Below are positions 1-64,000 of a stretch of DNA of 64,000 bases, piece after piece (the stretch's first letter is position 1; every line of letters starts with the position of its first letter). The stretch is from Prevotella sp. Lineage in GTDB: Bacteria; Bacteroidota; Bacteroidia; Bacteroidales; Dysgonomonadaceae. The DNA lies in NCBI GenBank assembly GCA_031285625.1, contig JAITVV010000048.1, positions 1-64,000 on the forward strand, given 5' to 3'. The position numbers and the translations under genes are program-made. The notes below the pieces were generated by a model. It was not told the origin of the DNA. It did not search any database and saw only the letters and a list, made by a program, of their open reading frames with translations.

Positions 1-344
1 TTTTTATAATAATTGCCCCCTGTGTAGTATACGTTGTAGTACAGGAATGTTATAGCCGGATTAATATGTTAGTAATCAGTCGGATGAAAATTAAAGAAAC
101 TTGTCAAAAGTAACAGCTTTCACATAATTCTATTTGTTACCTTTTTGTTACCTTTCAATTATACACCTTATTATAAGATAAATTAAGAACAAGTTATAAT
201 GTCAAACCTGAACAGATTTGATAAAAGATAGAATACTAAGGTCTCGGACCTATTTATTACTTTTTTATCTGCAGCAGCAACAATTAGTTAGATTGAAATA
301 ATGTATCATTAAATACTTTCTTTTACTTAAAAGATAAAAGAGTT
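1..344. other. intergenic region with repeats
   Basis: No gene is visible. The stretch holds two repeat-type elements. One is an imperfect palindromic unit made of CAAAAGTAACA (105-115) and TGTTACCTTTTTG (135-147), followed by another TGTTACC. The other is copy A of an approximately 90 bp repeat (238-329), which ends just before the stop codon of the minus-strand gene at 345-938. No promoter can be assigned. Confidence 0.6.
238..329 (-). repeat. 90-bp intergenic repeat, copy A
   Basis: On the plus strand the unit opens with AAGGTCTCGGACCT (a 5-bp hairpin, AGGTC/GACCT), continues with ATTTATTACTTTTTTATC, and closes with TTAAATACTTTCTTTTACTT. The same two ends at about the same spacing recur at 955-1040 and 21005-21096. 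All three copies lie directly 3' of a minus-strand gene, so they may be transcribed as 3' untranslated sequence. The function is unknown. The repetition is seen; the 3'-UTR role is inference. Confidence 0.65.
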
Positions 345-938
345 TTACTTCTTACCTAGTTCTGTCTTTAATTGTGCGACCTCTGTTAGTAATTGAGGTG
401 ATAATATTTTGCCCAGTACACTCAGATTATCGGAAATACTCAAATACCTCCATGTTCCATCTGTATGAGAATCCTTTACTGCCATTAGGTAGGCAAAACC
501 ATCCAGCTTAACAGAGTTAGAATCGATTTTCTTTAATTCATAATCCGGATACATGCTTTTTCCTTCAGATAAGACTAATTCTGTGAATTGAGGATTCTGG
601 AAATACATAGTCATATTCTGATTATACTTACATAATACAAAAGAAGTTCCTTCTATAGACTCCACACCACTTAATTTTATATTGGGTGCAATATCTTCAT
701 ACGATATTGTTATTCCCAACTTAGGCATCATAGAATCCATCATAGCTTTCATTACATCTCTCGATGTTACTTCAAATAACCTGGGATATGTCATATCCAG
801 TATTTTTTCAGTTTCTTTATTTTTTGTAAAATCGATTATCTTTTCAAAATCATTTTTTACAATATCCTGAGCACTATCCTGAGCAAATACCCAGGTACAT
901 GAAAAAATAAGTAATAAAGTAAATAATACTTTTTTCAT
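345..938 (-). CDS. secreted hypothetical protein
   Basis: A 197-residue protein with a clear Sec signal peptide: MKK, a hydrophobic stretch and TWVFAQ, with cleavage likely after residue 19 or 20. The mature part is a small mixed alpha/beta domain with no motif I recognise. It resembles the many periplasmic stress or transport-factor-2-like Bacteroidales proteins of about 180 residues, but I cannot name a family. It stands alone: copy A of the 90-bp repeat follows its stop, and copy B separates it from the lactonase-type gene upstream on the same strand. Confidence 0.7.
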   Translation of the reverse strand: MKKVLFTLLLIFSCTWVFAQDSAQDIVKNDFEKIIDFTKNKETEKILDMTYPRLFEVTSRDVMKAMMDSMMPKLGITISYEDIAPNIKLSGVESIEGTSFVLCKYNQNMTMYFQNPQFTELVLSEGKSMYPDYELKKIDSNSVKLDGFAYLMAVKDSHTDGTWRYLSISDNLSVLGKILSPQLLTEVAQLKTELGKK

Positions 939-954
939 TCTTTATTCATCATTT

Positions 955-1040
955 AAGGTCGCAGACCAATTTATTACTTTTGTATGTATAACAAGTATAG
1001 CAAGTTGCAATTAAAAAACGTTAAATACTTTCTTTACTTA
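955..1040 (-). repeat. 90-bp intergenic repeat, copy B
   Basis: The second copy opens with AAGGTCGCAGACC and ATTTATTACTTTTGTATG and closes with TTAAATACTTTCTTTACTTA. Its distal end contains the stop codon of the lactonase-type gene (stop at 1034-1036), so the repeat abuts or slightly enters the coding region. This copy, unlike the other two, carries a perfect TACTTTTG box on the plus strand, which could be a promoter but may be chance. Confidence 0.65.
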
Positions 1041-2242
1041 TACGAAGCAAATTTGAGACATACAGGCATATCCAATTCTATATCTTTATATGTATTCTCC
1101 AACAAGCCAGTGGCTCTGTCGATAAGGAAAATCTGTATTATATCACTATCACGGCTCGCCACCAAGAGATATTTACCATTAGGCGTAATCACAAAATTAC
1201 GGGGATGGATTCCGGTTTCCTGATACCCTACCTTTGTTAGTTTACCATTTGTTTGATCTATCGAAAATATAGCAAGGCCATCCCCTTTCAGGCGATTGGA
1301 TGCATAAAGAAATTTACCATCGGGAGAGATATGAATATCTGCACTACCTTTTGCATCCAATGTATCGGCTTGTATTGTCTGAAATTGTGATAGATTTCCA
1401 CTATTTGCATCATAGTTAAATGCTATAACCGCACCTGATAGTTCCGTGATAAGATATGCGTATTTACCATTCGGATGGAATTCCAGATGTCTCGGACCTG
1501 AGCCGGAAGCTACATCGAAGGCAGCCGGAGCACCTACTTTCAGATAATTACCTGGTTCTCCGGTATTTATATCAAACTTATGGATTTTGTCTGTACCTAA
1601 ATCATCTGCAAACAGATATTTTCCATCAGGAGAATATCGTACACAATGTAAATGAGGAGCTTTTTGGCGTTCGGCATCCGCCCCTTTACCTGTAAATTTC
1701 ACCAGCTGGCTGGCTGAGGTCAATGTACCATCTCCATTTACATTAAAAGCAGTAATACTTCCTCCAGAGTAATTGGCTGTAACTACATGTTTTCCGCCTT
1801 TATCTATTTCAATGTAACATGGGTCTGCCCCCCCGGTGAGTTGTGTATTAAGCGATTTCAGGCTACCATCCACTTTATCAAAAAGGAAAGCATTGGCTGC
1901 AGCTTTGTTATCCCCTGTTTCAGAAACAGCATACACAAACTTTTCATCATTACTGATTGTCAAATAGGAAGGATTGCTCACCTTCACCATATTCTTATAT
2001 TTGGAATATCCGGAAACTGTATCAAACTGGTAGACATAGATTCCTTCACTCTCGCCTGTAGTGTAAGTTCCTACTAATAAATACAGGCTGCTATCATCTG
2101 ATATAGTTTCTGCATTCATATTGGTAGTATCTGATGGATTGATCATATTATTTGTATTTGAATTCGATGTTTTCTGATTACATGATAGTAATGACAAGCC
2201 GAAAACAGCTGATAATAGGATATATTTATACATAATTCTCAT
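1034..2242 (-). CDS. lactonase family lipoprotein (6-phosphogluconolactonase-like beta-propeller)
   Basis: A 402-residue protein of the lactonase family (seven-bladed propeller, the Pgl/YbhE type, PF10282). Typical blade sequences are visible: LYLLVGTYTTGESEGIYVYQ near the N-terminus, then repeated SPDGKYLFA, HPNGKYAYL, SPDGKFLYASNR and TPNGKYLLVA motifs. The N-terminus has a lipoprotein signal with lipobox LLSC, so it is probably anchored in an envelope membrane rather than being a cytosolic pentose-phosphate enzyme. The substrate is therefore uncertain. A start at the second Met (about 2233) gives a more usual signal peptide. No operon partners. Confidence 0.85.
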   Translation of the reverse strand: MRIMYKYILLSAVFGLSLLSCNQKTSNSNTNNMINPSDTTNMNAETISDDSSLYLLVGTYTTGESEGIYVYQFDTVSGYSKYKNMVKVSNPSYLTISNDEKFVYAVSETGDNKAAANAFLFDKVDGSLKSLNTQLTGGADPCYIEIDKGGKHVVTANYSGGSITAFNVNGDGTLTSASQLVKFTGKGADAERQKAPHLHCVRYSPDGKYLFADDLGTDKIHKFDINTGEPGNYLKVGAPAAFDVASGSGPRHLEFHPNGKYAYLITELSGAVIAFNYDANSGNLSQFQTIQADTLDAKGSADIHISPDGKFLYASNRLKGDGLAIFSIDQTNGKLTKVGYQETGIHPRNFVITPNGKYLLVASRDSDIIQIFLIDRATGLLENTYKDIELDMPVCLKFASYK

Positions 2243-2363
2243 TTTTAAACCATTTAGTCCTTATAAAGTTCAAAGAACAAAAGAAAGCAAAATTTATGAG
2301 TTTGAAGCACATTTTCATTGTAAAATTCGGGATAAATATTTTGTTTTAATGAGATTAAAAAGC

Positions 2364-2371
2364 TATCTTTG
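2364..2371 (+). promoter_or_regulatory. -7 promoter box of rpmE2
   Basis: TATCTTTG matches the Bacteroidetes primary sigma -7 consensus TAnnTTTG and lies 38 bp before the ATG of the L31 gene. The predicted leader is about 30 nt. Confidence 0.6.
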
Positions 2372-2409
2372 TCGGCTGAAAAAGAAGAAATAATTTAAAT
2401 CACTATAAA

Positions 2410-2670
2410 ATGAAAAAAGATATTCATCCAGAAAACTATCGTCCGGTTGCTTTCAAGGATATGTCAAATGATGAGGTATTTATCTCACGTTCAACTATCA
2501 ATGCAAAAGAAACTATCGAAATAGATGGAGTAACTTATCCATTGGTGAAGCTTGAAATCACAAGCTCTTCTCACCCGTTCTATACAGGAAAACAAAAACT
2601 TGTGGATACTGCAGGACGTGTTGATAAGTTTATGAGCCGCTACGCTAAGCGTACTCAACCTAAGAAATAA
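2410..2670 (+). CDS. rpmE2: 50S ribosomal protein L31 type B
   Basis: An 86-residue protein that matches type B L31: [19 protein letters not shown] at the start, then the [12 protein letters not shown] segment and a basic C-terminus. The CxxC zinc-ligand pairs of the zinc-binding L31 form are absent, so this is the zinc-independent (C-minus) paralogue that Bacteroidales commonly use. It binds the large ribosomal subunit at the central protuberance and bridges to the small subunit. It is monocistronic, with its own promoter (2364) and a strong terminator (2691). Confidence 0.97.
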
Positions 2671-2690
2671 TTGTAAGCAATTACAAATAG

Positions 2691-2728
2691 AAAATGAAGG
2701 CTATCAGAATCTGATAGCCTTCATTTTT
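2691..2728. terminator. bidirectional terminator between rpmE2 and the DUF4954 gene
   Basis: A perfect hairpin of about 17 bp (core GAAGGCTATCAG / CTGATAGCCTTC, loop AAT) with a T-run on the plus strand and an A-run mirrored for the minus strand. It serves both convergent genes. Confidence 0.9.
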
Positions 2729-2745
2729 GTCTCTAATATTTTAAT

Positions 2746-4728
2746 TTACAGCTTTTCCAATCTATTTATTAGTTCTTCCCCTAATTTGGTCTTAGAATCG
2801 ATATGCTTTAGGACTGTCTCTACAAAAGCATTTTCTTCAAACAATCCCCTTACCTGTTCAAAATCGGTTCTCTGCTGATTACGGTCACCATCTACACCAA
2901 ATCCGGTATGAGAAGACAATGAAAATTCTTTTTTCGCATCCTCATAAATCATTTTATCCAGCTCTACTACAGCATCCCTCCATCGGCTAACGATAGAAAT
3001 TATATCCTGTGCAGTAATAGTATCTGCAGACAGGTTATAATATTGTTGTATTTTGTCCCAGGCCCATGTCCATTCCAGAGAATAATAATTCTTATGCAGT
3101 TCTTGAAATACTTCATTCATTTCGCTTACATGAGTAATCTTATCAGACTCAATATCGTCTATCAGCCTGTCTATCTCAGAGCGGGGAGCCAGCATACCTG
3201 CAATATCACTCCATTCATGCAAACCAATAGTTGTATCAGGTTTTAAGCGTGCTCTGATTTCCTCATCATTTGTACAAGGACAATCCCTTAAACGGGAGAT
3301 GATAGAATTACCCAGGAATTTGTTTATAGCCATATTATAAAGCTTCAGCCCTCTTTTCAAGGAAGTACTTTTGATACGGCAACTCTGATAGGTATATGAC
3401 CCGGATGTTTCACCACAGGTATCTTTCAATCCGTTCAGTATATCGATAGCCTTAAACATCTTTTGAATAGTATAAGGACTTAGTAAATTGAAATTTATCT
3501 GATCCAGTTTTTCAGGGTCTTTACGTCTGTCCCGCTTAGGGAACTTCTGCGCATCGCGAATTGTACCCACACTCCTTAGATTAATTCCGGGCACCAGTAC
3601 AGATTCATTCTTATCTTCTATAAGATACGAAAATGGCATATCAGAAGTATCTGAATTATGATAATGCCTCCCCATAATTAAAGAAAAAGCACCAATACGG
3701 GCTGGCCATAATATATAAGAGTTACTGGTGGTTTTACCTCCCCGCTCTACAATCCCCTGATGAATAGGTCCCAGCTTATACATGTGATTGCTCTGGTTAG
3801 AGCCCGAGCCTGCATTCATAAACGAAAACATACCTGCAATGAGCAGTGTCGACTTATGATGCGTCACAGTATATGGTCCTGCAAACAGCGCACATGCTTC
3901 TCCATTCTCACCCTGACAGTTGCTAAAGAATAAAGAATCGCTGGCAGAATAAGTATGCCCTAACTGACACGATTGTCCAACAAAGCAACGGGTAAGCATA
4001 GTACCATCTTCAACCCTCGAACCCGAACATATTACAAAATCATATGCCATTACGCTATATCCAATGTGTACTGGATCATATTCATTGCTATTGATACTAC
4101 CATTCTCCAAATGGCGGGCACCTTCTATCTCAGCATAATCACCAATGTAAACATTCTTTATCGCCCCAGCATTCACAATAGATACATTATCGCCAATGCA
4201 TCCTATGTCTGAAGTATACTCCTTTGCATACGATTTTACCATATCCTGTAGCTTCTTAATCAACACCGGACGGTGCCTGTAAAATGAAAGAATATAGGCA
4301 AAATGAGCACTTAACTTATCATAGATTATAACCTCACGTCCACCGGTTTCATTCAGCACAGAGACCTCTACCCCATTTCCAAATGAAGACTCTCCCTCAA
4401 CATACAGGTGATGTATATTTTGTATACGTACATTATTTCCAATACGATAATTTGCAATATAGTTCTGGATATTCTCTATCAATACGTTGTTACCCAGTTC
4501 ACAATTATGAAGACATGCATGACGTATACCTGAATGTTTTCTCAGTCCACCAGGCAAAGTAAATTCCTCTTCGAGAACCCCTAATTTTATCACGCCCGAA
4601 AAATTAACATGCTTAATATAATCCGGCTTAAAATCAGGGTGTACCATTATATTATTCCAATCATCAGCGTTACATCCCTGAGATTTCAATATCTCTATCT
4701 CCTGGGCAGTTAAATCTCTATAACTCAT
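2746..4728 (-). CDS. DUF4954 family protein (left-handed beta-helix)
   Basis: A 660-residue protein of the Bacteroidales DUF4954 family. From about residue 45 to 350 it is rich in hexapeptide-type turns (IRIGNNVRIQNI, IGDNVSIVNAGAIKNVYIG, RCFVGQSCQLG), the pattern of left-handed beta-helix acyl- or nucleotidyl-sugar transferases. The helical C-terminal third is characteristic of the family. No signal peptide, so cytosolic. The biochemical role is not established; an acyltransferase- or sugar-nucleotide-related function is only inference from the fold. Standalone gene ending at the shared terminator at 2691. Confidence 0.88.
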   Translation of the reverse strand: MSYRDLTAQEIEILKSQGCNADDWNNIMVHPDFKPDYIKHVNFSGVIKLGVLEEEFTLPGGLRKHSGIRHACLHNCELGNNVLIENIQNYIANYRIGNNVRIQNIHHLYVEGESSFGNGVEVSVLNETGGREVIIYDKLSAHFAYILSFYRHRPVLIKKLQDMVKSYAKEYTSDIGCIGDNVSIVNAGAIKNVYIGDYAEIEGARHLENGSINSNEYDPVHIGYSVMAYDFVICSGSRVEDGTMLTRCFVGQSCQLGHTYSASDSLFFSNCQGENGEACALFAGPYTVTHHKSTLLIAGMFSFMNAGSGSNQSNHMYKLGPIHQGIVERGGKTTSNSYILWPARIGAFSLIMGRHYHNSDTSDMPFSYLIEDKNESVLVPGINLRSVGTIRDAQKFPKRDRRKDPEKLDQINFNLLSPYTIQKMFKAIDILNGLKDTCGETSGSYTYQSCRIKSTSLKRGLKLYNMAINKFLGNSIISRLRDCPCTNDEEIRARLKPDTTIGLHEWSDIAGMLAPRSEIDRLIDDIESDKITHVSEMNEVFQELHKNYYSLEWTWAWDKIQQYYNLSADTITAQDIISIVSRWRDAVVELDKMIYEDAKKEFSLSSHTGFGVDGDRNQQRTDFEQVRGLFEENAFVETVLKHIDSKTKLGEELINRLEKL

Positions 4729-4840
4729 ATAAGTTTCAAATTCTTAATTTACAGACGCAATTTACATAAAAAAGTAAAAATATAACTTAATTTATTTAAC
4801 AAAAAGTTGTAAATATAACGTTAAAACTCCCTTTGTGCAT

Positions 4841-4879
4841 AAAAAAGTCCCCGATCAATTTTATTTAACCGGGGACTTT
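4841..4879 (-). terminator. rho-independent terminator of the OmpA-like lipoprotein gene
   Basis: Stem AAAGTCCCCG / CGGGGACTTT with a 16-nt loop. On the minus strand the hairpin is followed by six Ts, directly downstream of the gene ending at 4898. Confidence 0.85.
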
Positions 4880-4897
4880 GAATTATATAATATTTAA

Positions 4898-7249
4898 TTA
4901 TTGCATTACTTCTTCATCCGGAATTATATCCTGAATAGATGTAGATAAACCGTTGATACGCTCCTGCAGATTATATTTGCGAATCAATTCCGCAACCTCA
5001 GGATCCAGTGGTGCACGATATACCTTAGACGGATCTAATTCACAAGCACGCATCAGGTGATCAATAGCTTCATTGTCTTTATTTGAACGGATAGATAATA
5101 TTGTGCGTAGATATTCATTATTTCCAGTCTCCGGAAGATTATCCAACACTTCTTTAGCTTTTGCATTATATCCCATACAGATCAAACATAATGCTGTATT
5201 GTAATCCGGATAATCAGACAGGATTTCCAAAGCTTTCCAGTATTCTCTATCTTGAAGCAGTTTCAGGCCTTTCTCATAATTTGGTCTCTCCTGTACATCA
5301 ACTGCTGTTTCGGTATCCATATTAGGACGATGCATATTGAATTCAAATACAGCTTTATTTAGAAGAGGATATATTGAATCTCTTATAACTTTATAGTCAT
5401 CAGGGAAATCTTTCTTTATTTGTGTTTCAGTACCGTCAGGATCGATAGCTCCTTCCAGCAATGCCAGAATCTGAGTCTTATTCATTATATCGTTCCGTTG
5501 CATAATCTGAGCAGCTAGTGTATTCCAGTCTTCACCCGAATGTTCAACCTTAATTACATTGCTGGCATCTCTGATCTCTCCGGATAGTGATTTCACGAAA
5601 TAATCCTTTATGGCCTGGGAACGTTTTTCCGATAACTTATAATTATTATCATAAGAGCCATCCAGTGCTGTAGAAACTCTAAGAACAATGCTATCAACTA
5701 CAAATTTACCATCTTCAGTAAATGCACGGTAAGTAGTCAGCATTTTATTCAATTCAGCTTTATTATCCTGATAATTCAGACTAAAGTTTGATTTGCCCGG
5801 TTGAAATTTGATATAAGTTGTCAAACGATTATAAGCATCCCTGTACAATTTGGTTCTCTTAAATACCAAAGATGTATCAACGAGTTGAGACAGAGAAGAT
5901 ATAAAGTAAGAAATAGTATCGGCAGGAGGCATAATATACCTACTACGGTCAATAGCATCTACTCTACCATCCATTGTAAGACGCAGTTTCTTCAAACCTA
6001 CTGTTACCGGATGATCTTGTTTATAGTAATATACAAAATCGCGACCAGCATCTACAATACTGTCAAGGCGCATACCTTGCTCATATGGAAAAGGAATCAT
6101 TTCTTTAGCTACATCATCTTTCCTTTCCTTCTTCATTTCATTTTCAGCAATAGCCTCAAACATATACCTGTTTTTAGCCATTTCGATAGAATCGCTTTCT
6201 GTCAATACATTATTTATGATATCATCTAATGAACGTCCCTCTTCGTATGCTTCGCGGAATTTAGCAGGCATTTTCATATAGCTTACCTCAAAATCCTTAT
6301 CATCTAACACCAGAGATTTAGCATTTTTATTGAATTTCTTCATGTATTGATCAAACAGGCCAACAGTATCTTTACCATTAGTCATATCACGCATCACCTG
6401 TTCACGCGCCTTACGAACATACTCATTGTAGAAACGTTGACGATATCCTTTCAATTTGGCAAGTTCAGCAGCATCAAATTTGCTCTTTTCAGTCTTCCAC
6501 TTTTCATATTCCATCTGCTTACTCCATTCTCTGTAATATTCTTCATAATACATATTCTGGCGATTGCGGATATCCTTTTCTGTTCCTTCTCGATCAAAGA
6601 ATATATCATCATATTTATCGTCTCCAACTATAGACTTCATATATTGATCATAGTCTGCATAATCCTGTTTTTGCTTAGCAAGGAAAGCATGACCTTTTAA
6701 TATAACATCTTTCAAAGGGATAATTGAGTCATTATGGAATAATTTAGGATGTAAAGTCATTCTAAAGTTTTCTGATAAAAGTTCTTTTGGAACCTTTACT
6801 ATAAAGTCAACACTTACTCGCCCATTACGCTCAGGAGTGAAACGTGATTTTGCAGTTACAACAACTTCAGATAAATGCTGCACATCACTAAGACTAGTTG
6901 GCTTTTGATTTTCTTTATCAACAGATTCCGTAATGTTTTCAGCATTGGTAAATGTAACTTCTTCCGAAACGGTTCTAGTACCAGCCCCAAAACCTTTTAC
7001 GCCTTCCTGAAAAGGCAGTTCGATATTAGCCTTCTTTAATTGTTGCATAAACAAAGGTTTAACCATGGCTTCTTTAGGTTTACCTCCTGAATAAGAAAAA
7101 CCACGTGAAGCAACATCTTCTCCCCGCGCAGCACGTATATCACGTACCGAATTGGATTTACAAGAGAACATGATTAAAATAAAAACGGCCATCAAAGGCA
7201 TGGACAGAAGCGCTAGCCGAGAAGTAGAGGCATTAATGCTTTTTTTCAT
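4898..7249 (-). CDS. large OmpA-like domain lipoprotein
   Basis: A 783-residue lipoprotein, signal MKKSINAS through lipobox FSCK. The middle is highly charged and rich in Lys, Glu and Tyr (long EYYREWSKQMEYEKWK-like helices). A later segment carries STALDGSYDNNYKLSEKRSQ, which matches the end of an OmpA-like peptidoglycan-associating domain (alpha/beta with LSExRA). TPR-like helices follow near the C-terminus (KALEILSDYPDYNTALCLIC). The frame is open up to 7333, but a -7 box (7311-7318) lies inside that extension, so the ATG at 7249 is preferred; 7270 is also possible. It may anchor the outer membrane to the wall (inference). The exact function is unknown. Confidence 0.78.
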   Translation of the reverse strand: MKKSINASTSRLALLSMPLMAVFILIMFSCKSNSVRDIRAARGEDVASRGFSYSGGKPKEAMVKPLFMQQLKKANIELPFQEGVKGFGAGTRTVSEEVTFTNAENITESVDKENQKPTSLSDVQHLSEVVVTAKSRFTPERNGRVSVDFIVKVPKELLSENFRMTLHPKLFHNDSIIPLKDVILKGHAFLAKQKQDYADYDQYMKSIVGDDKYDDIFFDREGTEKDIRNRQNMYYEEYYREWSKQMEYEKWKTEKSKFDAAELAKLKGYRQRFYNEYVRKAREQVMRDMTNGKDTVGLFDQYMKKFNKNAKSLVLDDKDFEVSYMKMPAKFREAYEEGRSLDDIINNVLTESDSIEMAKNRYMFEAIAENEMKKERKDDVAKEMIPFPYEQGMRLDSIVDAGRDFVYYYKQDHPVTVGLKKLRLTMDGRVDAIDRSRYIMPPADTISYFISSLSQLVDTSLVFKRTKLYRDAYNRLTTYIKFQPGKSNFSLNYQDNKAELNKMLTTYRAFTEDGKFVVDSIVLRVSTALDGSYDNNYKLSEKRSQAIKDYFVKSLSGEIRDASNVIKVEHSGEDWNTLAAQIMQRNDIMNKTQILALLEGAIDPDGTETQIKKDFPDDYKVIRDSIYPLLNKAVFEFNMHRPNMDTETAVDVQERPNYEKGLKLLQDREYWKALEILSDYPDYNTALCLICMGYNAKAKEVLDNLPETGNNEYLRTILSIRSNKDNEAIDHLMRACELDPSKVYRAPLDPEVAELIRKYNLQERINGLSTSIQDIIPDEEVMQ

Positions 7250-7310
7250 AAGTTTATTTTCGTATCTCATTAAACAGCAATGATTTGTAAAGTTTCTGTA
7301 AAAAACTGTG

Positions 7311-7318
7311 CAAAGATA
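7311..7318 (-). promoter_or_regulatory. -7 promoter box of the OmpA-like lipoprotein gene
   Basis: On the minus strand TATCTTTG, followed by CAC, lies about 60 bp before the preferred ATG. It falls within the longest reading frame, so the upstream Met at 7333 would precede the predicted transcript start. Confidence 0.6.
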
Positions 7319-7490
7319 ATGAATATCATGCAATAAATGAACTATTTAAAATTAATTTTTCGAAATAAGAATCTCTATCATCAGATTGTATTCTGTTATT
7401 ACAAGCCCAGTTATACATATATAACTCAAAAAAGTCTTTTATATTTTATTTACTATAAAAAACATATGTTAAATTTTCATGACAAAAAAA

Positions 7491-7522
7491 AATACTGATA
7501 CTTTTTCAACAATATCAGTATT
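7491..7522 (-). terminator. terminator of the SPFH-Arc operon
   Basis: Stem AATACTGATA / TATCAGTATT. On the minus strand it is followed by nine Ts, 13 nt after the stop of the Arc-type gene. Confidence 0.85.
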
Positions 7523-7534
7523 CCTTTATAACAT

Positions 7535-7741
7535 CTATAATTCAGTATTGTTCTCTGAATCCTTTTTTTTACTATTCTTTATCCGTCCTGCTTTGCGTAA
7601 AGCCTGATTTAATATAAATTGTATTTGCCCATTGGTACTGCGAAATTCATCTGCGGCCCATTTTTCGATTGCTTCCATCATTTCCTGATCGATTCGCAGG
7701 ACAAAACTTTTAACGGCAGAATCCTTTTCCTTTTTAGCCAC
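7535..7741 (-). CDS. Arc-family ribbon-helix-helix DNA-binding protein
   Basis: A 68-residue protein. After a basic start, SFVLRIDQEMMEAIEKWAADEF gives the beta-strand and helix A of a ribbon-helix-helix (Arc/MetJ-type) domain, followed by helix B (TNGQIQFILNQALRKAG) and a Lys-rich tail. It lies 11 nt after the SPFH gene in the same operon, a pairing seen in Bacteroidales. It may autoregulate the operon (inference). Confidence 0.82.
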   Translation of the reverse strand: MAKKEKDSAVKSFVLRIDQEMMEAIEKWAADEFRSTNGQIQFILNQALRKAGRIKNSKKKDSENNTEL

Positions 7742-7752
7742 AATCTTAATTA

Positions 7753-8694
7753 TTAGTGATGAAGTGTTCCAGCATTTACTATTGGTTGTGCCGCCTCATC
7801 TGCACACAATACAACTAATAAGTTACTCACCATAGCTGCCTTACGCTCTTCATCCAGTTCCACTATTTCTTCTTTTTGTAATTTATCCAGAGCCAACTGT
7901 ACCATACTCACTGCGCCCTCTACAATCTTTTCGCGGGCAGCTATAATTGCATCAGCCTGTTGGCGACGAAGCATTACACTTGCTATTTCAGCAGCATATG
8001 CAAGATAATTGATTCGCGCTTCAATGACTTCTATTCCTGCAATAGCCAGCCGGCTATTCAATTCTTCTTCCAGTTTCTGGCTAATTTCACCATTATCAGA
8101 ACGTAGCGTCACCTCACTTTCTTTACTCTCATTGTTATCATAAGCATACATTCCTGCGACTTGACGGAGGGCAGCATCACTCTGTATCTTTACAAAATTT
8201 TCATAAGCCTGCATTCTATTCGAAAACTGTATATAGTTATTCGCCGAACCCGGGACGATTCCTGAAATAGAAGAAGTATCTATATCGAACATAGCCTTAT
8301 ATGTATCTTTCACCCTCCAAACCAATACAGAGCCAATCATAATAGGATTACCAACCTTATCATTTACTTTGATAGGAGGTACATCCAGATTACGTGCACG
8401 TAAAGTCACTTTCTTTTTATTATAAAAAGGATTTACCCATAAAAAGCCATTATCAGTAATTGTACCTCTATATTTACCAAAGAATACCATCACACGCGCA
8501 TTATTTGGTTCTACTATAATAAATCCCATTACAGCTAAAGCTGAAAGTAGAATACCCAATACACCCACAAATGCAAATAATACAGAACCTGTACTAAAAG
8601 CCCAGATACTGCCTCCCATAATAAGAAGTATAAGAAGAAGAGCTAAAAAACCAGAGATTTTAGTTCCATTAAATTTCTTTTCAAGTGTTTCCAT
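7753..8694 (-). CDS. SPFH/Band 7 domain membrane protein
   Basis: A 313-residue protein with two adjacent N-terminal hydrophobic segments (about 14-35 and 38-62), then a Band 7 domain starting VEPNNARVMVFFGKYRGTI and including NPFYNKKKVTLRARNLDVPPIKVNDKVGNPI. The coiled region AEIASVMLRRQQADAIIAAREKIVEGAV is the usual stomatin/prohibitin C-terminal helix. Such proteins form membrane-associated rings or microdomains. Partner: the ribbon-helix-helix protein immediately downstream. The specific client proteins are unknown. Confidence 0.88.
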   Translation of the reverse strand: METLEKKFNGTKISGFLALLLILLIMGGSIWAFSTGSVLFAFVGVLGILLSALAVMGFIIVEPNNARVMVFFGKYRGTITDNGFLWVNPFYNKKKVTLRARNLDVPPIKVNDKVGNPIMIGSVLVWRVKDTYKAMFDIDTSSISGIVPGSANNYIQFSNRMQAYENFVKIQSDAALRQVAGMYAYDNNESKESEVTLRSDNGEISQKLEEELNSRLAIAGIEVIEARINYLAYAAEIASVMLRRQQADAIIAAREKIVEGAVSMVQLALDKLQKEEIVELDEERKAAMVSNLLVVLCADEAAQPIVNAGTLHH

Positions 8695-8775
8695 AATTAA
8701 TTTATTTTGATATTAAAATGATATCATAAATATATAAACTAATTTATAGAATTCCAAATATTTTTATATTAAAAA

Positions 8776-8800
8776 TGGCAGGCTAAAATTTAGCCTGCCA
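8776..8800 (-). terminator. terminator of hcp
   Basis: Perfect inverted repeat TGGCAGGCTAAA / TTTAGCCTGCCA. On the minus strand it is followed by TTTTTAATAT. It lies 29 bp after the hcp stop. Confidence 0.85.
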
Positions 8801-8828
8801 CGATATATTATGTTCTTTAGATATTCTG

Positions 8829-10466
8829 CTAGCTTGCTAAAAACATTTCTATATCTTTATCAACAGTAGAGATACCACCGATACCAAAATTATCGACCAA
8901 CACCTTAGCCACATTCGGAGAAAGGAATCCAGGTAAAGTTGGTCCAAGGTGGATATTTTTCACTCCAAGGTGTAATAATGCTAACAGAACGATTACAGCT
9001 TTTTGTTCGTACCAGGCAATATTGAAAGCGATTGGCAACTGATTGATATCATCCAGTCCGAATACTTCTTTCAACTTGAGTGCAATCACTGCAAGTGAGT
9101 AGCTGTCATTACATTGCCCTGCATCCAACACACGCGGGATACCACCTATATCACCCAATGGAAGCTTGTTATATCTGTATTTCGCACATCCGGCAGTCAT
9201 TATAACAGTATCATTCGGCAAAGCTTTTGCAAAGTCAGTATAATAACTACGACTTTTCATACGTCCGTCGCAACCTGCCATTACAAAGAACTTACGGATA
9301 GCACCCGATTTTACAGCATCGACAACCTTATCAGCCAAAGCCATTACCTGAGCGTGAGCAAATCCTCCAACAATAGTACCCGATTCAATCTGGCGTGGAG
9401 GTTGAGAGTTCTTAGCCATTTCGATAATCTCAGAGAAGTCTTTTTGTTGTCCTGGTTTACGTTCTGCTATATGCCTTGCTCCATCGAGTCCGGCTGCTCC
9501 TGTAGTAAATATCTTACCTAAATAAGAAGCATTGCGTGAAGGAGGTACAATACAGTTGGTCGTAAATAGGATAGGCCCATTGAAAGCTTCAAAATCCTCT
9601 TTCTGTTGCCACCATGCACCGCCATAATTACCTACAAGATGCTTGTATTTCTTCAATTGCGGATAGTAGTGAGCAGGAAGCATTTCGCTGTGTGTATATA
9701 CATCTACACCTGTACCTTCGGTTTGTTGCAACAGTTCTTCAATATCTCGCAGATCGTGTCCGCTGATAAGTATTCCAGGATTTTTGCCTGCTCCGATATT
9801 TACTTCTGTTATTTCAGGATTACCAAAGCGTCCGGTGTTGGCTGCATCCAGCAATGCCATTACTTGTACACCATATCTTCCTGTTTCCAGTGCTAAAGGT
9901 ATAAGTTCGTCTATTGTAATATCTTCTCTTGTAATCTCGGCTAAAGCATGTTGCATAAATGAGAAAATCTGGTCATCTGTCTTATCCAGATTGTAGGCAT
10001 GTTCGGCATAGGCAGCCATTCCTTTTATTCCATAGTGAATAAGTTCTTTCAGTGATCGGATATCTTCATTTTTGGTGTGCAGGACACCGACTTCTTTAGC
10101 TTTGGTCATAAATTCCGACTCATCGCCATTCCATGTACATGCATCAGGAAGATTTTGTGTTGTATTCAGTTGAGAGGCCAGTTTATTCTTTAAGGATAAA
10201 CCTTCTTTTACTTTTGCCTTGATAGCTTCGAAATCGAAGTTGGCATTTGTAATACTGATAAATAAAGCATCTACAACAAACTTATCGGCTTCCTTTGAGG
10301 CTTTTCCTTCTTTGCGCAATAAATCGTTATAAACCGCGATACCTTTCGTCACAAACAATAACAAGTCCTGAATATCGGACACTTCCGCGGTTTTCCCGCA
10401 TACGCCTGCTATTGTACAACCTGTACCTTTAGACGTTTCCTGACATTGATAGCAAAACATACTCAT
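8829..10466 (-). CDS. hcp: hydroxylamine reductase / hybrid-cluster protein
   Basis: A 545-residue hybrid-cluster protein. The N-terminal iron-sulfur cysteines are C5-x2-C8-x8-C17-x5-C23, the class I spacing that binds a 4Fe-4S cluster. The catalytic domain has the hybrid-cluster residues in [20 protein letters not shown] and [15 protein letters not shown]. It reduces hydroxylamine in vitro; in cells the accepted role is removal of nitric oxide or control of S-nitrosylation under anoxia. Monocistronic, with promoter and palindrome upstream. The start could also be Met3, the more usual MFCYQCQ start. Confidence 0.96.
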
Positions 10467-10495
10467 ATTAAAATAGCTTTATAGTTATAGTATTA

Positions 10496-10503
10496 CAAAG
10501 CTA
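10496..10503 (-). promoter_or_regulatory. -7 promoter box of hcp
   Basis: On the minus strand TAGCTTTG matches TAnnTTTG. The predicted start of transcription is near 10489, leaving a leader of about 22 nt before the hcp ATG. Confidence 0.6.
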
Positions 10504-10522
10504 TCTATATCAATCAGCTATA

Positions 10523-10544
10523 ATTTGTATCAAATGTTACAAAT
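10523..10544. promoter_or_regulatory. palindromic CRP/FNR-type operator upstream of hcp
   Basis: ATTTGTA - 8 nt - TACAAAT is a perfect 7-bp inverted repeat. Its centre (10533.5) is about 44 bp upstream of the start predicted from the -7 box, close to the -41.5 class II activator position. Hcp genes are commonly activated by CRP/FNR-family regulators (HcpR, FNR), which bind palindromes of this size. The site and spacing are seen; the regulator is inferred. Confidence 0.5.
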
Positions 10545-10628
10545 CCGGATTATTTTTTATTATAGTTAATAAAACAGGCTCTATGAACTGAAAAAGATAT
10601 CAATTGTTAGTATTGGAAACAGATTGAT

Positions 10629-11093
10629 ATGAAAAAGGCTATTTCTATAATTATACCTGTCATCGTTTGCTTTCTTACCGGATATACTGCTCAGTTCTTC
10701 CAAGCAGAAGCAATCGAACATTGGTACCCATTACTAAATAAGCCTACTCTTACACCACCAAACATTGCTTTCCCTATAGCCTGGAGTATCTTATATTTGT
10801 TTATGGGGATATCTATAGGACTTATCATTGCATCTGAAAGCAGAAGGAAACGATTCTTTATGGTTTTGTTTATTCTACAGTTAATACTGAACTTCACCTG
10901 GAGTATATCATTCTTCTATCTGCAAAATCCTCTTTTGGCGTTGATAAACATCATCTTACTCGAAGTAATATTGATATACTATGCCATAGCAACTTTTAAA
11001 GAATTTAAGATAAGCAGCATATTATTTATCCCTTATATATTATGGGTTGGTTTTGCCACATACCTTAATTTGTATATTCTATTCTATAATTAA
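10629..11093 (+). CDS. tspO: TspO/MBR family membrane protein
   Basis: A 154-residue, five-helix TspO/translocator protein. Family hallmarks: LLNKPTLTPPNIAFPIAWSI (the W/K-P-x-x-x-P-P-x-x-x-F-P-x-x-W motif), then LYLFMGIS and FTWSISFFYLQNPLLALI. TspO proteins bind tetrapyrroles and related ligands and act in the membrane. The neighbouring cobalamin genes make a tetrapyrrole link attractive, but this gene is convergent to cobC (stop codons overlap by 3-4 nt) and not part of that operon. Confidence 0.9.
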   Translation: MKKAISIIIPVIVCFLTGYTAQFFQAEAIEHWYPLLNKPTLTPPNIAFPIAWSILYLFMGISIGLIIASESRRKRFFMVLFILQLILNFTWSISFFYLQNPLLALINIILLEVILIYYAIATFKEFKISSILFIPYILWVGFATYLNLYILFYN

Positions 11094-11605
11094 GTTTCAA
11101 ACTCAAATATTTCCCCATATTCAGCCATCCTGTCAAAAGCCCCCTTCAAATCTGTTTCACCGAAATAGACCCGAAAACAATTGATAACGCCACCATGAGC
11201 AAAAATAATAACGGAAGAGTAATCACTCTCCTTCAGTTCGTCCAGAAAAGAGGCTATACGATTATACATTTGCTTAAATGACTCACCGTTAGGAGCAGGT
11301 GTGCTTATCCAATCCTTATCCCATTCTTCCATATCTATCTTATCCCATTCCTGCATCTCCCAATCACCAAAATGAAGTTCTTTTAACCGATCATGTAAGC
11401 GGATATCTGTAAAACCACAGTATTCAGCAAGACGTTTTGCCCGGCTTAACGGACTGGAGAATACAGCATCGAACTGCAAGCCTTTTAAATTTTGCTTCAC
11501 AATTTCCGCTTCACTTTCAAATGTATCTTTCAACGGTACATCTGTTTGTCCGTAGCAAACTCCATTTACTCCTACCGCTGTATGCCGTACTATATATATA
11601 TTCAT
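11090..11605 (-). CDS. cobC: alpha-ribazole-5'-phosphate phosphatase
   Basis: A histidine phosphatase of 171 residues. MNIYIVRHTA at the N-terminus holds the phosphate-acceptor His (RHT in place of RHG), followed by CYGQTDVPL, typical of CobC. The second conserved His is in IIFAHGGVINC. It removes the phosphate from alpha-ribazole phosphate or from the assembled cobalamin phosphate. The frame extends to 11767, but the ATG at 11605 overlaps the cobS stop as ATGA, which fixes the start by translational coupling. Last gene of the cobTSC block. Confidence 0.88.
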   Translation of the reverse strand: MNIYIVRHTAVGVNGVCYGQTDVPLKDTFESEAEIVKQNLKGLQFDAVFSSPLSRAKRLAEYCGFTDIRLHDRLKELHFGDWEMQEWDKIDMEEWDKDWISTPAPNGESFKQMYNRIASFLDELKESDYSSVIIFAHGGVINCFRVYFGETDLKGAFDRMAEYGEIFEFET

Positions 11606-12363
11606 ATTTGAACCAATTTCAATATAACGGTTATACCCAGATAAAAAGACAATTCGCACATCAGAAATAAAGCTCCGCAACAATCTCCTGTATAACCCTG
11701 TATCTTTTTCTTCATTAAAAGAACCAATCCGAGAAAAACAAAGATAGGAAATATTATAGCTACCCAAAGGTGAAATTTTAATAATAAAATGAAAGGGAGT
11801 AATCCGAATACAATAGAAATAAGGGCTGTCTGTAATGACATTTTTCTATATATGGTTTTGGACTTACTGGTTTCTTCGTTTCGCGCATATGGTAAAAACA
11901 AAGTAATCAGCGAACTTATAAATTTACATAAAGGGTCGGCTGCCAGAATAACGAAACAAGCCGTATGCAAATCCAGATTACTCAACAACAAATAGAATAA
12001 TAGAAAATAGAAAATTAAAGTTAATACCCCGTAAGTGCCTATATGAGAATCTTTCATAATAGCTAAAATACGCTCACGTGTATTACCTCCGCCAAATCCG
12101 TCAAAGAAGTCGGCAAGACCATCTTCATGCAATGCTCCTGTAATAAGCAGGCGGCTGAGAAGGGCTACAATCACAGCAACAGAATATGGCAAGACTTGTA
12201 CCGCACACCAAAGTGTTCCTGCCATCACCACAGCCGTAAGCCACCCAACTACAGCCCAGTAATTTATCACCTGCTTAAAATATTCGGTAGGGACATTAAA
12301 TGCCCTAAAACGCCAAAAAGGTAAGCGGGTAAAGAAAACCAGTGCTGCAGCTATATTTTTCAT
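11602..12363 (-). CDS. cobS: adenosylcobinamide-GDP ribazoletransferase (cobalamin synthase)
   Basis: A 253-residue integral membrane protein that joins adenosylcobinamide-GDP and alpha-ribazole to give adenosylcobalamin (phosphate). The family signature TGALHEDGLADFFDGFGGG is present at about residues 70-90, followed by RILAIMKDSHIGTYGV. At least five hydrophobic helices follow. It lies between cobT (27 nt upstream) and cobC (ATGA overlap), so the nucleotide-loop genes are co-transcribed. Confidence 0.95.
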   Translation of the reverse strand: MKNIAAALVFFTRLPFWRFRAFNVPTEYFKQVINYWAVVGWLTAVVMAGTLWCAVQVLPYSVAVIVALLSRLLITGALHEDGLADFFDGFGGGNTRERILAIMKDSHIGTYGVLTLIFYFLLFYLLLSNLDLHTACFVILAADPLCKFISSLITLFLPYARNEETSKSKTIYRKMSLQTALISIVFGLLPFILLLKFHLWVAIIFPIFVFLGLVLLMKKKIQGYTGDCCGALFLMCELSFYLGITVILKLVQI

Positions 12364-12390
12364 ATCATTTAATTGCCAATCGGCATATCA

Positions 12391-13428
12391 TTAAAAATAC
12401 TTTGTTACTTTAATCTCTTTGAAAGAATTCATCTCATTTATCATTCGTACTGCCGAATCGATAATAGGATATGCACATAATGCACCTGTCCCCTCTCCCA
12501 ACCGAAGGCCTAAGTTAAGTATAGGTTTTGCTTTCAGGTAATCCAAGATAAGCTTGTGCCCTGCCTCATCTCCCTGATGTCCAAAGACAGCATAATGCAA
12601 CACCTTATCATTTAGCTTGGAAGCAACAAGCATACAGTTTGTCATAATAAAGCCGTCGACAAGGATAATCATCTTTAATTCCGCGGCTTTCAACATAGCA
12701 CCAACTGTCATTACCATCTCATAACCACCAAAATAGCGCATAATGTCTTCAACAGAAGCATCACCTTTGTAGTTATCCATCGACTGTTTCAGTACTTTAT
12801 ACTTATGTCCGATGATATTTCCGGTATGGTCGCATCCAGCTCCGATACACTGATCTAAAGGAATTCCGGTCAGATATGTCATCCATAGGGAAGAAGATGA
12901 TGTATTGGTAATTCCCATTTCGCCAAACCCAATCACATTGCATCCTTCGTCAAAACATGCCTGAACGCATTCGGCGCCATATTTTATTGCAAGTTCCATT
13001 TCTTCATGAGTCATAGCTGCTTCATGTAAATAATTCCGGGTGCTTTTCCGGATCTTCTTATGTATAATCGGGTCTTCGGGCTTGAAGTCAAAATTAACAC
13101 CTGCATCTACAACTTTAAGATCGAAACCATGCTGACGGGCTAAGAAATTGATACCTGCCCCACCATTCCAGAAGTTAACAATCATCTGATACGTTACTTC
13201 CTGTGGCGACGGACTAACACCTTCGGCTGCGATTCCATGATCTCCGGCAAATACAATATGGCAAGGATTAGTCAGCTTAGGATTCAAAGATTGCTGTATC
13301 CAACCTATTTGCATAGCTAAATCTTCCAGCTTGCCTAACGAACCTTTTGGTTTTGTCAGATTATCAATTTTCTCCTGTAAGTAAGAACGTACTTCGTCTT
13401 GTGGTTTTTCGATGTTAAATTGTTGCAT
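12391..13428 (-). CDS. cobT: nicotinate-nucleotide--dimethylbenzimidazole phosphoribosyltransferase
   Basis: A 345-residue CobT. It activates the lower-ligand base by transferring phosphoribose from nicotinate mononucleotide to give alpha-ribazole phosphate. Conserved blocks include [46 protein letters not shown] and [11 protein letters not shown]; the Glu in the last motif is the catalytic base in characterised CobT proteins. First gene of the cobT-cobS-cobC unit, with its own promoter (13518). It is separated from cobU by 181 bp holding a GTNAC-type repeat. Confidence 0.96.
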
Positions 13429-13507
13429 TGTTATATTTTAGTTTTATATTAAAAAAGTGACATTACATTAAAACTATTATCTTCTTTATAATCAGGTTCT
13501 ATATTGT

Positions 13508-13562
13508 TAAAAAGTGACAAAAGTAACACATTTTAGCTTGTTTATATATTGTAACCTTTTAT
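13508..13562. repeat. GTNAC-type intergenic repeat upstream of cobT
   Basis: AAAGTGACAAAAGTAACAC, and about 25 bp later TTGTAACCTTTT as an imperfect inverted arm. The same arm sequences recur at 105-156, 24749-24802, 50402-50543 and 63903-63924. A single AAAAAAGTGACATTAC lies further downstream near 13453. Confidence 0.5.
13518..13525 (-). promoter_or_regulatory. -7 promoter box of cobTSC
   Basis: On the minus strand TACTTTTG matches TAnnTTTG, with a predicted leader of about 80 nt to the cobT ATG. It lies inside the GTNAC-type repeat. The leader is too short for an intact adenosylcobalamin riboswitch, which needs about 200 nt. Confidence 0.45.
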
Positions 13563-13609
13563 TTGATAATACTCTTGCTATCTGTACTATATAGATAAAT
13601 CTATAAAGG

Positions 13610-14122
13610 TTATTTTACTTTCATCGCTATACCCGATACCATTAAATACACCTCATCAGATTCAGCAGCAATATACTGATTGAGCCACCCTTGCAAATCT
13701 GCAAATTTTCGTTGCAGGTCATTTTGAGACATCTCTCCCATACCTATTTCATTTGTTACGAAGATAAACCGGGCATCCTGAGTTATAAGCTGATCAAACT
13801 CAGATTTTAGAGCAGAGAGGGCAGCTTCTACATCAGAATGAAGATCAAAAAAGAAATTAGTAGCCCATAAAGTGATACAATCCACAAGCACAACTTTTCC
13901 TGTAAAGTCATGTTTGCTTAGCTCCTTTTCTTCTTCTATATTGACCCAATTCTTTTCTCTTTCAGCTTTATGCCTTTCTATGCGCTTCCGGTGCTCCTCA
14001 TCCCATACCCGCGATGTTGCCAGATATACAGGATTAGGAGAAAATGACAAAGCCAGGTTCTGAGCATAGCTACTCTTCCCGGAACGTTGTCCACCTGTAA
14101 TGAGAATAATTTGTCTAGCCAT
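13610..14122 (-). CDS. cobU: adenosylcobinamide kinase / adenosylcobinamide-phosphate guanylyltransferase
   Basis: A 170-residue bifunctional CobU, which phosphorylates adenosylcobinamide and then adds GMP. The P-loop GGQRSGKSS lies at residues 10-18. RIERHKAEREKNW contains the His that carries GMP in the characterised enzyme. VLVDCITLWATNF and FVTNEIGMGEMSQND are further family blocks. It begins directly at the stop of the adenosyltransferase gene (0 nt gap), so the two are coupled. Confidence 0.95.
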   Translation of the reverse strand: MARQIILITGGQRSGKSSYAQNLALSFSPNPVYLATSRVWDEEHRKRIERHKAEREKNWVNIEEEKELSKHDFTGKVVLVDCITLWATNFFFDLHSDVEAALSALKSEFDQLITQDARFIFVTNEIGMGEMSQNDLQRKFADLQGWLNQYIAAESDEVYLMVSGIAMKVK

Positions 14123-14689
14123 TTACTTTTTTCTCTTATATAGAAAATCTTTCCAGCGTTCTTCCATGTCTCCGGCTTTATACATATCATAACGGGCCAT
14201 TGTAAAAAATAAGTCCGACAAACGGTTTATAAAACGCATAACGGCAGTCGGAACTTCATCCTGCTTATTCAATGTCCATAAACGGCGTTCGGCACGGCGG
14301 GCTATAGAACGCGCCAGTTGCAAATGAGCTGAAACGATTGTCCCTCCGGGAAGAATAAAAGTTTCACTTGGCCCCATTTCATCTGTCATCCGATCCATGC
14401 ACTCTTCGCAGAACTTATCCAGGTCTTCATCAAGCTTATTCTGATTTGTCTCTCTTATAGCCGAAGGAGTAGCTACCTGAGACATGACAACCATCATTTC
14501 GGTTTGTATTTTAAATAAAACCGGTTGCCACTCGTGATTTGCAGGTAAGTATGCCCGTACAACACCTAAGGCTGAATTCAGCTCGTCAATAGTACCATTG
14601 GCTTCAATACGTACGTCATCCTTATCAACACGTTGCCCGCCAAAGATTCCGGTTTTACCCTTATCTCCCCCTCTTGTATATATTTTCAT
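14123..14689 (-). CDS. cob(I)yrinic acid a,c-diamide adenosyltransferase, PduO type
   Basis: A 188-residue PduO-type ATP:corrinoid adenosyltransferase. The N-terminal ATP-binding motif YTRGGDKGKTGIFGGQRVDK and the SAHLQLARSIARRAERR helix are characteristic. It transfers the 5'-deoxyadenosyl group from ATP to the cob(I)alamin-state cobalt. It opens an operon with cobU behind promoter 14716, with a leader of only about 20 nt. Confidence 0.95.
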   Translation of the reverse strand: MKIYTRGGDKGKTGIFGGQRVDKDDVRIEANGTIDELNSALGVVRAYLPANHEWQPVLFKIQTEMMVVMSQVATPSAIRETNQNKLDEDLDKFCEECMDRMTDEMGPSETFILPGGTIVSAHLQLARSIARRAERRLWTLNKQDEVPTAVMRFINRLSDLFFTMARYDMYKAGDMEERWKDFLYKRKK

Positions 14690-14715
14690 CTGTTTTGATT
14701 TTTATTTAAGCATAA

Positions 14716-14723
14716 CAAAGGTA
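14716..14723 (-). promoter_or_regulatory. -7 promoter box of the adenosyltransferase-cobU operon
   Basis: On the minus strand TACCTTTG matches TAnnTTTG, 27 bp before the ATG. Confidence 0.6.
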
Positions 14724-14826
14724 CAATAAGTTATGCTGAATACATTTTCATTTTTAAGCTTTTTCCCTAAATCTTATTAACATCTGAAAGAATGCTCACA
14801 GCACTTTACGGTACAATATTTTAGTT

Positions 14827-14834
14827 TATCTTTG
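14827..14834 (+). promoter_or_regulatory. -7 promoter box of the GH2-like lipoprotein gene
   Basis: TATCTTTG 29 bp before the ATG at 14863. Divergent from the adenosyltransferase promoter 104 bp away. Confidence 0.6.
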
Positions 14835-14862
14835 TGCAATAATAATTGTTAGCTATACACTT

Positions 14863-17685
14863 ATGCACATTAAAGCACTCTTAATTTCCCTGGTTATATT
14901 CTTATTGGTTACTTCCTGTTCAGATAAGAAACCTACTTTCGATCAACGGGAGTTCATTACACTTTCTGGAAAATGGCAATGTGACTTAGGGGAAATCAAC
15001 TTACCGGGAACAGTAGATCAGAGTCGTCTGGCTCCACAGACTACCGACACATTAAACACAGGACAGCTTACCCGATTGAATCCCTTTGTAGGAAAAATAA
15101 AGTATAAAAGAGAGGTCGAAATACCTGCCTCCTCAGCTGATAAAGAATGGCGACTGATCATGGAACGGACAAAACCTTCAACTGTATGGGTTGATGGGGA
15201 CAGCATAGGATCCAGCACCTTAATATTATCTCCACAATTATACAATCTTGGTAAATTAACTGAAGGGAAACACATTATAACAATAGAAATAGATAACAGC
15301 CCCAGTTCTGTACCACAGGGCATACATGGCTCGCATGCATGGACAGATGCTACACAGACCAACTGGAACGGCATCATAGGAAAATTTGGTCTTGAAGCAA
15401 ATGACGGTATATTAATCAGTGATTTACAGGTTTATCCTGATATATCTTCTAAAACGATACCAGTTGTTGCCCGGATCAAATCATCTGTAAGCGGAGCGGC
15501 AAAAATCACTGTAAAAGGATATGTGTGGAACACTGATGAAGATGTAACCATACCTGAACAGATCGTTGATATCCGGCTTGAAGAAGGACAAGATACATAC
15601 CTATTCGAGATAAATACCGGAGATAAACAAATGCTATGGAGTGAATTCGACCCGGCTCTATATAAGATTAACTTTGAAATAGAAAGCCAGAATATAAAAG
15701 ACACATATACTATTGATTTCGGCATCAGAGATTTCTCTACCGAAGGTACCCAGTTCACCATAAACTCACTAAAGACATTCTTACGGGGAAAGCATGATGC
15801 CTGTGTATTTCCTCTGACAGGCTATCCACCAATGGATAAAGCAGAATGGAAAAAGCAAATGCGAATAGCAAAAGAATATGGACTAAACCACTACAGGTTT
15901 CACTCATGGACACCGCCGCAAGCAGCTTTCGATGCAGCTAATGAAGAAGGTATTTATATGCAGGCTGAACTCCCTTACTGGGGCACGATGGATACAGCAA
16001 ATGTTGAACTTAATAAATTCCTTATAAACGAAGCTGAACATATATTGAGCTCTTACGGCAACAATCCGTCTTTTGTTATGATGGCACTGGGAAATGAGTT
16101 GGGCGGTGATATAGAAGTAATGCGCAACATGGTTACTGATTTCAGGAAAATAGACAAGCGCAGACTATATGCTTTTGGAGCAAATAATATGTTGGGTACA
16201 GCAGGCCAACAGGAGGGTGAGGATTTCTTCGTTACATGCCGTGTAGGCGGACAGGTCGGTTCTGACGATTACTCGCAGCATACGCGTGCTACATTCTCTT
16301 TCGCCGATGCTAAAGACGGTGGCTATATGAATGGTGTTTATCCGTCTACCGGTCTGACATTCGAAAAAGCAGTTGCCGATTGTTCCGTTCCTATCATCAG
16401 CCACGAGAACGGACAGTTTCAGGTGTACCCTGATTATAGTGAAATAAAGAAATACAAAGGAGTATTATATCCTTATAACATGGAAATATTCCGTAACAGA
16501 TTGCAAGAAAACGGTCTTCAAGACCAAGCTGAAGCTTTCCATAAGGCTACTGCCCGCTTTGCCGCCCTTTGCTACAAGGCGGATATAGAAATGTGCTTCC
16601 GCACACAGGGATTCGGGGGTTTTCAGGTGCTTGATTTACAGGATTATCCCGGACAGGGAAGTGCATATGTAGGTATTCTGGACGCATTCATGGATAATAA
16701 AGGAGGAATGGAAGCCGAAGAATTCAGGGGATTTTGTGATGAAATAGTACCTATAGCTATTATGCAGAAATACTGCTGGAGCAATAATGAGCAGTTCTCA
16801 GCTAAAATAAAAGTGACTAACTTCTCGAAAGAATCGTTGTCTAAAACAAAAGTGGAATGGTGCCTAAGTACGACAAAAGATAAAACAACAATAGCTGAAG
16901 GTGAATTATCAGCAGATATTCCTCAAGGTACATTAACCGAAGCAGGACAAATTGAGACTTCACTACAAAAGATAGATATAGCAACCCAGCTACAACTGAC
17001 ACTGAAATTAGGTTCACATATTAATAAATATGACATATGGGTATATCCTGATATAAAGGATATTAAAGAAACAAATATAGTTGAAACAACTTCGCTAAAG
17101 CAGGCTCTGGATATGCTAAATGCAGGGAAGAATGTTCTATACATTCCTAACCATAATGAAATAAGCAAGCTCTCAGTTGGTGGGTTATTCACTCCTGATT
17201 ATTGGAATTATGCTATGTTTAAGAATATTTCAGAATGGGTAAAACGAGATGTATCACCAGGAACACTGTCCATCCTGACCAATCCTTCACATCCCTTGTT
17301 TAAAGAATTCCCAACAGAAGCACATAGCAACTGGCAATGGTGGATTATTTCAAAAAATTCGCGACCATTTATTCTTGACAGAACTCCTAAGGACTATAAA
17401 CCATTGATTCAGGTTATAGATAATATAGAACGTAATCACAAACTAGGTTTATTATTTGAAATGCAAGTTGGTAAAGGAAAGCTACTGGTAAGCACATGTA
17501 ACCTGGAAGCGATAAAAGATAAACCTGAAGGTAAGCAATTTAAAAAGGCTATATTAGATTATATGAGTTCTGCAGACTTTGCTCCTACAAACGAATATAC
17601 AGAGGAAGATATAAAAAGTCTTTTCAGCACCTCCATTAAAGAGAAAAATATTGTGGGGGTTAAGAATATAACAACGTATGAATAA
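14863..17685 (+). CDS. GH2-like glycoside hydrolase lipoprotein
   Basis: A 940-residue lipoprotein (lipobox VTSC, Cys19). Residues of about 30-180 resemble the GH2 sugar-binding jelly roll (SGKWQCDLGEINLPGT, VWVDGDSIGSS). About 190-290 is an Ig-like domain. From about 300 a TIM barrel follows, with HYRFHSWTPPQAAFDAANEEGIYMQAE split around the GH2 core. E412 in GNELGG fits the acid/base Glu, and E515 in ISHENGQ is a candidate nucleophile. The C-terminal 300 residues are beta-rich. Its position next to uxuA and fructuronate reductase suggests release of a uronic acid or related sugar (inference); the substrate cannot be read from sequence. Confidence 0.8.
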   Translation: MHIKALLISLVIFLLVTSCSDKKPTFDQREFITLSGKWQCDLGEINLPGTVDQSRLAPQTTDTLNTGQLTRLNPFVGKIKYKREVEIPASSADKEWRLIMERTKPSTVWVDGDSIGSSTLILSPQLYNLGKLTEGKHIITIEIDNSPSSVPQGIHGSHAWTDATQTNWNGIIGKFGLEANDGILISDLQVYPDISSKTIPVVARIKSSVSGAAKITVKGYVWNTDEDVTIPEQIVDIRLEEGQDTYLFEINTGDKQMLWSEFDPALYKINFEIESQNIKDTYTIDFGIRDFSTEGTQFTINSLKTFLRGKHDACVFPLTGYPPMDKAEWKKQMRIAKEYGLNHYRFHSWTPPQAAFDAANEEGIYMQAELPYWGTMDTANVELNKFLINEAEHILSSYGNNPSFVMMALGNELGGDIEVMRNMVTDFRKIDKRRLYAFGANNMLGTAGQQEGEDFFVTCRVGGQVGSDDYSQHTRATFSFADAKDGGYMNGVYPSTGLTFEKAVADCSVPIISHENGQFQVYPDYSEIKKYKGVLYPYNMEIFRNRLQENGLQDQAEAFHKATARFAALCYKADIEMCFRTQGFGGFQVLDLQDYPGQGSAYVGILDAFMDNKGGMEAEEFRGFCDEIVPIAIMQKYCWSNNEQFSAKIKVTNFSKESLSKTKVEWCLSTTKDKTTIAEGELSADIPQGTLTEAGQIETSLQKIDIATQLQLTLKLGSHINKYDIWVYPDIKDIKETNIVETTSLKQALDMLNAGKNVLYIPNHNEISKLSVGGLFTPDYWNYAMFKNISEWVKRDVSPGTLSILTNPSHPLFKEFPTEAHSNWQWWIISKNSRPFILDRTPKDYKPLIQVIDNIERNHKLGLLFEMQVGKGKLLVSTCNLEAIKDKPEGKQFKKAILDYMSSADFAPTNEYTEEDIKSLFSTSIKEKNIVGVKNITTYE

Positions 17686-17689
17686 ATAG

Positions 17690-17728
17690 AAAAACGGAGG
17701 TTAGCAACAAGGCTGAACCTCCGTTTTT
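17690..17728. terminator. bidirectional terminator between the GH2-like gene and uxuA
   Basis: Hairpin AAAAACGGAGGTT / AACCTCCGTTTTT, with an inner AGC/GCT pairing. It ends 20 bp before the uxuA stop codon and serves both convergent genes. Confidence 0.9.
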
Positions 17729-17748
17729 ATTTAGAATAACTAAAAACT

Positions 17749-18918
17749 CTAATATAATGTTCTGGCTATACCCAACTCCAGCCCCCTGAGCTCAGCCAGC
17801 CCTCTAAGCCTGCCAATGCAGGAATAACCGGGATTTGTTTTCTTCTCCAGATCATCTATCATCTGGTGTCCATGATCGGGACGGAAAGGAATAGATATAT
17901 TACGCTTCTGTTGTATTTCCAGAAAGCCTTTCATTACATTGTACATATCAACATCTCCTTCAAGATGATTCGCTTCATAGAAATTACCTTCTCCGTCTCG
18001 TTGTGTAGATCGCAAGTGAACAAAATTCACCCTGTCGCCCAAACGTTTAATCATATTAGGTAAATCATTATCGGCACGTACACCAAAAGAGCCAGTACAG
18101 AAACAAAGTCCGTTTGAATGATTAGGAACAGCTTCTACCAGTTTATTAAAATCCTCTTCGGTACTAAGAATACGAGGCAAACCCAAAATAGAATATGGGG
18201 GATCATCCGGATGAATAGCTAACTTCACCTCTACTTCATCAGCCACAGGCGCTATCTCTTTAACGAAAGAGATCAGATTCCTTCTTAACGTTTCTGCATC
18301 TATATTCTTATACCGGTCAAGCTGAGCCTGAAATTCCTCGAGAGTAAAGCTTTCTTCTGCACCCGGTAATCCGGCAATCATATTGCGAATTAACAGGTCT
18401 TTATCATCCTGTGTCATTTCATCATAACGTGTTTGGGCTTTAGCAATATCCTCAGCAGAATATTCCTCCATAGCCCCGGGACGTTTCAATATAAAAAGTT
18501 CGAATGCCATAAAAGCAGCACGTTCAAAGCGCAAAGCTTTAGATCCATCAGGCATTGTATAAGCCAGATCGGTACGAGTCCAGTCCAGAACAGGCATAAA
18601 ATTGTATGTCACAATAGTGATGCCACATTGAGCCAGATTGCGAATACTTTGTTTATAATTCTCTACATATTCTTTATGATTTCCTTCCTGAGTCTTGATA
18701 TGCTCATGTACCGGAATGCTCTCTACTACCGACCACTTAAGACCAGCCTTTTCGATTATATCTTTGCGCTTTTGAATCTCTTCAACAGTCCACACCTCAC
18801 CGTTTTTAATATGGTGTAATGCGGTAACAATGCCTGTTGCTCCTGCTTGCTTTATATCTGACAGCGATACCGGGTCATTAGGCCCGTACCATCGCCATGT
18901 TTGTTCGCTAAGTATCAT
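17749..18918 (-). CDS. uxuA: mannonate dehydratase
   Basis: A 389-residue UxuA, which dehydrates D-mannonate to 2-keto-3-deoxy-D-gluconate in glucuronate breakdown. Family blocks include [71 protein letters not shown], and FVHLRST with RPDHGHQ; the His, Cys and Asp of these are metal ligands in the family. Last gene of the lacI-SDR-uxuA operon, 21 nt after the reductase gene. Confidence 0.96.
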
Positions 18919-18939
18919 AAAATTTAAATTAGCTGATTA

Positions 18940-19755
18940 TTATATAGTAAAAGAGTCGAATCCTCCATCGACAACCAGAATAGAGCCATTCACAAAGCTG
19001 GAAGCATCACTAGCCAGATAATGAATAGAACCCAAAAGTTCGTCAGCTTCACCAAAGCGCCGAAAAGGCGTGTGTGCAATAACAGATTTAGCCCTGTCGG
19101 TATATGATCCGTCAGCATTCAGCATCAAAGACCTGTTCTGCTCTGTTATAAAAAAACCCGGCGCAATAGCATTTACCCTGAATCCTTCACCGAATTTAAT
19201 GGATAACTCACCAGCCATATATTTTGTAAAATTAGCCACTGCAGCTTTTGCCACGCCATAACCCATAACACGGGTCAGAGGTCGAAGAGATGATTCGGAA
19301 GCTATATTAATTATATTCCCTTTACCATTATCTACCATTGCTTTTGCAAAAACTAAAGTTGGTAATACTGTTCCAAAAAGATTCAAATCCACTACTTCTT
19401 TAAAAGCACTGATATCAATATCAAAAATCGTTTTATCAGGTGGTATTGTCGCTCCCGGCATATTCCCCCCTGCTGCATTTATCAGTATGTCTATTCTACC
19501 ATACTTTTGCAGAATATCTTCCCTGTTTTGCTCCAGGTTGGCTTTATCTAAAGCATCAGAGATATAAAAAACAGCTTCATCCCCAGAGGCTTTAATCTTA
19601 TTAACCAAAGCCTCGCCCTTTTCTTTCGAGCGGCCTAAGACCACGACCTTTGCCCCCTGGGAAGCTAAATATTCTGCCATTTGTGAGCCTAATATACCAT
19701 AGCCTCCTGTAATAAGGATAACTTTCCCCTCAATATCAAATATATTTTTTTTCAT
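18940..19755 (-). CDS. SDR-family D-mannonate oxidoreductase (fructuronate reductase)
   Basis: A 271-residue short-chain dehydrogenase/reductase. The Rossmann motif GGYGILGSQMAEYLA lies near residue 17, NAAGG near 92, and the catalytic pair is in YGVAKAA after an active-site Ser. The sequence resembles the SDR enzymes that replace UxuB in Bacteroides and reduce D-fructuronate to D-mannonate. Context supports this: uxuA follows directly and a LacI-type regulator precedes with a 2-nt gap. The substrate call rests on context more than sequence. Confidence 0.85.
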   Translation of the reverse strand: MKKNIFDIEGKVILITGGYGILGSQMAEYLASQGAKVVVLGRSKEKGEALVNKIKASGDEAVFYISDALDKANLEQNREDILQKYGRIDILINAAGGNMPGATIPPDKTIFDIDISAFKEVVDLNLFGTVLPTLVFAKAMVDNGKGNIINIASESSLRPLTRVMGYGVAKAAVANFTKYMAGELSIKFGEGFRVNAIAPGFFITEQNRSLMLNADGSYTDRAKSVIAHTPFRRFGEADELLGSIHYLASDASSFVNGSILVVDGGFDSFTI

Positions 19756-19757
19756 CT

Positions 19758-20822
19758 TTACAATTTATAATTATTGTAATAGTCAACATTCTCTTTTATT
19801 AAAATATCAATAGGCATATAGTTCACCTTTTGAGGTAGTTGCTTGAACAGGAAGTAATTGCCCATGGCTTTAAGGGCATCATACCCCTGCAGTTCGGGAC
19901 GCTGTGAAAGAATAAACGAGATTTTTCCATTCTTCAGTCCGCTAATATTCCTTTCTATAGCATCATGTCCTATCAGTTTTATTTTTGCTTGAAGATCAGT
20001 ATCCAATTTATCCAATAATGCAACCAGCTCATATATACGGGAATTGAGTACAATCCCTCCAACTATATTTTTGCTATTTCTTATAATATTTTCCAATTCA
20101 CCAAGACTTTTAGTAAAATCATCCGGGTTTATTTCTATATGATGAATTTTACCTGTAAAATTATGACTATCCATATATTCCATAAAGCCACGTTCACGGG
20201 TTTTCATCTGTACTGAAATCTCTTTGTATTTGAAGCGTATATGGGCAATAATAATGTCTGCCTCTGCACCGATTTCTCCCAATAGTAGTTTAGCTGCTAT
20301 ATGCCCTGTGCCAAAAGAGTCTCCACCGAAATAAGAAAGATCTTTCTGCCCGGAAATTCCGGAATCGATATAGATATAAGGAAGTTCTTTGGCATCCAGT
20401 TCTTTTGAGAGTTTAATCACATAATCACCAAATAAAGTAGCAATCAGCACCCCGTCAAAATCTTTTTCTTTAAAAGCATTTATAGCATTTACAAAAGAAA
20501 ATCTGTCATATTGATTAAATAGAAAATATTCTGTACTGATATTAAATTTCTTTAGCTCATCGGTAGCCCTGTTGATGCCTTCACATACTAATTCCCAATA
20601 GTCACCCGAGGAATATGTAGGAGCAAGAACTGCAAACTTATAACTCTTCTTTGAAGCCAGAAAGCGAGCAACCATATTAGGTTCGTAATTTATCTCCTTT
20701 AGTACCTTTTCTACTTTTGCCCTTTTATCTTCCGATACTCTTCCCCTGTTATGTAAAACCCTGTCGACAGTTCCTGTAGAGACACCTGCCATGCGGGCAA
20801 TATCTATTATCCGTATATTCAT
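19758..20822 (-). CDS. LacI-family transcriptional regulator of the hexuronate operon
   Basis: A 354-residue LacI/GalR regulator. The N-terminal helix-turn-helix IRIIDIARMAGVSTGTVDRVLHNRGRVSEDKR is followed by the hinge and a periplasmic-binding-protein-like sensor domain (YKFAVLAPTYSSGDYWELV onward). It likely represses its own operon (lacI-SDR-uxuA) in the absence of a hexuronate intermediate. Two GTGTGC/GCACAC palindromes sit in the promoter region just upstream. The inducer is not known. Confidence 0.92.
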   Translation of the reverse strand: MNIRIIDIARMAGVSTGTVDRVLHNRGRVSEDKRAKVEKVLKEINYEPNMVARFLASKKSYKFAVLAPTYSSGDYWELVCEGINRATDELKKFNISTEYFLFNQYDRFSFVNAINAFKEKDFDGVLIATLFGDYVIKLSKELDAKELPYIYIDSGISGQKDLSYFGGDSFGTGHIAAKLLLGEIGAEADIIIAHIRFKYKEISVQMKTRERGFMEYMDSHNFTGKIHHIEINPDDFTKSLGELENIIRNSKNIVGGIVLNSRIYELVALLDKLDTDLQAKIKLIGHDAIERNISGLKNGKISFILSQRPELQGYDALKAMGNYFLFKQLPQKVNYMPIDILIKENVDYYNNYKL

Positions 20823-20842
20823 AATCGTATCCAGTTAACACT

Positions 20843-20858
20843 ATGTGTACGCACACAT
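20843..20858. promoter_or_regulatory. LacI-type operator 1
   Basis: ATGTGTACGCACACAT: arms ATGTGT and ACACAT around a near-symmetric centre. It lies 20-36 bp before the lacI ATG and immediately downstream of a second candidate -7 box (TAAATTTG, 20870-20877 on the minus strand). Confidence 0.6.
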
Positions 20859-20902
20859 TATATTATTTACAAATTTAATACTTTAGAATGAGGAAACAAT
20901 GC

Positions 20903-20914
20903 GTGTGCGCACAC
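20903..20914. promoter_or_regulatory. LacI-type operator 2
   Basis: GTGTGCGCACAC is a perfect 12-bp palindrome with the same half-site as operator 1, centred 58 bp from it. It overlaps the start predicted from the -7 box at 20916-20923, a repressing position. Confidence 0.65.
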
Positions 20915-20915
20915 A

Positions 20916-20923
20916 CAAATATA
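20916..20923 (-). promoter_or_regulatory. -7 promoter box of the lacI-SDR-uxuA operon
   Basis: On the minus strand TATATTTG matches TAnnTTTG and abuts operator 2. A second box (20870-20877) is nearer the gene, so two starts are possible. Confidence 0.5.
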
Positions 20924-21004
20924 AAAATTAGATTAATTATTTAGTAATTAGACTTATACACAAATCACATTTTTATTAATATGTTGAATAACATAATTTG
21001 ATTT

Positions 21005-21096
21005 AAGGTCTCAGACCTATTTATCACTTGTGTATCTGAAAGAGCAATAATAAGCTATAAAATTGCAATTAAATATTAAATAGTTTCTTTTATTTA
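21005..21096 (-). repeat. 90-bp intergenic repeat, copy C
   Basis: Third copy: AAGGTCTCAGACCT, ATTTATCACTTGTGTATC, and the closing TTAAATAGTTTCTTTTATTT. As with copy B, the far end reaches the stop codon of a minus-strand gene (cbiB, stop 21094-21096). The copy is about 20 kb from A and B, so this is a dispersed family and not a local duplication. Confidence 0.65.
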
Positions 21097-22044
21097 GATT
21101 TGAAAATAAGCTACCAGCATAATGATGCCGGATACCAGAAGTAACATTGCTATTTCGGTGCAAATGTTGATTCTAATCGCAGTTTTCATATCAGCAGTGG
21201 TTAACTCCCTATCTTTAGAACCGATATATGGCTTATCTACAAGTTCTCCAAAATAAACATTTGGTCCCCCGAAACGGCAATTCAGTATACCAGCCAGAGC
21301 AGCTTCCGGATATCCGGAATTCGGGCTTGCATGTTGGCTACCATATCTCTCGACAAAAGATAGTAATGATATTTTTCCGCTTACGATTATCATAAGTATC
21401 GAAGTCAGGCGTGCTGGAATGTAGTTAGCGATATCGTCAATACGGGCTGCCCAACAACCAAATTGCCTATACCTCAAACTCTTATAACCAATCATGGAAT
21501 CTAGTGTGTTGACCATCTTATAAGCAACCATGCCCGGAACACCAAGGAGCATAAACCAGAACATTGGAGCAATAACCCCATCGCTCAGATTTTCCGATAA
21601 TGTTTCTAAAGCTGCAGTACGGATTTGTTGCGGAGATAAAGCCGAAGTATCACGCCCGACAATACGTGCCACCTGTATCCTTCCCTCTTCTACGGATGAG
21701 TCTAAAGCACGAAAAACATCCCTAACTTCAACAACCAATGTCTTACCAGCCAGACATAAAAAAATCATAATAGTAGAAAAAATCAGGGACAAATATGGAT
21801 GGATAGTATCCAGACCTTTTATTATAAAGTAAACAAGAAAAAAGGTGGATAAAATGAACAGAATAGCGAAAACAGCACCTTTCAGCATTCTTTTTTCATA
21901 CTTATTATATTTTTTTTCACCCCAAGCTATAATTTTTCCCATTGCAACCACCGGATGTGGTATCCAACGGGGATCACCAATCAACCGGTCAGCCATCCAT
22001 CCAATTATCAGGGGCAAAAGAGTATATAATAATTTTACATCCAT
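21094..22044 (-). CDS. cbiB: adenosylcobinamide-phosphate synthase, CbiB/CobD type
   Basis: A 316-residue membrane protein that attaches aminopropanol (phosphate) to adenosylcobyric acid. The N-terminal motif DRLIGDPRWIPHPVVAMGKII and the internal SENLSDGVIAPMFWF and MIGYKSLRYRQFG blocks are family hallmarks. Several transmembrane helices are visible, including one at each end. The start overlaps the end of the threonine-phosphate decarboxylase gene by 10 nt, linking supply of the aminopropanol phosphate to its use. Confidence 0.95.
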   Translation of the reverse strand: MDVKLLYTLLPLIIGWMADRLIGDPRWIPHPVVAMGKIIAWGEKKYNKYEKRMLKGAVFAILFILSTFFLVYFIIKGLDTIHPYLSLIFSTIMIFLCLAGKTLVVEVRDVFRALDSSVEEGRIQVARIVGRDTSALSPQQIRTAALETLSENLSDGVIAPMFWFMLLGVPGMVAYKMVNTLDSMIGYKSLRYRQFGCWAARIDDIANYIPARLTSILMIIVSGKISLLSFVERYGSQHASPNSGYPEAALAGILNCRFGGPNVYFGELVDKPYIGSKDRELTTADMKTAIRINICTEIAMLLLVSGIIMLVAYFQI

Positions 22045-23036
22045 TCTTTTATTGCTTTTACAAGTAAATCATTCTCCTCAGATGATTGTGTAGCAATACG
22101 AAAGTAATGTTTGTCCAGTCCGTAGAAATTAGAAGCATCACGAATAAGAATACTATAGCTATCAATCAGATAACGTTTGAGATCAGAAGCTTTTCTTTCG
22201 GCTAATTTACATAAAAAAAAGTGTGTATCGGTTGGTGATACTATTATTTTTTGCAAGCATTCTAAGTTTTTTTGCAGACGCTTGGTCTCTTTCAAATAAT
22301 TTGTAATATCCATAGCCTGTCCGTTCTCCAAAAGAAATTTTCCTGCCTCAATTGCCAACCCATTCACAGACCAGGGCATACAATAGCCTGAAATATTCGC
22401 CAAAACATCAGCATGGGCAGTTATATATCCCAGCCGGAGCCCGGGAATGGCAAAATGCTTTGTCATAGAGTGTAACAGTATCACATTTTGGAATTGAACC
22501 GCTTCCGATATACTAAATAACTCTTTCAATGTAAAATGCTCATAAGACTGGTCTATAATAATATATTGGTTAGAATGACCTTTTATGTACTCTATCAATA
22601 CATTTTTGTCTATCACCGTCCCTGTCGGATTGTTAGGATTGCATAACCAGACCAAATCAGTATCGGCAGATACTTCGTCTAAAGATTTTATTTGTTGAAC
22701 AGCATGTTTATTTATCTTACATGCATCACCATATTCACTAAACGTAGGGTAAAAGATAGCTGATTTGGCATGAGCAAATGTTTGAGCAATCAGGTATATG
22801 GCTTCAGTAGCACCATTAGTAACACAGAGACTCTGCTCTGTCACTCCGTTTTGCTTTGCTAACAGCCTTATTAATGAACCGGCATCAGGCTCAGGATATG
22901 AATGAATAACATTAATATGCGAACATAAATGCTCTTGCAAAGCAGACAAATCTTGCCGGCTGTATATATTCGAACTAAAATTACTTATTATTTCCTTACT
23001 ATAGCTGTATATATCGTCTCCGTGCCCGTTAATCAT
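22035..23036 (-). CDS. cobD: threonine-phosphate decarboxylase
   Basis: A 333-residue PLP-dependent class I/II aminotransferase-fold protein. It fits CobD, which makes (R)-1-amino-2-propanol phosphate. Visible motifs: GHGDDIYSYSKEIISNFSSNIY at the start (the HGGN-like opening, here NGHGDD), VTNGATEAIYLIAQ, WLCNPNNPTGTVID, and the lysine in HSMTKHFAIPGLRLGY. Its place between cobQ and cbiB decides it over histidinol-phosphate aminotransferase, the closest alternative family. Confidence 0.92.
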   Translation of the reverse strand: MINGHGDDIYSYSKEIISNFSSNIYSRQDLSALQEHLCSHINVIHSYPEPDAGSLIRLLAKQNGVTEQSLCVTNGATEAIYLIAQTFAHAKSAIFYPTFSEYGDACKINKHAVQQIKSLDEVSADTDLVWLCNPNNPTGTVIDKNVLIEYIKGHSNQYIIIDQSYEHFTLKELFSISEAVQFQNVILLHSMTKHFAIPGLRLGYITAHADVLANISGYCMPWSVNGLAIEAGKFLLENGQAMDITNYLKETKRLQKNLECLQKIIVSPTDTHFFLCKLAERKASDLKRYLIDSYSILIRDASNFYGLDKHYFRIATQSSEENDLLVKAIKEWM

Positions 23037-23122
23037 TCCGATTCGTTATTAAAATATAAAAACTTCAATAGATAAGTTTATCTGCAGGATCTATTACAAA
23101 TAACACAACCAACAAAATTCCA

Positions 23123-24622
23123 TTATCCTTTCATTATTTTATAAACCAGATCCATATTTACATGTTTGCGTACATGATCTGCCAGTTTATTATATTGCTC
23201 TTCTTTAAAAGCTTTGAAATCGAAAGGCGTATCTGATAATTTAGCTGCATATGGCGCAAGTAAATGATCAACAACTACTCCATTGTCAAGAATACCATGA
23301 ATATATGTACCAAAGCATTTATTATTCAGGAAGTAGCCATCGGTTTTCCCATCATCCAATTTATTTAAAGGAGATGCCTCTGCATTTTCTACAGGAGAGG
23401 TAGCTCCCATATGAATTTCATACCCTTCGCATTCCAGGTCTGAACCTAGGAAAGAGAACTTCACCTGACGTGTCACTTTATCACCTTCCATTTGTGTCGT
23501 TATCGGCAATAATCCAAGACCCGGCAAACGCTCAATATTACTTTCCACATGATTGGGATCACATACCTCCTGCCCCATTATCTGGTAGCCTCCACAAATA
23601 CCGACTACTGTAGCTCCGTTTTTATGAGCTTTTACAATACTTTGGGCAACACCGTTACGGCGCAATTCATAAAGATCTGATAATGTACTCTTACTTCCGG
23701 GAATAAGTATGATATCAGCTTTTTCTATCTCATCGGTATTATTTGTATAATAGAGATGTACACGGGGATCACGTTCCAAGACATTAAAATCTGTAAAATT
23801 AGACAGGTGCCTTAACAAGACAACAGCAATATTTACCTTACCATGTGCAGCCTGAAGATTCTTGGTTTGTAACATTACAGAATCTTCTTCTTCGATATAT
23901 ATGTCTTTATAATAAGGGACGACACCAATAACAGGAATACCACATAGATCTTCGATTATCTTAATACCAGATTCAAACAGGCGTATATCTCCCCTGAATT
24001 TGTTAATAAGAATGCCTTTTACTTGTTTCCGTTCTTCTTCGCTAAGCAACATAACAGAGCCATAAACAGAAGCAAATACACCTCCCCTATCAATGTCAGC
24101 AACGAGAATAACATCTGCTTTTGCGTGTATAGCCATTGGCATATTTACCAAATCGACAGCCCTCAAATTAATTTCGGATATACTGCCTGCTCCTTCCATA
24201 ACAATAGGATTGTACCGCATAGCCAAACGATCGAAAGCATCATTTACTTCTTTCCGGAGTTCTTCGCGTCCCTCTACCCTAAAGTATTCATAAGCATGCT
24301 GGTTACCCACCGGTTTACCATTAAGTACCACCTGGCAAACTTTATCAGTCGTGGGTTTCAATAGTAAAGGATTCATATCTGTATGGCAAGGCACTCCAGC
24401 CGCCTCAGCCTGTACAGCCTGTGCCCGTCCTATCTCCAAGCCTTCAGGTGTGGCATACGAATTCAGCGCCATATTCTGTGCCTTAAAAGGTGCGGGACGA
24501 TAACCATCCTGCAAAAATATACGGCAAAAAGCCGCTGTTATAATACTCTTACCTACATCACTGCCTGTTCCGGCAAACATTACCGGATGAAGTTGCTTTG
24601 TGTCTTTTTCTGAGTGAGACAT
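23123..24622 (-). CDS. cobQ: adenosylcobyric acid synthase
   Basis: A 499-residue CobQ/CbiP, which amidates adenosylcobyrinic acid a,c-diamide at four positions using glutamine. The N-terminal dethiobiotin-synthetase-like domain has GTGSDVGKS and APFKAQNMALNSYAT. The C-terminal glutamine amidotransferase domain has the nucleophile Cys in VVGICGGYQIMG and the His in GTYIHGILDN. It heads the cobQ-cobD-cbiB block; an 86-bp gap to cobD holds no clear terminator. Confidence 0.97.
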   Translation of the reverse strand: MSHSEKDTKQLHPVMFAGTGSDVGKSIITAAFCRIFLQDGYRPAPFKAQNMALNSYATPEGLEIGRAQAVQAEAAGVPCHTDMNPLLLKPTTDKVCQVVLNGKPVGNQHAYEYFRVEGREELRKEVNDAFDRLAMRYNPIVMEGAGSISEINLRAVDLVNMPMAIHAKADVILVADIDRGGVFASVYGSVMLLSEEERKQVKGILINKFRGDIRLFESGIKIIEDLCGIPVIGVVPYYKDIYIEEEDSVMLQTKNLQAAHGKVNIAVVLLRHLSNFTDFNVLERDPRVHLYYTNNTDEIEKADIILIPGSKSTLSDLYELRRNGVAQSIVKAHKNGATVVGICGGYQIMGQEVCDPNHVESNIERLPGLGLLPITTQMEGDKVTRQVKFSFLGSDLECEGYEIHMGATSPVENAEASPLNKLDDGKTDGYFLNNKCFGTYIHGILDNGVVVDHLLAPYAAKLSDTPFDFKAFKEEQYNKLADHVRKHVNMDLVYKIMKG

Positions 24623-24661
24623 GTATATAAATTATGATTTACTAATTATAAGCTGATCTTA

Positions 24662-24669
24662 CAAAGGTA
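24662..24669 (-). promoter_or_regulatory. -7 promoter box of cobQ
   Basis: On the minus strand TACCTTTG lies 40 bp before the cobQ ATG. The predicted leader is about 33 nt, too short for a cobalamin riboswitch. Confidence 0.6.
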
Positions 24670-24748
24670 GAACTTTTCTCTCTGAAAAACCGTATCTTTG
24701 AAAAGATCAATTTATCTATATATAAATGATGTACAATTTGAGATTATG

Positions 24749-24802
24749 AAAAAAAGTGACAAGTAATTTATAATAAAAAGCTGTTACTTTTGTCACCTTT
24801 TT
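24749..24802. repeat. GTNAC-type palindromic intergenic repeat
   Basis: Arms AAAAAGTGACAAGTAA and TTACTTTTGTCACCTTTTT form an inverted repeat with a loop of about 20 nt, lying between the divergent cobQ and B3/B4 genes. A terminator role is not obvious because no gene ends here, so it is probably an interspersed element. Confidence 0.6.
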
Positions 24803-24840
24803 CTCATAAAAAACTAGATATAAACGACTTAATAATTGAG

Positions 24841-24848
24841 TATATTTG
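24841..24848 (+). promoter_or_regulatory. -7 promoter box of the B3/B4-nnr pair
   Basis: TATATTTG 29 bp before the ATG at 24877. Confidence 0.6.
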
Positions 24849-24876
24849 TAACTTTTTCGTATAATTTAATAATAGA

Positions 24877-25539
24877 ATGATAAAAATACAGGTATCGGAC
24901 GAAATAAAAATTCTCTGGCCCGATTTTGCCGGAGCAGCCATTTATACAGAGGTAAACAACACACCTCACAGCGAAACACTCTGGCAACAAATAAATAGCT
25001 ACGCAACAGAATATAAAGCGACTCACGAAATAGAAGATATAAAGAAAAATCCGGCGATAACAGCAACACGCGAGGCATACAAGAAATTTGGGAAAGACCC
25101 GAACCGTTACCGCCCCTCCTCAGAAGCTCTTTGTCGCCGTATATTAAGGGATCTGCCCTTATACCAAATAGATACCTTGGTGGATTTGATTAATCTTGTA
25201 TCTATCCGTACAGGTTATTCCATCGGAGGTTTTGACGCAGACAAAATCCAAGGAGACACGCTTACTCTCGGTATTGGAAAAGCAAATGAACCTTATGAAG
25301 GAATTGGAAAAGGTATTTTAAATATAGAGGGATTACCTGTATATCGTGATTCATCAGGCGGAATAGGGACGCCAACCAGTGACCATGAACGTACAAAAAT
25401 AGAATTGGGTACAACGAAATTTTTAGCCCTGATAAACGGTTACAGTGGAAAAGACGGATTACCGGAAGCTGTTGAATATATGCAGTCATTGTTACGGGAA
25501 TTTACTAATTCGGATGGTGGAGAGGTGACATTTTATTAA
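24877..25539 (+). CDS. B3/B4 (tRNA-binding-type) domain protein
   Basis: A 220-residue protein. From about residue 60 on it matches the B3/B4 domain of the phenylalanyl-tRNA synthetase beta chain: AYKKFGKDPNRYRPSSEALCRRIL, then LVDLINLVSIRTGYSIGGFD and a GGIGTPTSDHERTKI block. The fold is related to editing domains; free-standing versions have no firmly established role. It lies 10 nt before the NAD(P)HX repair gene and is probably co-transcribed. Confidence 0.85.
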   Translation: MIKIQVSDEIKILWPDFAGAAIYTEVNNTPHSETLWQQINSYATEYKATHEIEDIKKNPAITATREAYKKFGKDPNRYRPSSEALCRRILRDLPLYQIDTLVDLINLVSIRTGYSIGGFDADKIQGDTLTLGIGKANEPYEGIGKGILNIEGLPVYRDSSGGIGTPTSDHERTKIELGTTKFLALINGYSGKDGLPEAVEYMQSLLREFTNSDGGEVTFY

Positions 25540-25549
25540 ACATAAGATC

Positions 25550-27004
25550 ATGAAAATATTAACTGGCAATCAAATTAAAGAAGCTGATCTGTATACAATC
25601 GAGCATGAACCGATCAAATCAGTTGACCTGATGGAAAGAGCTTCAAATGTTATTGCGGAATGGATATACAGTAATATAAATAAGCATACTCCTCTCCTGT
25701 TTCTTATAGGTAAAGGTAATAATGGAGGTGATGGCCTGGCTGTGGCCCGTATTTTATATTATGCCGGATACGATTGTTCGGTCTTATTACCTTTTGAGAA
25801 GGAAGCATTAAGCAGAGAGTGCCGTAAAAACCTTGAAAGACTGCCAATTGAAATTGGAAAGAAAGATACCAAAGACATAAAATCCAATACCATAATTATC
25901 GATGCTCTACTGGGTACAGGAGTAAAAGGGAATATTAAAGAGCCTCTGTCATCAATAATTGAAGAGATCAACTTATTACCGAATAAAGTTATTTCTATTG
26001 ATCTGCCATCAGGTATGAAAAGCGAATTTGGAAATATTGATCAAAAAATAATTAAAGCAGGTATAACCCTTACGCTTGAATTTCCCAAATTAGCAATGCT
26101 ATTGCCTGAAGCAGGAGAATACTGCGGAGACATAAAGATACTACCGATAGGACTGGATAAAGAATTTATTAACAATGCTCCATCTACTTATCACTATATT
26201 ACGAATGAGTTTATAGAAAATATAAAACTCAGACGTGAAAAATTCTCTCATAAGGGTACATACGGGCACGCTTTACTTATCTGTGGATCCAGAGGAATGG
26301 TAGGAGCAGCAGTTTTAGCTACAGGAGCAGCATTACGCTCGGGTTGCGGGTTAGTAACAACACATATCCCTGAAGAAGAACGACTTGCTATACAAGTAAA
26401 CCATCCTTCAGCAATGTTAAGCCTCGATGAGGCACCTTATTTTTCGACATTACCCATCAACATATCTAAATATACAAGTATTGGCATCGGTAGCGGGCTA
26501 GGACAAAACCATGAAACAACAAGCACATTCAAACAATTACTAAATAGCATATACAGACCAATTGTGATTGATGCCGATGCCCTAAATATATTATCTGATA
26601 ATTATAACTTAAGACAGCATATACCTGCTGGCTCTATACTTACTCCCCATCCGGGAGAACTGAAACGCCTGATAGGTGAATGGCCGGATGAAGAAATCAA
26701 AATAGAGCATGTGCGAAAATTGGCATCAAATCTACAATCGATCATTATAGTAAAAGGGGCACATACCATGATATGTCTGCCTGATGGCAATTGTTATTTC
26801 AATTCTAGCGGAAATAGCGGAATGGCTAAAGGTGGCAGTGGAGATATACTAACAGGTTATATTACAGGATTGCTAGCCAGAGGCTATGATAGTATTCACG
26901 CAGCCATATTAGGGGTACACAGGCACGGGCTGGCCGGAGATGAAGCTGCTGAAAAATATAGTGTAGAGAGTATGAACAGTAAAGATATAATAGACTTTCT
27001 TTGA
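25550..27004 (+). CDS. nnr: bifunctional NAD(P)H-hydrate epimerase / ADP-dependent NAD(P)H-hydrate dehydratase
   Basis: A 484-residue fusion that repairs damaged NADHX/NADPHX. The N-terminal YjeF_N epimerase domain (about 1-215) has GKGNNGGDGLAVARIL. The C-terminal YjeF_C/ribokinase-like dehydratase domain (about 225-484) has LTPHPGELKRL, VKGAHTMI and NSGMAKGGSGDILTGYITGL. Both domains look complete. A structured element on the opposite strand begins right at the stop codon. Confidence 0.95.
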   Translation: MKILTGNQIKEADLYTIEHEPIKSVDLMERASNVIAEWIYSNINKHTPLLFLIGKGNNGGDGLAVARILYYAGYDCSVLLPFEKEALSRECRKNLERLPIEIGKKDTKDIKSNTIIIDALLGTGVKGNIKEPLSSIIEEINLLPNKVISIDLPSGMKSEFGNIDQKIIKAGITLTLEFPKLAMLLPEAGEYCGDIKILPIGLDKEFINNAPSTYHYITNEFIENIKLRREKFSHKGTYGHALLICGSRGMVGAAVLATGAALRSGCGLVTTHIPEEERLAIQVNHPSAMLSLDEAPYFSTLPINISKYTSIGIGSGLGQNHETTSTFKQLLNSIYRPIVIDADALNILSDNYNLRQHIPAGSILTPHPGELKRLIGEWPDEEIKIEHVRKLASNLQSIIIVKGAHTMICLPDGNCYFNSSGNSGMAKGGSGDILTGYITGLLARGYDSIHAAILGVHRHGLAGDEAAEKYSVESMNSKDIIDFL

Positions 27005-27082
27005 TAAAAAAAGAAGCCCGCAACATCACATCGCAGACTTCCTGTACCTTAACACAAACTTTACAAACTACACAATGATATA
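27005..27082 (-). ncRNA. candidate small RNA, family copy 1
   Basis: On the minus strand TAGTTTG (a shortened -7 box) is followed by TAAAGTTTGTGTTAAGGT. Then comes a terminator hairpin at 27013-27041 (arms GAAGTCTGCGAT / GTTGCGGGCTTC, loop GTGAT) with seven Ts. The 5' part is nearly identical to the elements at 50787 and 62905, while the hairpin arms covary. The hairpin lacks a T-run on the plus strand, so it is not simply the nnr terminator. The RNA would be about 60 nt. Confidence 0.55.
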
Positions 27083-27142
27083 ACTGTATAGCAAGCAAAA
27101 AAGTTCAAAAGGTTTTGTTAATTAACAGTATCTAGTATTTTT

Positions 27143-27949
27143 TTAGAAATAAAATTTGAGCATACCATCAAAACGCTCCATGTAGCGATACAGATGTTTA
27201 CCTAAAATACGTTGCTGCTCTTTTTTTGAATTGAGTTCCATCTCCGCATATTTAGAAGTGTTTCCCTTATATGCATAATCAAATTGACGGGTGTTTACCT
27301 GAATAAGGATAAGGATTAGTGTAATAGATAATATAGTAGTTGTGAATAACCTGGCTTTTTCCCTAACCTTCTTAAATATAGCCGGTATAGTCAGATTAAT
27401 AATTATAGAACCTACTATTAATAAGAAAATATCATAGTTATTCCACCACCATATCTTACCAGAGCCTCCGACATAATCGACTGAAGGCCAAAACATAGCG
27501 ATTCCGCCCCATACCGATGACGAAGTAGGCAGATCGCCGGCTAGATGTGCCCATGCCGCTAATATGAATACAGCTAAATATATCAGATGGCTTTTACATA
27601 AAGATGGTAACACTATTTGCTTTTTGCTGAACACCTTTTGGAATAAGAATATTGAGGATACCAGCAAGAGACCAAAGAGAATACTTGCTATAATAGAATG
27701 GAAAAAGGCATGATGGGAATACCAAAACTTACTTCCATAAATGACTTTTCCAGTATGAGACAGATCGAAAAGACGACCGAATATACTATCAAAACGAGAC
27801 CACATACTAATAGCGTCTATATCGGGGAAAGCTCCTCCGACAGTACCTATGAGTATAATCTTTGCCTTCCTAAGAGGTGTAGCACCAACATAAGTTGCAG
27901 CACATGTAGCCACAGCTGTTCCCGATAAGGCATGAGTGAGTATGTCCAT
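27143..27949 (-). CDS. DUF457/YdjM-type membrane-bound metal-dependent hydrolase
   Basis: A 268-residue membrane protein. MDILTHALSGTAVA at the N-terminus, GGAFPDIDAISMWSRF, and KFWYSHHAFFHSIIASI are the YdjM/DUF457 hallmarks; their His and Asp residues resemble a metal site of the phospholipase-like family. LAAWAHLAGDLPTSS and about four further transmembrane helices follow. The enzymatic activity is not proven for this family. It is 8 nt after the HTH regulator gene in one operon. Confidence 0.85.
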   Translation of the reverse strand: MDILTHALSGTAVATCAATYVGATPLRKAKIILIGTVGGAFPDIDAISMWSRFDSIFGRLFDLSHTGKVIYGSKFWYSHHAFFHSIIASILFGLLLVSSIFLFQKVFSKKQIVLPSLCKSHLIYLAVFILAAWAHLAGDLPTSSSVWGGIAMFWPSVDYVGGSGKIWWWNNYDIFLLIVGSIIINLTIPAIFKKVREKARLFTTTILSITLILILIQVNTRQFDYAYKGNTSKYAEMELNSKKEQQRILGKHLYRYMERFDGMLKFYF

Positions 27950-27957
27950 GATAACAG

Positions 27958-28977
27958 TTAAGTCTCCTCTTCGGTAAGGAATGGGATAATAAGCTCATTT
28001 GTAGAAGAAGGAAGCAACTTCGTTTTTATATAGAAACGTTGTTTATCAAAATATTCAATGCGTTGCCTGGCATTACATTCCGTGATTAAGGTGGTATAGC
28101 GCTTCAATGATTGGATCCATTCTTTTTGCCTTCTACACATTTCAATATCGTAAGAACCTAAAATTTCGGCTGAGGCTGTCCAATAATGTACACATGATTT
28201 ATTATCATATTCGATATGGACATAACTAGGTTCCAGATCTACGGCAGATATATATACATTAACATTGACGCCTCCCTTATTAACTCCGGTTTTTGCTATA
28301 TTCTCCATAAAATCGGTAGCTCGCAAGAGTTCCTGTTGAAATAAAGCTTGTTCTTCGTCTGTTATCAGTCCCCGGTTAACATAATAGTTAATATCTTTTA
28401 TCATGGATAAGAACAGATTATTATCCGCTAATATGGTTATCTCACAATCCAGCTTTATATTACTATCAAGATAATTCTTATATATTTCTTTAATTTCTGT
28501 GGGTACAACAAAATCTTTAAAATAGAAGTCAGAGGGTACATTTTGTGTATGATAGAACCATTTATAATAATAAAATTTAGCAAGATTCTCATAGTGAAGT
28601 GTATAAGCATATGGTAATCTATTTAATACCAGTTCGACCTTGGCAACCTTTGCATCTTTTACCTTTGTTAGCAGATCCAAATTCATCTGCATTATTTCCA
28701 GATAGGTATTTATCGGATCAGTAGATTTAGACATCTGAAAATCAAACAGCACACTATCTTTATAACTAAGGCCAATAATATGGTCTAATGAGATTCCCAG
28801 TTTGGGAACGATAGTACATATTTCCTCAAAGGTGAAAGGTATCTCATTTCGAAGCCTGCGATATACCGATTCCTTATTCAGATCAAGGATATCTACTAAA
28901 TAAGCTACTATTTTTTTTGTTTCAGGGATATGCTTTTGCAGGGCATCAACCAGCATCTTGTTCTTCTTATTTTTCAT
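27958..28977 (-). CDS. helix-turn-helix regulator with large C-terminal domain
   Basis: A 339-residue protein. The first 75 residues form a lambda-repressor-like HTH (LNKESVYRRLRNEIPFTFEEICTI split around the turn, then LGISLDHIIG). The remaining 260 residues are an alpha/beta region found in many Bacteroidales HTH proteins of this length. Its function is unknown; it carries no catalytic motif I recognise. The DUF457-type gene follows 8 nt downstream, so it may control that membrane protein (inference). Confidence 0.75.
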   Translation of the reverse strand: MKNKKNKMLVDALQKHIPETKKIVAYLVDILDLNKESVYRRLRNEIPFTFEEICTIVPKLGISLDHIIGLSYKDSVLFDFQMSKSTDPINTYLEIMQMNLDLLTKVKDAKVAKVELVLNRLPYAYTLHYENLAKFYYYKWFYHTQNVPSDFYFKDFVVPTEIKEIYKNYLDSNIKLDCEITILADNNLFLSMIKDINYYVNRGLITDEEQALFQQELLRATDFMENIAKTGVNKGGVNVNVYISAVDLEPSYVHIEYDNKSCVHYWTASAEILGSYDIEMCRRQKEWIQSLKRYTTLITECNARQRIEYFDKQRFYIKTKLLPSSTNELIIPFLTEEET

Positions 28978-29332
28978 ATAGTCGCCATAACAATAGTCTG
29001 CTATAAAGTTAACAAATAATTATACTTATTTGCCTATCTTGGAAACAAAGATCATTCATTTTTTTAACTTATTATAAAATTCAAAGCTTTGTATCTTTTC
29101 CTTTCTCGCTGCATCAGTTACAATCGAGGAATTATACTATTTTACTTTTAATATTTTAATATTATCCTTATTATCAAGTAATTTCAATATATAATCATCA
29201 TAAGGACAAGCCCAGTAACAACCCGTAACTGCAAGCCTACTATTATCAGGAGAAATAAGAATATCAGTCCAGATAAAAGGATATATGTAGAAAACAAATT
29301 ATATTTACATAAAAGATGCAAAACATTAACTA
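28978..29332. other. intergenic region, no recognised element
   Basis: A 355-bp AT-rich gap between the divergent HTH gene and the 162-residue protein gene. I see no hairpin terminator or repeat in it, and no perfect -7 box for either gene. TATATTTA near 29302 is a weak candidate for the plus-strand unit. Confidence 0.5.
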
Positions 29333-29821
29333 ATGAGATTACGAACAGAGATAGAACCACGAATAGATATAGCCAAAGAACATTATCAGACAATATTAGA
29401 TTATGTTACAGGGTATGAAAGTTATGTGGATGAAAAAGGTGATGAGAATAACGAAGAATACAAGAGAATAGAAGCTAAAATTCAGGATATCACAGGCAAA
29501 GACATGTCTCGTTATAATTTATGGGAAACATGGGAAGCAGAAGGTCCCGAAGTGCTTTCATTCAGGATAAGCTTACCCGATCCAAATAAGATAACGGACT
29601 TAACAAGAGAAGAGTTATTGGAAATCATAAGGCGAACAAGGGATTGTGATGTGTCTAAAATAGATAATGATTCTTTTGAAAGTAACTTTATCTATTATTT
29701 AGATGATTATTATCATAGCTTTTTAAAACTTAATTGCAAAAATTATAATTATAACTACTTCATACGACAAAAAGATGGCAGTACTCTGACCAATGATGAG
29801 ATAGTGAATAAATTAACCTAA
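29333..29821 (+). CDS. hypothetical protein
   Basis: A 162-residue, acidic, mostly helical cytosolic protein with no signal peptide and no motif I recognise. It is 20 nt upstream of the methyltransferase gene and probably co-transcribed. The size and acidity resemble small toxin-immunity proteins, but nothing nearby supports that. Confidence 0.6.
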   Translation: MRLRTEIEPRIDIAKEHYQTILDYVTGYESYVDEKGDENNEEYKRIEAKIQDITGKDMSRYNLWETWEAEGPEVLSFRISLPDPNKITDLTREELLEIIRRTRDCDVSKIDNDSFESNFIYYLDDYYHSFLKLNCKNYNYNYFIRQKDGSTLTNDEIVNKLT

Positions 29822-29841
29822 CAATTCATTACTTATAATAA

Positions 29842-30570
29842 ATGAAAGAAAATAAATATGATGATCAGGCTTTCTTCGATCAATATAGTCAAATGACACG
29901 TTCTGTAGAAGGATTGAAAGGAGCGGGAGAATGGCATATCCTAAAACAGATGTTACCTTCCTTTGAGGGCAAACGAGTGTTAGATCTCGGATGCGGCTTT
30001 GGATGGCATTGCCGGTATGCTATCGAACAGGGAGCAACCTTTGTGATGGGAATTGATATATCCGAAAGAATGATATCTGAAGCCCTGAGTAAGAATAATT
30101 CTCCCAGGATTGAATACAGATGTATGGCAATTGAAGATTTTGACTATTGTCCTGATACATTCGATATAGTTATTAGTTCATTGGCTTTTCATTATTTGGA
30201 ATCATTCGACGATATAAGCAACAAGGTTTACAGATGCCTTACCGGAAACGGACAATTTGTATTTTCCGTAGAGCATCCGGTCTTTACAGCCTATGGCAAT
30301 CAGGACTGGTTCTATGATCAGGCAGGTAATCGTTTACACTGGCCTGTTGATAGATATTTCGACGAAGGACGACGTAATGCATCTTTTTTAGGTGGAGATG
30401 TTATTAAATATCACAAAACACTAACTACTTATATAAATGGCTTATTATCCTCAGGTTTTAAGATAACAGCACTGGTAGAACCTGAACCGGATAATACCAT
30501 GATGGAAATACCGGGAATGTTGGATGAGTTGCGGAGGCCAATGTTTCTTATTATAGCTACTGAGAAATAA
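29842..30570 (+). CDS. class I SAM-dependent methyltransferase
   Basis: A 242-residue methyltransferase. Motif I is VLDLGCGFGWHCRYA at about residues 44-58. MGIDISERMISEA follows (the acidic residue binding the SAM ribose), and FDIVISSLAFHYLE is the post-I/motif IV region of UbiE/type 11 methyltransferases. The substrate is unknown. It pairs with the small hypothetical gene just upstream; the convergent neighbour ends 3 bp later. Confidence 0.88.
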   Translation: MKENKYDDQAFFDQYSQMTRSVEGLKGAGEWHILKQMLPSFEGKRVLDLGCGFGWHCRYAIEQGATFVMGIDISERMISEALSKNNSPRIEYRCMAIEDFDYCPDTFDIVISSLAFHYLESFDDISNKVYRCLTGNGQFVFSVEHPVFTAYGNQDWFYDQAGNRLHWPVDRYFDEGRRNASFLGGDVIKYHKTLTTYINGLLSSGFKITALVEPEPDNTMMEIPGMLDELRRPMFLIIATEK

Positions 30571-30573
30571 TTA

Positions 30574-31215
30574 CTATTGCCCTCCTCTGTATACTTTCAC
30601 AAATAGCACAACCATACAAATAGATAAAAATAAGACTGATAGATCCGAATAGGTCTGTAATGACATAATTACAACATCAGCCTCAGGTTCCGTTAAATTT
30701 ATACTGAATTTATAGAAAGTATAATATGTCTCTACAATATTGCAAACGACTCCAACCGCATTAAGAATGAAAGCAATCCCTAATATTTTTAATCCTCCGA
30801 TCCTATCATTTTTGAATTGCAAAAGATTAATCCCGATGATTATGTACAATACAATACGCAGGATAGCCAAAAGATTGAAAAAAAGAGAGGTAATCCCCAT
30901 TAAATAATGAAATTGAAGAGGTAGAACATGTATAAGAACATTTACAATTAATTGTATTCCAAGAGTAATTAAGATAATGTAGATAGCTACCTTGATCTTT
31001 TCTTGTTTATAATTAGTTATATATTGACTAAAAAGAAAGAGTACACACATATTCAATAAATAAAAGGGAAGAAATGCAAGCGTACCGGATATTGTCCAGC
31101 CAATTATTGACCTGAATATATGTGTGTAGATAATTGAGATAAAACAAGCCAGTAAGCTAATACCTACTACAGTCTTCAGATATGATTTCTTATTTATCAA
31201 TTGTTCTGTATTCAT
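30574..31215 (-). CDS. hypothetical multi-pass membrane protein
   Basis: A 213-residue protein with about six hydrophobic helices covering almost the whole length (for example VVGISLLACFISIIY and LLAILRIVLYIIIGINLLQF). No motif identifies a family. It is on the opposite strand from its neighbours and ends 3 bp from the methyltransferase stop. Monocistronic. Confidence 0.65.
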   Translation of the reverse strand: MNTEQLINKKSYLKTVVGISLLACFISIIYTHIFRSIIGWTISGTLAFLPFYLLNMCVLFLFSQYITNYKQEKIKVAIYIILITLGIQLIVNVLIHVLPLQFHYLMGITSLFFNLLAILRIVLYIIIGINLLQFKNDRIGGLKILGIAFILNAVGVVCNIVETYYTFYKFSINLTEPEADVVIMSLQTYSDLSVLFLSICMVVLFVKVYRGGQ

Positions 31216-31702
31216 TATTTTTAGAAATATTTCTTGTTAATAAGTGAGAGAATATCTATTGCTATTTCTATACTAAACACAATGTACATAAATATACAAA
31301 TAGTGTAAAAATTTATTAATGATTATCTATCAAGCGGTTGCATTGTTAAAAAGAAATCAAAAGGTATTTTTTAACTTAATTTTCTTGATTATACAGAAAT
31401 TAAGGTTAATTTTGTCTTGTATTCACATGACACAAAACAGATGAACTACTTTAGCTTTAAATTTTTACCTATAATTTCTTTTTCTTTCTTAATGAGAACA
31501 GGTAGTAATTTTATTAAAAAAATTCCTTTTATAGCTTATCTGTTCAACATATTCATGCAAACACTAACCACAATATATCATTCATCAGAATTAATGACTC
31601 CTCATTATTATTTACAACGTGTAAAAAATAAACACTTTTATCAAAAGAGAGTTCAAATTTCGTATTGAAGGGTGTATAAATCTGAAATTATAATTATGTA
31701 GA

Positions 31703-31782
31703 CGCCTGACGTTAACACAAACACACTATTACTAGACTACAGGCGCAACCCTCAGGGAGAAATCCGCTGGGGGTTTCTTTTT
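31703..31782 (+). terminator. two-hairpin structure with rho-independent terminator
   Basis: CGCCTG (31703) pairs with CAGGCG (31745) across 31 nt. A terminator follows directly, AACCCTCAG / CTGGGGGTT (31747-31775), with an inner GGA-GAAA-TCC and then TTTCTTTTT. No coding gene with good support ends just before it, so it may be the 3' end of a non-coding RNA. Confidence 0.6.
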
Positions 31783-31828
31783 ATAGATTATTTGTACACT
31801 CCTCTTAGCTTATATGAGCTTTTTGATA

Positions 31829-31836
31829 TATTTTTG
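31829..31836 (+). promoter_or_regulatory. -7 promoter box of the GT2 gene
   Basis: TATTTTTG matches TAnnTTTG, 26 bp before the ATG. Confidence 0.45.
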
Positions 31837-31850
31837 TGTTTGAAAAGTAT

Positions 31851-31856
31851 AGGAGG
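31851..31856 (+). promoter_or_regulatory. strong Shine-Dalgarno of the GT2 gene
   Basis: A perfect AGGAGG, 5 nt before the ATG at 31862. Bacteroidetes genes seldom carry this, so it stands out and fixes the start. Confidence 0.7.
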
Positions 31857-31861
31857 ATATT

Positions 31862-32716
31862 ATGTCGAAAAATTCTACGGATCAAAATTATAAACCTATT
31901 TCTGTTGGTATAGTAATATCTACCTACAACAATCCGGAATGGCTAAAAAAGACATTATGGGGTTATACTACTCAGTCACATTCTGCATTCGAACTCATTA
32001 TAGCAGATGATGGCTCAGACAATCGAACCCGTGAACTTGTTGAAAGCTTTAAAAAAGATTATTTTCCGGATATAAAGCATGTGTGGCATGCAGATGAAGG
32101 ATTCAGAAAATGTAAAATTCTGAACGAGGCATTGATTGTAGCTGAGTCTGAATATCTCATCTTTACAGATCAGGACTGTATTCCGCGTAAGGATTTTATC
32201 GAAACACATCTTAAATATGCCCAGAAAGGCTATTTTCTTTCAGGCGGATATTCCCGGTTACCAATGGACTTGAGTAAATCTATTTCCTTTGATGATATAA
32301 CTTCAGGAAACGCATTTAATCTTGACTGGCTCAAGACGCATGGATTGAAGTCTTCTTTTAAAAATACAAAATTTACCAAATCAAGCAGCTTCGCTTCTTT
32401 TATGAATTTCATTACTCCTGCCAAAGCTTCCTGGAACGGATGTAATTCATCTGGATGGAAAGAGGATATGTTAGCAATTAACGGTTTCAACGAGGCCATG
32501 CAATATGGAGGACTGGATCGCGAATTTGGCGAAAGGCTTGTCAATTTTGGAATCCGTTCGAAGCAAATAAGGTATTCAGCCATATGCCTGCATCTGGATC
32601 ATGCCCGCCCATATAAGAAAATCGACCTTATAAAAAAGAATAAGGCAATTCGCCGCAATGTGAGAGTAAACAAGATTGTAAGAACCCCATTTGGAATAGA
32701 AAAGACAGAAGAATAA
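31862..32716 (+). CDS. family 2 glycosyltransferase
   Basis: A 284-residue GT-A fold transferase. ISVGIVISTYNNPEWLKKTL opens the nucleotide-binding domain, DDGSDN follows, and TDQDC is the DxD-type metal site. The C-terminal GWKEDMLAINGFNEAM and GGLDREFGERL correspond to the galactosyltransferase-like region (Glyco_tranf_2_7). Cytosolic, acting at the membrane face on an unknown glycan. No other glycan genes adjoin it, so it is probably a free-standing envelope glycan enzyme. Confidence 0.88.
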   Translation: MSKNSTDQNYKPISVGIVISTYNNPEWLKKTLWGYTTQSHSAFELIIADDGSDNRTRELVESFKKDYFPDIKHVWHADEGFRKCKILNEALIVAESEYLIFTDQDCIPRKDFIETHLKYAQKGYFLSGGYSRLPMDLSKSISFDDITSGNAFNLDWLKTHGLKSSFKNTKFTKSSSFASFMNFITPAKASWNGCNSSGWKEDMLAINGFNEAMQYGGLDREFGERLVNFGIRSKQIRYSAICLHLDHARPYKKIDLIKKNKAIRRNVRVNKIVRTPFGIEKTEE

Positions 32717-32745
32717 CTTTATCTTCTTCGAACCTTTATATAATA

Positions 32746-32771
32746 AACGCCCGGAATATCCGGGCGTTCTT
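32746..32771. terminator. terminator between the GT2 and fasciclin-like genes
   Basis: Stem AACGCCCGG / CCGGGCGTT, loop AATAT, followed by CTTGTT on the plus strand. It lies between convergent genes. Confidence 0.8.
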
Positions 32772-32807
32772 GTTAATCAAAAAAGAAAAGTCTCCTTTAC
32801 CTGATCT

Positions 32808-33773
32808 TTAAACTTCAGGCTCTTCCTCAACGCCATAAGTATCAGACACAATAAATAATTCAGTATTCTCAGCTTCAAAATCCAATTGCTGATAACCGGA
32901 TTCAATCTTGTCATCTTCATTAATCACTCCGTTACCATTAATATCAGCTATTCTTAAAGCTCCCAACTTAATTTTATCTAAATCAGTCCCTGTTGCATAT
33001 TCCGGAGCTTCATCTATTTGTGCCTGAGTTGTAAATAGCCCAACTACCTGATAATTTTCACGCAAGAATGTCTTTTCTCCATTTTCTACCTTATAAAATA
33101 AGTCTTCAGTATAGTAATGTGAAAATGCTACTTTACCTTCCGTATCTGTTTTAGCACTATCTACCAATACATATTTGTCATCACTGAACTCGTAGAATTT
33201 GATAAATGCGCCATTAGATGTTTTTTTCTCATCAGCTCCCTCAGCCCATTCTTCGTTGACTTCATAAACTGTAAAATTGCTAATTGTTGCAGGGGTTGCA
33301 GGAAGTACATCGGTAATCACATATATCTGACTATTTCCAGCCATTACCGGTTCTGACGATTCCATTGATATACCATTAACAAGAACTTTTCCGTCTTTCA
33401 TTGTTAACTTAATAGACTCCTTATTAATAGCCCTGATTATAACTGTATCCTTATCACTTTTGGGTAAACTATGTATACCTGTTGCAATATGGCGTACTAT
33501 ATTGTCTTTCGTGATAGCACCATCTGCACTCAAGGTACTTTCAGTCTTATCCTCCACAGCAAATACAGTAATGGAATCTGTCCCGACATCAATACCATCT
33601 GTACTTTTTAGAACCTGAGTAAAATCAGTTACCCCTTCCATCGTTTCAAGTTTACTGATCACCTGTTTTAATTCTTTATTGTTCTCTATTTTTGGATCAT
33701 CATCGTCACTACATGCTACAGATGAAAATACCAAGGTTAACATTGCAATACTTAAATAAAAAAACTTTTTCAT
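32808..33773 (-). CDS. fasciclin-like lipoprotein with EF-hand-like loop
   Basis: A 321-residue lipoprotein (lipobox SVAC, followed by SDDDD, a common surface-export signal in Bacteroidetes). About residues 35-160 resemble a fasciclin/BIgH3 domain: TEGVTDFT-like opening, DSITVFAVED, DNIVRHIATGIHSL, and IYVITDVLPA at the end. A second beta-rich domain follows, and the C-terminus has DINGNGVINEDD, an EF-hand/dockerin-type calcium loop. Probably a surface-exposed adhesive protein (inference). Confidence 0.78.
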   Translation of the reverse strand: MKKFFYLSIAMLTLVFSSVACSDDDDPKIENNKELKQVISKLETMEGVTDFTQVLKSTDGIDVGTDSITVFAVEDKTESTLSADGAITKDNIVRHIATGIHSLPKSDKDTVIIRAINKESIKLTMKDGKVLVNGISMESSEPVMAGNSQIYVITDVLPATPATISNFTVYEVNEEWAEGADEKKTSNGAFIKFYEFSDDKYVLVDSAKTDTEGKVAFSHYYTEDLFYKVENGEKTFLRENYQVVGLFTTQAQIDEAPEYATGTDLDKIKLGALRIADINGNGVINEDDKIESGYQQLDFEAENTELFIVSDTYGVEEEPEV

Positions 33774-34146
33774 AAATTAAACATTTAATTAATAATAATA
33801 TTTATTGTACTTATAACCTGTTCTATAGTCCATAATGGACTAGTACAACCGCAATGTTTAATTGTGAAAGTGATTCTGATAAATAGAATAAAGGAAGGGC
33901 ATAAAGCACCTTCGGGCATAAATTAATTAAAAGACGGAGTAGTTTGAAGTATGCTGCATAAAGTGATTTTAATTTAACATTCTTTAATGTGTCCTGGAGA
34001 CATAAAAAAAATAAAGCTAAAAAAAACCGTCCTGAAATGGGCAATTTCAGGACGGGGAGGATAACCAAAAGCAATCCTCATTTTCGGGAACTTCATAACT
34101 ACCTTATACTGAGGCTTACAACCTTACACAAAACTTCAATTACTCA
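33774..34146. other. intergenic region with minus-strand terminator
   Basis: This 373-bp gap has no gene I trust. It holds the terminator at 34013-34055 for the small CxxC protein gene. The open frames on both strands are short and overlap that hairpin. Confidence 0.6.
34013..34055 (-). terminator. terminator of the small CxxC protein gene
   Basis: Perfect stem CCGTCCTGAAAT / ATTTCAGGACGG. On the minus strand it is followed by eight Ts. Confidence 0.8.
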
Positions 34147-34371
34147 TCAAGCAGTATGCTCGCTTTTTATATTAGAATGCAAACAATATATGCAACCTCT
34201 TATCTTTCTTAAAGGAAATAAATCTTTGGCTTTTATTATAACTTCTTCAGCTGTGGAAAACAATCCTAGGTATGTCCTGTTTAATGAATCAGAACAATAA
34301 GGGCATCCATTTTCATGAACTTCATAGGATCCACTAGCTTGTTGGTCATCGTCTAAATAATAATGGATCAT
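34147..34371 (-). CDS. small CxxC zinc-ribbon-like protein
   Basis: A 74-residue protein if the start is the second Met (34371), which gives MIHYYLDDDQQASGSYEVHE. Two pairs, CPYC and CIYC, are 30 residues apart, the pattern of a small zinc ribbon. The upstream extension to 34443 is hydrophobic, Tyr- and Cys-rich, and unlikely to be coding. A strong minus-strand terminator 90 bp downstream supports a real transcript. The function is unknown. Confidence 0.6.
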   Translation of the reverse strand: MIHYYLDDDQQASGSYEVHENGCPYCSDSLNRTYLGLFSTAEEVIIKAKDLFPLRKIRGCIYCLHSNIKSEHTA

Positions 34372-34534
34372 TTTATAATGATTGCAATAATAAAAAACAT
34401 TACATAGATAGTAAAGAGTATTGCTATTTACAAGGCCATACAACTTTTTAAACTAACAATCAAACAATAATCATTTGATTATTAAATATTTTAATATCCC
34501 CAAAAGTGTACTTAATATGACTTTTAATTAAAGG

Positions 34535-34566
34535 AAAAACGCCCCAAATTTTTATTCGGGGCGTTT
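34535..34566 (-). terminator. terminator of the SMI1/KNR4 gene
   Basis: Stem AAACGCCCC / GGGGCGTTT followed on the minus strand by TTCC, 37 bp after the stop codon. The T-run is short, but the stem is strong. Confidence 0.7.
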
Positions 34567-34602
34567 CAAAGAGAATTACTCTTCAATTTCAAGCTTTTTA
34601 TA

Positions 34603-35052
34603 TTACATCTCATGAATTTTCATTTCCAAAAACTTAAGAAAATTATCGGCATAGAAATCATTATCCTCACTCACATAATCACGACAACAAACTCTGTATT
34701 CATTATCTTTTATTCCGGATTCTACCAAAAAATAATATAGATAATCACCATCATCTGCCTCCAAAATGGTCAACTCATTTTCCAGAAATCCGTTTTCAAC
34801 ATCCCTTTTATATGAATATAGGATGTCGCTATCAGCTTCATCCCTAAACTCGGGAGGAGCAATTGTCTTAATGTATTCATAATGGACTTTAAAGTACTCA
34901 AATTCCTGTACCCACCATTTGTAAGACTCTGGCAGAGGAAAGCCTAACTCTCTCTCGGTAAAATCTATCCATTCTTTCTGCACAAAGCCCTTATTTCCAT
35001 GCTTTATTTTATATTCATTAGCACTAAACAGATTCAAAAAAGCATCATACAT
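34603..35052 (-). CDS. SMI1/KNR4 family protein
   Basis: A 149-residue cytosolic protein. The SMI1/KNR4 pattern is visible: ITERELGFPLPESYKWWVQEF (here FTERELGFPLPESYKWW), then ILEADDGDYLYYFLVESG and a C-terminal FLKFLEMKI. In bacteria this fold is common among immunity proteins to polymorphic toxins. No toxin gene is seen nearby, so it is an orphan, and the immunity role is only a possibility. Confidence 0.82.
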   Translation of the reverse strand: MYDAFLNLFSANEYKIKHGNKGFVQKEWIDFTERELGFPLPESYKWWVQEFEYFKVHYEYIKTIAPPEFRDEADSDILYSYKRDVENGFLENELTILEADDGDYLYYFLVESGIKDNEYRVCCRDYVSEDNDFYADNFLKFLEMKIHEM

Positions 35053-35144
35053 AGTATTATATTAAAGTTTTAATTAGTTCAAAAATCTAATACTCTTACA
35101 AGTTAAGATATGTACAAAAATATGATAATTTAAGATTTATCGTG

Positions 35145-35152
35145 TACATTTG
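35145..35152 (+). promoter_or_regulatory. -7 promoter box of the truncated lipoprotein gene
   Basis: TACATTTG lies inside the longest open frame, so the start at 35178 is preferred. Confidence 0.55.
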
Positions 35153-35177
35153 TGACAGAAACTCAACAAAAATAGAA

Positions 35178-35489
35178 ATGAGAAATTTTTGCCTGATCTT
35201 CATCTTATTCATAATTGTTCCATCAGTATGGTTCTCGTCTTGTTCCGGATCTGATGATAATGATGACAATGAAAAGCCGGTAATTTCAAATGTAAGATTC
35301 AATTTTGATGACACTATAGTTTATGAAGGTCAGTCTATTAAGATCAATGACTCAAAAAATACAGATCCCAATCGAACTGATATTTTGGTTATTGGAAAGA
35401 TGATTTATTTAACTGCTACTTTTCAAGACGATCTAGCCCTGTCAAGCTACAAGGTTGTATTAGATAGCGTACCTGACCACCGGCAGTAA
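35178..35489 (+). pseudogene. truncated DUF4625-like lipoprotein
   Basis: A 103-residue product with a lipoprotein signal (lipobox FSSC, then SGSDDNDDNE). EKPVISNVRFNF and GKMIYLTATFQDDLALSSYKV resemble DUF4625 lipoproteins, which are usually about 150 residues. The last residues, PDHRQ, are encoded by DNA that on the other strand belongs to the acyltransferase fragment. The gene is therefore cut off and probably non-functional, although promoter and signal remain intact. Confidence 0.7.
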
Positions 35490-36075
35490 TAACATAACCA
35501 ATAAGAAATAAAGGTATTGCAGCAGTCAGAGTACGTTTCCAACTCCAATCGAGAGGGTATTGAACCAGATAGTATGCTAAAACCAGATACCCAAGGAAAC
35601 CGGAAAAATAATAGAACATACCATATTCATTCCAGTCACATATTCCAAGAATACCCATGTTTCCATTATTACCCGTATAACCCAGATATGGAGCCAACAT
35701 TTGCAGATAAGGAAGACACATGCTTATAATCCAGATCCGTAAGAACCACTGAATATCCTTCTTAGAGGCTTGCTTCAACCAGGAACTGATTATAGGCATA
35801 AACAAATAAAGGCCAATCAACATATATACATACCACAGAGGTGTAGTGTCATAATTAAAATTAAAAATAAATGTATACAATTTCTGCAAAGTCAATCCTA
35901 TAGTATAATTCTCTGTAAGAATATTAGGACTTAGAATCTTTATTCCGGAATTTACATAAAGAAAATAGAGAACAGGCAGCATCAATGACCAAAATATAAA
36001 TGGTAGCAGCAACCGCTTGGCACGTTTTGAATAAAAAGTTGATATGTCCATTTTTATCGGTAATAATAACACCAT
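35416..36075 (-). pseudogene. internal fragment of an acyltransferase 3 family gene
   Basis: The 219-residue frame contains the middle of a multi-pass acyltransferase (OafA/WecH-type, about 330-380 residues). FYSKRAKRLLLPFIFW is the normal sequence that follows the catalytic N-terminal helices, followed by TTPLWYVYMLIGLYLFMPII and membrane helices up to GYVITAGG. The first 70-80 residues, including the catalytic His of the RxxH region, are absent. The C-terminus (after GYVITAGG) is read-through into the antisense of the lipoprotein gene. Both ends are lost, so it is a non-functional relic. Confidence 0.7.
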
Positions 36076-36301
36076 GCAATGTGTTCTTTGGGCATTGTGT
36101 TCATGATATTTTTATTTATAATTTAAGTTGCGCGAAATTACAGAAATTAAGTATGACTGGAAATACCACAAATCGAATATTTACACAAAGTATGTTAAGA
36201 TATCTATTAACAGAGATTTATACAAACAATAAAAAAACATAAGCAAATATTCCAAAAATTATTTTTCAGTATATTTACATTATAGTTTAAAAAAGAAGAA
36301 T

Positions 36302-36901
36302 ATGGCAAGTGGCTTCGCGACAACAAAATTAAGATCTCAAATATTTATACTTATCATAGGAATCATACTGGGAATAATGGTAATGTACCTTATTGCCCAA
36401 AAGAAAAACAGTACTGTGCAAATATCCCACAGCATGGTACTTGAGAAGGTTGAAAGCCTGGGAAATCTGGAAGTAACTAGATATAGTATACAGGACATGA
36501 TGGAATATAAGAAAGTGCGGAGATGGCTGCCTAATGCTAAAACTGCACTTGTAGTTTCGGGTGAAGTCATTTGTTGTGTTGATCTTACCAAACTGAAACC
36601 TGAAGATATAAAAGTTACAGATAAAACCATACACTTGCAATTACCTTCACCTGAAATATGCCATGTAAAAATCGATCATTCTAAATCACGCATCTACAAT
36701 ATGGAGTTTGGCCTATGGGAATCCACCAAAATAGTAGATGAAGCATACTCTTTTGCCGAAAAACAATTAGATGAGAAAGCCAGACAATTGGATATGCTTA
36801 GTCAGAGCCGCGACAATACTGTCAATTTACTCAAGCCTATATTAGAAGCTATGGGATTTGAAGAAGTCATTATTTCATTTTCACCCCAAAAGAAGGGTTA
36901 A
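36302..36901 (+). CDS. DUF4230 domain protein
   Basis: A 199-residue protein with one N-terminal transmembrane helix (about 12-30) and a DUF4230 domain: LEKVESLGNLEVTRYS, a following AKTALVVSGEVICCVDLTKL, then ITVTDKTIHLQLPSPE (here IKVTDKTIHLQLPSPEICH). It is membrane-anchored with the domain probably outside the cytoplasm. The role is unknown in this family. Confidence 0.85.
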   Translation: MASGFATTKLRSQIFILIIGIILGIMVMYLIAQKKNSTVQISHSMVLEKVESLGNLEVTRYSIQDMMEYKKVRRWLPNAKTALVVSGEVICCVDLTKLKPEDIKVTDKTIHLQLPSPEICHVKIDHSKSRIYNMEFGLWESTKIVDEAYSFAEKQLDEKARQLDMLSQSRDNTVNLLKPILEAMGFEEVIISFSPQKKG

Positions 36902-37025
36902 GTATATTCTTTAGAGAATCAAAGCCAATTTACTTGTAACTATTTTTAACATAATAGAACGCAACATTGACTTGTCTTTCAGCATCTTTACCATAAGAAG
37001 GTATTGATCTGAAAAATAAAAGTCG

Positions 37026-37033
37026 TATATTTG
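37026..37033 (+). promoter_or_regulatory. -7 promoter box of the Trp/Ser-rich secreted protein gene
   Basis: TATATTTG, giving a leader of about 147 nt before the ATG at 37188, long for this window. Confidence 0.5.
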
Positions 37034-37174
37034 TTTTATATCTCTTTTTTGAGATTTTTTACATTATGCATTAAACCTTTTGAAGGTTATACAGTCTAAA
37101 GATTATAATGAGATAGGCCCATTATTTACAGTAAGTTACACAAAATACAACTAAGATTACAAATTATAATTAAT

Positions 37175-37181
37175 AGGAGAG
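37175..37181 (+). promoter_or_regulatory. Shine-Dalgarno of the Trp/Ser-rich protein gene
   Basis: AGGAGAG ends 6 nt before the ATG at 37188. It is one of two strong ribosome binding sites in the window and suggests high translation. Confidence 0.6.
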
Positions 37182-37187
37182 CAGATT

Positions 37188-38636
37188 ATGAAGGTTAAAA
37201 AAGTTTTACTAACGGTTTTGGTGTCAGCGATGCCGTTCTTTGCTTTTGCGCAGGAATGGGATGACATCTATGCTACTTCTAAATCTAAAAATAACAAACA
37301 AGAAGAAGTAAAGAAAGCTGCGCCTCAAAAACAAGTGGATCAATCCAGGGTCCTTCTTGTAAAAGATAACGGTGACATAACATTGGAATCGACAGGAAAT
37401 GTTAACATCGATGTTGATGCTTACAACCGCAGAGGTGGAAATGTTAGTGTATATGAAAATACTCAATATGCTGAAGATTCACTGGTATATGATGATCAAT
37501 ATCAGGACTATGAATATACAGATCGTATTGTAAAATTCCATGATCCCGCTAATAGTGTTAAAATCTCAAGCGATAACGAAATAAATGTATATGTCGTAAA
37601 TGATTCGTATAGCAACTATTATCGTAATCGTGGATGGAATTTTAATGTAAATCTTGGCTGGGGCTGGGGAGGTGGCTATTATAATAGTTATTATCCTTGG
37701 TACGATCCATGGTATTATCCATCATACTCATGGGGATGGTATGATCCATGGTATTATGGCAGTTGGGGCTGGGGTTGGAGCAGACCTTGGTACAATTGGG
37801 GATGGAACAGGCCTTGGTATGGCGGCGGTTGGTATGCTGGCTGGTATGGCGGCGGCTGGTATGGCGGACACCATCACCATCGTTCTAATTACTCATACTC
37901 AGGAAGACCACGTTACGGATATGGCTCCAGTGGACGCTATTCAGCATCTAGCGGACGTTATGGTAGTTCATCAGGAAGATATTCTTCATCATACAGTGGA
38001 GGTAGAGGTTCGTCAGTTGGCACTCGCCCATCATACGGAACAGGAGGTAGAGGCTCATCTGTAGGTACTCGTCCATCTTATGGTTCAAGTGGCAGAGGCT
38101 CATCTACAGGGGTAAGTACAAGACCAACTACACGTCCTAGTTATAATACAGGAACATCAACGGGCAGAGGGTCATCTAGTGGTGTAAGCACAAGACCGAC
38201 AACTCGTCCTAGTTACAATACCGGAACTTCAACAGGTAGAGGTTCATCTAGTGGTGTAAGTACAAGACCGACTACACGCCCTAGCTACAATAGTGGTAGT
38301 TCTTCGACTGGCAGAGGATCCTCCAGTTCAGGTGTAAGTTCAAGGCCATCTACTCGTCCAAGCTATAACAGCAGTGGATCAAGCAGCAGTAGCTCGCGTC
38401 CAAGTTATAATAGTTCGTCTAGTTCACGTCCTAGCTATAACAGTAGCTCATCAAGTAGATCAAGTAGTTCTAGTTCACGTCCTAGCTATAATAGCAGCAG
38501 TTCTTCGTCAAGTAGGAGTTCAAGCTACAGTAGTCCTTCAAGCAGTTCTTCTAGAGGCTCTTACAGTTCAGGAAGTTCTTCCTCTGGTCGTTCTTCCGGT
38601 GGTGGAGGTGGCAGAAGCGGTGGCGGACGTCGATAA
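37188..38636 (+). CDS. secreted low-complexity protein, Trp/Tyr- and Ser/Arg-rich
   Basis: A 482-residue protein with a Sec signal ending FFAFAQE. Residues of about 30-150 form a normal acidic domain (LLVKDNGDITLESTGNVNID). From about 150 to 235 it is dominated by WGWGG, YDPWYYPSY and WYGGGW motifs and an HHHH run. The rest is Ser/Arg/Gly/Tyr repeats, including four 24-residue units (GRGSS-GVSTRPTTRPSYN) encoded by 72-bp tandem repeats at 38091-38384. It is probably exported and may be a surface or matrix structural protein (inference). Confidence 0.8.
   Translation: MKVKKVLLTVLVSAMPFFAFAQEWDDIYATSKSKNNKQEEVKKAAPQKQVDQSRVLLVKDNGDITLESTGNVNIDVDAYNRRGGNVSVYENTQYAEDSLVYDDQYQDYEYTDRIVKFHDPANSVKISSDNEINVYVVNDSYSNYYRNRGWNFNVNLGWGWGGGYYNSYYPWYDPWYYPSYSWGWYDPWYYGSWGWGWSRPWYNWGWNRPWYGGGWYAGWYGGGWYGGHHHHRSNYSYSGRPRYGYGSSGRYSASSGRYGSSSGRYSSSYSGGRGSSVGTRPSYGTGGRGSSVGTRPSYGSSGRGSSTGVSTRPTTRPSYNTGTSTGRGSSSGVSTRPTTRPSYNTGTSTGRGSSSGVSTRPTTRPSYNSGSSSTGRGSSSSGVSSRPSTRPSYNSSGSSSSSSRPSYNSSSSSRPSYNSSSSSRSSSSSSRPSYNSSSSSSSRSSSYSSPSSSSSRGSYSSGSSSSGRSSGGGGGRSGGGRR
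38091..38384 (+). repeat. 72-bp tandem coding repeats
   Basis: Four consecutive units begin GGCAGAGG or GGTAGAGG at 38091, 38163, 38235 and 38310, each followed by TCATCTA or a similar string and an AAGACC/CGTCCTAG block. The spacing is 72, 72 and 75 bp. The units differ mostly at third codon positions, so the protein repeat is being maintained. Copy-number change by slippage would stay in frame. Confidence 0.85.
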
Positions 38637-38664
38637 ATTATGAAACTAAAAAACTGAAAATACT

Positions 38665-38705
38665 AAAAAAGCTGTTTCAATGAATAAAACTGGAACAGCT
38701 TTTTA
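38665..38705 (+). terminator. terminator after the Trp/Ser-rich protein gene
   Basis: AAAAAAGCTGTT / AACAGCTTTTT with an intermediate CA/TG pairing and a loop of about 11 nt. Confidence 0.8.
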
Positions 38706-38736
38706 AGGAAATATACAAACGTTAGATATTATAATT

Positions 38737-40347
38737 ATGAGAAAGATATCATTCTTAATGTTAGCATCTCTATTTTCATTTGCAACTATCAATGCCCAGA
38801 ATGAGATGGATGCTTATAAATGTTCAAAAAATGATTTGACCGGTACAGCCCGTTCTGTAGCTATGGGAGGAGCTTTTGGCGCCTTAGGTGGAGATATCTC
38901 CGGTATTGCAATTAATCCTGCAGGTATAGGAGTTTATCAAAAATCAGAAATTGTGACTACTATTAATTTTCAGAATACGAAGTCACAGGCAGAGCTAAAC
39001 GTTGGAAAAGACAGTGAAAACAAATTTAAATTTACGTTTGATAATTTAGCCTTTGTTACTGTTTTCCCTTTGAATAGTGATGTTGTACCTACATTAAATA
39101 TAGGATTTTCTTATAATCGTTTGAAAAGTTTTGACCGTCAATATCTAATGAGAGGTGATTATACTCAATCATTAACAGATTATATTGCAGGAAGGGCAAC
39201 CAGTAATGGTATCTCTAGTGATAATATAGCACTAAAAGGAAATGATCAATGGAATGTCTGGAACAATCAGGACTGGTTAACAGTACTGGGATATAATTCT
39301 TTCTTAGTGAACGAAACATCGACAGGAAAATACTCGACAGCGATACCTGATAATATTCCTGTATCCAGTGATTTATTCGTACAGGAAAAAGGTGCTATCG
39401 ACTCATATGATTTTAACATAGGTGCATCTATTTCAGATGTAGTAAATGTTGGTGCTACTATATCAATGACTGATATAAACTACCGTCTTTATTCTCAATA
39501 TACGGAGTATATGTTAGACGGTAACGGTGGTATTGCAGATAATCGTAGATTTGATTTATACAACTGGGATAGAACAGATGGGACAGGCTGGCAGGTTAAA
39601 GCCGGAATAATTGTAAAACCGGTACAGGAACTTCGTATCGGACTATCTTACCATTCACCGACTTGGTATAAAATGACCGATCATTTCGCTGCTGATTTGG
39701 TACACAACTTATCAGGTGTACAAGGAGCTAATTTAGGTCAGGACTATGCCCCAGGGGAAGTCTTAAGCTACGATGGAGATGAAGATGCAGTTTATGACTA
39801 CAAGCTGCGCACACCTGATAAATGGACATTCAGTCTAGCCGGAGTAATTGCTTCCAAAGCTATTATTAGTGCTGATTATGAGTTGACTAATTACAAAAAC
39901 AATATGAGATTACATGATCGCAATAGTAATACTCTATCTCCAGACCCGAATGAGTATATTAAAAATGATTTTAGAATGTCATCATCTGTTCGCGTAGGAT
40001 TAGAATATCGTTTTACAAGTAAGTTTCTTGGTCGTGTAGGTTATTCCTGGGTACAAAGCCCTTTTGAAACAACTATAAAAAATAGCGGAGAAGAAGTTAC
40101 CACAGATCCTCGCCCTGTTACACAATATGCATTTGATGGAGACACACACTATATTACATATGGCTTAGGGTATCAGTTTATTCCTCAAAGGCGTTCGGAT
40201 GACAGAGAAGTCGGCTATTTCTATACAGATATTGCTTTTGTAATGAAAACTCAAAAGGATGACTTGTATGCTTTTAACGGGGCTGAAAAAGCAACTCTTA
40301 AAACAAACTCTTTCCGAGGTTTATTAACTGTAGGATATAAATTCTAG
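38737..40347 (+). CDS. OmpP1/FadL family outer membrane porin
   Basis: A 536-residue outer membrane protein. The signal peptide ends TINAQN. The N-terminal TGTARSVAMGGAFGALGGDISGIAINPAGIG, split as GTARSVAMGGAFGALGGD and INPAGIGVY, is the conserved hatch region of the OmpP1/FadL superfamily. The C-terminus is a beta-barrel ending in an aromatic residue (LTVGYKF). It likely moves hydrophobic compounds across the outer membrane. The start lies 30 nt after the previous terminator. Confidence 0.88.
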   Translation: MRKISFLMLASLFSFATINAQNEMDAYKCSKNDLTGTARSVAMGGAFGALGGDISGIAINPAGIGVYQKSEIVTTINFQNTKSQAELNVGKDSENKFKFTFDNLAFVTVFPLNSDVVPTLNIGFSYNRLKSFDRQYLMRGDYTQSLTDYIAGRATSNGISSDNIALKGNDQWNVWNNQDWLTVLGYNSFLVNETSTGKYSTAIPDNIPVSSDLFVQEKGAIDSYDFNIGASISDVVNVGATISMTDINYRLYSQYTEYMLDGNGGIADNRRFDLYNWDRTDGTGWQVKAGIIVKPVQELRIGLSYHSPTWYKMTDHFAADLVHNLSGVQGANLGQDYAPGEVLSYDGDEDAVYDYKLRTPDKWTFSLAGVIASKAIISADYELTNYKNNMRLHDRNSNTLSPDPNEYIKNDFRMSSSVRVGLEYRFTSKFLGRVGYSWVQSPFETTIKNSGEEVTTDPRPVTQYAFDGDTHYITYGLGYQFIPQRRSDDREVGYFYTDIAFVMKTQKDDLYAFNGAEKATLKTNSFRGLLTVGYKF

Positions 40348-40364
40348 AAAATAACATAGTAAAG

Positions 40365-40398
40365 AAGCAGCGATTTCGTTTTGAAATTGCTGCTTTTT
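40365..40398 (+). terminator. terminator of the OmpP1/FadL gene
   Basis: Hairpin AAGCAGCGATTTC / GAAATTGCTGCTT followed by a T-run. Confidence 0.85.
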
Positions 40399-40411
40399 TA
40401 TTATTGTGAGA

Positions 40412-40419
40412 TATATTTG
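40412..40419 (+). promoter_or_regulatory. -7 promoter box of the GNAT-acetyltransferase operon
   Basis: TATATTTG 20 bp before the ATG at 40439; the leader would be very short. Confidence 0.5.
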
Positions 40420-40438
40420 TATTTTATAAATTAATTAT

Positions 40439-40897
40439 ATGAAACTTGAAATAAGAAAACTTGATAAAAGTGAACCTGTTCCTTTCGACCTGCTATATTT
40501 GGCTGATCCATCAAAAGAAGCTGTAAATGACTATTTAAACAGAGGGACTTGCTATATAGGTCTATCAAATGATAAAATAATCGGAGTTTATGTTTTACTC
40601 CCTACCCGGCCTTTTACGATTGAACTCGTAAATCTGGCTGTTGATGAGGCATTCCACAATAAGGGATTAGGCAGAAAACTTATCGATCACGCAATAACTG
40701 TTGCCCGGGATGGAAATTATCAGGTACTTGAAGTTGGTACCGGTAATGCCGGAATAGGACAAATGGCACTTTATCAGAAATGCGGTTTTTCAATTGTACA
40801 TGTTGATTTCGATTTTTTCAGGAAACATTATGATGAGCCAATTTTCGAGAATGGTATTGAATGCCGCCATATGATCCGTCTAAGTATGGATTTGTAA
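40439..40897 (+). CDS. GNAT family N-acetyltransferase
   Basis: A 152-residue GNAT protein. NLAVDEAFHNKGLGRKLIDHAI holds the acetyl-CoA-binding R/Q-x-x-G-x-G/A loop (here KGLGRK), followed by EVGTGNAGIGQMALYQKCGF, the typical NxxxxxLYxKxGF core. The substrate is unknown. First gene of an operon with a sugar acetyltransferase (31 nt gap) and a nucleotidyltransferase-like gene. Confidence 0.88.
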   Translation: MKLEIRKLDKSEPVPFDLLYLADPSKEAVNDYLNRGTCYIGLSNDKIIGVYVLLPTRPFTIELVNLAVDEAFHNKGLGRKLIDHAITVARDGNYQVLEVGTGNAGIGQMALYQKCGFSIVHVDFDFFRKHYDEPIFENGIECRHMIRLSMDL

Positions 40898-40928
40898 TAG
40901 ACTCAGATTAATCATAGACAATAGAATA

Positions 40929-41489
40929 ATGACTGAAAAAGAGAAAGCAGAAAGAGGTCTTTTGTATGATGCAAATTCCGATCAGGAAATTCTTGCCGAC
41001 AGGCAGAGAGCAAAAGAAATACTTTATGAATACAATAATCTGCATCCTAAAAAGCAAGATGAAAGGAAGCAAATATTAAGGCTATTGCTAAATAAGACTG
41101 GAAATGAATTCATTTTTGAACCTCCTTTTTATTGCGATTACGGATATAACATTGAAGTTGGAGAGAATTTTTTTGCTAATATGAATCTGGTTATTCTGGA
41201 TGGAGCGAAAGTAAGTATAGGAAATAATGTTTTTATTGCACCTAATGTAGGCATTTATACTGCAGGGCATCCTTTAGATGAAATACAACGAAATGAAGGT
41301 CTGGAGTATGCATATCCTGTTACTATAGGCAATAGTGTATGGATAGGTGCGGGTGTGAGCATTCTGCCCGGAGTAACTGTTGGTAATAACGTGGTAATAG
41401 GTGCAGGGAGTGTAGTAACAAAAGATATACCAGATAACTGTGTTGTCGCAGGAAACCCCGCAGTTATAAAAAAGAGATTGGATAAATAA
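40929..41489 (+). CDS. sugar O-acetyltransferase (maltose/galactoside type)
   Basis: A 186-residue left-handed beta-helix acetyltransferase of the Maa/LacA/NodL group. An N-terminal maltose-acetyltransferase cap (MTEKEKAERGLLYDAN) precedes hexapeptide turns (IEVGENFFANMNLVILDGAKVSIG), the catalytic His in IYTAGHPLD, and IGNSVWIGAGVSILPGV. It acetylates a free sugar or glycoside using acetyl-CoA. Second gene of a three-gene operon. Confidence 0.93.
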   Translation: MTEKEKAERGLLYDANSDQEILADRQRAKEILYEYNNLHPKKQDERKQILRLLLNKTGNEFIFEPPFYCDYGYNIEVGENFFANMNLVILDGAKVSIGNNVFIAPNVGIYTAGHPLDEIQRNEGLEYAYPVTIGNSVWIGAGVSILPGVTVGNNVVIGAGSVVTKDIPDNCVVAGNPAVIKKRLDK

Positions 41490-41492
41490 TCC

Positions 41493-42080
41493 ATGGAGCA
41501 TATTTTAGAAATAGCAAAGCGGAATGAACAACGTGCATGGAAAATCATAAATGATTCCGATGTAATCAATATATGGCAGTCGGTAGGGGCAAAAATAAAT
41601 CTTGTCGGTTCTTTAAAGATGGGACTTTTAATGAAACATCGTGATATCGATTTTCACATATATACAGACTCCCTGAATATTTCTGACAGTTTTGCAGCCA
41701 TGAGGAAACTTGCTGAAAATCCTTTTATAAAACGCATCGAGTACAACAACTTAATAGATACAGATGAAAAATGTATAGAATGGCATGCATGGTACCTTGA
41801 TGAAGATGAACAATTATGGCAATTAGACATGATCCATATACTGAAAGGGTCTTTTTATGACGGTTATTTTGAGAAGATGGCCGACCGTATATGCGAGGTG
41901 TTAACGCCAGAAACAAGGCTGACTATATTGAACTTGAAGAATGAAACTCCTGAAAGAAAAAAGATAATAGGGGTAGAATATTACAAGGCTGTTATTCAGG
42001 ATGGCATTAAAACATATGATGAGTTTTTAGAATGGAAGAAAAATCATCCTAATAATGGAATTATAAATTGGATTCCTTAA
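41493..42080 (+). CDS. nucleotidyltransferase-like protein
   Basis: A 195-residue protein 3 nt after the acetyltransferase gene. VGSLKMGLLMKHRDIDFHIYT fits the minimal nucleotidyltransferase pattern GS-x8-DxD (GSLKMGLLMKHRDID). The rest has no motif I recognise. Possible roles are nucleotidylation of a small molecule or, as for aminoglycoside-like enzymes, modification of an antibiotic; neither can be decided from sequence. Confidence 0.7.
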   Translation: MEHILEIAKRNEQRAWKIINDSDVINIWQSVGAKINLVGSLKMGLLMKHRDIDFHIYTDSLNISDSFAAMRKLAENPFIKRIEYNNLIDTDEKCIEWHAWYLDEDEQLWQLDMIHILKGSFYDGYFEKMADRICEVLTPETRLTILNLKNETPERKKIIGVEYYKAVIQDGIKTYDEFLEWKKNHPNNGIINWIP

Positions 42081-42093
42081 TTTATAGTAAATA

Positions 42094-42125
42094 AAAAGGG
42101 TTTTGCAAATTGCAAAACCCTTTTC
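42094..42125. terminator. terminator between the nucleotidyltransferase-like gene and tpx
   Basis: Perfect stem AAAAGGGTTTTGCAA / TTGCAAAACCCTTTT, loop A. T- and A-runs on both sides serve both converging genes. Confidence 0.9.
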
Positions 42126-42142
42126 TATTATTAGCTGAAATA

Positions 42143-42646
42143 TTATTTTTTCAGAGCATTAATTGCTGCATCATAATTTGGTTCGTTAGTAGTTTCTGCT
42201 ACCAGTTCATTATAAAGTACTTTCCCTTCAGTATCAAGAACAACAACCGAACGGGCAAGTAGACCTTTCAATGGACCATCAAGAGTCAATACACCATATG
42301 CTTTAGCAAATTCAGGATTTCTGAAAACTGATGCAGGGTGTACATTTTCAATACCTTCTGTTGTACAGAAGCGTCCTGCTGCAAATGGTAAATCTGCTGA
42401 AACAGCAAGTATTACTGTATTGGGAAGATTAGCAGCCTCTTTGTTGAACTTACGTACTGATGCTGCACAAACACCTGTATCCAGGCTAGGAAAAATATTA
42501 AGAATTACATTCTTTCCTTTAAGGTCTTTTAGAGATACTTCAGACAGGTCTGATTTAACCAAAACAAATTCAGGGGCTGTTGTGCCTACTGCCGGAAGTT
42601 GTCCGCTAATATTTACTGGAGAACCTTTAAATGTTACTTGTGACAT
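42143..42646 (-). CDS. tpx: thiol peroxidase (atypical 2-Cys peroxiredoxin)
   Basis: A 167-residue Tpx. The peroxidatic Cys lies in TGVCAASVRKFN and the resolving Cys in GRFCTTEGIENV, the Tpx pair that forms an intramolecular disulfide. The N-terminal VTFKGSPVNISGQLPAVG matches the family. It reduces hydrogen and alkyl peroxides with thioredoxin. Last gene of the OhrR-like-nitroreductase-tpx unit, 31 nt after the nitroreductase gene. Confidence 0.95.
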   Translation of the reverse strand: MSQVTFKGSPVNISGQLPAVGTTAPEFVLVKSDLSEVSLKDLKGKNVILNIFPSLDTGVCAASVRKFNKEAANLPNTVILAVSADLPFAAGRFCTTEGIENVHPASVFRNPEFAKAYGVLTLDGPLKGLLARSVVVLDTEGKVLYNELVAETTNEPNYDAAINALKK

Positions 42647-42677
42647 AATTTTTGTTTTTAATTGTTTGTTAATAGTT

Positions 42678-43313
42678 TTATTTTATTTCAATAAGAAAAT
42701 CTTTTTTAGGATGACGAATCTTTTTCAGGTTTACCAACCAGTCATTTGTTGAATCCCGATAACCTAAAGGTAATATTGTAACACTTTTAAGCCCACGTTC
42801 GTTCAATTTTAATAATTTATCTAATGCTTCATTATCAAATCCTTCCATTGGGGTAGAATCGATTTTCAGATCGGCAGCCATCGCCATTGCAAAACCAAAA
42901 GCAATATATGCCTGACGGGCAGCATGTTCGAAATTTACTTCGGCCGGACGACGTAAATAGGCCTTCTTCAGCCTGTCTGTGTAATCTTTATATTGGTTAG
43001 GGTCCTGTGCCCGGCCTTCAGTAATATATTTATATATTGTATCTATACGTTCTTCTGTATAATTATCCCATGCAGCAAATACCAATAAATGAGAACTATC
43101 TGCTATTTGTTGCTGATTGAATGCAATTGGTACTATCTTGTTTTTTATTTCCTGATTTGTAATTACGAAGATCTCAAAAGGTTGTAAACCTGATGAAGTT
43201 GGTGCCAACCATGCTGCTTCAATGATTTCATCTACTAATTTTTGATCAACTTTTTTCGCCGAATCAAATTTTTTTGTTGCGTATCTCCATTGTAGTGCGT
43301 CTATTAAGCTCAT
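42678..43313 (-). CDS. NAD(P)H-dependent nitroreductase-family oxidoreductase
   Basis: A 211-residue flavin enzyme of the nitroreductase family (NfsB/YfkO type). LQWRYATKKFDSAKKV is the FMN-binding RR-x-x-x-R-like start, followed by AAWLAPTSSGLQPFEIFVI, and FEHAARQAYIAFGFAMAMAADL and VTILPLGYRD in the rest. It likely reduces quinones, nitro compounds or flavins. Between an OhrR-like regulator and tpx, it belongs to a redox-stress unit. Confidence 0.9.
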   Translation of the reverse strand: MSLIDALQWRYATKKFDSAKKVDQKLVDEIIEAAWLAPTSSGLQPFEIFVITNQEIKNKIVPIAFNQQQIADSSHLLVFAAWDNYTEERIDTIYKYITEGRAQDPNQYKDYTDRLKKAYLRRPAEVNFEHAARQAYIAFGFAMAMAADLKIDSTPMEGFDNEALDKLLKLNERGLKSVTILPLGYRDSTNDWLVNLKKIRHPKKDFLIEIK

Positions 43314-43359
43314 TTTATTCCTTATTTTTGTTATTCTTTATTTTAGTATGAATGATAAT

Positions 43360-43809
43360 TTATATCAGGTTATCATTACATTTTCCTGTTATTTTTAATA
43401 ATGACTTCAACTGTTCACGTAATAGAACTAACTGCTCGTCATTTGTTTCTAAGGCTTTTTTTATTGCAGGAGGAATTGACTCCGCTTTTTTCTCCAATTC
43501 TTTGCCTTTATCCGATATTATAATATCTACCACTCTCTCATCTGCACTCGAACGTTTTCTTATTAATAACCCATTAGCTTCCATCCTTTTCAGCAAAGGT
43601 GTTAACGTTCCACTATCTAGCCATAACAATTCACCCAGATGTTTTACTGTAACAGACTTGCGTTCCCATAAAACCATAAGTACAAGATATTGGGGATATG
43701 TAAGTCCTAATTTTTCCAAATGGGGACGGTATATTGCGGTTATCTGCCTCGATAAAGCATATATCGGAAAACAGAGTTGGTTTTTTAATTTTAAACTTTC
43801 ATTCATCAT
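43360..43809 (-). CDS. MarR family regulator, OhrR-like
   Basis: A 149-residue MarR protein. KLKNQLCFPIYALSRQI carries the N-terminal Cys (Cys13) of the OhrR group, oxidised by organic peroxides in Bacillus OhrR. Then come the winged helix (VTVKHLGELLWLDSGTLTPLLKRME) and the wing (RKRSSADERVVDIIISDKG). It heads a minus-strand unit with a nitroreductase and Tpx (gaps 46 and 31 nt), so it probably controls them in response to oxidants. Cys13 is the visible sensor; the response is inferred. Confidence 0.88.
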   Translation of the reverse strand: MMNESLKLKNQLCFPIYALSRQITAIYRPHLEKLGLTYPQYLVLMVLWERKSVTVKHLGELLWLDSGTLTPLLKRMEANGLLIRKRSSADERVVDIIISDKGKELEKKAESIPPAIKKALETNDEQLVLLREQLKSLLKITGKCNDNLI

Positions 43810-44169
43810 TTTAATTTCTTAAAATTCGATTGTACAAAATTAAATATTTTAAAATTATATTGCAGGCTTCTTTTTGTTAAATAAGATTAATAGGTTAGCC
43901 TTTTCCTTTTTCGTCATGAAAATGAAAAATATGAAAAGCTTTAATTGAAAGGCTCTAGGAATAAAATGTAAACAGATAAGCTGGAATGATAAGAATTGTT
44001 GGCATTCGTTTTGACAATTGTCGGACAACTTTAGTGTTGAACTTATCTAGTCTGACAGATTAGGAGAACATATCGTATCGTCTTTAGCAAAAGATTCAAT
44101 ATCTTCCATTAGCAAAAGCTATATTTTAGGAAATAGAGATTATAACTTGCTATAAAAGTTTTTCAAAAA
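43810..44169. other. intergenic region upstream of the OhrR-like regulator
   Basis: This 360-bp gap is AT-rich and has no gene. The minus-strand -7 box TAATTTTG of the MarR operon is at 43835-43842, flanked by ATTTTAA-type inverted sequences that could be the regulator's operator. TTAGCAAAAG occurs twice near 44086 and 44110. I see no terminator. Confidence 0.5.
43835..43842 (-). promoter_or_regulatory. -7 promoter box of the OhrR-like operon
   Basis: On the minus strand TAATTTTG, 26 bp before the ATG. AT-rich palindromic sequence on both sides is a plausible OhrR/MarR binding site. Confidence 0.45.
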
Positions 44170-44580
44170 TTAGGGATTAAATGTTTTCTCCATTATTATA
44201 TAGTCATAGCCATTTTGAACAAAAGACTTATCAGTTTCTTTATATCCAAACTTTTTGTAAAAACCTGTGGCATTAGTTCTGGCATTGCACCATAAACGAT
44301 CAAATTTCATATCATTAGCATAGTCTGTAAGCCATTGCATCAATGCAGATGCATACCCCTTCCTTTGCATATCAGTACGGGTAGCTAATTTACGAAATTG
44401 CACTTCCCTGCCATGCAAGAAGACAGACATCACTGACATTAACTCTTCGTTTTCATATACGCCGATATGCAGCCCCATATCGTCGTCGGGAAGTTTTACA
44501 AATTCAATACTTTTGTCAGGATACATTACTTGTTGACGCATAGCCAGTACTTCTTCATATGGTGCTTCTGATATAATCAT
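44170..44580 (-). CDS. GNAT family N-acetyltransferase
   Basis: A 136-residue GNAT protein. FRKLATRTDMQRKGYASALMQWL contains the acetyl-CoA loop (QRKGYA), and CNARTNATGFYKKFGY is the core end of the fold. MHIGVYENEELMSVMSVFL (here LHIGVYENEEL) is the preceding strand. The substrate is unknown. It lies 4 nt after the DUF3943 gene on the same strand, probably co-transcribed. Confidence 0.88.
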   Translation of the reverse strand: MIISEAPYEEVLAMRQQVMYPDKSIEFVKLPDDDMGLHIGVYENEELMSVMSVFLHGREVQFRKLATRTDMQRKGYASALMQWLTDYANDMKFDRLWCNARTNATGFYKKFGYKETDKSFVQNGYDYIIMEKTFNP

Positions 44581-44584
44581 TTCT

Positions 44585-46063
44585 TTAAAATTTATAAGTT
44601 AACATTAAGCGTCCTTCTGATGTTTGAGAAAAAACATCATCAAAATATTTATAGTTCGTATCACGGGTATAATTATATACAATACCTGTAAGGAAAAGAT
44701 GATCTCTCAACTTCACATCCGCCCTAAGGCTTATAGCATGCAGTATAGCCTGCGACTTATCTCCCTGATAATCGAATTCATGTACATCGATAGTGTCCCA
44801 GTCTATATCCTGTGGATATCCCTTCCAAGTAAACATCCGATATATTTCGTAATTTCCGGACAAACTGATCCGATCTTTATATGTAAGGTTGAATCCAGCC
44901 TTTGTGCTAAAACCACTAGCCAGATTATAATTACGCATATCCACTACATAGTGATCACTCAACGCACCTCCCAATAAAACCAGATTAGCATGTAAATATG
45001 CATCAAATCCTACATTTCTTACACGCTTGCTCTGATAAATAAGCCCTGTACCAAAGGATGCAGGGGTGCAGAATTTATAAGGGATCTTCGCCGAAACATC
45101 AGATATTGTATCCGAATCATAATAATCAAAGTGCTGATAAAATCCCAAACTTAAAAAATCATTTTTTGTATCTACCAGATCGGTCACATATAGCCGTCCG
45201 ATTATATTTAATTGGCTAAGCATTGGCTGAGAACTATGAATATTCAGATTACTCTTAAAAGTAAAATAATCATATGGCTTCTCATTTTCATCCGAAAATC
45301 GATCACCATATTCAATATTTATATCCATTGCAGCCCCTACCCCCTTGTCCAGAATTTCTCCTTTTAATTCAAGAATGCGTACTCCGGCCGATAATTCAAC
45401 ACTTACATCAGGTACTCCAAATTGTTTTCCGGATGTAGACCGTCTACGCCAGGCATCACCATTTAGGATACGTGTAAGACCTCTGGTTGGAGCAATCAGA
45501 AACCCGGCTAGCTCTCGCCCAAAACGGTGCGTACCTTCTCTTCTATCATCAAGAACTAAATCTGATGTACGATATAGTACTTCCCCAAGAGACAATCCGC
45601 CTATAGGTGTAGCTATAATATCATTGAATGATGGGTATTCATTTTCCATAAACAATTCCCACATAGCACTACCGCCAAATGCAAAAAGTCCTGACTGCCA
45701 GTAATTATAACCTCTCGATCGAGCTGAATTATAGTATAAACTACCATGATATGGATGCAGGAACATATTTGTACCCATCTGGTCATTGTCCCAGACAAAA
45801 CGGTGAGAAAGATTTTTCTTTATTGTATGCATATTTATATATGCAAACTCTTCTTTCATAATAAACCGATCAAATCCCCATATCCCCATATTTAAAGTGA
45901 AATTCTGAGCAGCAGCTCCCCATCCATTTTTTTTGGAATAATAAGCTATATCAAGAGAGTCTGCAGGCTTGGGGGGTGCAACCTGATACCGTATAGCAAA
46001 CTGTGCTTGTGCAGAGAAAGATATTAATAGAAATATTATTAATAGGTGAAGCTTATTTTGCAT
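44585..46063 (-). CDS. DUF3943 domain outer membrane protein
   Basis: A 492-residue protein with a signal peptide ending SAQAQ. The DUF3943 region includes NLSHRFVWDNDQMGTNMFLHPYHGSLYYNSAR, split as FVWDNDQMGTNMFLHPYHG and YWQSGLFAFGGSAMWELFME. The C-terminal half alternates strands typical of an outer membrane barrel, ending LMLTYKF. The function is unknown in this family. Its promoter box is at 46095-46102. Confidence 0.85.
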   Translation of the reverse strand: MQNKLHLLIIFLLISFSAQAQFAIRYQVAPPKPADSLDIAYYSKKNGWGAAAQNFTLNMGIWGFDRFIMKEEFAYINMHTIKKNLSHRFVWDNDQMGTNMFLHPYHGSLYYNSARSRGYNYWQSGLFAFGGSAMWELFMENEYPSFNDIIATPIGGLSLGEVLYRTSDLVLDDRREGTHRFGRELAGFLIAPTRGLTRILNGDAWRRRSTSGKQFGVPDVSVELSAGVRILELKGEILDKGVGAAMDINIEYGDRFSDENEKPYDYFTFKSNLNIHSSQPMLSQLNIIGRLYVTDLVDTKNDFLSLGFYQHFDYYDSDTISDVSAKIPYKFCTPASFGTGLIYQSKRVRNVGFDAYLHANLVLLGGALSDHYVVDMRNYNLASGFSTKAGFNLTYKDRISLSGNYEIYRMFTWKGYPQDIDWDTIDVHEFDYQGDKSQAILHAISLRADVKLRDHLFLTGIVYNYTRDTNYKYFDDVFSQTSEGRLMLTYKF

Positions 46064-46094
46064 CTAAAGATTTACTAAGTTATCTTAAAGGGTA

Positions 46095-46102
46095 CAAAGA
46101 TA
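46095..46102 (-). promoter_or_regulatory. -7 promoter box of the DUF3943 operon
   Basis: On the minus strand TATCTTTG, 32 bp before the ATG at 46063. Confidence 0.6.
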
Positions 46103-46162
46103 CAATATTTAATAAATTGGGAAACAGTACTATCAAGAATGTGAACCGAGAATTATTTTTTC

Positions 46163-46170
46163 TATCTTTG
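46163..46170 (+). promoter_or_regulatory. -7 promoter box of the ankyrin-repeat gene
   Basis: TATCTTTG. Its predicted start near 46177 is only 5 nt before the first Met (46182) of the open frame, so the next Met at 46197 is the better start. Confidence 0.6.
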
Positions 46171-46196
46171 ATTATAACTTTATGGAATCAGGGGCA

Positions 46197-47069
46197 ATGA
46201 AGAATCGTATTGAAGAAAGAAACAGGCAACTAAGAGAAAAAGGATTTGAAAAAACACTTAACTATGCCTGTGCTATAAATGATATTATTCAAGTAAAGAA
46301 GAAGCTCGAAAATATCAAACCTACAGAACTGAATAAGAAAGCTAGTTATTTTGGAACTGCTCTACATATAGCATGTGATGATAATAATATTGAAATTGTA
46401 AAACTATTACTTACAGCAGGGGCTGACCTGGAAATAAAAGACGTTGCCAGCAATACGGCTCTTGCTATTACAATAGAACGAGGATATGAGGATTTAGCAC
46501 ATTTCCTCATTGATGCCGGTGCAGATATACATACATTAGGAACACACCGAACTACTATGATACATCTGGCTTGTTTAAGATGTAGTCGCCAGATGATAGA
46601 ATATCTGATAAGCAAAGGACTTGATGTAAATGCTTTGGCAAGTGACAAGCGTAGTGCGCTGATATACACGACAAATAATGGAGGAAACATTGAAGCTGCC
46701 AGAACATTGATTGAAAATGGGATAAGTTCAGACCATTTTTCGGAAGCCTTTAAAGAAGCCTGTTGGCGGGGAAATCCCGATATTGCTCAGTTACTGCTTG
46801 CACATGGTGCTGATAAGAATGTTATCATGGGTAAAACCGGAAAAAAACCTGAGACACTTTTCTGGATATGCAATAAAGGAACTTACCTAGACGTAATAAA
46901 GAAAAGATACCTTTCGGTTATAGAACTGCTTTTAGCCAATGGTTTCGATTTTATGTCCAAATACAAATTTAAGGGGCTGATGATATCTTATGACGGCTCA
47001 CCTCTGGATAAAGCAATCGATTCTGGTTTCACCGAAGCCGTTAAATTGATTGAAGGTTATAAAAGCTAA
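46197..47069 (+). CDS. ankyrin repeat protein
   Basis: A 290-residue cytosolic protein with at least five ankyrin-type repeats. Examples are TALHIACDDNNIEIVKLLLTAGA, split around LHIACDDNNIEIV, and NTALAITIERGYEDLAHFLI, TMIHLACLRCSRQMIEYLI, and PDIAQLLLAHGADKN. Ankyrin repeats bind other proteins; the partner is unknown. The secreted hypothetical gene follows 12 nt downstream and may be co-transcribed. Confidence 0.88.
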   Translation: MKNRIEERNRQLREKGFEKTLNYACAINDIIQVKKKLENIKPTELNKKASYFGTALHIACDDNNIEIVKLLLTAGADLEIKDVASNTALAITIERGYEDLAHFLIDAGADIHTLGTHRTTMIHLACLRCSRQMIEYLISKGLDVNALASDKRSALIYTTNNGGNIEAARTLIENGISSDHFSEAFKEACWRGNPDIAQLLLAHGADKNVIMGKTGKKPETLFWICNKGTYLDVIKKRYLSVIELLLANGFDFMSKYKFKGLMISYDGSPLDKAIDSGFTEAVKLIEGYKS

Positions 47070-47081
47070 TATAAAAAGATT

Positions 47082-47819
47082 GTGATGAAGCATATATCCT
47101 GGTTATTGATATTTATAATCTCCTCCATTTATGGAAATGCACAAATAGATACTAACGACAGTATACCCCGAATTCAGATGGATAATATATATTATCCAAA
47201 CCCCTATAGAAATAATAATTTATCTGAATACTACAGTCCTGATCAGATCGACTTTAGTAAAGATTTTCTATTTTTGGAAACTAAACGAACTGAGGCTAAT
47301 GCATTTCTTATAGATGTCAGTAAATACAGTTTCGAGCCGGATATATTCTGCACCGGAGACTCCGGGCAGAATGGGATATTTGACAAAGATAATCAACAGA
47401 TAAAAATACATATTACCAAGACTGAAAAGATAGATAGTGACAGTCTGGCTTTCCATATAGTAGGAAAATCCGACATGAAAGGAGTCATCTGTCAGCTTGA
47501 AGGTAAGATTACAATTTTGTCCGTATATAAGTATATGGCCGACCGGGTTTATCCGGGTCAAGGGATTATTTTCGCCAAATATGAATTCTTTGAAAATAAG
47601 GGACAGGAACACCCCGGTATTTTCAGAGGAATTTTTAAAGCCACTATAAGAATTAATCCAAAGATTCAGAAAATCAAACTGGATGAAAGGCTTAACCGAG
47701 GAAACTTATATAATAACCGTACTTATGTGGGTACGTGGACCACATATGATGGTGAAACTATAAAAAAGTGTATCTGGGGTGATAATAGATTACCTTTTAC
47801 TTTCGATTCAGCAGACTAA
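47082..47819 (+). CDS. secreted hypothetical protein
   Basis: A 245-residue protein with a Sec signal peptide ending YGNAQ. The mature part is beta-rich and acidic, with no motif I recognise. It is placed between an ankyrin-repeat gene (12 nt upstream) and a cation transporter gene (45 nt downstream), all on the plus strand. A functional link between them is unproven. Confidence 0.65.
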   Translation: MMKHISWLLIFIISSIYGNAQIDTNDSIPRIQMDNIYYPNPYRNNNLSEYYSPDQIDFSKDFLFLETKRTEANAFLIDVSKYSFEPDIFCTGDSGQNGIFDKDNQQIKIHITKTEKIDSDSLAFHIVGKSDMKGVICQLEGKITILSVYKYMADRVYPGQGIIFAKYEFFENKGQEHPGIFRGIFKATIRINPKIQKIKLDERLNRGNLYNNRTYVGTWTTYDGETIKKCIWGDNRLPFTFDSAD

Positions 47820-47864
47820 ACTTATCAATAAGAAAATGGTTCTATATTTAAATCTACATATAAA

Positions 47865-48848
47865 ATGAATACAGATCCTGATAAGATAAAACAACGCGTT
47901 CAAACCATAATAGTAACCTGCGGCGTTATATTGATGGCTGGCAAATTTACGGCATACTTTCTGACCAATTCTGTTGGTATATTAACGGATGCTATGGAAA
48001 GTATTGTAAATGTCACTGCAGGATTTATCAGTCTTTACGCTATTCGTCAGGCCGCAAAACCTAAAGACGAGGACCATCCTTTCGGACATGGCAAAATAGA
48101 ATTAATCTCAGCATCTATAGAAGGTATCCTTATATTTATAGCCGGAGGTGTAATTATATATGAAGGTATACAACGACTATTTACTCCGTCAATTATCGAA
48201 AAATTAGATATAGGTATTGTTGTTATTGCCACCGCAGGAGTTGTTAACTATCTACTGGGATGGTATAGCATACGGCAAGGGAAAAAATATGATTCGATCG
48301 CTCTAGTCGCCGGAGGTAAACATTTACAATCTGATACTTATTCTACAATTGGGTTAGTTGTCGGACTAATCATGCTTTACTTTACCGGATTAGCCTGGAT
48401 AGACAGTGCTCTGGCCATAATATTTGGCGGCATAATATCCTTTACCGGAATAAGTATCTTACGCAAAACTATAAACAACCTGATTGATACAGCTGATAAA
48501 GAAGCATTGGAAATAATAACCAAATCAATCAGTGAAAACCGGAAACAAGATTGGATCGATATCCACAACCTGAAAGTACTAAAATATGGAGGCGACTATT
48601 TTATCGACTGTGACCTTACACTACCCTGGTACTACAACATAACAGAGGGACATCAATCTTGCGAAGAGTTGAGAATGTGCCTCGTCAAATTATTTCCTCA
48701 GGGCGCACTTATTTCTATACATTCAGATTCCTGCCTCGAAAAATATTGTGCTGTATGCCCTGTAAAGGACTGCCAATACCGTAAAAAGGCCTTTACCGGC
48801 CTTGTACCATTTACGATGGAAAAACTAATTACACAGGAAGAAAGCTGA
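47865..48848 (+). CDS. cation diffusion facilitator family transporter with Cys-rich tail
   Basis: A 327-residue CDF transporter. Six transmembrane helices and the metal-site motifs are visible: LTDAMESIVNVTAGFISLYA (the HxxxD-type site is TDAMES, a substituted version), then KDEDHPFGHGKIELISA and a further D-x-x-D-type HLQSDTYSTIGLVVG. The cytosolic C-terminal domain is followed by a Cys-rich tail CLEKYCAVCPVKDCQYR. It exports a divalent cation such as Zn2+ or Fe2+ in exchange for protons; which one is not decided by sequence. Confidence 0.92.
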   Translation: MNTDPDKIKQRVQTIIVTCGVILMAGKFTAYFLTNSVGILTDAMESIVNVTAGFISLYAIRQAAKPKDEDHPFGHGKIELISASIEGILIFIAGGVIIYEGIQRLFTPSIIEKLDIGIVVIATAGVVNYLLGWYSIRQGKKYDSIALVAGGKHLQSDTYSTIGLVVGLIMLYFTGLAWIDSALAIIFGGIISFTGISILRKTINNLIDTADKEALEIITKSISENRKQDWIDIHNLKVLKYGGDYFIDCDLTLPWYYNITEGHQSCEELRMCLVKLFPQGALISIHSDSCLEKYCAVCPVKDCQYRKKAFTGLVPFTMEKLITQEES

Positions 48849-48958
48849 AACTATTCTTTAAACAATTTACTCATTTTAAGTGTTTTTACCTAGGCAAAGG
48901 TTGTTACACCCTACCCTGCTATTTCTGATTATTATTAAATATTTCACATCTTAAAAAT

Positions 48959-48966
48959 TACCTTTG
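48959..48966 (+). promoter_or_regulatory. -7 promoter box of the MFS gene
   Basis: TACCTTTG overlaps the first codon (48964) of the longest open frame, so the true start is the ATG at 48985. Confidence 0.6.
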
Positions 48967-48984
48967 CACATATTTTACCATAAA

Positions 48985-50397
48985 ATGAAATTAAGCAAAT
49001 CACATACCGTAGCATTAATAGTTGCCATAGCATTTTTTATGCAGGGCTTAGATACTACTGCAGTAAACACTGCGATTCCGGCTATGGCCCGCTCTTTTGG
49101 AACAGATGTTGTGCACCTGAGTTCGGGGGTCACATCATATCTTATAGCCCTAGCAATCTTTATCCCGGTAAGTGGATGGATAGCAGATAGATATGGAATC
49201 CGGAAAGTATTCTGTACAGCAGTAATACTATTTATACTGGCATCCGCATTATGTGGTATATCCCAATCACTTACACAATTTGTGATGTTCCGCATCTTTC
49301 AGGGAATGGCCGGAGCTATGATGACCCCTGTCGGACGTCTGGCTGTATTAAAGTCTTCAACGAAGGAAGATTTAGTAACAACAATGGCCTACATTACCTG
49401 GCCTGCACTTGTTGCCCCTATATTAGGCCCTTTAGTCGGCGGATATCTTACAACATATTGGTCATGGCATTGGATATTTTATCTGAATATCCCTATCAGT
49501 ATAATATGTGTTGTTTTAGCATGGCATTTTATACCCGAAGAAAAAGACGATGGCTTACCTAAGCGGAGATTCGATGCTGTCGGATTTGTTTTCAGCGGAC
49601 TTGCCCTGGCAGGATTCATGTATGGAGTAGAACTGCTTAGCCGTTCAGAAGTCCCCTATTATGTATCGGCTATAATTATCATTATTAGTGTATGTCTGCT
49701 ATTATTCAATATCCGCTACTCAAAGCATATCTCTAATCCTCTGATAGATTATTCAATTGTGAAGATACCTACTTATAAAATTACAATATTTACAGGTTCT
49801 CTTTCCCGTATGGTGATTGGAGTAGCTCCATACCTTGTCCCTCTGATGTTTCAGGAAGGTTTTGGATTAAATCCATTCCAATCGGGTATGCTGTTTTTGG
49901 CAACTATGGCTGGTAACCTGACGATGAAACCTGCTACAATTTGGATAATGAGGCATTACAATTTCCGCACGGTTTTGGTCGCTAACGGGTTCCTGGTTGC
50001 ACTGTTTACATTCTTCACGGCCTTGCTGCTACCAACCACCCCTGTTATATTGATCGTAGTAGTTATGTTCTTGTCAGGTATGTTCCGCTCCATGCAGTTT
50101 AGCGCCATTACAACATTAGCTTTTGCCGAAATACCTCAAAAAAGCATGACTGCAGCGAATACATTATATAGTACAGTACAACAAATGTCGACAGGTATGG
50201 GTATTGCAATGGGAGCTGTATTCCTCAGATTCTCCAATATGATAAATGGACATACCGAGCATTACACTGTAGCCGACTTTCGTCTTGCGTTCATATTTGT
50301 AGCCGCCCTTGGAATAATCTCACTATATGGCTTTACCAAACTTGCTCCGGATGCAGGTGATGCAGTAAGAGTAAAGAAAAGGGACAGGAATGCATAA
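48985..50397 (+). CDS. MFS drug transporter, DHA2 (EmrB/HsrA) type
   Basis: A 470-residue major facilitator protein. Helix 1 (VALIVAIAFFMQGLDTTAVNTA, split at LDTTAVNTAIPAM) carries the DHA2 motif D1, and GWIADRYGIRKVF is motif A. GPLVGGYLTTYWSWHWIFYL is motif C. It probably has 14 helices. It likely exports drugs or other small molecules with proton antiport; the substrate is unknown. Two GTNAC-type palindromes behind the stop serve as terminators. Confidence 0.9.
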   Translation: MKLSKSHTVALIVAIAFFMQGLDTTAVNTAIPAMARSFGTDVVHLSSGVTSYLIALAIFIPVSGWIADRYGIRKVFCTAVILFILASALCGISQSLTQFVMFRIFQGMAGAMMTPVGRLAVLKSSTKEDLVTTMAYITWPALVAPILGPLVGGYLTTYWSWHWIFYLNIPISIICVVLAWHFIPEEKDDGLPKRRFDAVGFVFSGLALAGFMYGVELLSRSEVPYYVSAIIIIISVCLLLFNIRYSKHISNPLIDYSIVKIPTYKITIFTGSLSRMVIGVAPYLVPLMFQEGFGLNPFQSGMLFLATMAGNLTMKPATIWIMRHYNFRTVLVANGFLVALFTFFTALLLPTTPVILIVVVMFLSGMFRSMQFSAITTLAFAEIPQKSMTAANTLYSTVQQMSTGMGIAMGAVFLRFSNMINGHTEHYTVADFRLAFIFVAALGIISLYGFTKLAPDAGDAVRVKKRDRNA

Positions 50398-50401
50398 ATT
50401 G

Positions 50402-50463
50402 AAAAAAGTAACAAAAGTGACACTTTTATGATACATTTTTAAGTGTCACATTTTCTTGTTAGC
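50402..50463. repeat. GTNAC-type palindrome, probable terminator of the MFS gene
   Basis: GTAACAAAAGTGACACTT pairs with AAGTGTCACATTTTCTTGTT across about 20 nt. It lies 4-5 bp after the MFS stop, so it can serve as a terminator. The arms match the units at 105, 13508, 24749 and 50489. Confidence 0.65.
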
Positions 50464-50488
50464 TATTACGCTTCTCTTAGTAATTCTT

Positions 50489-50543
50489 AAAAAAGTAACA
50501 AAGGTAACAGTTCCGAATATGTTTTATTTGTTACTTTTTTCCT
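50489..50543. repeat. second GTNAC-type palindrome
   Basis: AAAAAAGTAACAAAGGTAAC and, 25 nt on, ATTTGTTACTTTTTT form an inverted repeat with a T-run on the right, consistent with a second terminator-like element. The two palindromes are tandem copies. Confidence 0.6.
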
Positions 50544-50786
50544 ATACGATATCAAAGACCTCTTTATATAAGATAATTTTACAATTTAAATACTCCTCTC
50601 GTAAGACTATAAAATATCATGCTTTATTAAACATCTAATATACTGCAAAATAACCTTGATATAAATTAATTCAAAACAAACGGATTCTTTGGTGAAGTAA
50701 ATACCAACCCCCAATAAATATTAAAAACTTAGTTAATTAACTAAATAGCCTGAACATAATATTATTATATGTGGTTATAGGCTATG

Positions 50787-50856
50787 TAGTTTTGTAAAGT
50801 TTGTGTTAAGGTATGAGAAAGTCCTGCGACGTGAGGTTGCGGGCTTTTTAATTTAT
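50787..50856 (+). ncRNA. candidate small RNA, family copy 2
   Basis: TAGTTTTG (perfect -7 box, 50787-50794) is followed by TAAAGTTTGTGTTAAGG and then a hairpin (50818-50847). Its arms AAAGTCC-GCGAC and GTTGCGGGCTTT have one bulged T and the loop GTGAG, followed by TTAATTT. Compared with copies 1 and 3 the arms covary. Neither neighbouring gene ends at this hairpin on the plus strand; the stop codon of the minus-strand lipoprotein gene lies inside its T-rich tail. Predicted length about 50-55 nt. Confidence 0.6.
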
Positions 50857-51555
50857 AATACTACTATTTCTTATTTTGCTTAGATCTACAATTTTTGTTT
50901 CCTCCATCGCCTCCTCATTCCGAAATGTGATCTCTATCTTATGATCAGGCATCTTTTTTATAACATTCTCATCTCCGTTTTCAAATTGCCATTCCCAAAC
51001 AGGAAAATCAAAAAGATTATTCCATTTGTTTTCTTTATAGCTGAAAATATAATATGTATTGGTACTCGACCAATCTGCATAATTGACTAAATATAGTAAT
51101 TCATCGCCTCCATCGCCATCCAGATCTCCTTTATTATCCATAAAATACAGACCAAACAGTTGTCCTCCGGCATCAATAGTAGTAACAGTATCCGTTACAT
51201 TATTTTTGTTGATAATATAGATTACGGGATCTAGTTTCATTGTCCGCTCCACCAATTCATCATAACTTATTTTATCTCCATATAAAAACAATGGAGAAGC
51301 TATCGCTCTATTGAGAACCCGGCTATAATAACATACATACAATGTATCTGTTTTCCCATCTCCCTTCCAATTACCAGTAACCATTTCCGGAGTATAACCA
51401 CTCAGAGATTGCGGAACTTCTTGAATATCCCAGTTTAAAGGAACTTTATTATCTGCAAGGCAAATCGAATCAATAATTACATTTCCGTTATTTGCTGTTT
51501 GATTTTTATTGCAGGATATAGTTGCTATAAAAAGTAAAATAATAATTTTTTTCAT
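50848..51555 (-). CDS. hypothetical lipoprotein
   Basis: A 235-residue lipoprotein (lipobox ATISC). It contains MVTGNWKGDGKTDTLYVCYY and NKGDLDGDGGDELLYLVNY, split repeats of the FG-GAP/VCBS type with calcium-binding DxDxDG loops. So the mature protein probably holds two or three propeller-like blades. The cellular role is unknown. Its stop codon overlaps the T-rich tail of the candidate sRNA at 50787-50856. Confidence 0.75.
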   Translation of the reverse strand: MKKIIILLFIATISCNKNQTANNGNVIIDSICLADNKVPLNWDIQEVPQSLSGYTPEMVTGNWKGDGKTDTLYVCYYSRVLNRAIASPLFLYGDKISYDELVERTMKLDPVIYIINKNNVTDTVTTIDAGGQLFGLYFMDNKGDLDGDGGDELLYLVNYADWSSTNTYYIFSYKENKWNNLFDFPVWEWQFENGDENVIKKMPDHKIEITFRNEEAMEETKIVDLSKIRNSSIIN

Positions 51556-51887
51556 ATTTAATTATCCGTTATTGATAAATAAACTTTCAGAGCATGTGTT
51601 ATTATGTGTTTTCAAAAATAAAATATCAGGTAAATTCGTAAATAAGCTTTCTTTTTCTTTTAGTTTCTTTGTAAATATATAAAAAAGAAAATATATCTCG
51701 CCAATATAGTAATAAACTATCAAATAAGCACTTACTTAACCGGCATATATGTATAAAAAAAAATATAGCAATCCCTCCTGACATTAACTTATTAATAACT
51801 TACTTCAAATGAATGTAATACAGATTTTATAGATATAAAAAAAATCAACCTATATAATTTTAACTTTTTTCTTCAATTATATTAATC

Positions 51888-51895
51888 TATATTTG
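51888..51895 (+). promoter_or_regulatory. -7 promoter box of the structured leader
   Basis: TATATTTG, with predicted start near 51902, about 250 bp before the metalloprotease ATG. Confidence 0.55.
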
Positions 51896-51901
51896 CATTA
51901 T

Positions 51902-52111
51902 AATCAAAGATTTGAGTAATTTTTTTACACTTTTCTAAATGCCATTACCTGAAACTAAAAGAATAGTTGAAGTGAAATGAAGTGTTAATATTAAGTACAC
52001 AAATTGCTTTTGGACGGAATGATGCAAAGTCCGGGATCATTGATCCAGATTTCCAGCCGAAGCAAACTTTATAATCCTCCTCAGCCTCCGAACCCTCGGA
52101 GGTTATTTTTT
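51902..52111 (+). ncRNA. structured leader RNA with intrinsic terminator (riboswitch-like)
   Basis: The predicted transcript of about 210 nt ends at a strong terminator. Nested helices are visible: GCTTTTGG / CCGAAGC (52006-52013 with 52057-52063, one bulged T), GGAA / TTCC (52016, 52051), and GGATC / GATCC (52034, 52042). The loop of the second helix holds TGATGCAAAGTCCGG. The terminator CCTCCGA / TCGGAGG (52085-52102) precedes T6. An alternative CCTCC at 52076 can pair with the same GGAGG, which would allow switching. It could be a cis-regulatory leader of the metalloprotease gene or a free sRNA. Confidence 0.5.
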
Positions 52112-52155
52112 AGATAACTTTACGATTAATGTTTTTTCTTCTGTAATTTAGCTGA

Positions 52156-52902
52156 ATGAATGGCAGACTACTTAAATATATAGTAATATTTTCCGCTTTT
52201 TCAGTGATACTACTCATTAGTATATGGGTATACCGGGATGAACAAAGCAAGAAGGCTGAAAGCTTTAATAGTGAGTCGTTCAAAGCTATTGGATATACTA
52301 ATAATGAATTTGACCTGTTTTGTGATATTGCCTTTAACAGAAATGGTGAACGAATAAGGAAATGGAGTACAGACATAAAGGTAGAAATAAAAGAACCACA
52401 TAGACTGAATAGTAGCTCGATAGCTGAGGTTGACTCTGTAATTGCTATATTGGGGCCATTAATAGCTCCGTTAAAAATAGAACGTGTGTGGAATAATGGA
52501 AATGTATATGTATACAGAAAAGTTGACAAGGTTAGACTATCCGATTATCATGCAAATGTACCGGTTGCTTTGAAAGGTCTTACCCAGAAGAATAAAGAGT
52601 CAGATTCTTCGTGGGAAATTAATTTTGCCAGCGTATATGTCAGAGAAGGTGCCAATACCCAGACTCTTCTCCATGAATTTGAACATGTACTGGGCCTGGA
52701 GCATCCATTGAGGATATACCCTTTTTATATAACAATAGGACGATCCATAATACCTGAATTATTTTATTCAGAAACAGAACAGATTTATCTCAAACATCCT
52801 TTTTACATCTCTGAACAAGAAAAAACAGTAATAAGAATGTTATACTCTTCTGAAATAAAATCAGGACTGCACAAGGACAATTTTTTGAATAAAATGAGAT
52901 GA
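52156..52902 (+). CDS. membrane-anchored zinc metalloprotease (DUF2927/matrixin-like)
   Basis: A 248-residue protein with one N-terminal transmembrane helix (about 8-26) and no cleavage site, so it is anchored with the domain outside the cytoplasm. LLHEFEHVLGLEHP gives the full metzincin zinc site HExxHxxGxxH (H at positions 1, 5 and 11 of the motif). A Met-turn is not obvious. The size and HExxH pattern fit the putative peptidase DUF2927. The substrate is unknown. It lies 45 nt after the leader terminator. Confidence 0.8.
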   Translation: MNGRLLKYIVIFSAFSVILLISIWVYRDEQSKKAESFNSESFKAIGYTNNEFDLFCDIAFNRNGERIRKWSTDIKVEIKEPHRLNSSSIAEVDSVIAILGPLIAPLKIERVWNNGNVYVYRKVDKVRLSDYHANVPVALKGLTQKNKESDSSWEINFASVYVREGANTQTLLHEFEHVLGLEHPLRIYPFYITIGRSIIPELFYSETEQIYLKHPFYISEQEKTVIRMLYSSEIKSGLHKDNFLNKMR

Positions 52903-52982
52903 AAATATTGATTATTTTCCCCATCATCATGCTTCCCATCTGTTTACGACACATAGATTTGTGTGATATAAACGAAAAACTA

Positions 52983-52990
52983 TATCTTTG
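52983..52990 (+). promoter_or_regulatory. -7 promoter box of dgt
   Basis: TATCTTTG overlaps the first codon of the longest open frame (52988), so the start is the ATG at 53012. Confidence 0.6.
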
Positions 52991-53011
52991 ATATCTCTAA
53001 ATCACATAAAT

Positions 53012-54340
53012 ATGAATTGGCAACAGCTCTTATCAGCAAAACGTTTTGGGATGGAACAGTATCATGATGACAAACAACATGACCGTACTGATTTTCAGAG
53101 GGATTATGACCGATTGATTTTTTCATCCCCTTTTCGCCGGCTCCAAAACAAGACTCAGGTATTTCCTTTACCTGTTAGTATTTTTGTTCACAACAGATTA
53201 ACACATAGCATAGAAGTATCATGTGTGGGACGCTCTTTAGGGGTGGTGGTTGGCCGCGAATTAAGACGTAAATATCCTGATTCCACAGCTGACTTTGAAG
53301 AGATAAGCTCTATTATTGCTGCAGGATGTTTAGCTCATGATCTGGGAAATCCACCATTCGGTCATTCCGGAGAGACAGCAATATCAAGTTATTTCTCGGA
53401 AGGAAAAGGGAAACATCTGGAGAAAAAAATAAGAGAGGAAGGTAAGCGTTGGGAAGATTTTACCAATTTTGAGGGGAATGCTAATTCAATCCGTTTACTG
53501 ATCCATCAGTTTAACGGACGTCGTAAAGGCGGATTTGTGATGACTTATTCGATGCTGGCTTCCATAATCAAATATCCATATTCATCAGTTGCAGCAAATG
53601 GTAAAGGGAAATTCGGTTTTTTTGAATCGGAAGAGAATGATATCAGACAGATTGCAAACGAGTTGGGAATGCATTGCATCCAGAAAACCCCATTGAAATA
53701 TTCAAGACATCCACTGGTTTATCTTGTAGAAGCAGCAGATGATATTTGTTATAAAATAATGGATATAGAGGATGCTCATAAATTAGGTTTACTCACTACC
53801 GATCAGACAAAGGAACTGTTTCTTGACTTCTTTGATAAAGAGAGGCAAGAGAAGATGCAAAAAACAATGCTGGTTGTGAGTGATATTAATGAGCAAATTG
53901 CTTATCTGCGTTCCAGTGTTATAGGACTACTTGTAAACGAATGTGCAGAAGTATTTATCAATAACGAACCTGCCATCCTGGATGGAAAGTTTGAAAGTTC
54001 ATTAATCAAGCACATTTCAAGTTTACCGGATAAAGCTTATCGTGCAGCAACGGATATCAGCTACAAAAAGATATATAAAACAAAAGATGTGGTAGATATT
54101 GAATTAGCCGGACACCGTATTATAGGTTTTCTACTAGATACATTTATAACAGCAATAGAGAATCCTGATGCAAAATACTCACAATTGATACTTAGCCGCA
54201 TTCCCGAGCAATATGAAAAAGATGCTCCTTCTCTTTATCAGCGTATCTTATCTATACTGGATTTTGTTTCGGGTATGACAGATGTTTATGCCCTTGATTT
54301 GTATCGCAAGATTACAGGCATAAGTTTACCTACTATTTAA
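53012..54340 (+). CDS. dgt: deoxyguanosinetriphosphate triphosphohydrolase
   Basis: A 442-residue HD-domain dNTPase. It starts MNWQQLLSAKRFG; FSSPFRRLQNKTQVFPL and HNRLTHSIEVSCVGRSLG hold the first His, AHDLGNPPFGHSGE the HD pair, and further Asp/His residues lie in the C-terminal half. It hydrolyses dGTP to deoxyguanosine and triphosphate, affecting the dNTP pool. Monocistronic; a long gene-poor stretch follows. Confidence 0.95.
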   Translation: MNWQQLLSAKRFGMEQYHDDKQHDRTDFQRDYDRLIFSSPFRRLQNKTQVFPLPVSIFVHNRLTHSIEVSCVGRSLGVVVGRELRRKYPDSTADFEEISSIIAAGCLAHDLGNPPFGHSGETAISSYFSEGKGKHLEKKIREEGKRWEDFTNFEGNANSIRLLIHQFNGRRKGGFVMTYSMLASIIKYPYSSVAANGKGKFGFFESEENDIRQIANELGMHCIQKTPLKYSRHPLVYLVEAADDICYKIMDIEDAHKLGLLTTDQTKELFLDFFDKERQEKMQKTMLVVSDINEQIAYLRSSVIGLLVNECAEVFINNEPAILDGKFESSLIKHISSLPDKAYRAATDISYKKIYKTKDVVDIELAGHRIIGFLLDTFITAIENPDAKYSQLILSRIPEQYEKDAPSLYQRILSILDFVSGMTDVYALDLYRKITGISLPTI

Positions 54341-55121
54341 TTTCGTTATATAAAAATAATGTATTTTTAAGTTGTAAATCATAAATGAAAATGTCATTTT
54401 TTGACAAAATACTTGCCTCATAACAATTTAATAGATATATTTGCATTTGACAAGACAACAAGAACAACAATATCTAGACGAGACAGAATGCGGAATAAAC
54501 GCCTTTTAGGGTTGAACACACTATCTTTTCAAGAAAATATTATAATCAATTCTCTAAAGGAATTGGTCATAATTTCTATTTTTATAAAAAAACAAATTTT
54601 ATCAAAAATTGAGAATTTGATAGTTAGATTTATCTTATTAGGAACAAAAAATGAGATTTATAAAAAATTATCCTAACACATTCTTTGTATACATTGCGAA
54701 GCAAATACATTTTGTAATTGGTAAATCAAACAAAGTTGTATTATTTCAGCAGCAAAAAATTAATAAAAATTTTAGTATATCAAAGTATGTTTTATCCTTT
54801 ATCAAGAGAGATAAATATACAAATTCAATGCCTGGAGATGAGTGGAGATGTCATAAACTATTCACATTTGTATTTGTCTTCAATGTTTGTCCCTCCTATT
54901 TTCGTTCTAGAGCTTGTGAAAGTATTGAAAGGAAATCTCAGGTGTTGGATTTGTTTTTAATACAAAAACGTTTAATATAATTATATAAGGCCCTAAGCGT
55001 AAGGTCAGACAACAAGATTACATACTTCTCAACTTGCAACGTTAGAAGTTACATACGATAAAAAGACAACAATAAAGACAACAAGTATATTATATCCACA
55101 AGCTTCAAAGACAAATTGACT
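54341..55121. other. gene-poor region before the paralogue cluster
   Basis: This 781-bp AT-rich stretch has a perfect -7 box TATATTTG at 54436-54443, followed by GACAAGACAACAAGAACAAC. A similar AGACAACAAG string recurs at 55007 and 55089, just before the first paralogue. The frames in between (about 61, 109 and 80 codons) have no recognisable motif and probably do not code. No other promoter for the cluster is seen, so it might be a long leader of about 670 nt (inference). Confidence 0.5.
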
Positions 55122-56387
55122 ATGAAACTAAAACTTTACTTATTACTATGTTTGGGCATATTCTGTTCCAAGCATACAAGTGCTCAAGTGACCATGGGGT
55201 CGAATAATCCACCAGAGGATTTTGCTATATTGCAACTTGACGGAACAAGCCAGGGATTACGTTTATCCAGGCTAGATACTAATCAGAGAGACCAGTTGAC
55301 AAATACATTAGACGCAACAGGAAAACTGACAGCCCGCGGATTGATGATTTTTAATACAGAGACAGGGTCTATTGAATTCTTTGATGGTGCAGACTGGAAA
55401 GGTCTCTCTAAAGCTCCGACCTTTGACAATGGTATTGAAAAAGATGGCGTAACCGGAAATGTTATTTTAGGGGGTAACCTACGTGAGGACACTGAAATAT
55501 CACAAGGTGCAAACAAATTGAATTTTACAACTACTACAGGCCTGTTCACTGTTAATACAGATCTATTACAAATTGGTAGTACAAATGTGACTGCCAGTAA
55601 TGCCAATTTTTCCATCAATAATGGAACTAATGATGTCATTAAAATAACAAAAACTTCTACCGGAAGCCAGATAGATGCTATAGTCGGAACAACAGGATTG
55701 AATGTTAATAATGGCGTATTTACAGCTGCAACAGGGAAAGTAACGATGGCTGGTACCGGAGGCAAACTGTCTTATACTTATCCTGTAGCATCAGGTGCTG
55801 CCGGTGACGCAATCAAGCCAAAAGCAGGAAGGATTATATTTGCTGCTGATACAAAAGGATTGGCCAGATGGGGAGATATAACTCCTTCAACAGAGATTCA
55901 ACCATTTAATATAACCAGAAATCAGGGATATCATGGCACGAATGGTACGCCAAGTAATCAGGATAAAATAACTTCGACGACCACAGAACCTAACCTCACT
56001 TTTCAGGCTATAACAGATCCATTGACATTATCAAAGGGAAGGTGGCTTATAGCTGGAATGGTTTATACATATACATATGCATATGCAACATCAGGTACTG
56101 CTAATAAATTTGTATGGACCAGGATTTGCAGAAATAACAGTGGAACATATTCACCTTTATTTACTACTGCCAACTTGGCCGAGCTTAAGACTGGGACTTC
56201 GACTAATGCCAACTCAGGAGCATATACAGCTATTCAGATAATGTATATACTGAATGTAGAAACAGCAGGGCAATACAGAGTAGAGATGACTACTGCAATG
56301 CCTAACACGACTATGGTTGCAGGGTGGACAGGTACCAGCCAGTTAAGAGCTGTTAAGGTAAGTGACAGAGCCGCAAGTGAGGACTAA
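55122..56387 (+). CDS. secreted protein, paralogue 1 of a tandem triplet
   Basis: A 421-residue exported protein (signal ends HTSAQV). Following the signal are VTMGSNNPPEDFAILQLDG, SQGLRLSRL and ARGLMIFNTETGSIEFFDG, the conserved N-terminal unit shared by all three paralogues. Then come about 150 residues of degenerate strand repeats (LQIGSTNVTAS) resembling tail-fibre or adhesin stalks, and a C-terminal beta domain starting LTLSKGRWLIAGMVYTY. The pattern suggests a surface fibre with a globular head (inference). The family is not named; it is shared with the next two genes. Confidence 0.75.
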   Translation: MKLKLYLLLCLGIFCSKHTSAQVTMGSNNPPEDFAILQLDGTSQGLRLSRLDTNQRDQLTNTLDATGKLTARGLMIFNTETGSIEFFDGADWKGLSKAPTFDNGIEKDGVTGNVILGGNLREDTEISQGANKLNFTTTTGLFTVNTDLLQIGSTNVTASNANFSINNGTNDVIKITKTSTGSQIDAIVGTTGLNVNNGVFTAATGKVTMAGTGGKLSYTYPVASGAAGDAIKPKAGRIIFAADTKGLARWGDITPSTEIQPFNITRNQGYHGTNGTPSNQDKITSTTTEPNLTFQAITDPLTLSKGRWLIAGMVYTYTYAYATSGTANKFVWTRICRNNSGTYSPLFTTANLAELKTGTSTNANSGAYTAIQIMYILNVETAGQYRVEMTTAMPNTTMVAGWTGTSQLRAVKVSDRAASED

Positions 56388-56405
56388 TAATCTTATACAC
56401 AAATT

Positions 56406-57611
56406 ATGAAAGTTATGAATAAATTATATATATATACATTAATTTTATTGTTTACAGTATTTTCTGTGAACGAGACCTTTGCTCAGGTTACTGCCGGGTC
56501 GAATAAAGTTCCTGCCAGCTTTAGTGTACTACAGCTTGACGGTACTACGGGAGGTTTACGCTTACCTCAGATATCAAATAAAAGCCTTATCAATATCAAT
56601 TCCTCATCTTCTGCAGCCAGAAAACTTCTGGCTAGAGGACTTACCATCTATGACACTAACACCGGATGGGTAGAATATTGGAACGGGACAGACTGGGCTC
56701 CTGTATCTCAATCTTTATCAGTAACAAATGGCATAAAGGAATATACAAACTATATCGGTTTAGGAGGTAATCTAGCTGAAGATACGCCTATAAACCTAAA
56801 GACATTTAATCTGAATTTAAAAACAAACTCGACATTAGGCAAATTCATTGTTAATACTAACGTATTACAGATTGATAACAGAAACATCCGCTTTCAGCCA
56901 TCCCGTTTCTCTGTAAACACGAATCTTCTTTCTGTAACAAGTGATGCAATTACTTTAAATCCATATCTAGGTGGTACCGGTATTTACACCCTTAAATCAG
57001 TAAAAACTGATGGAACAGATACTGGAAATTCTATAGTGGTGACAAATAATAATGTGCAAGTAAACGGAGATCTTTCGTACCGAGATAACGGGGACAATCC
57101 TGTAACTGTTGGTCATGCAATGGTTTCTATGGATAATGGTGATGCTTATTGGGCACCATTAAAACCCGAAACCAGTTTTAGATATGGAACATTTCTATCA
57201 AGTGTAAGTATCACAAGAACTTCGACAAGTGATACATATTATACGAATATGACTACAACTCAGATCTCAGATACTCCTCTAACATTAACTCCAGGAAAAT
57301 GGATGATATTTGCTTCTTATGCCACTACTTCTACAGGCACTGCAGCTCAGAATGTAAACTATGTCTGGACATATTTGTATAAGCAGCCAACGAGTGGAGG
57401 AACAAAAGAATTAGTGACTGTTATGGGAAAGCCAACATCTTCGAATGATGCAAGCAGGACAACATTTCCCAATCTTGTATATGTTGTAGATGTTACGGAA
57501 GAAACAAATTTTACTCTCGAAAGCGGAACAAGGAATTATACTACATCTTTATCTTATAGCTATGATGCACCTTCATTCTTCGCAATGTCGATCATTGAAG
57601 CAGGTAAATAA
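56406..57611 (+). CDS. secreted protein, paralogue 2 of a tandem triplet
   Basis: A 401-residue paralogue, 18 nt after the first. Signal ends ETFAQV. Shared blocks: VTAGSNKVPASFSVLQLDG, GGLRLPQI, ARGLTIYDTNTGWVEYWNG and, in the C-terminal domain, LTLTPGKWMIFASYAT. The stalk region is more divergent than the ends. It has the same domain order, so the three copies probably arose by tandem duplication and diverged. Confidence 0.75.
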   Translation: MKVMNKLYIYTLILLFTVFSVNETFAQVTAGSNKVPASFSVLQLDGTTGGLRLPQISNKSLININSSSSAARKLLARGLTIYDTNTGWVEYWNGTDWAPVSQSLSVTNGIKEYTNYIGLGGNLAEDTPINLKTFNLNLKTNSTLGKFIVNTNVLQIDNRNIRFQPSRFSVNTNLLSVTSDAITLNPYLGGTGIYTLKSVKTDGTDTGNSIVVTNNNVQVNGDLSYRDNGDNPVTVGHAMVSMDNGDAYWAPLKPETSFRYGTFLSSVSITRTSTSDTYYTNMTTTQISDTPLTLTPGKWMIFASYATTSTGTAAQNVNYVWTYLYKQPTSGGTKELVTVMGKPTSSNDASRTTFPNLVYVVDVTEETNFTLESGTRNYTTSLSYSYDAPSFFAMSIIEAGK

Positions 57612-57631
57612 TAATACAAAATAAAATAATC

Positions 57632-58843
57632 ATGAAATATAATATATATATACTGAGCATATTATTTACATTCCTATGTGTAAATAAATCATATAGTCAG
57701 ATTACAATAGGATCAGATATAGAACCTGCAAGTTTTTCCCTTGTTCAGGTAGAGGGTAGTGATGGAGGAGTACATTTACCGCGGATGACATCAAGTGAGA
57801 TGACCACACTCGGTGCATCGATGATAGGTAATAGCGAATCACAAGCACTCGTTGTATACAATACATCTGATAACAGAATGGAATTCTGGGATGGCAGTGT
57901 ATGGGTACCTCTAACAGCCACAAGTATATCAGGTAGCAATGCAATCACAAGTGTAGTTACGCCACAAGGGTTAAAGCTGGGTGGGGATTTAACGAAAACA
58001 ACAGAAATTGACATGAAGGATTTCAACTTTAGCTTCAAATATAATACAGGTACATCCGAACAGCTTTCGATAGGATCTGTTAAAGTAAAAAATGATGAAG
58101 TTGATCTTACTATCCCTGCAACAGGTGCTTTTACAGTTAATACCAACGCTCTGAATGTGAATTCATCCAATCGAAATATTGGTATGGCAGCCGAAAAGGT
58201 TACTGTAAATCAGGATCTTTTAACTATAGAAGATGCTAGTGTAGCAGGAACAGGAGTAAAAGGTACCTTAAATTACCCGCATTCATCAAAAGGCTCCGGT
58301 TATTTACTGGTAAGCGATGATACAAATGGAAATACTTCCTGGGGTGCTGTCAGACCGATGGGTACAATTGAAACGGGAACATTAAGTGATAATACCTTTT
58401 TCTGGAATGGCAACGATCAAAATATTACGACATCATATCTTAAATTATCACCTGGGCAGTGGATGATATTTGCTAAATATACAGGAAGAATGGTGTCTGC
58501 AACTGCCTTAATGTACCAATGGCTACAATTAGAAAAAACTACCACTAACCCTAACAGTGGAAGTCCAACATGGACATCATTAGGACGAGGAGGAGCCAAC
58601 CCTGAGTTAATAACAACAGGAAGTACTTCAACTTTTTTGTATTGTACACCATCTTATAGTCGTATGGTCAATATAACAGAAACTACTTATTACAGGGTGG
58701 TTGCAATGACTAGTAATCCTCGAAATACTACAAGTACTAATACAACGACTATGCAGCGTAATACAAGAACAGTCCCTGATTTTGGAGGTTCATATTTCTA
58801 TGCTGTCAGAATAGATGTGGAAGATCCTTCAAATCCATATTAA
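57632..58843 (+). CDS. secreted protein, paralogue 3 of a tandem triplet
   Basis: A 403-residue paralogue, 20 nt after the second. Signal ends KSYSQI. Shared blocks: ITIGSDIEPASFSLVQVEG, GGVHLPRM, ALVVYNTSDNRMEFWDG and LKLSPGQWMIFAKYTG. The GxxLPR-like and (R/K)WxIxA motifs mark both ends of the same architecture. A strong terminator follows at 58865, so the three genes end together as one transcription unit. Confidence 0.75.
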   Translation: MKYNIYILSILFTFLCVNKSYSQITIGSDIEPASFSLVQVEGSDGGVHLPRMTSSEMTTLGASMIGNSESQALVVYNTSDNRMEFWDGSVWVPLTATSISGSNAITSVVTPQGLKLGGDLTKTTEIDMKDFNFSFKYNTGTSEQLSIGSVKVKNDEVDLTIPATGAFTVNTNALNVNSSNRNIGMAAEKVTVNQDLLTIEDASVAGTGVKGTLNYPHSSKGSGYLLVSDDTNGNTSWGAVRPMGTIETGTLSDNTFFWNGNDQNITTSYLKLSPGQWMIFAKYTGRMVSATALMYQWLQLEKTTTNPNSGSPTWTSLGRGGANPELITTGSTSTFLYCTPSYSRMVNITETTYYRVVAMTSNPRNTTSTNTTTMQRNTRTVPDFGGSYFYAVRIDVEDPSNPY

Positions 58844-58864
58844 TTTGATTATAATCTCGATATC

Positions 58865-58896
58865 TAAGCCTAATCAGAATTGATTAGGCTTATTTT
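58865..58896 (+). terminator. terminator of the paralogue triplet
   Basis: Perfect stem TAAGCCTAATCA / TGATTAGGCTTA followed by a T-run, 22 bp after the last stop. Confidence 0.9.
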
Positions 58897-58912
58897 ATTT
58901 TCTATATTTGTT

Positions 58913-58920
58913 TATTATAG
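58913..58920 (+). promoter_or_regulatory. -7 promoter box of the M15 peptidase gene
   Basis: TATATTTG 13 bp before the ATG at 58933, so the message is nearly leaderless. Confidence 0.5.
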
Positions 58921-58932
58921 AGACCATCAAAT

Positions 58933-59694
58933 ATGAGACAAACAATATTCATAATACTACTATTTACATGCTTAGTCGTATGTCAATCACAAACCAATTA
59001 CCCGGTTGGAGTTCAGAGACTATTAGAAGCATATTCATCTAGTATAACAGGATACGATGGAACTTCCATAATACTGAGAGATGGCAGTAAAATAGCTTAT
59101 TCAGAGGGAGAAAATAAGTCTCATAATGAACTGATGAATAGTAATGACATAGGAGATATATTCACTTATCCATATATAAAGGGAGAAGTTAAACATATAC
59201 CGAAGAATTATGATCCGGGACGTATTCGAAATGAAGAATTATTAAAAAAGATGTATGGTTCTACTTCTGCAGAAGTTCAGAAAAGTTTGGTTACAATTAT
59301 TTGGTGTCCAAAACTTGTGAACCAAAAATTAAGGATTACAAATATCAATGGTGTTGCAGAACAATTACAGAAAATCTCAAAAGAGTTAGACAAACATCCT
59401 GAGCTAAGAGATTATTTATATAGTGCCGGAACATTTAACTGGCGCAAAGTCAGAGGAACAGACAGACTAAGTTCTCATAGTTTTGGTACAGCTATCGATC
59501 TGAATGTAAAATACTCTAATTATTGGCAATGGGACTGTCGCTGCACATCTGAAGATACTGATTTAGAGTATAAAAATAAAATACCGCAACTAATAGTAGA
59601 TATTTTTGAAAAGTACGGTTTTATATGGGGCGGAAAATGGTATCATTACGACACTATGCATTTTGAATACAGACCCGAATTATTAGTAAATTAG
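58933..59694 (+). CDS. M15 family metallopeptidase (D-Ala-D-Ala peptidase-like)
   Basis: A 253-residue secreted peptidase (signal up to about VVCQSQ). The zinc-ligand motifs of the M15 VanY/endolysin type are visible: SHSFGTAIDLNVKYS (S-H-x-x-G-x-A-x-D) and HYDTMHFEYRPELL (HFE). It probably cuts peptide cross-links in peptidoglycan, in the periplasm. It follows the paralogue cluster but has its own promoter. Confidence 0.88.
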   Translation: MRQTIFIILLFTCLVVCQSQTNYPVGVQRLLEAYSSSITGYDGTSIILRDGSKIAYSEGENKSHNELMNSNDIGDIFTYPYIKGEVKHIPKNYDPGRIRNEELLKKMYGSTSAEVQKSLVTIIWCPKLVNQKLRITNINGVAEQLQKISKELDKHPELRDYLYSAGTFNWRKVRGTDRLSSHSFGTAIDLNVKYSNYWQWDCRCTSEDTDLEYKNKIPQLIVDIFEKYGFIWGGKWYHYDTMHFEYRPELLVN

Positions 59695-59740
59695 AAGCCC
59701 TTTTCTATTTAATAAAAATTGTCTTTCCTGTAATATTTTG

Positions 59741-59748
59741 TAGCTTTG
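59741..59748 (+). promoter_or_regulatory. -7 promoter box of the double phosphoesterase gene
   Basis: TAGCTTTG 21 bp before the ATG at 59769. Confidence 0.6.
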
Positions 59749-59768
59749 TTTGTCCAAAAATCAAAGCC

Positions 59769-61628
59769 ATGAAAAAACTGATCGTATTAACTTTCTTCCT
59801 CATCTCATTTTTTACTTTATATGCCCAACAAGTACTTTTTCCCAGAGAAGAAAACACATGCAGGATAATGTCGTATAACATTAGGAATGCAAGAGGGCTC
59901 GATGAAATAACTAATTATCAACGGATAGCAAATATTATAGAGAAAGTTTCTCCCGATGTTATTGCTTTACAGGAACTGGATAGTGTAACACAACGAAGCA
60001 ATAAGGCTGATGTATTGAAACAACTAGCCGACATCACCAGAATGCATGCGATATATGGTGCTGCTATACCTTTTCAGGGAGGTAAATATGGTATTGGCAT
60101 CCTTTCCAAAAAACGTCCTTTATCATGGAAAAACATTCCTCTTCCGGGACGGGAAGAAGTACGGGCACTGCTCATGGTCGAATTTGATAAATATATTGTT
60201 TTTGCTACCCATTTTTCGCTTACATCAGAAGATCGTATAACATCAATAAAGATAATAAATGAGCTGGCAAATCATTCTGATAAACCGGTATTCTTAGCTG
60301 GAGACCTCAATGCAGAACCAGATTCATCCGAGATAAAGACATTAGCTACGAATTGGAAAATTCTGAATAATACTAAAGATGCGACCTTCCCGGCAAATAA
60401 TCCTGTAAATAAAATAGATTATATTATGGGATATGCAAAAGGAGGTAAGACTTACTCGGTGCATCAGGCCAAGGTTGTGGATGAGCCTGTAGCGTCGGAT
60501 CACAGGCCATTATTTGTAGATGTACGATTAAGTACAAGCGAAGATAAAGTAATGCGTACACAGCCATATCTGCAAAATCCGTCCACAGATGCAATGACTA
60601 TAATGTGGATGACAAATGTGCCTTGCCGTAGTTGGGTCGAATATGGGACAGATAGCACTAACATGCAGCGTGCACGTACATTTGTGGAAGGGGAAGCTAT
60701 GGCAAATAATACTATTAATCGTATCCGGCTGGAAGGACTTAAACCCGGTACAAAATACTACTACCGTGCTGTATCACAGGAAATAACTCTTTATCAACCA
60801 TACAAGAAAGAATTCGGAGATACTGTACGCACAACTTTATCTTCCTTTACAACATGGAATGATAATCTAAAAGATTTTACAGCTCTGGTATTTAATGATC
60901 TTCATGACAATTATGATCTTTTTGATAAGTTATATGCCCAGGTAAAAGATAAAAAGATTGATGTTATTATATTTAATGGTGATTGCATTGCAGATGTACA
61001 AAGTGAGGATGTTGCCGTAAAGAGCATTTCTCATTACTGTGAGGTAGCTGGCGGAAATAATATACCAACAATCTTTATCAGAGGAAATCATGAGACAAGA
61101 GGAGCATACTCGATGTTTTTATGGAATCTGCTGGAGAAAAAAGGAGGAACACATACTTATGGTGCGTTTAATCTGGGAGATACACGTTTTGTTTTGCTTG
61201 ACTGCGGAGAAGACAAGCCGGATGATCACTGGGTATATTATGATATGAATGACTTTACCCATTACCGCCAGGAGCAGGCTGACTTCCTGCGAAAGGAGTT
61301 GGCTTCCTCTGAATTCAAAACGGCTAATAAACGCATCCTTATTCACCATATACCTCTCTTCGGGAAAAATATGGATGAGTATAATCCGTGTAAAGACTTC
61401 TGGGAACCGATACTGGCAAACGCTAAGTTTGACGTTTCGCTGAATGCACATACTCATGAGTTTGAATACATTCCAACCGGGAAGGAGCAAAATAACTACC
61501 CGGTAATGATAGGTGGAGGTCCTAGTGAGAAAAGTGGCGTAGTTACTGTTTTGGAAAAAAAAGGGAATAGCATGACTCTCACTGCTATAAATGTAAATGG
61601 AGCGGAAGTACTAAAGCTTGATTTGTAA
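59769..61628 (+). CDS. exonuclease/endonuclease/phosphatase - calcineurin-like phosphoesterase fusion
   Basis: A 619-residue secreted protein (signal ends TLYAQQ). Residues of about 30-255 are an EEP domain: SYNIRNA (N37), ALQELD (E69), THFS (H148), AGDLNAEPDS (D179, N181) and SDHRPLF (D244, H245). About 260-355 is a purple-acid-phosphatase-type Fn3 domain (TIMWMTNVPCRSWVEYG, GLKPGTKYYYRAVS). About 365-600 is a calcineurin-like domain: D377 and H379, D405, GNHE (N440, H441), H526-H527, H561 and H563. All metal ligands look intact, so both active sites may work, perhaps on phospholipid or nucleotide phosphoesters (inference). Confidence 0.92.
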   Translation: MKKLIVLTFFLISFFTLYAQQVLFPREENTCRIMSYNIRNARGLDEITNYQRIANIIEKVSPDVIALQELDSVTQRSNKADVLKQLADITRMHAIYGAAIPFQGGKYGIGILSKKRPLSWKNIPLPGREEVRALLMVEFDKYIVFATHFSLTSEDRITSIKIINELANHSDKPVFLAGDLNAEPDSSEIKTLATNWKILNNTKDATFPANNPVNKIDYIMGYAKGGKTYSVHQAKVVDEPVASDHRPLFVDVRLSTSEDKVMRTQPYLQNPSTDAMTIMWMTNVPCRSWVEYGTDSTNMQRARTFVEGEAMANNTINRIRLEGLKPGTKYYYRAVSQEITLYQPYKKEFGDTVRTTLSSFTTWNDNLKDFTALVFNDLHDNYDLFDKLYAQVKDKKIDVIIFNGDCIADVQSEDVAVKSISHYCEVAGGNNIPTIFIRGNHETRGAYSMFLWNLLEKKGGTHTYGAFNLGDTRFVLLDCGEDKPDDHWVYYDMNDFTHYRQEQADFLRKELASSEFKTANKRILIHHIPLFGKNMDEYNPCKDFWEPILANAKFDVSLNAHTHEFEYIPTGKEQNNYPVMIGGGPSEKSGVVTVLEKKGNSMTLTAINVNGAEVLKLDL

Positions 61629-61752
61629 AGCCTTCAATCTCTGCTTATCTTTCATATTTCACAAAAATATTTTTCGGACAAAATATACTATTATATTTCT
61701 TTTTAGTTTTTTTGGTATAAATTTTGTTGCTGTTCATTCTATACACTTCATT

Positions 61753-62883
61753 ATGAAACAGAAAACAAAAACAAGACTAAAAAAAACTATGTTAATAGCT
61801 ATATCTATCATTGGCATTCTAATCATTGCCGGAATCATATTCTTAAACTCACCTAGATTTGGAAAGACTCCGTCCGGCGATCGACTGGAAAGGGTGAAGA
61901 GCTCGCCTAACTACAGGGAAGGTAAATTTCAAAACCAGAGCTATACAATTCAATTAACCGGTGATAAGAATATGTTTCTTACAGGTTTAGATTTTCTATT
62001 CGGAAAAAAAGAGAGGTTAACCCCTACTGTAGCATTACCAACAATAAAAACCGATCTTATAAACTTGAATAGGGAATCTGATATTTTAGTTTGGTTTGGT
62101 CATTCATCTTATTTTATGCAAATTGATGGTAAACGAATCCTTGTAGATCCGGTATTCAGCGATGTATCACCTGTTTCTTTTATAAATAAACCGTTCAAAG
62201 GTACCGATATCTATAAACCAACCGACATGCCTGATATCGATTATCTGTTTATATCCCATGATCACTGGGATCATCTGGATTATAATACAGTTATGGAGCT
62301 AAAAGATAGAACAAGTAAGATCATTTGTGGTTTAGGTGTTGGCGAACATTTCGAACATTGGGGTTTCGACAAGAATAAAGTAATTGAATTAGATTGGAAT
62401 GCAGTCTCTACCCTGGATGAAGGATTTAGTACATACTGTCTTCCCACCCGTCATTTCTCCGGCAGAGGATTATCCCCGAACCAATCACTCTGGGCATCGT
62501 TCTTATTACAAACTCCCACAATGAAAATATATATTGGTGGCGATAGCGGATATGATGCTCATTTTGCAAAAATAGGCGAACAATTTGCAGAAATAGATTT
62601 AGCTATATTGGAAAATGGACAATATAATCAGGATTGGAAATATATTCATATGATGCCCGAAGAGGTAATACAGGCCGCAAAAGACCTACATGCTAAAACT
62701 CTACTTCCTGTTCATTCTTCTAAGTTTGCTCTTGGGTATCACTCTTGGGACGAACCTCTGAAAAGAATTACTGAAGCAAACAAGAAAGAAAACCTGCGTT
62801 TACAGACACCTATGATTGGAGAAATCGTAAATTTGAAGGATAGCACACAAACCTTTAAAGAATGGTGGGCTGGTATTGATTAA
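61753..62883 (+). CDS. MBL-fold metallo-hydrolase (UlaG/NAPE-PLD-like)
   Basis: A 376-residue protein with one N-terminal membrane anchor. Motifs of the UlaG/NAPE-PLD-like branch are visible: VWFGHSSYFMQIDGKRILVDPVF, split after WFGHSS, then the metal site HDHWDH in LFISHDHWDHLD, a further His in LPTRHFSGRG, YIGGDSGY, and VHSSKF in the C-terminus. The frame extends upstream to 61618 but that part is membrane-like and overlaps the preceding gene, so Met at 61753 is preferred. It likely hydrolyses a phosphodiester or lactone in the envelope. Confidence 0.87.
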   Translation: MKQKTKTRLKKTMLIAISIIGILIIAGIIFLNSPRFGKTPSGDRLERVKSSPNYREGKFQNQSYTIQLTGDKNMFLTGLDFLFGKKERLTPTVALPTIKTDLINLNRESDILVWFGHSSYFMQIDGKRILVDPVFSDVSPVSFINKPFKGTDIYKPTDMPDIDYLFISHDHWDHLDYNTVMELKDRTSKIICGLGVGEHFEHWGFDKNKVIELDWNAVSTLDEGFSTYCLPTRHFSGRGLSPNQSLWASFLLQTPTMKIYIGGDSGYDAHFAKIGEQFAEIDLAILENGQYNQDWKYIHMMPEEVIQAAKDLHAKTLLPVHSSKFALGYHSWDEPLKRITEANKKENLRLQTPMIGEIVNLKDSTQTFKEWWAGID

Positions 62884-62904
62884 TACACGAGATAATATAA
62901 ATGC

Positions 62905-62965
62905 AAAAAGGTCCCGATATCACATCGTAGACCTCTTCAACCTTAACACAAACTTTACAAAACTA
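62905..62965 (-). ncRNA. candidate small RNA, family copy 3
   Basis: On the minus strand the perfect -7 box TAGTTTTG (62958-62965) is followed by TAAAGTTTGTGTTAAGG. A hairpin follows at 62909-62934: arms AGGTCTACGAT / ATCGGGACCT with one bulged A, then a run of Ts. It is antisense to the intergenic region between two plus-strand genes, so it cannot be their terminator. Compared with copies 1 and 2 the arms have changed on both sides while the stem is kept. Confidence 0.6.
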
Positions 62966-63115
62966 CATATATATAACGCCTGTTTCCTGAAATTGTTTTA
63001 TCAAAACCACCAATTTATTACTAAATAAGGATTATTTTTGCTAAAAAGTGTTTATCTTACTCTATTGATAAAACTCAAGTTGTATATATTCGCATGACAT
63101 CTTACTTTTAAAACG

Positions 63116-63853
63116 ATGAACGAACTATCATACTGCCCTTATTGTAACCAAAAAATAGAGATCGGTAGCGAAAAGTGCCCTTACTGTCAACGTATTTTTA
63201 CTTCAATGAAAAGACGCGTATACGAACCGGGTTATGCACTGATAAGACAAGATTTTGGCCTGATAAAAATAGTTTCTGTAACACTCACTTTCTTAATGGT
63301 ATTATTGTGCCTCTATCCATTCTTAAATAGAAATGTTTATATATTGCAGTCTTTTGATGAAGGTACAATACCCCTGTTTGTAATAACTCTGATTATTATA
63401 TTGTCATTGTGGCAGATATCATTTGTATCTAAATATTTACTTAATTTCTACCATCCTTTTTCAAAGATTTTTACAAACATCAGATGGGAAATGATAGCTA
63501 TAGTTTTTTTTCTACTGCTAGGTATCTCTGCCATAATAGTTGACACACTCAATAACTCAGACTTACAAAGTGGCATGCCTATCTATAAAGATATGATCAG
63601 CCATCAGAATATGCAGATTATTACATCACTTTTTATTGCAACATACGTATTTTGGGTTTTTGTTCATGCTATAACAGGATGGACACTTGCCGATTCTCGT
63701 AAACTTGACTTTGTGGGAGGGCTTCCTTATTTAGGATATATTTTGTTGGCGTCTGCAATTATCCCTTTATTCATTATATTTGTGCCAATGTTTGTAACAA
63801 ATATATTCTTTAAAGCCGGAGAATATTCAAAAAAGTATGGATTTCTGACATAA
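63116..63853 (+). CDS. zinc-ribbon multi-pass membrane protein
   Basis: A 245-residue protein. The N-terminal SYCPYCNQKIEIGSEKCPYCQ is a CxxC...CxxC zinc ribbon, followed by about five transmembrane helices (VTLTFLMVLLCLYPF, FVITLIIILSLWQISF, and three in the second half). The ribbon is probably cytosolic. The function is not known. Another strong hairpin lies just after the stop at 63861-63897. Confidence 0.7.
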   Translation: MNELSYCPYCNQKIEIGSEKCPYCQRIFTSMKRRVYEPGYALIRQDFGLIKIVSVTLTFLMVLLCLYPFLNRNVYILQSFDEGTIPLFVITLIIILSLWQISFVSKYLLNFYHPFSKIFTNIRWEMIAIVFFLLLGISAIIVDTLNNSDLQSGMPIYKDMISHQNMQIITSLFIATYVFWVFVHAITGWTLADSRKLDFVGGLPYLGYILLASAIIPLFIIFVPMFVTNIFFKAGEYSKKYGFLT

Positions 63854-63860
63854 ATTATGC

Positions 63861-64000
63861 ATCATCGCCTCGAAATTTAGGACTCCGAGGCGATGATCAA
63901 ATATTTGTCACCTTTGTGACAAAGAGAACAGTATATTAAGGTTGTGAAGCCTCCGTTCCTCACATAGGAACGTTGCTTTGAAGTGTCTGAAATAATTTTG
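63861..64000. other. structured intergenic sequence at the window edge
   Basis: Three hairpins follow the zinc-ribbon gene. One is a perfect 12-bp stem ATCATCGCCTCG / CGAGGCGATGAT (63861-63897) without a T-run. One is a GTNAC-type TTTGTCAC / GTGACAAA (63903-63924). The third is CGTTCCT / AGGAACG with an outer AAGC/GCTT. The window ends before any neighbouring gene, so the role cannot be judged. Confidence 0.5.

Follow-up and report, generated by a model that had tools for sequence, protein, structure and literature searches.

Three intergenic loci of the window, the 64,000-nucleotide stretch of DNA that was analysed, are probably genes of a multicopy family of trans-acting small RNAs (sRNAs) that is spread over the whole genus, runs parallel to the FopS family and would repress mRNAs of the cell envelope, possibly including those of the T6SS. 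Each copy would have its own Bacteroidota -7-type promoter, with transcription starting about 5 nt past the box and giving an RNA of about 55-65 nt. At its 5' end this RNA would carry the unpaired seed GUUUGUGUUAAGGU, followed by a Rho-independent terminator whose loop is usually of the GNRA type. As this seed is different from that of FopS in the same genomes, the family would control a different regulon. Among the candidate targets, a short OmpA-domain protein has the best support; pairing with its mRNA at an CCTTAACAC-type leader site would block ribosome binding. T6SS mRNAs (Hcp/TssD, VgrG, a gp25/TssE-like gene and an RHS-repeat protein) are plausible further targets. We infer transcription, pairing in the cell, repression and the participation of a chaperone; the candidate for the last is the one RRM_1 protein, 106 aa long, that is encoded in the window's genome.

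The three loci

The initial annotation described a common order of elements at the three loci, consisting of a promoter box, an invariant segment, a covarying hairpin and a T-run. The same order was found at all three:

27005-27082, minus strand: locus 1, intergenic, span as first annotated
27064..27070, minus strand: locus 1, -7-type promoter box TAGTTTG (sequence)
27047..27062, minus strand: locus 1, conserved 5' segment AAAGTTTGTGTTAAGG with the seed GUUUGUGUUAAGGU (sequence match)
27004..27043, minus strand: locus 1, terminator hairpin (GTGA loop) and T-run (predicted by folding, z -4.26)
50787-50856, plus strand: locus 2, intergenic, span as first annotated
50787..50794, plus strand: locus 2, -7-type promoter box TAGTTTTG (sequence)
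50796..50811, plus strand: locus 2, conserved 5' segment AAAGTTTGTGTTAAGG, the seed (sequence match)
50816..50852, plus strand: locus 2, terminator hairpin (GTGA loop) and T-run (predicted by folding, z -3.61)
62905-62965, minus strand: locus 3, intergenic, span as first annotated
62958..62965, minus strand: locus 3, -7-type promoter box TAGTTTTG (sequence)
62941..62956, minus strand: locus 3, conserved 5' segment AAAGTTTGTGTTAAGG, the seed (sequence match)
62901..62938, minus strand: locus 3, terminator hairpin (GTGA loop) and T-run (predicted by folding, z -2.46)

The details of the annotation are borne out as well. The box is one T shorter at locus 1 (TAGTTTG) than at loci 2 and 3 (TAGTTTTG), and the hairpin arms differ between the loci (GAAGTC..GGCTTC, AAAGTCC..GGGCTTT and AGGTCT..GGACCT) around a constant GTGA loop. 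The 16-nt segment AAAGTTTGTGTTAAGG is exact at all three loci. With up to 3 mismatches it occurs at 5 places in the window, the two additional places having 3 mismatches each; shuffled versions of the segment give a mean of 1.23 places in the same search, and 5 is reached by 1 of 100. Among 200 shuffles of each hairpin, 0, 0 and 6 are as stable as the native hairpins of loci 1, 2 and 3, respectively. Transcription is expected to start at the usual distance past a -7 box, and the box spacing at locus 1 would place the start near 27058-27060.

Copies and distribution of the family

In the window's genome (4.84 Mb, 94% complete), AAAGTTTGTGTTAAGG occurs with up to 2 mismatches at 12 places, and 7 of these have both the box and the hairpin. 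The covariance model R1, which was built from these 7 copies, matches all 25 genomes of the genus, taken as Dysgonomonas, with 2-19 matches each at E<=0.01. The initial annotation had proposed such a search, and it returned both more copies and further covariation. Four weaker model matches in the window's genome (L134-L137) are divergent or doubtful. Across a sample of the order, R1 matches 37 of 295 genomes at E<=0.01. Matches below 1e-5 outside the genus occur in 3 of the 295 (3e-14, 2.2e-7 and 2.5e-6), one of them in another family, and many of the remaining matches outside the genus may be chance terminators. The 25-mer TAGTTTTGTAAAGTTTGTGTTAAGG was found at 73 loci in named genomes, the records being titled Dysgonomonas, Prevotella and, once, Bacteroidia bacterium.

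Two family copies stand in tandem, about 43 nt apart, at L155:677-850 (minus strand) and at L157:614-787 (plus strand), one with a truncated seed, GUUUGUG.

Because only the 25-nt 5' block was used to find the 73 loci, the sequence on the 3' side gives an unbiased test of the hairpin. The 73 downstream stretches are all distinct, and their folding z-scores are below -2 in 72 and below -3 in 66, with a mean of -4.7. In a sequence-only alignment of 7 sequences both sides have changed in 10 of 13 pairs, a number that none of 500 shuffles reaches. The count rises to 13 of 13 pairs for 92 distinct model-fitted matches, the alignment of which leans to structure. In the preferred reading, the seed of the family is constrained and the hairpin needs only to stay paired. 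Model matches, covariation and unbiased folding together support the original proposal that the loci are paralogous sRNA genes, each with a conserved seed at the 5' end and a terminator behind it.

Some features could also belong to a dispersed promoter-terminator repeat that spreads in the manner of REP or MITE elements and has no regulatory function. Several copies are clustered, 4 of the 7 core copies of the window's genome lying within 60 kb on one contig, and the tandem copies of L155 and L157 fit this picture too. Nevertheless, such a repeat is very unlikely, because the hairpins differ between copies while the 5' block is kept, and because a pairing site is conserved in the leader of an unlinked gene (see below).

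Neighbouring genes

It was initially thought that two of the loci lie on the strand opposite to the upstream gene. This is true of locus 3 only; loci 1 and 2 are both situated behind genes of the same strand:

27143-27949, minus strand: upstream neighbour of locus 1, same strand as the locus
25550-27004, plus strand: downstream gene of locus 1, convergent
48964-50397, plus strand: upstream neighbour of locus 2, same strand as the locus
50848-51555, minus strand: downstream gene of locus 2, convergent
63116-63853, plus strand: upstream neighbour of locus 3, opposite strand to the locus
61618-62883, plus strand: downstream gene of locus 3, convergent

Common to the three loci is convergence on the downstream gene, which touches the terminator end at loci 1 and 2. 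The 73 exact 25-mer loci are mostly situated behind a same-strand gene (49, compared to 6 behind an opposite-strand gene; another 5 were left unassigned, and the other 13 overlap open frames, 11 of them shorter than 115 aa). The family loci may therefore also serve as terminators.

This prevalence of same-strand neighbours also agrees with a simpler reading, in which the hairpins are plain terminators of the adjoining genes and the 5' block acts within 3' UTRs as a signal for processing or termination. Scans found no other terminator-like site at loci 1 and 2, as this reading would have it. However, a terminator needs neither an invariant 25-nt block with a -7-type box nor a match between that block and a conserved leader site elsewhere, the gene upstream of locus 3 is on the other strand, and there are up to 19 matches per genome. 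The travelling block with its promoter-like box, the neighbour of locus 3 and the seed-complementary leader site make termination of neighbours hard to accept as the only role, and the reading is considered unlikely. Genes of an sRNA family remain the preferred interpretation.

Promoter boxes and seed classes

The 92 distinct model matches are a chosen sample comprising the best match per genome, weak matches and two genomes taken nearly whole. In this sample the box reads TAnnTTTG in 62 matches, TAGTTTG in 11 and neither in 19. The canonical -7 box of FopS, TAnnTTTG, is thus present in the window family. In relatives, the position of the locus 1-type box is occupied by TATCTTTG (L110) and TACCTTTG (L167), both of which are allowed by TAnnTTTG. 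The exact 25-mer loci commonly have TGTG directly in front of the box; a clear -33 element is not apparent in them. GTGTTAAGG is kept in 53 of the 92 matches. Divergent members have other 5' ends and include class B (GUAGUUUGUGAAGUG), class C (UUUAUAUUAGUGUUAAGGUC), class D and forms that lack UUAAGG.

A class D element (UUUGUCUUAAGGUU) is located about 10 nt from a class A copy, in convergent orientation, at L146:1409-1476 and L159:632-699 (both minus strand). A separate dispersed intergenic element, ending in AATAGGTCTGYGACCTTAA, is found in the window at 953-971 and 21003-21021 (both minus strand) and has 10 core copies in 1.63 Mb of the window's genome. Five of the 10 are within 60 nt of the start of an open reading frame, compared to 0 for a reversed control pattern. 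Part of this element, GACCTTAA, is complementary to the end of the class C seed.

Relationship to FopS and GibS

The nearest known family to the window loci is FopS (Rfam RF04319, BTncRNA_FopS). In PMC11697453, FopS is described as a set of 14 paralogous sRNAs that have their seed at the 5' end, carry a terminator and repress the translation of SusC-like transporters. Binding by RbpB is a further feature of FopS; the window's genome encodes the one RRM_1 protein mentioned above. Both families are multicopy and short, and have a -7-type promoter followed by a single-stranded 5' seed and a Rho-independent terminator with a GNRA-type loop, although for the window family this structure is a predicted one. 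Both have UUAAGGU in the seed, and in both the seed is complementary to the initiation regions of envelope genes. The seeds themselves are different, being GUUUGUGUUAAGGU in the window family and AUUAGAUUUAAGGUUAA in FopS. The R1/R1' seed of FopS, with TATTAGATTTAAGGTTAACAAA in its consensus, is absent from the window family, and only TTAAGGT is common to both.

The FopS model R2 was built from genomes of family f25, which is inferred to be Bacteroidaceae from its FopS 15-mer (38 of 39 genomes have it with no more than 1 mismatch). R2 matches all 25 genus genomes, with a best E below 1e-11 in 23, and 36 of 149 genomes across the order at E<=0.001. Its strong matches in the window's genome are six loci, all distinct from the seven core copies. 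On R2, class C loci reach 37-41 bits and some of class A 20-30 bits; R1 recognises class C members as well. R1 also picks up many f25 FopS loci weakly, and of its 9 matches in that family 6 fall on FopS 15-mers. The window family and FopS are likely to have a common origin.

The similarity in design, the shared UUAAGGU and the mutual recognition by the two models raise the question of whether the window loci are divergent members of FopS itself that regulate susC mRNAs. This is improbable. The Rfam model RF04319 (gathering score 56 bits) has no match at E<=1 in five family loci (L001, L003, L004 and L005 of class A, L149 of class C), whereas four of the six FopS loci of the window's genome, in L242 and L243, score 80-82 bits; at the gathering score the model has no match within the window. 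The pairing properties of the two seeds, described in the next section, also speak against it. The window loci are better regarded as a family parallel to FopS.

GibS (Rfam RF04182) is a Bacteroides sRNA that has two seeds and has the R1 seed in common with FopS. The true FopS loci of the window's genome match the GibS model, 142 positions long, below its cut-off. No RF04182 match was found in the five window-family loci tested.

FopS-model matches lie about 4 kb or less from a long (~389 aa) OmpA gene in nine genus genomes, as compared by hand from coordinates (G000:C52, G003:C3, G005:C1, G006:C23, G007:C250, G010:C12, G013:C3, G016:C14 and G019:C1).

The proposed OmpA-like target

Pairing of seeds with mRNA leaders was scored by a stacking-energy script. 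The FopS seed gives a mean of -11.07 on 49 susC leaders compared to -9.05 on 391 others (p=1.4e-8; 0 of 60 shuffled seeds as good), and this enrichment serves as the positive control of the method. On the same leaders the window-family seed shows no susC enrichment (p=0.12; 44 of 60 shuffled seeds as good), and susC was rejected as its target.

One of the top matches of the seed in its own genome is an OmpA-domain gene (PF00691, E 4e-14) with ACCTTAACAC 14-23 nt before the start. Orthologs of this short gene were found in 19 of the 25 genus genomes (E<=1.7e-56), with the leader site 11-29 nt before the start codon. The seed pairs at a score of at least 9 with 18 of the 19 leaders, so that the site expected for a trans-acting seed is conserved in the orthologs of the target; the remaining leader, L353, reaches 8.5. 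Among 300 shuffled seeds the mean is 1.36 leaders and the maximum 17, none attaining 18. CCTTAACAC is the only long run upstream of the start that is at least 90% conserved. It is exact in 16 of the 19 leaders and changed in L353, L362 and L364, the change in the latter two leaving a G-U pair. The FopS seed pairs with none of the 19 leaders, which separates it from the window family, and neither do the class B and class D seeds; the class C seed pairs with all 19.

An OmpA-like ortholog was not found in six of the 25 genus genomes, all of which carry family sRNAs, so the OmpA-like gene would not be the sole target; four of the six assemblies are 99-51% complete and some of the absences may be gaps. 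Further searches in nine genomes gave only distant OmpA-domain matches in six and none in three. The leader of L367, at a contig edge, is unreadable. No seed site was seen by eye in the long OmpA paralog (8 loci, L370-L377).

The T6SS locus and other leaders

A first set of 392 own leaders and 409 others gave no excess of strong pairing with the family seed. Among 1012 own leaders, 7 pair at <= -17 compared to 1.7 for shuffled seeds, a number reached by 1 of 200 shuffles; there is no excess at milder cut-offs, and a further 224 leaders yielded none at <= -15. Contig C80 carries a T6SS locus whose TssD and VgrG are among the top own matches; Pfam domains of TssD (three times), TssF, gp25, TssR and VgrG are found in this locus. 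In an RHS-repeat gene that adjoins VgrG and lay outside the scan of 1012 leaders, TACCTTAACACG precedes the start. Seed pairing is enriched across the 19 leaders of the locus (0 of 300 shuffles; p=0.0012), a result from one genome and partly post hoc. When the three genes that had pointed to the locus are left out, the enrichment is moderate (9 of 300 shuffles for the 16-nt seed, 1 of 300 for the 18-nt seed, p about 0.02). The FopS seed gives no signal on the leaders of this locus. Only one other T6SS region was found, in G008 (L452); it is divergent, and by eye the strong sites are absent from it. Searches by synteny and in viral contigs gave no additional region, and a plasmid search yielded 13 records with distant TssD genes.

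These observations allow a tentative wider picture, which is possible but not the expected outcome: Dysgonomonas would have two parallel multicopy sRNA families built alike, FopS acting on polysaccharide transporters and the window family, with an exchanged seed, acting as a dosage-type brake on the T6SS (Hcp/TssD, VgrG, the gp25/TssE-like and RHS-repeat proteins) and on the OmpA-like envelope protein. If true, foraging and contact-dependent antagonism would be set by two sister seed families. To our knowledge, the sRNAs of Bacteroidota whose targets have been established are few. Next to FopS, another multicopy family that has its own seed and a conserved target site would illustrate the division of such families into separate regulons. 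It would also provide this phylum with a base-pairing sRNA that acts on an OmpA-type protein and perhaps on the T6SS. Control of T6SS by sRNAs is already in print for other bacteria (PMC11796373, PMC11443567). Dysgonomonas is not named in the FopS paper (PMC11697453) as searched. Searches of the literature on FopS and Bacteroides sRNAs, Dysgonomonas noncoding RNA, and OmpA and paralogous sRNAs, whose coverage leaves out most subscription papers, found no published title on such a family.

The gene in L138 gives an own match as strong as that of the OmpA-like gene. Its exact 10-nt site occurs in none of the 16 readable orthologs (L382 is unreadable and L396-L398 were left out). In these leaders the second seed half (ACACAAAC-type) pairs more than expected, with a mean of 7.97 compared to 6.39, a result that 6 of 500 shuffled seeds match; within 40 nt, 5 of the 16 score at least 9. 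Given this pairing, L138 was dropped as a clean negative control, and it may be regarded as a weak candidate target.

The orthologs of L138:17474-18142 (minus strand), L378-L395, constitute a small family of secreted proteins, the leaders of which have ACACAAAC-type seed matches. The G008 homolog of this family adjoins a VgrG-like gene. Strong seed complementarity is also present in the leaders of a GtrA-like gene, L441:10856-11332 (minus strand; a 13-bp match with G-U pairs), and of a TROVE/Ro60-like gene, L421:17-1528 (minus strand).
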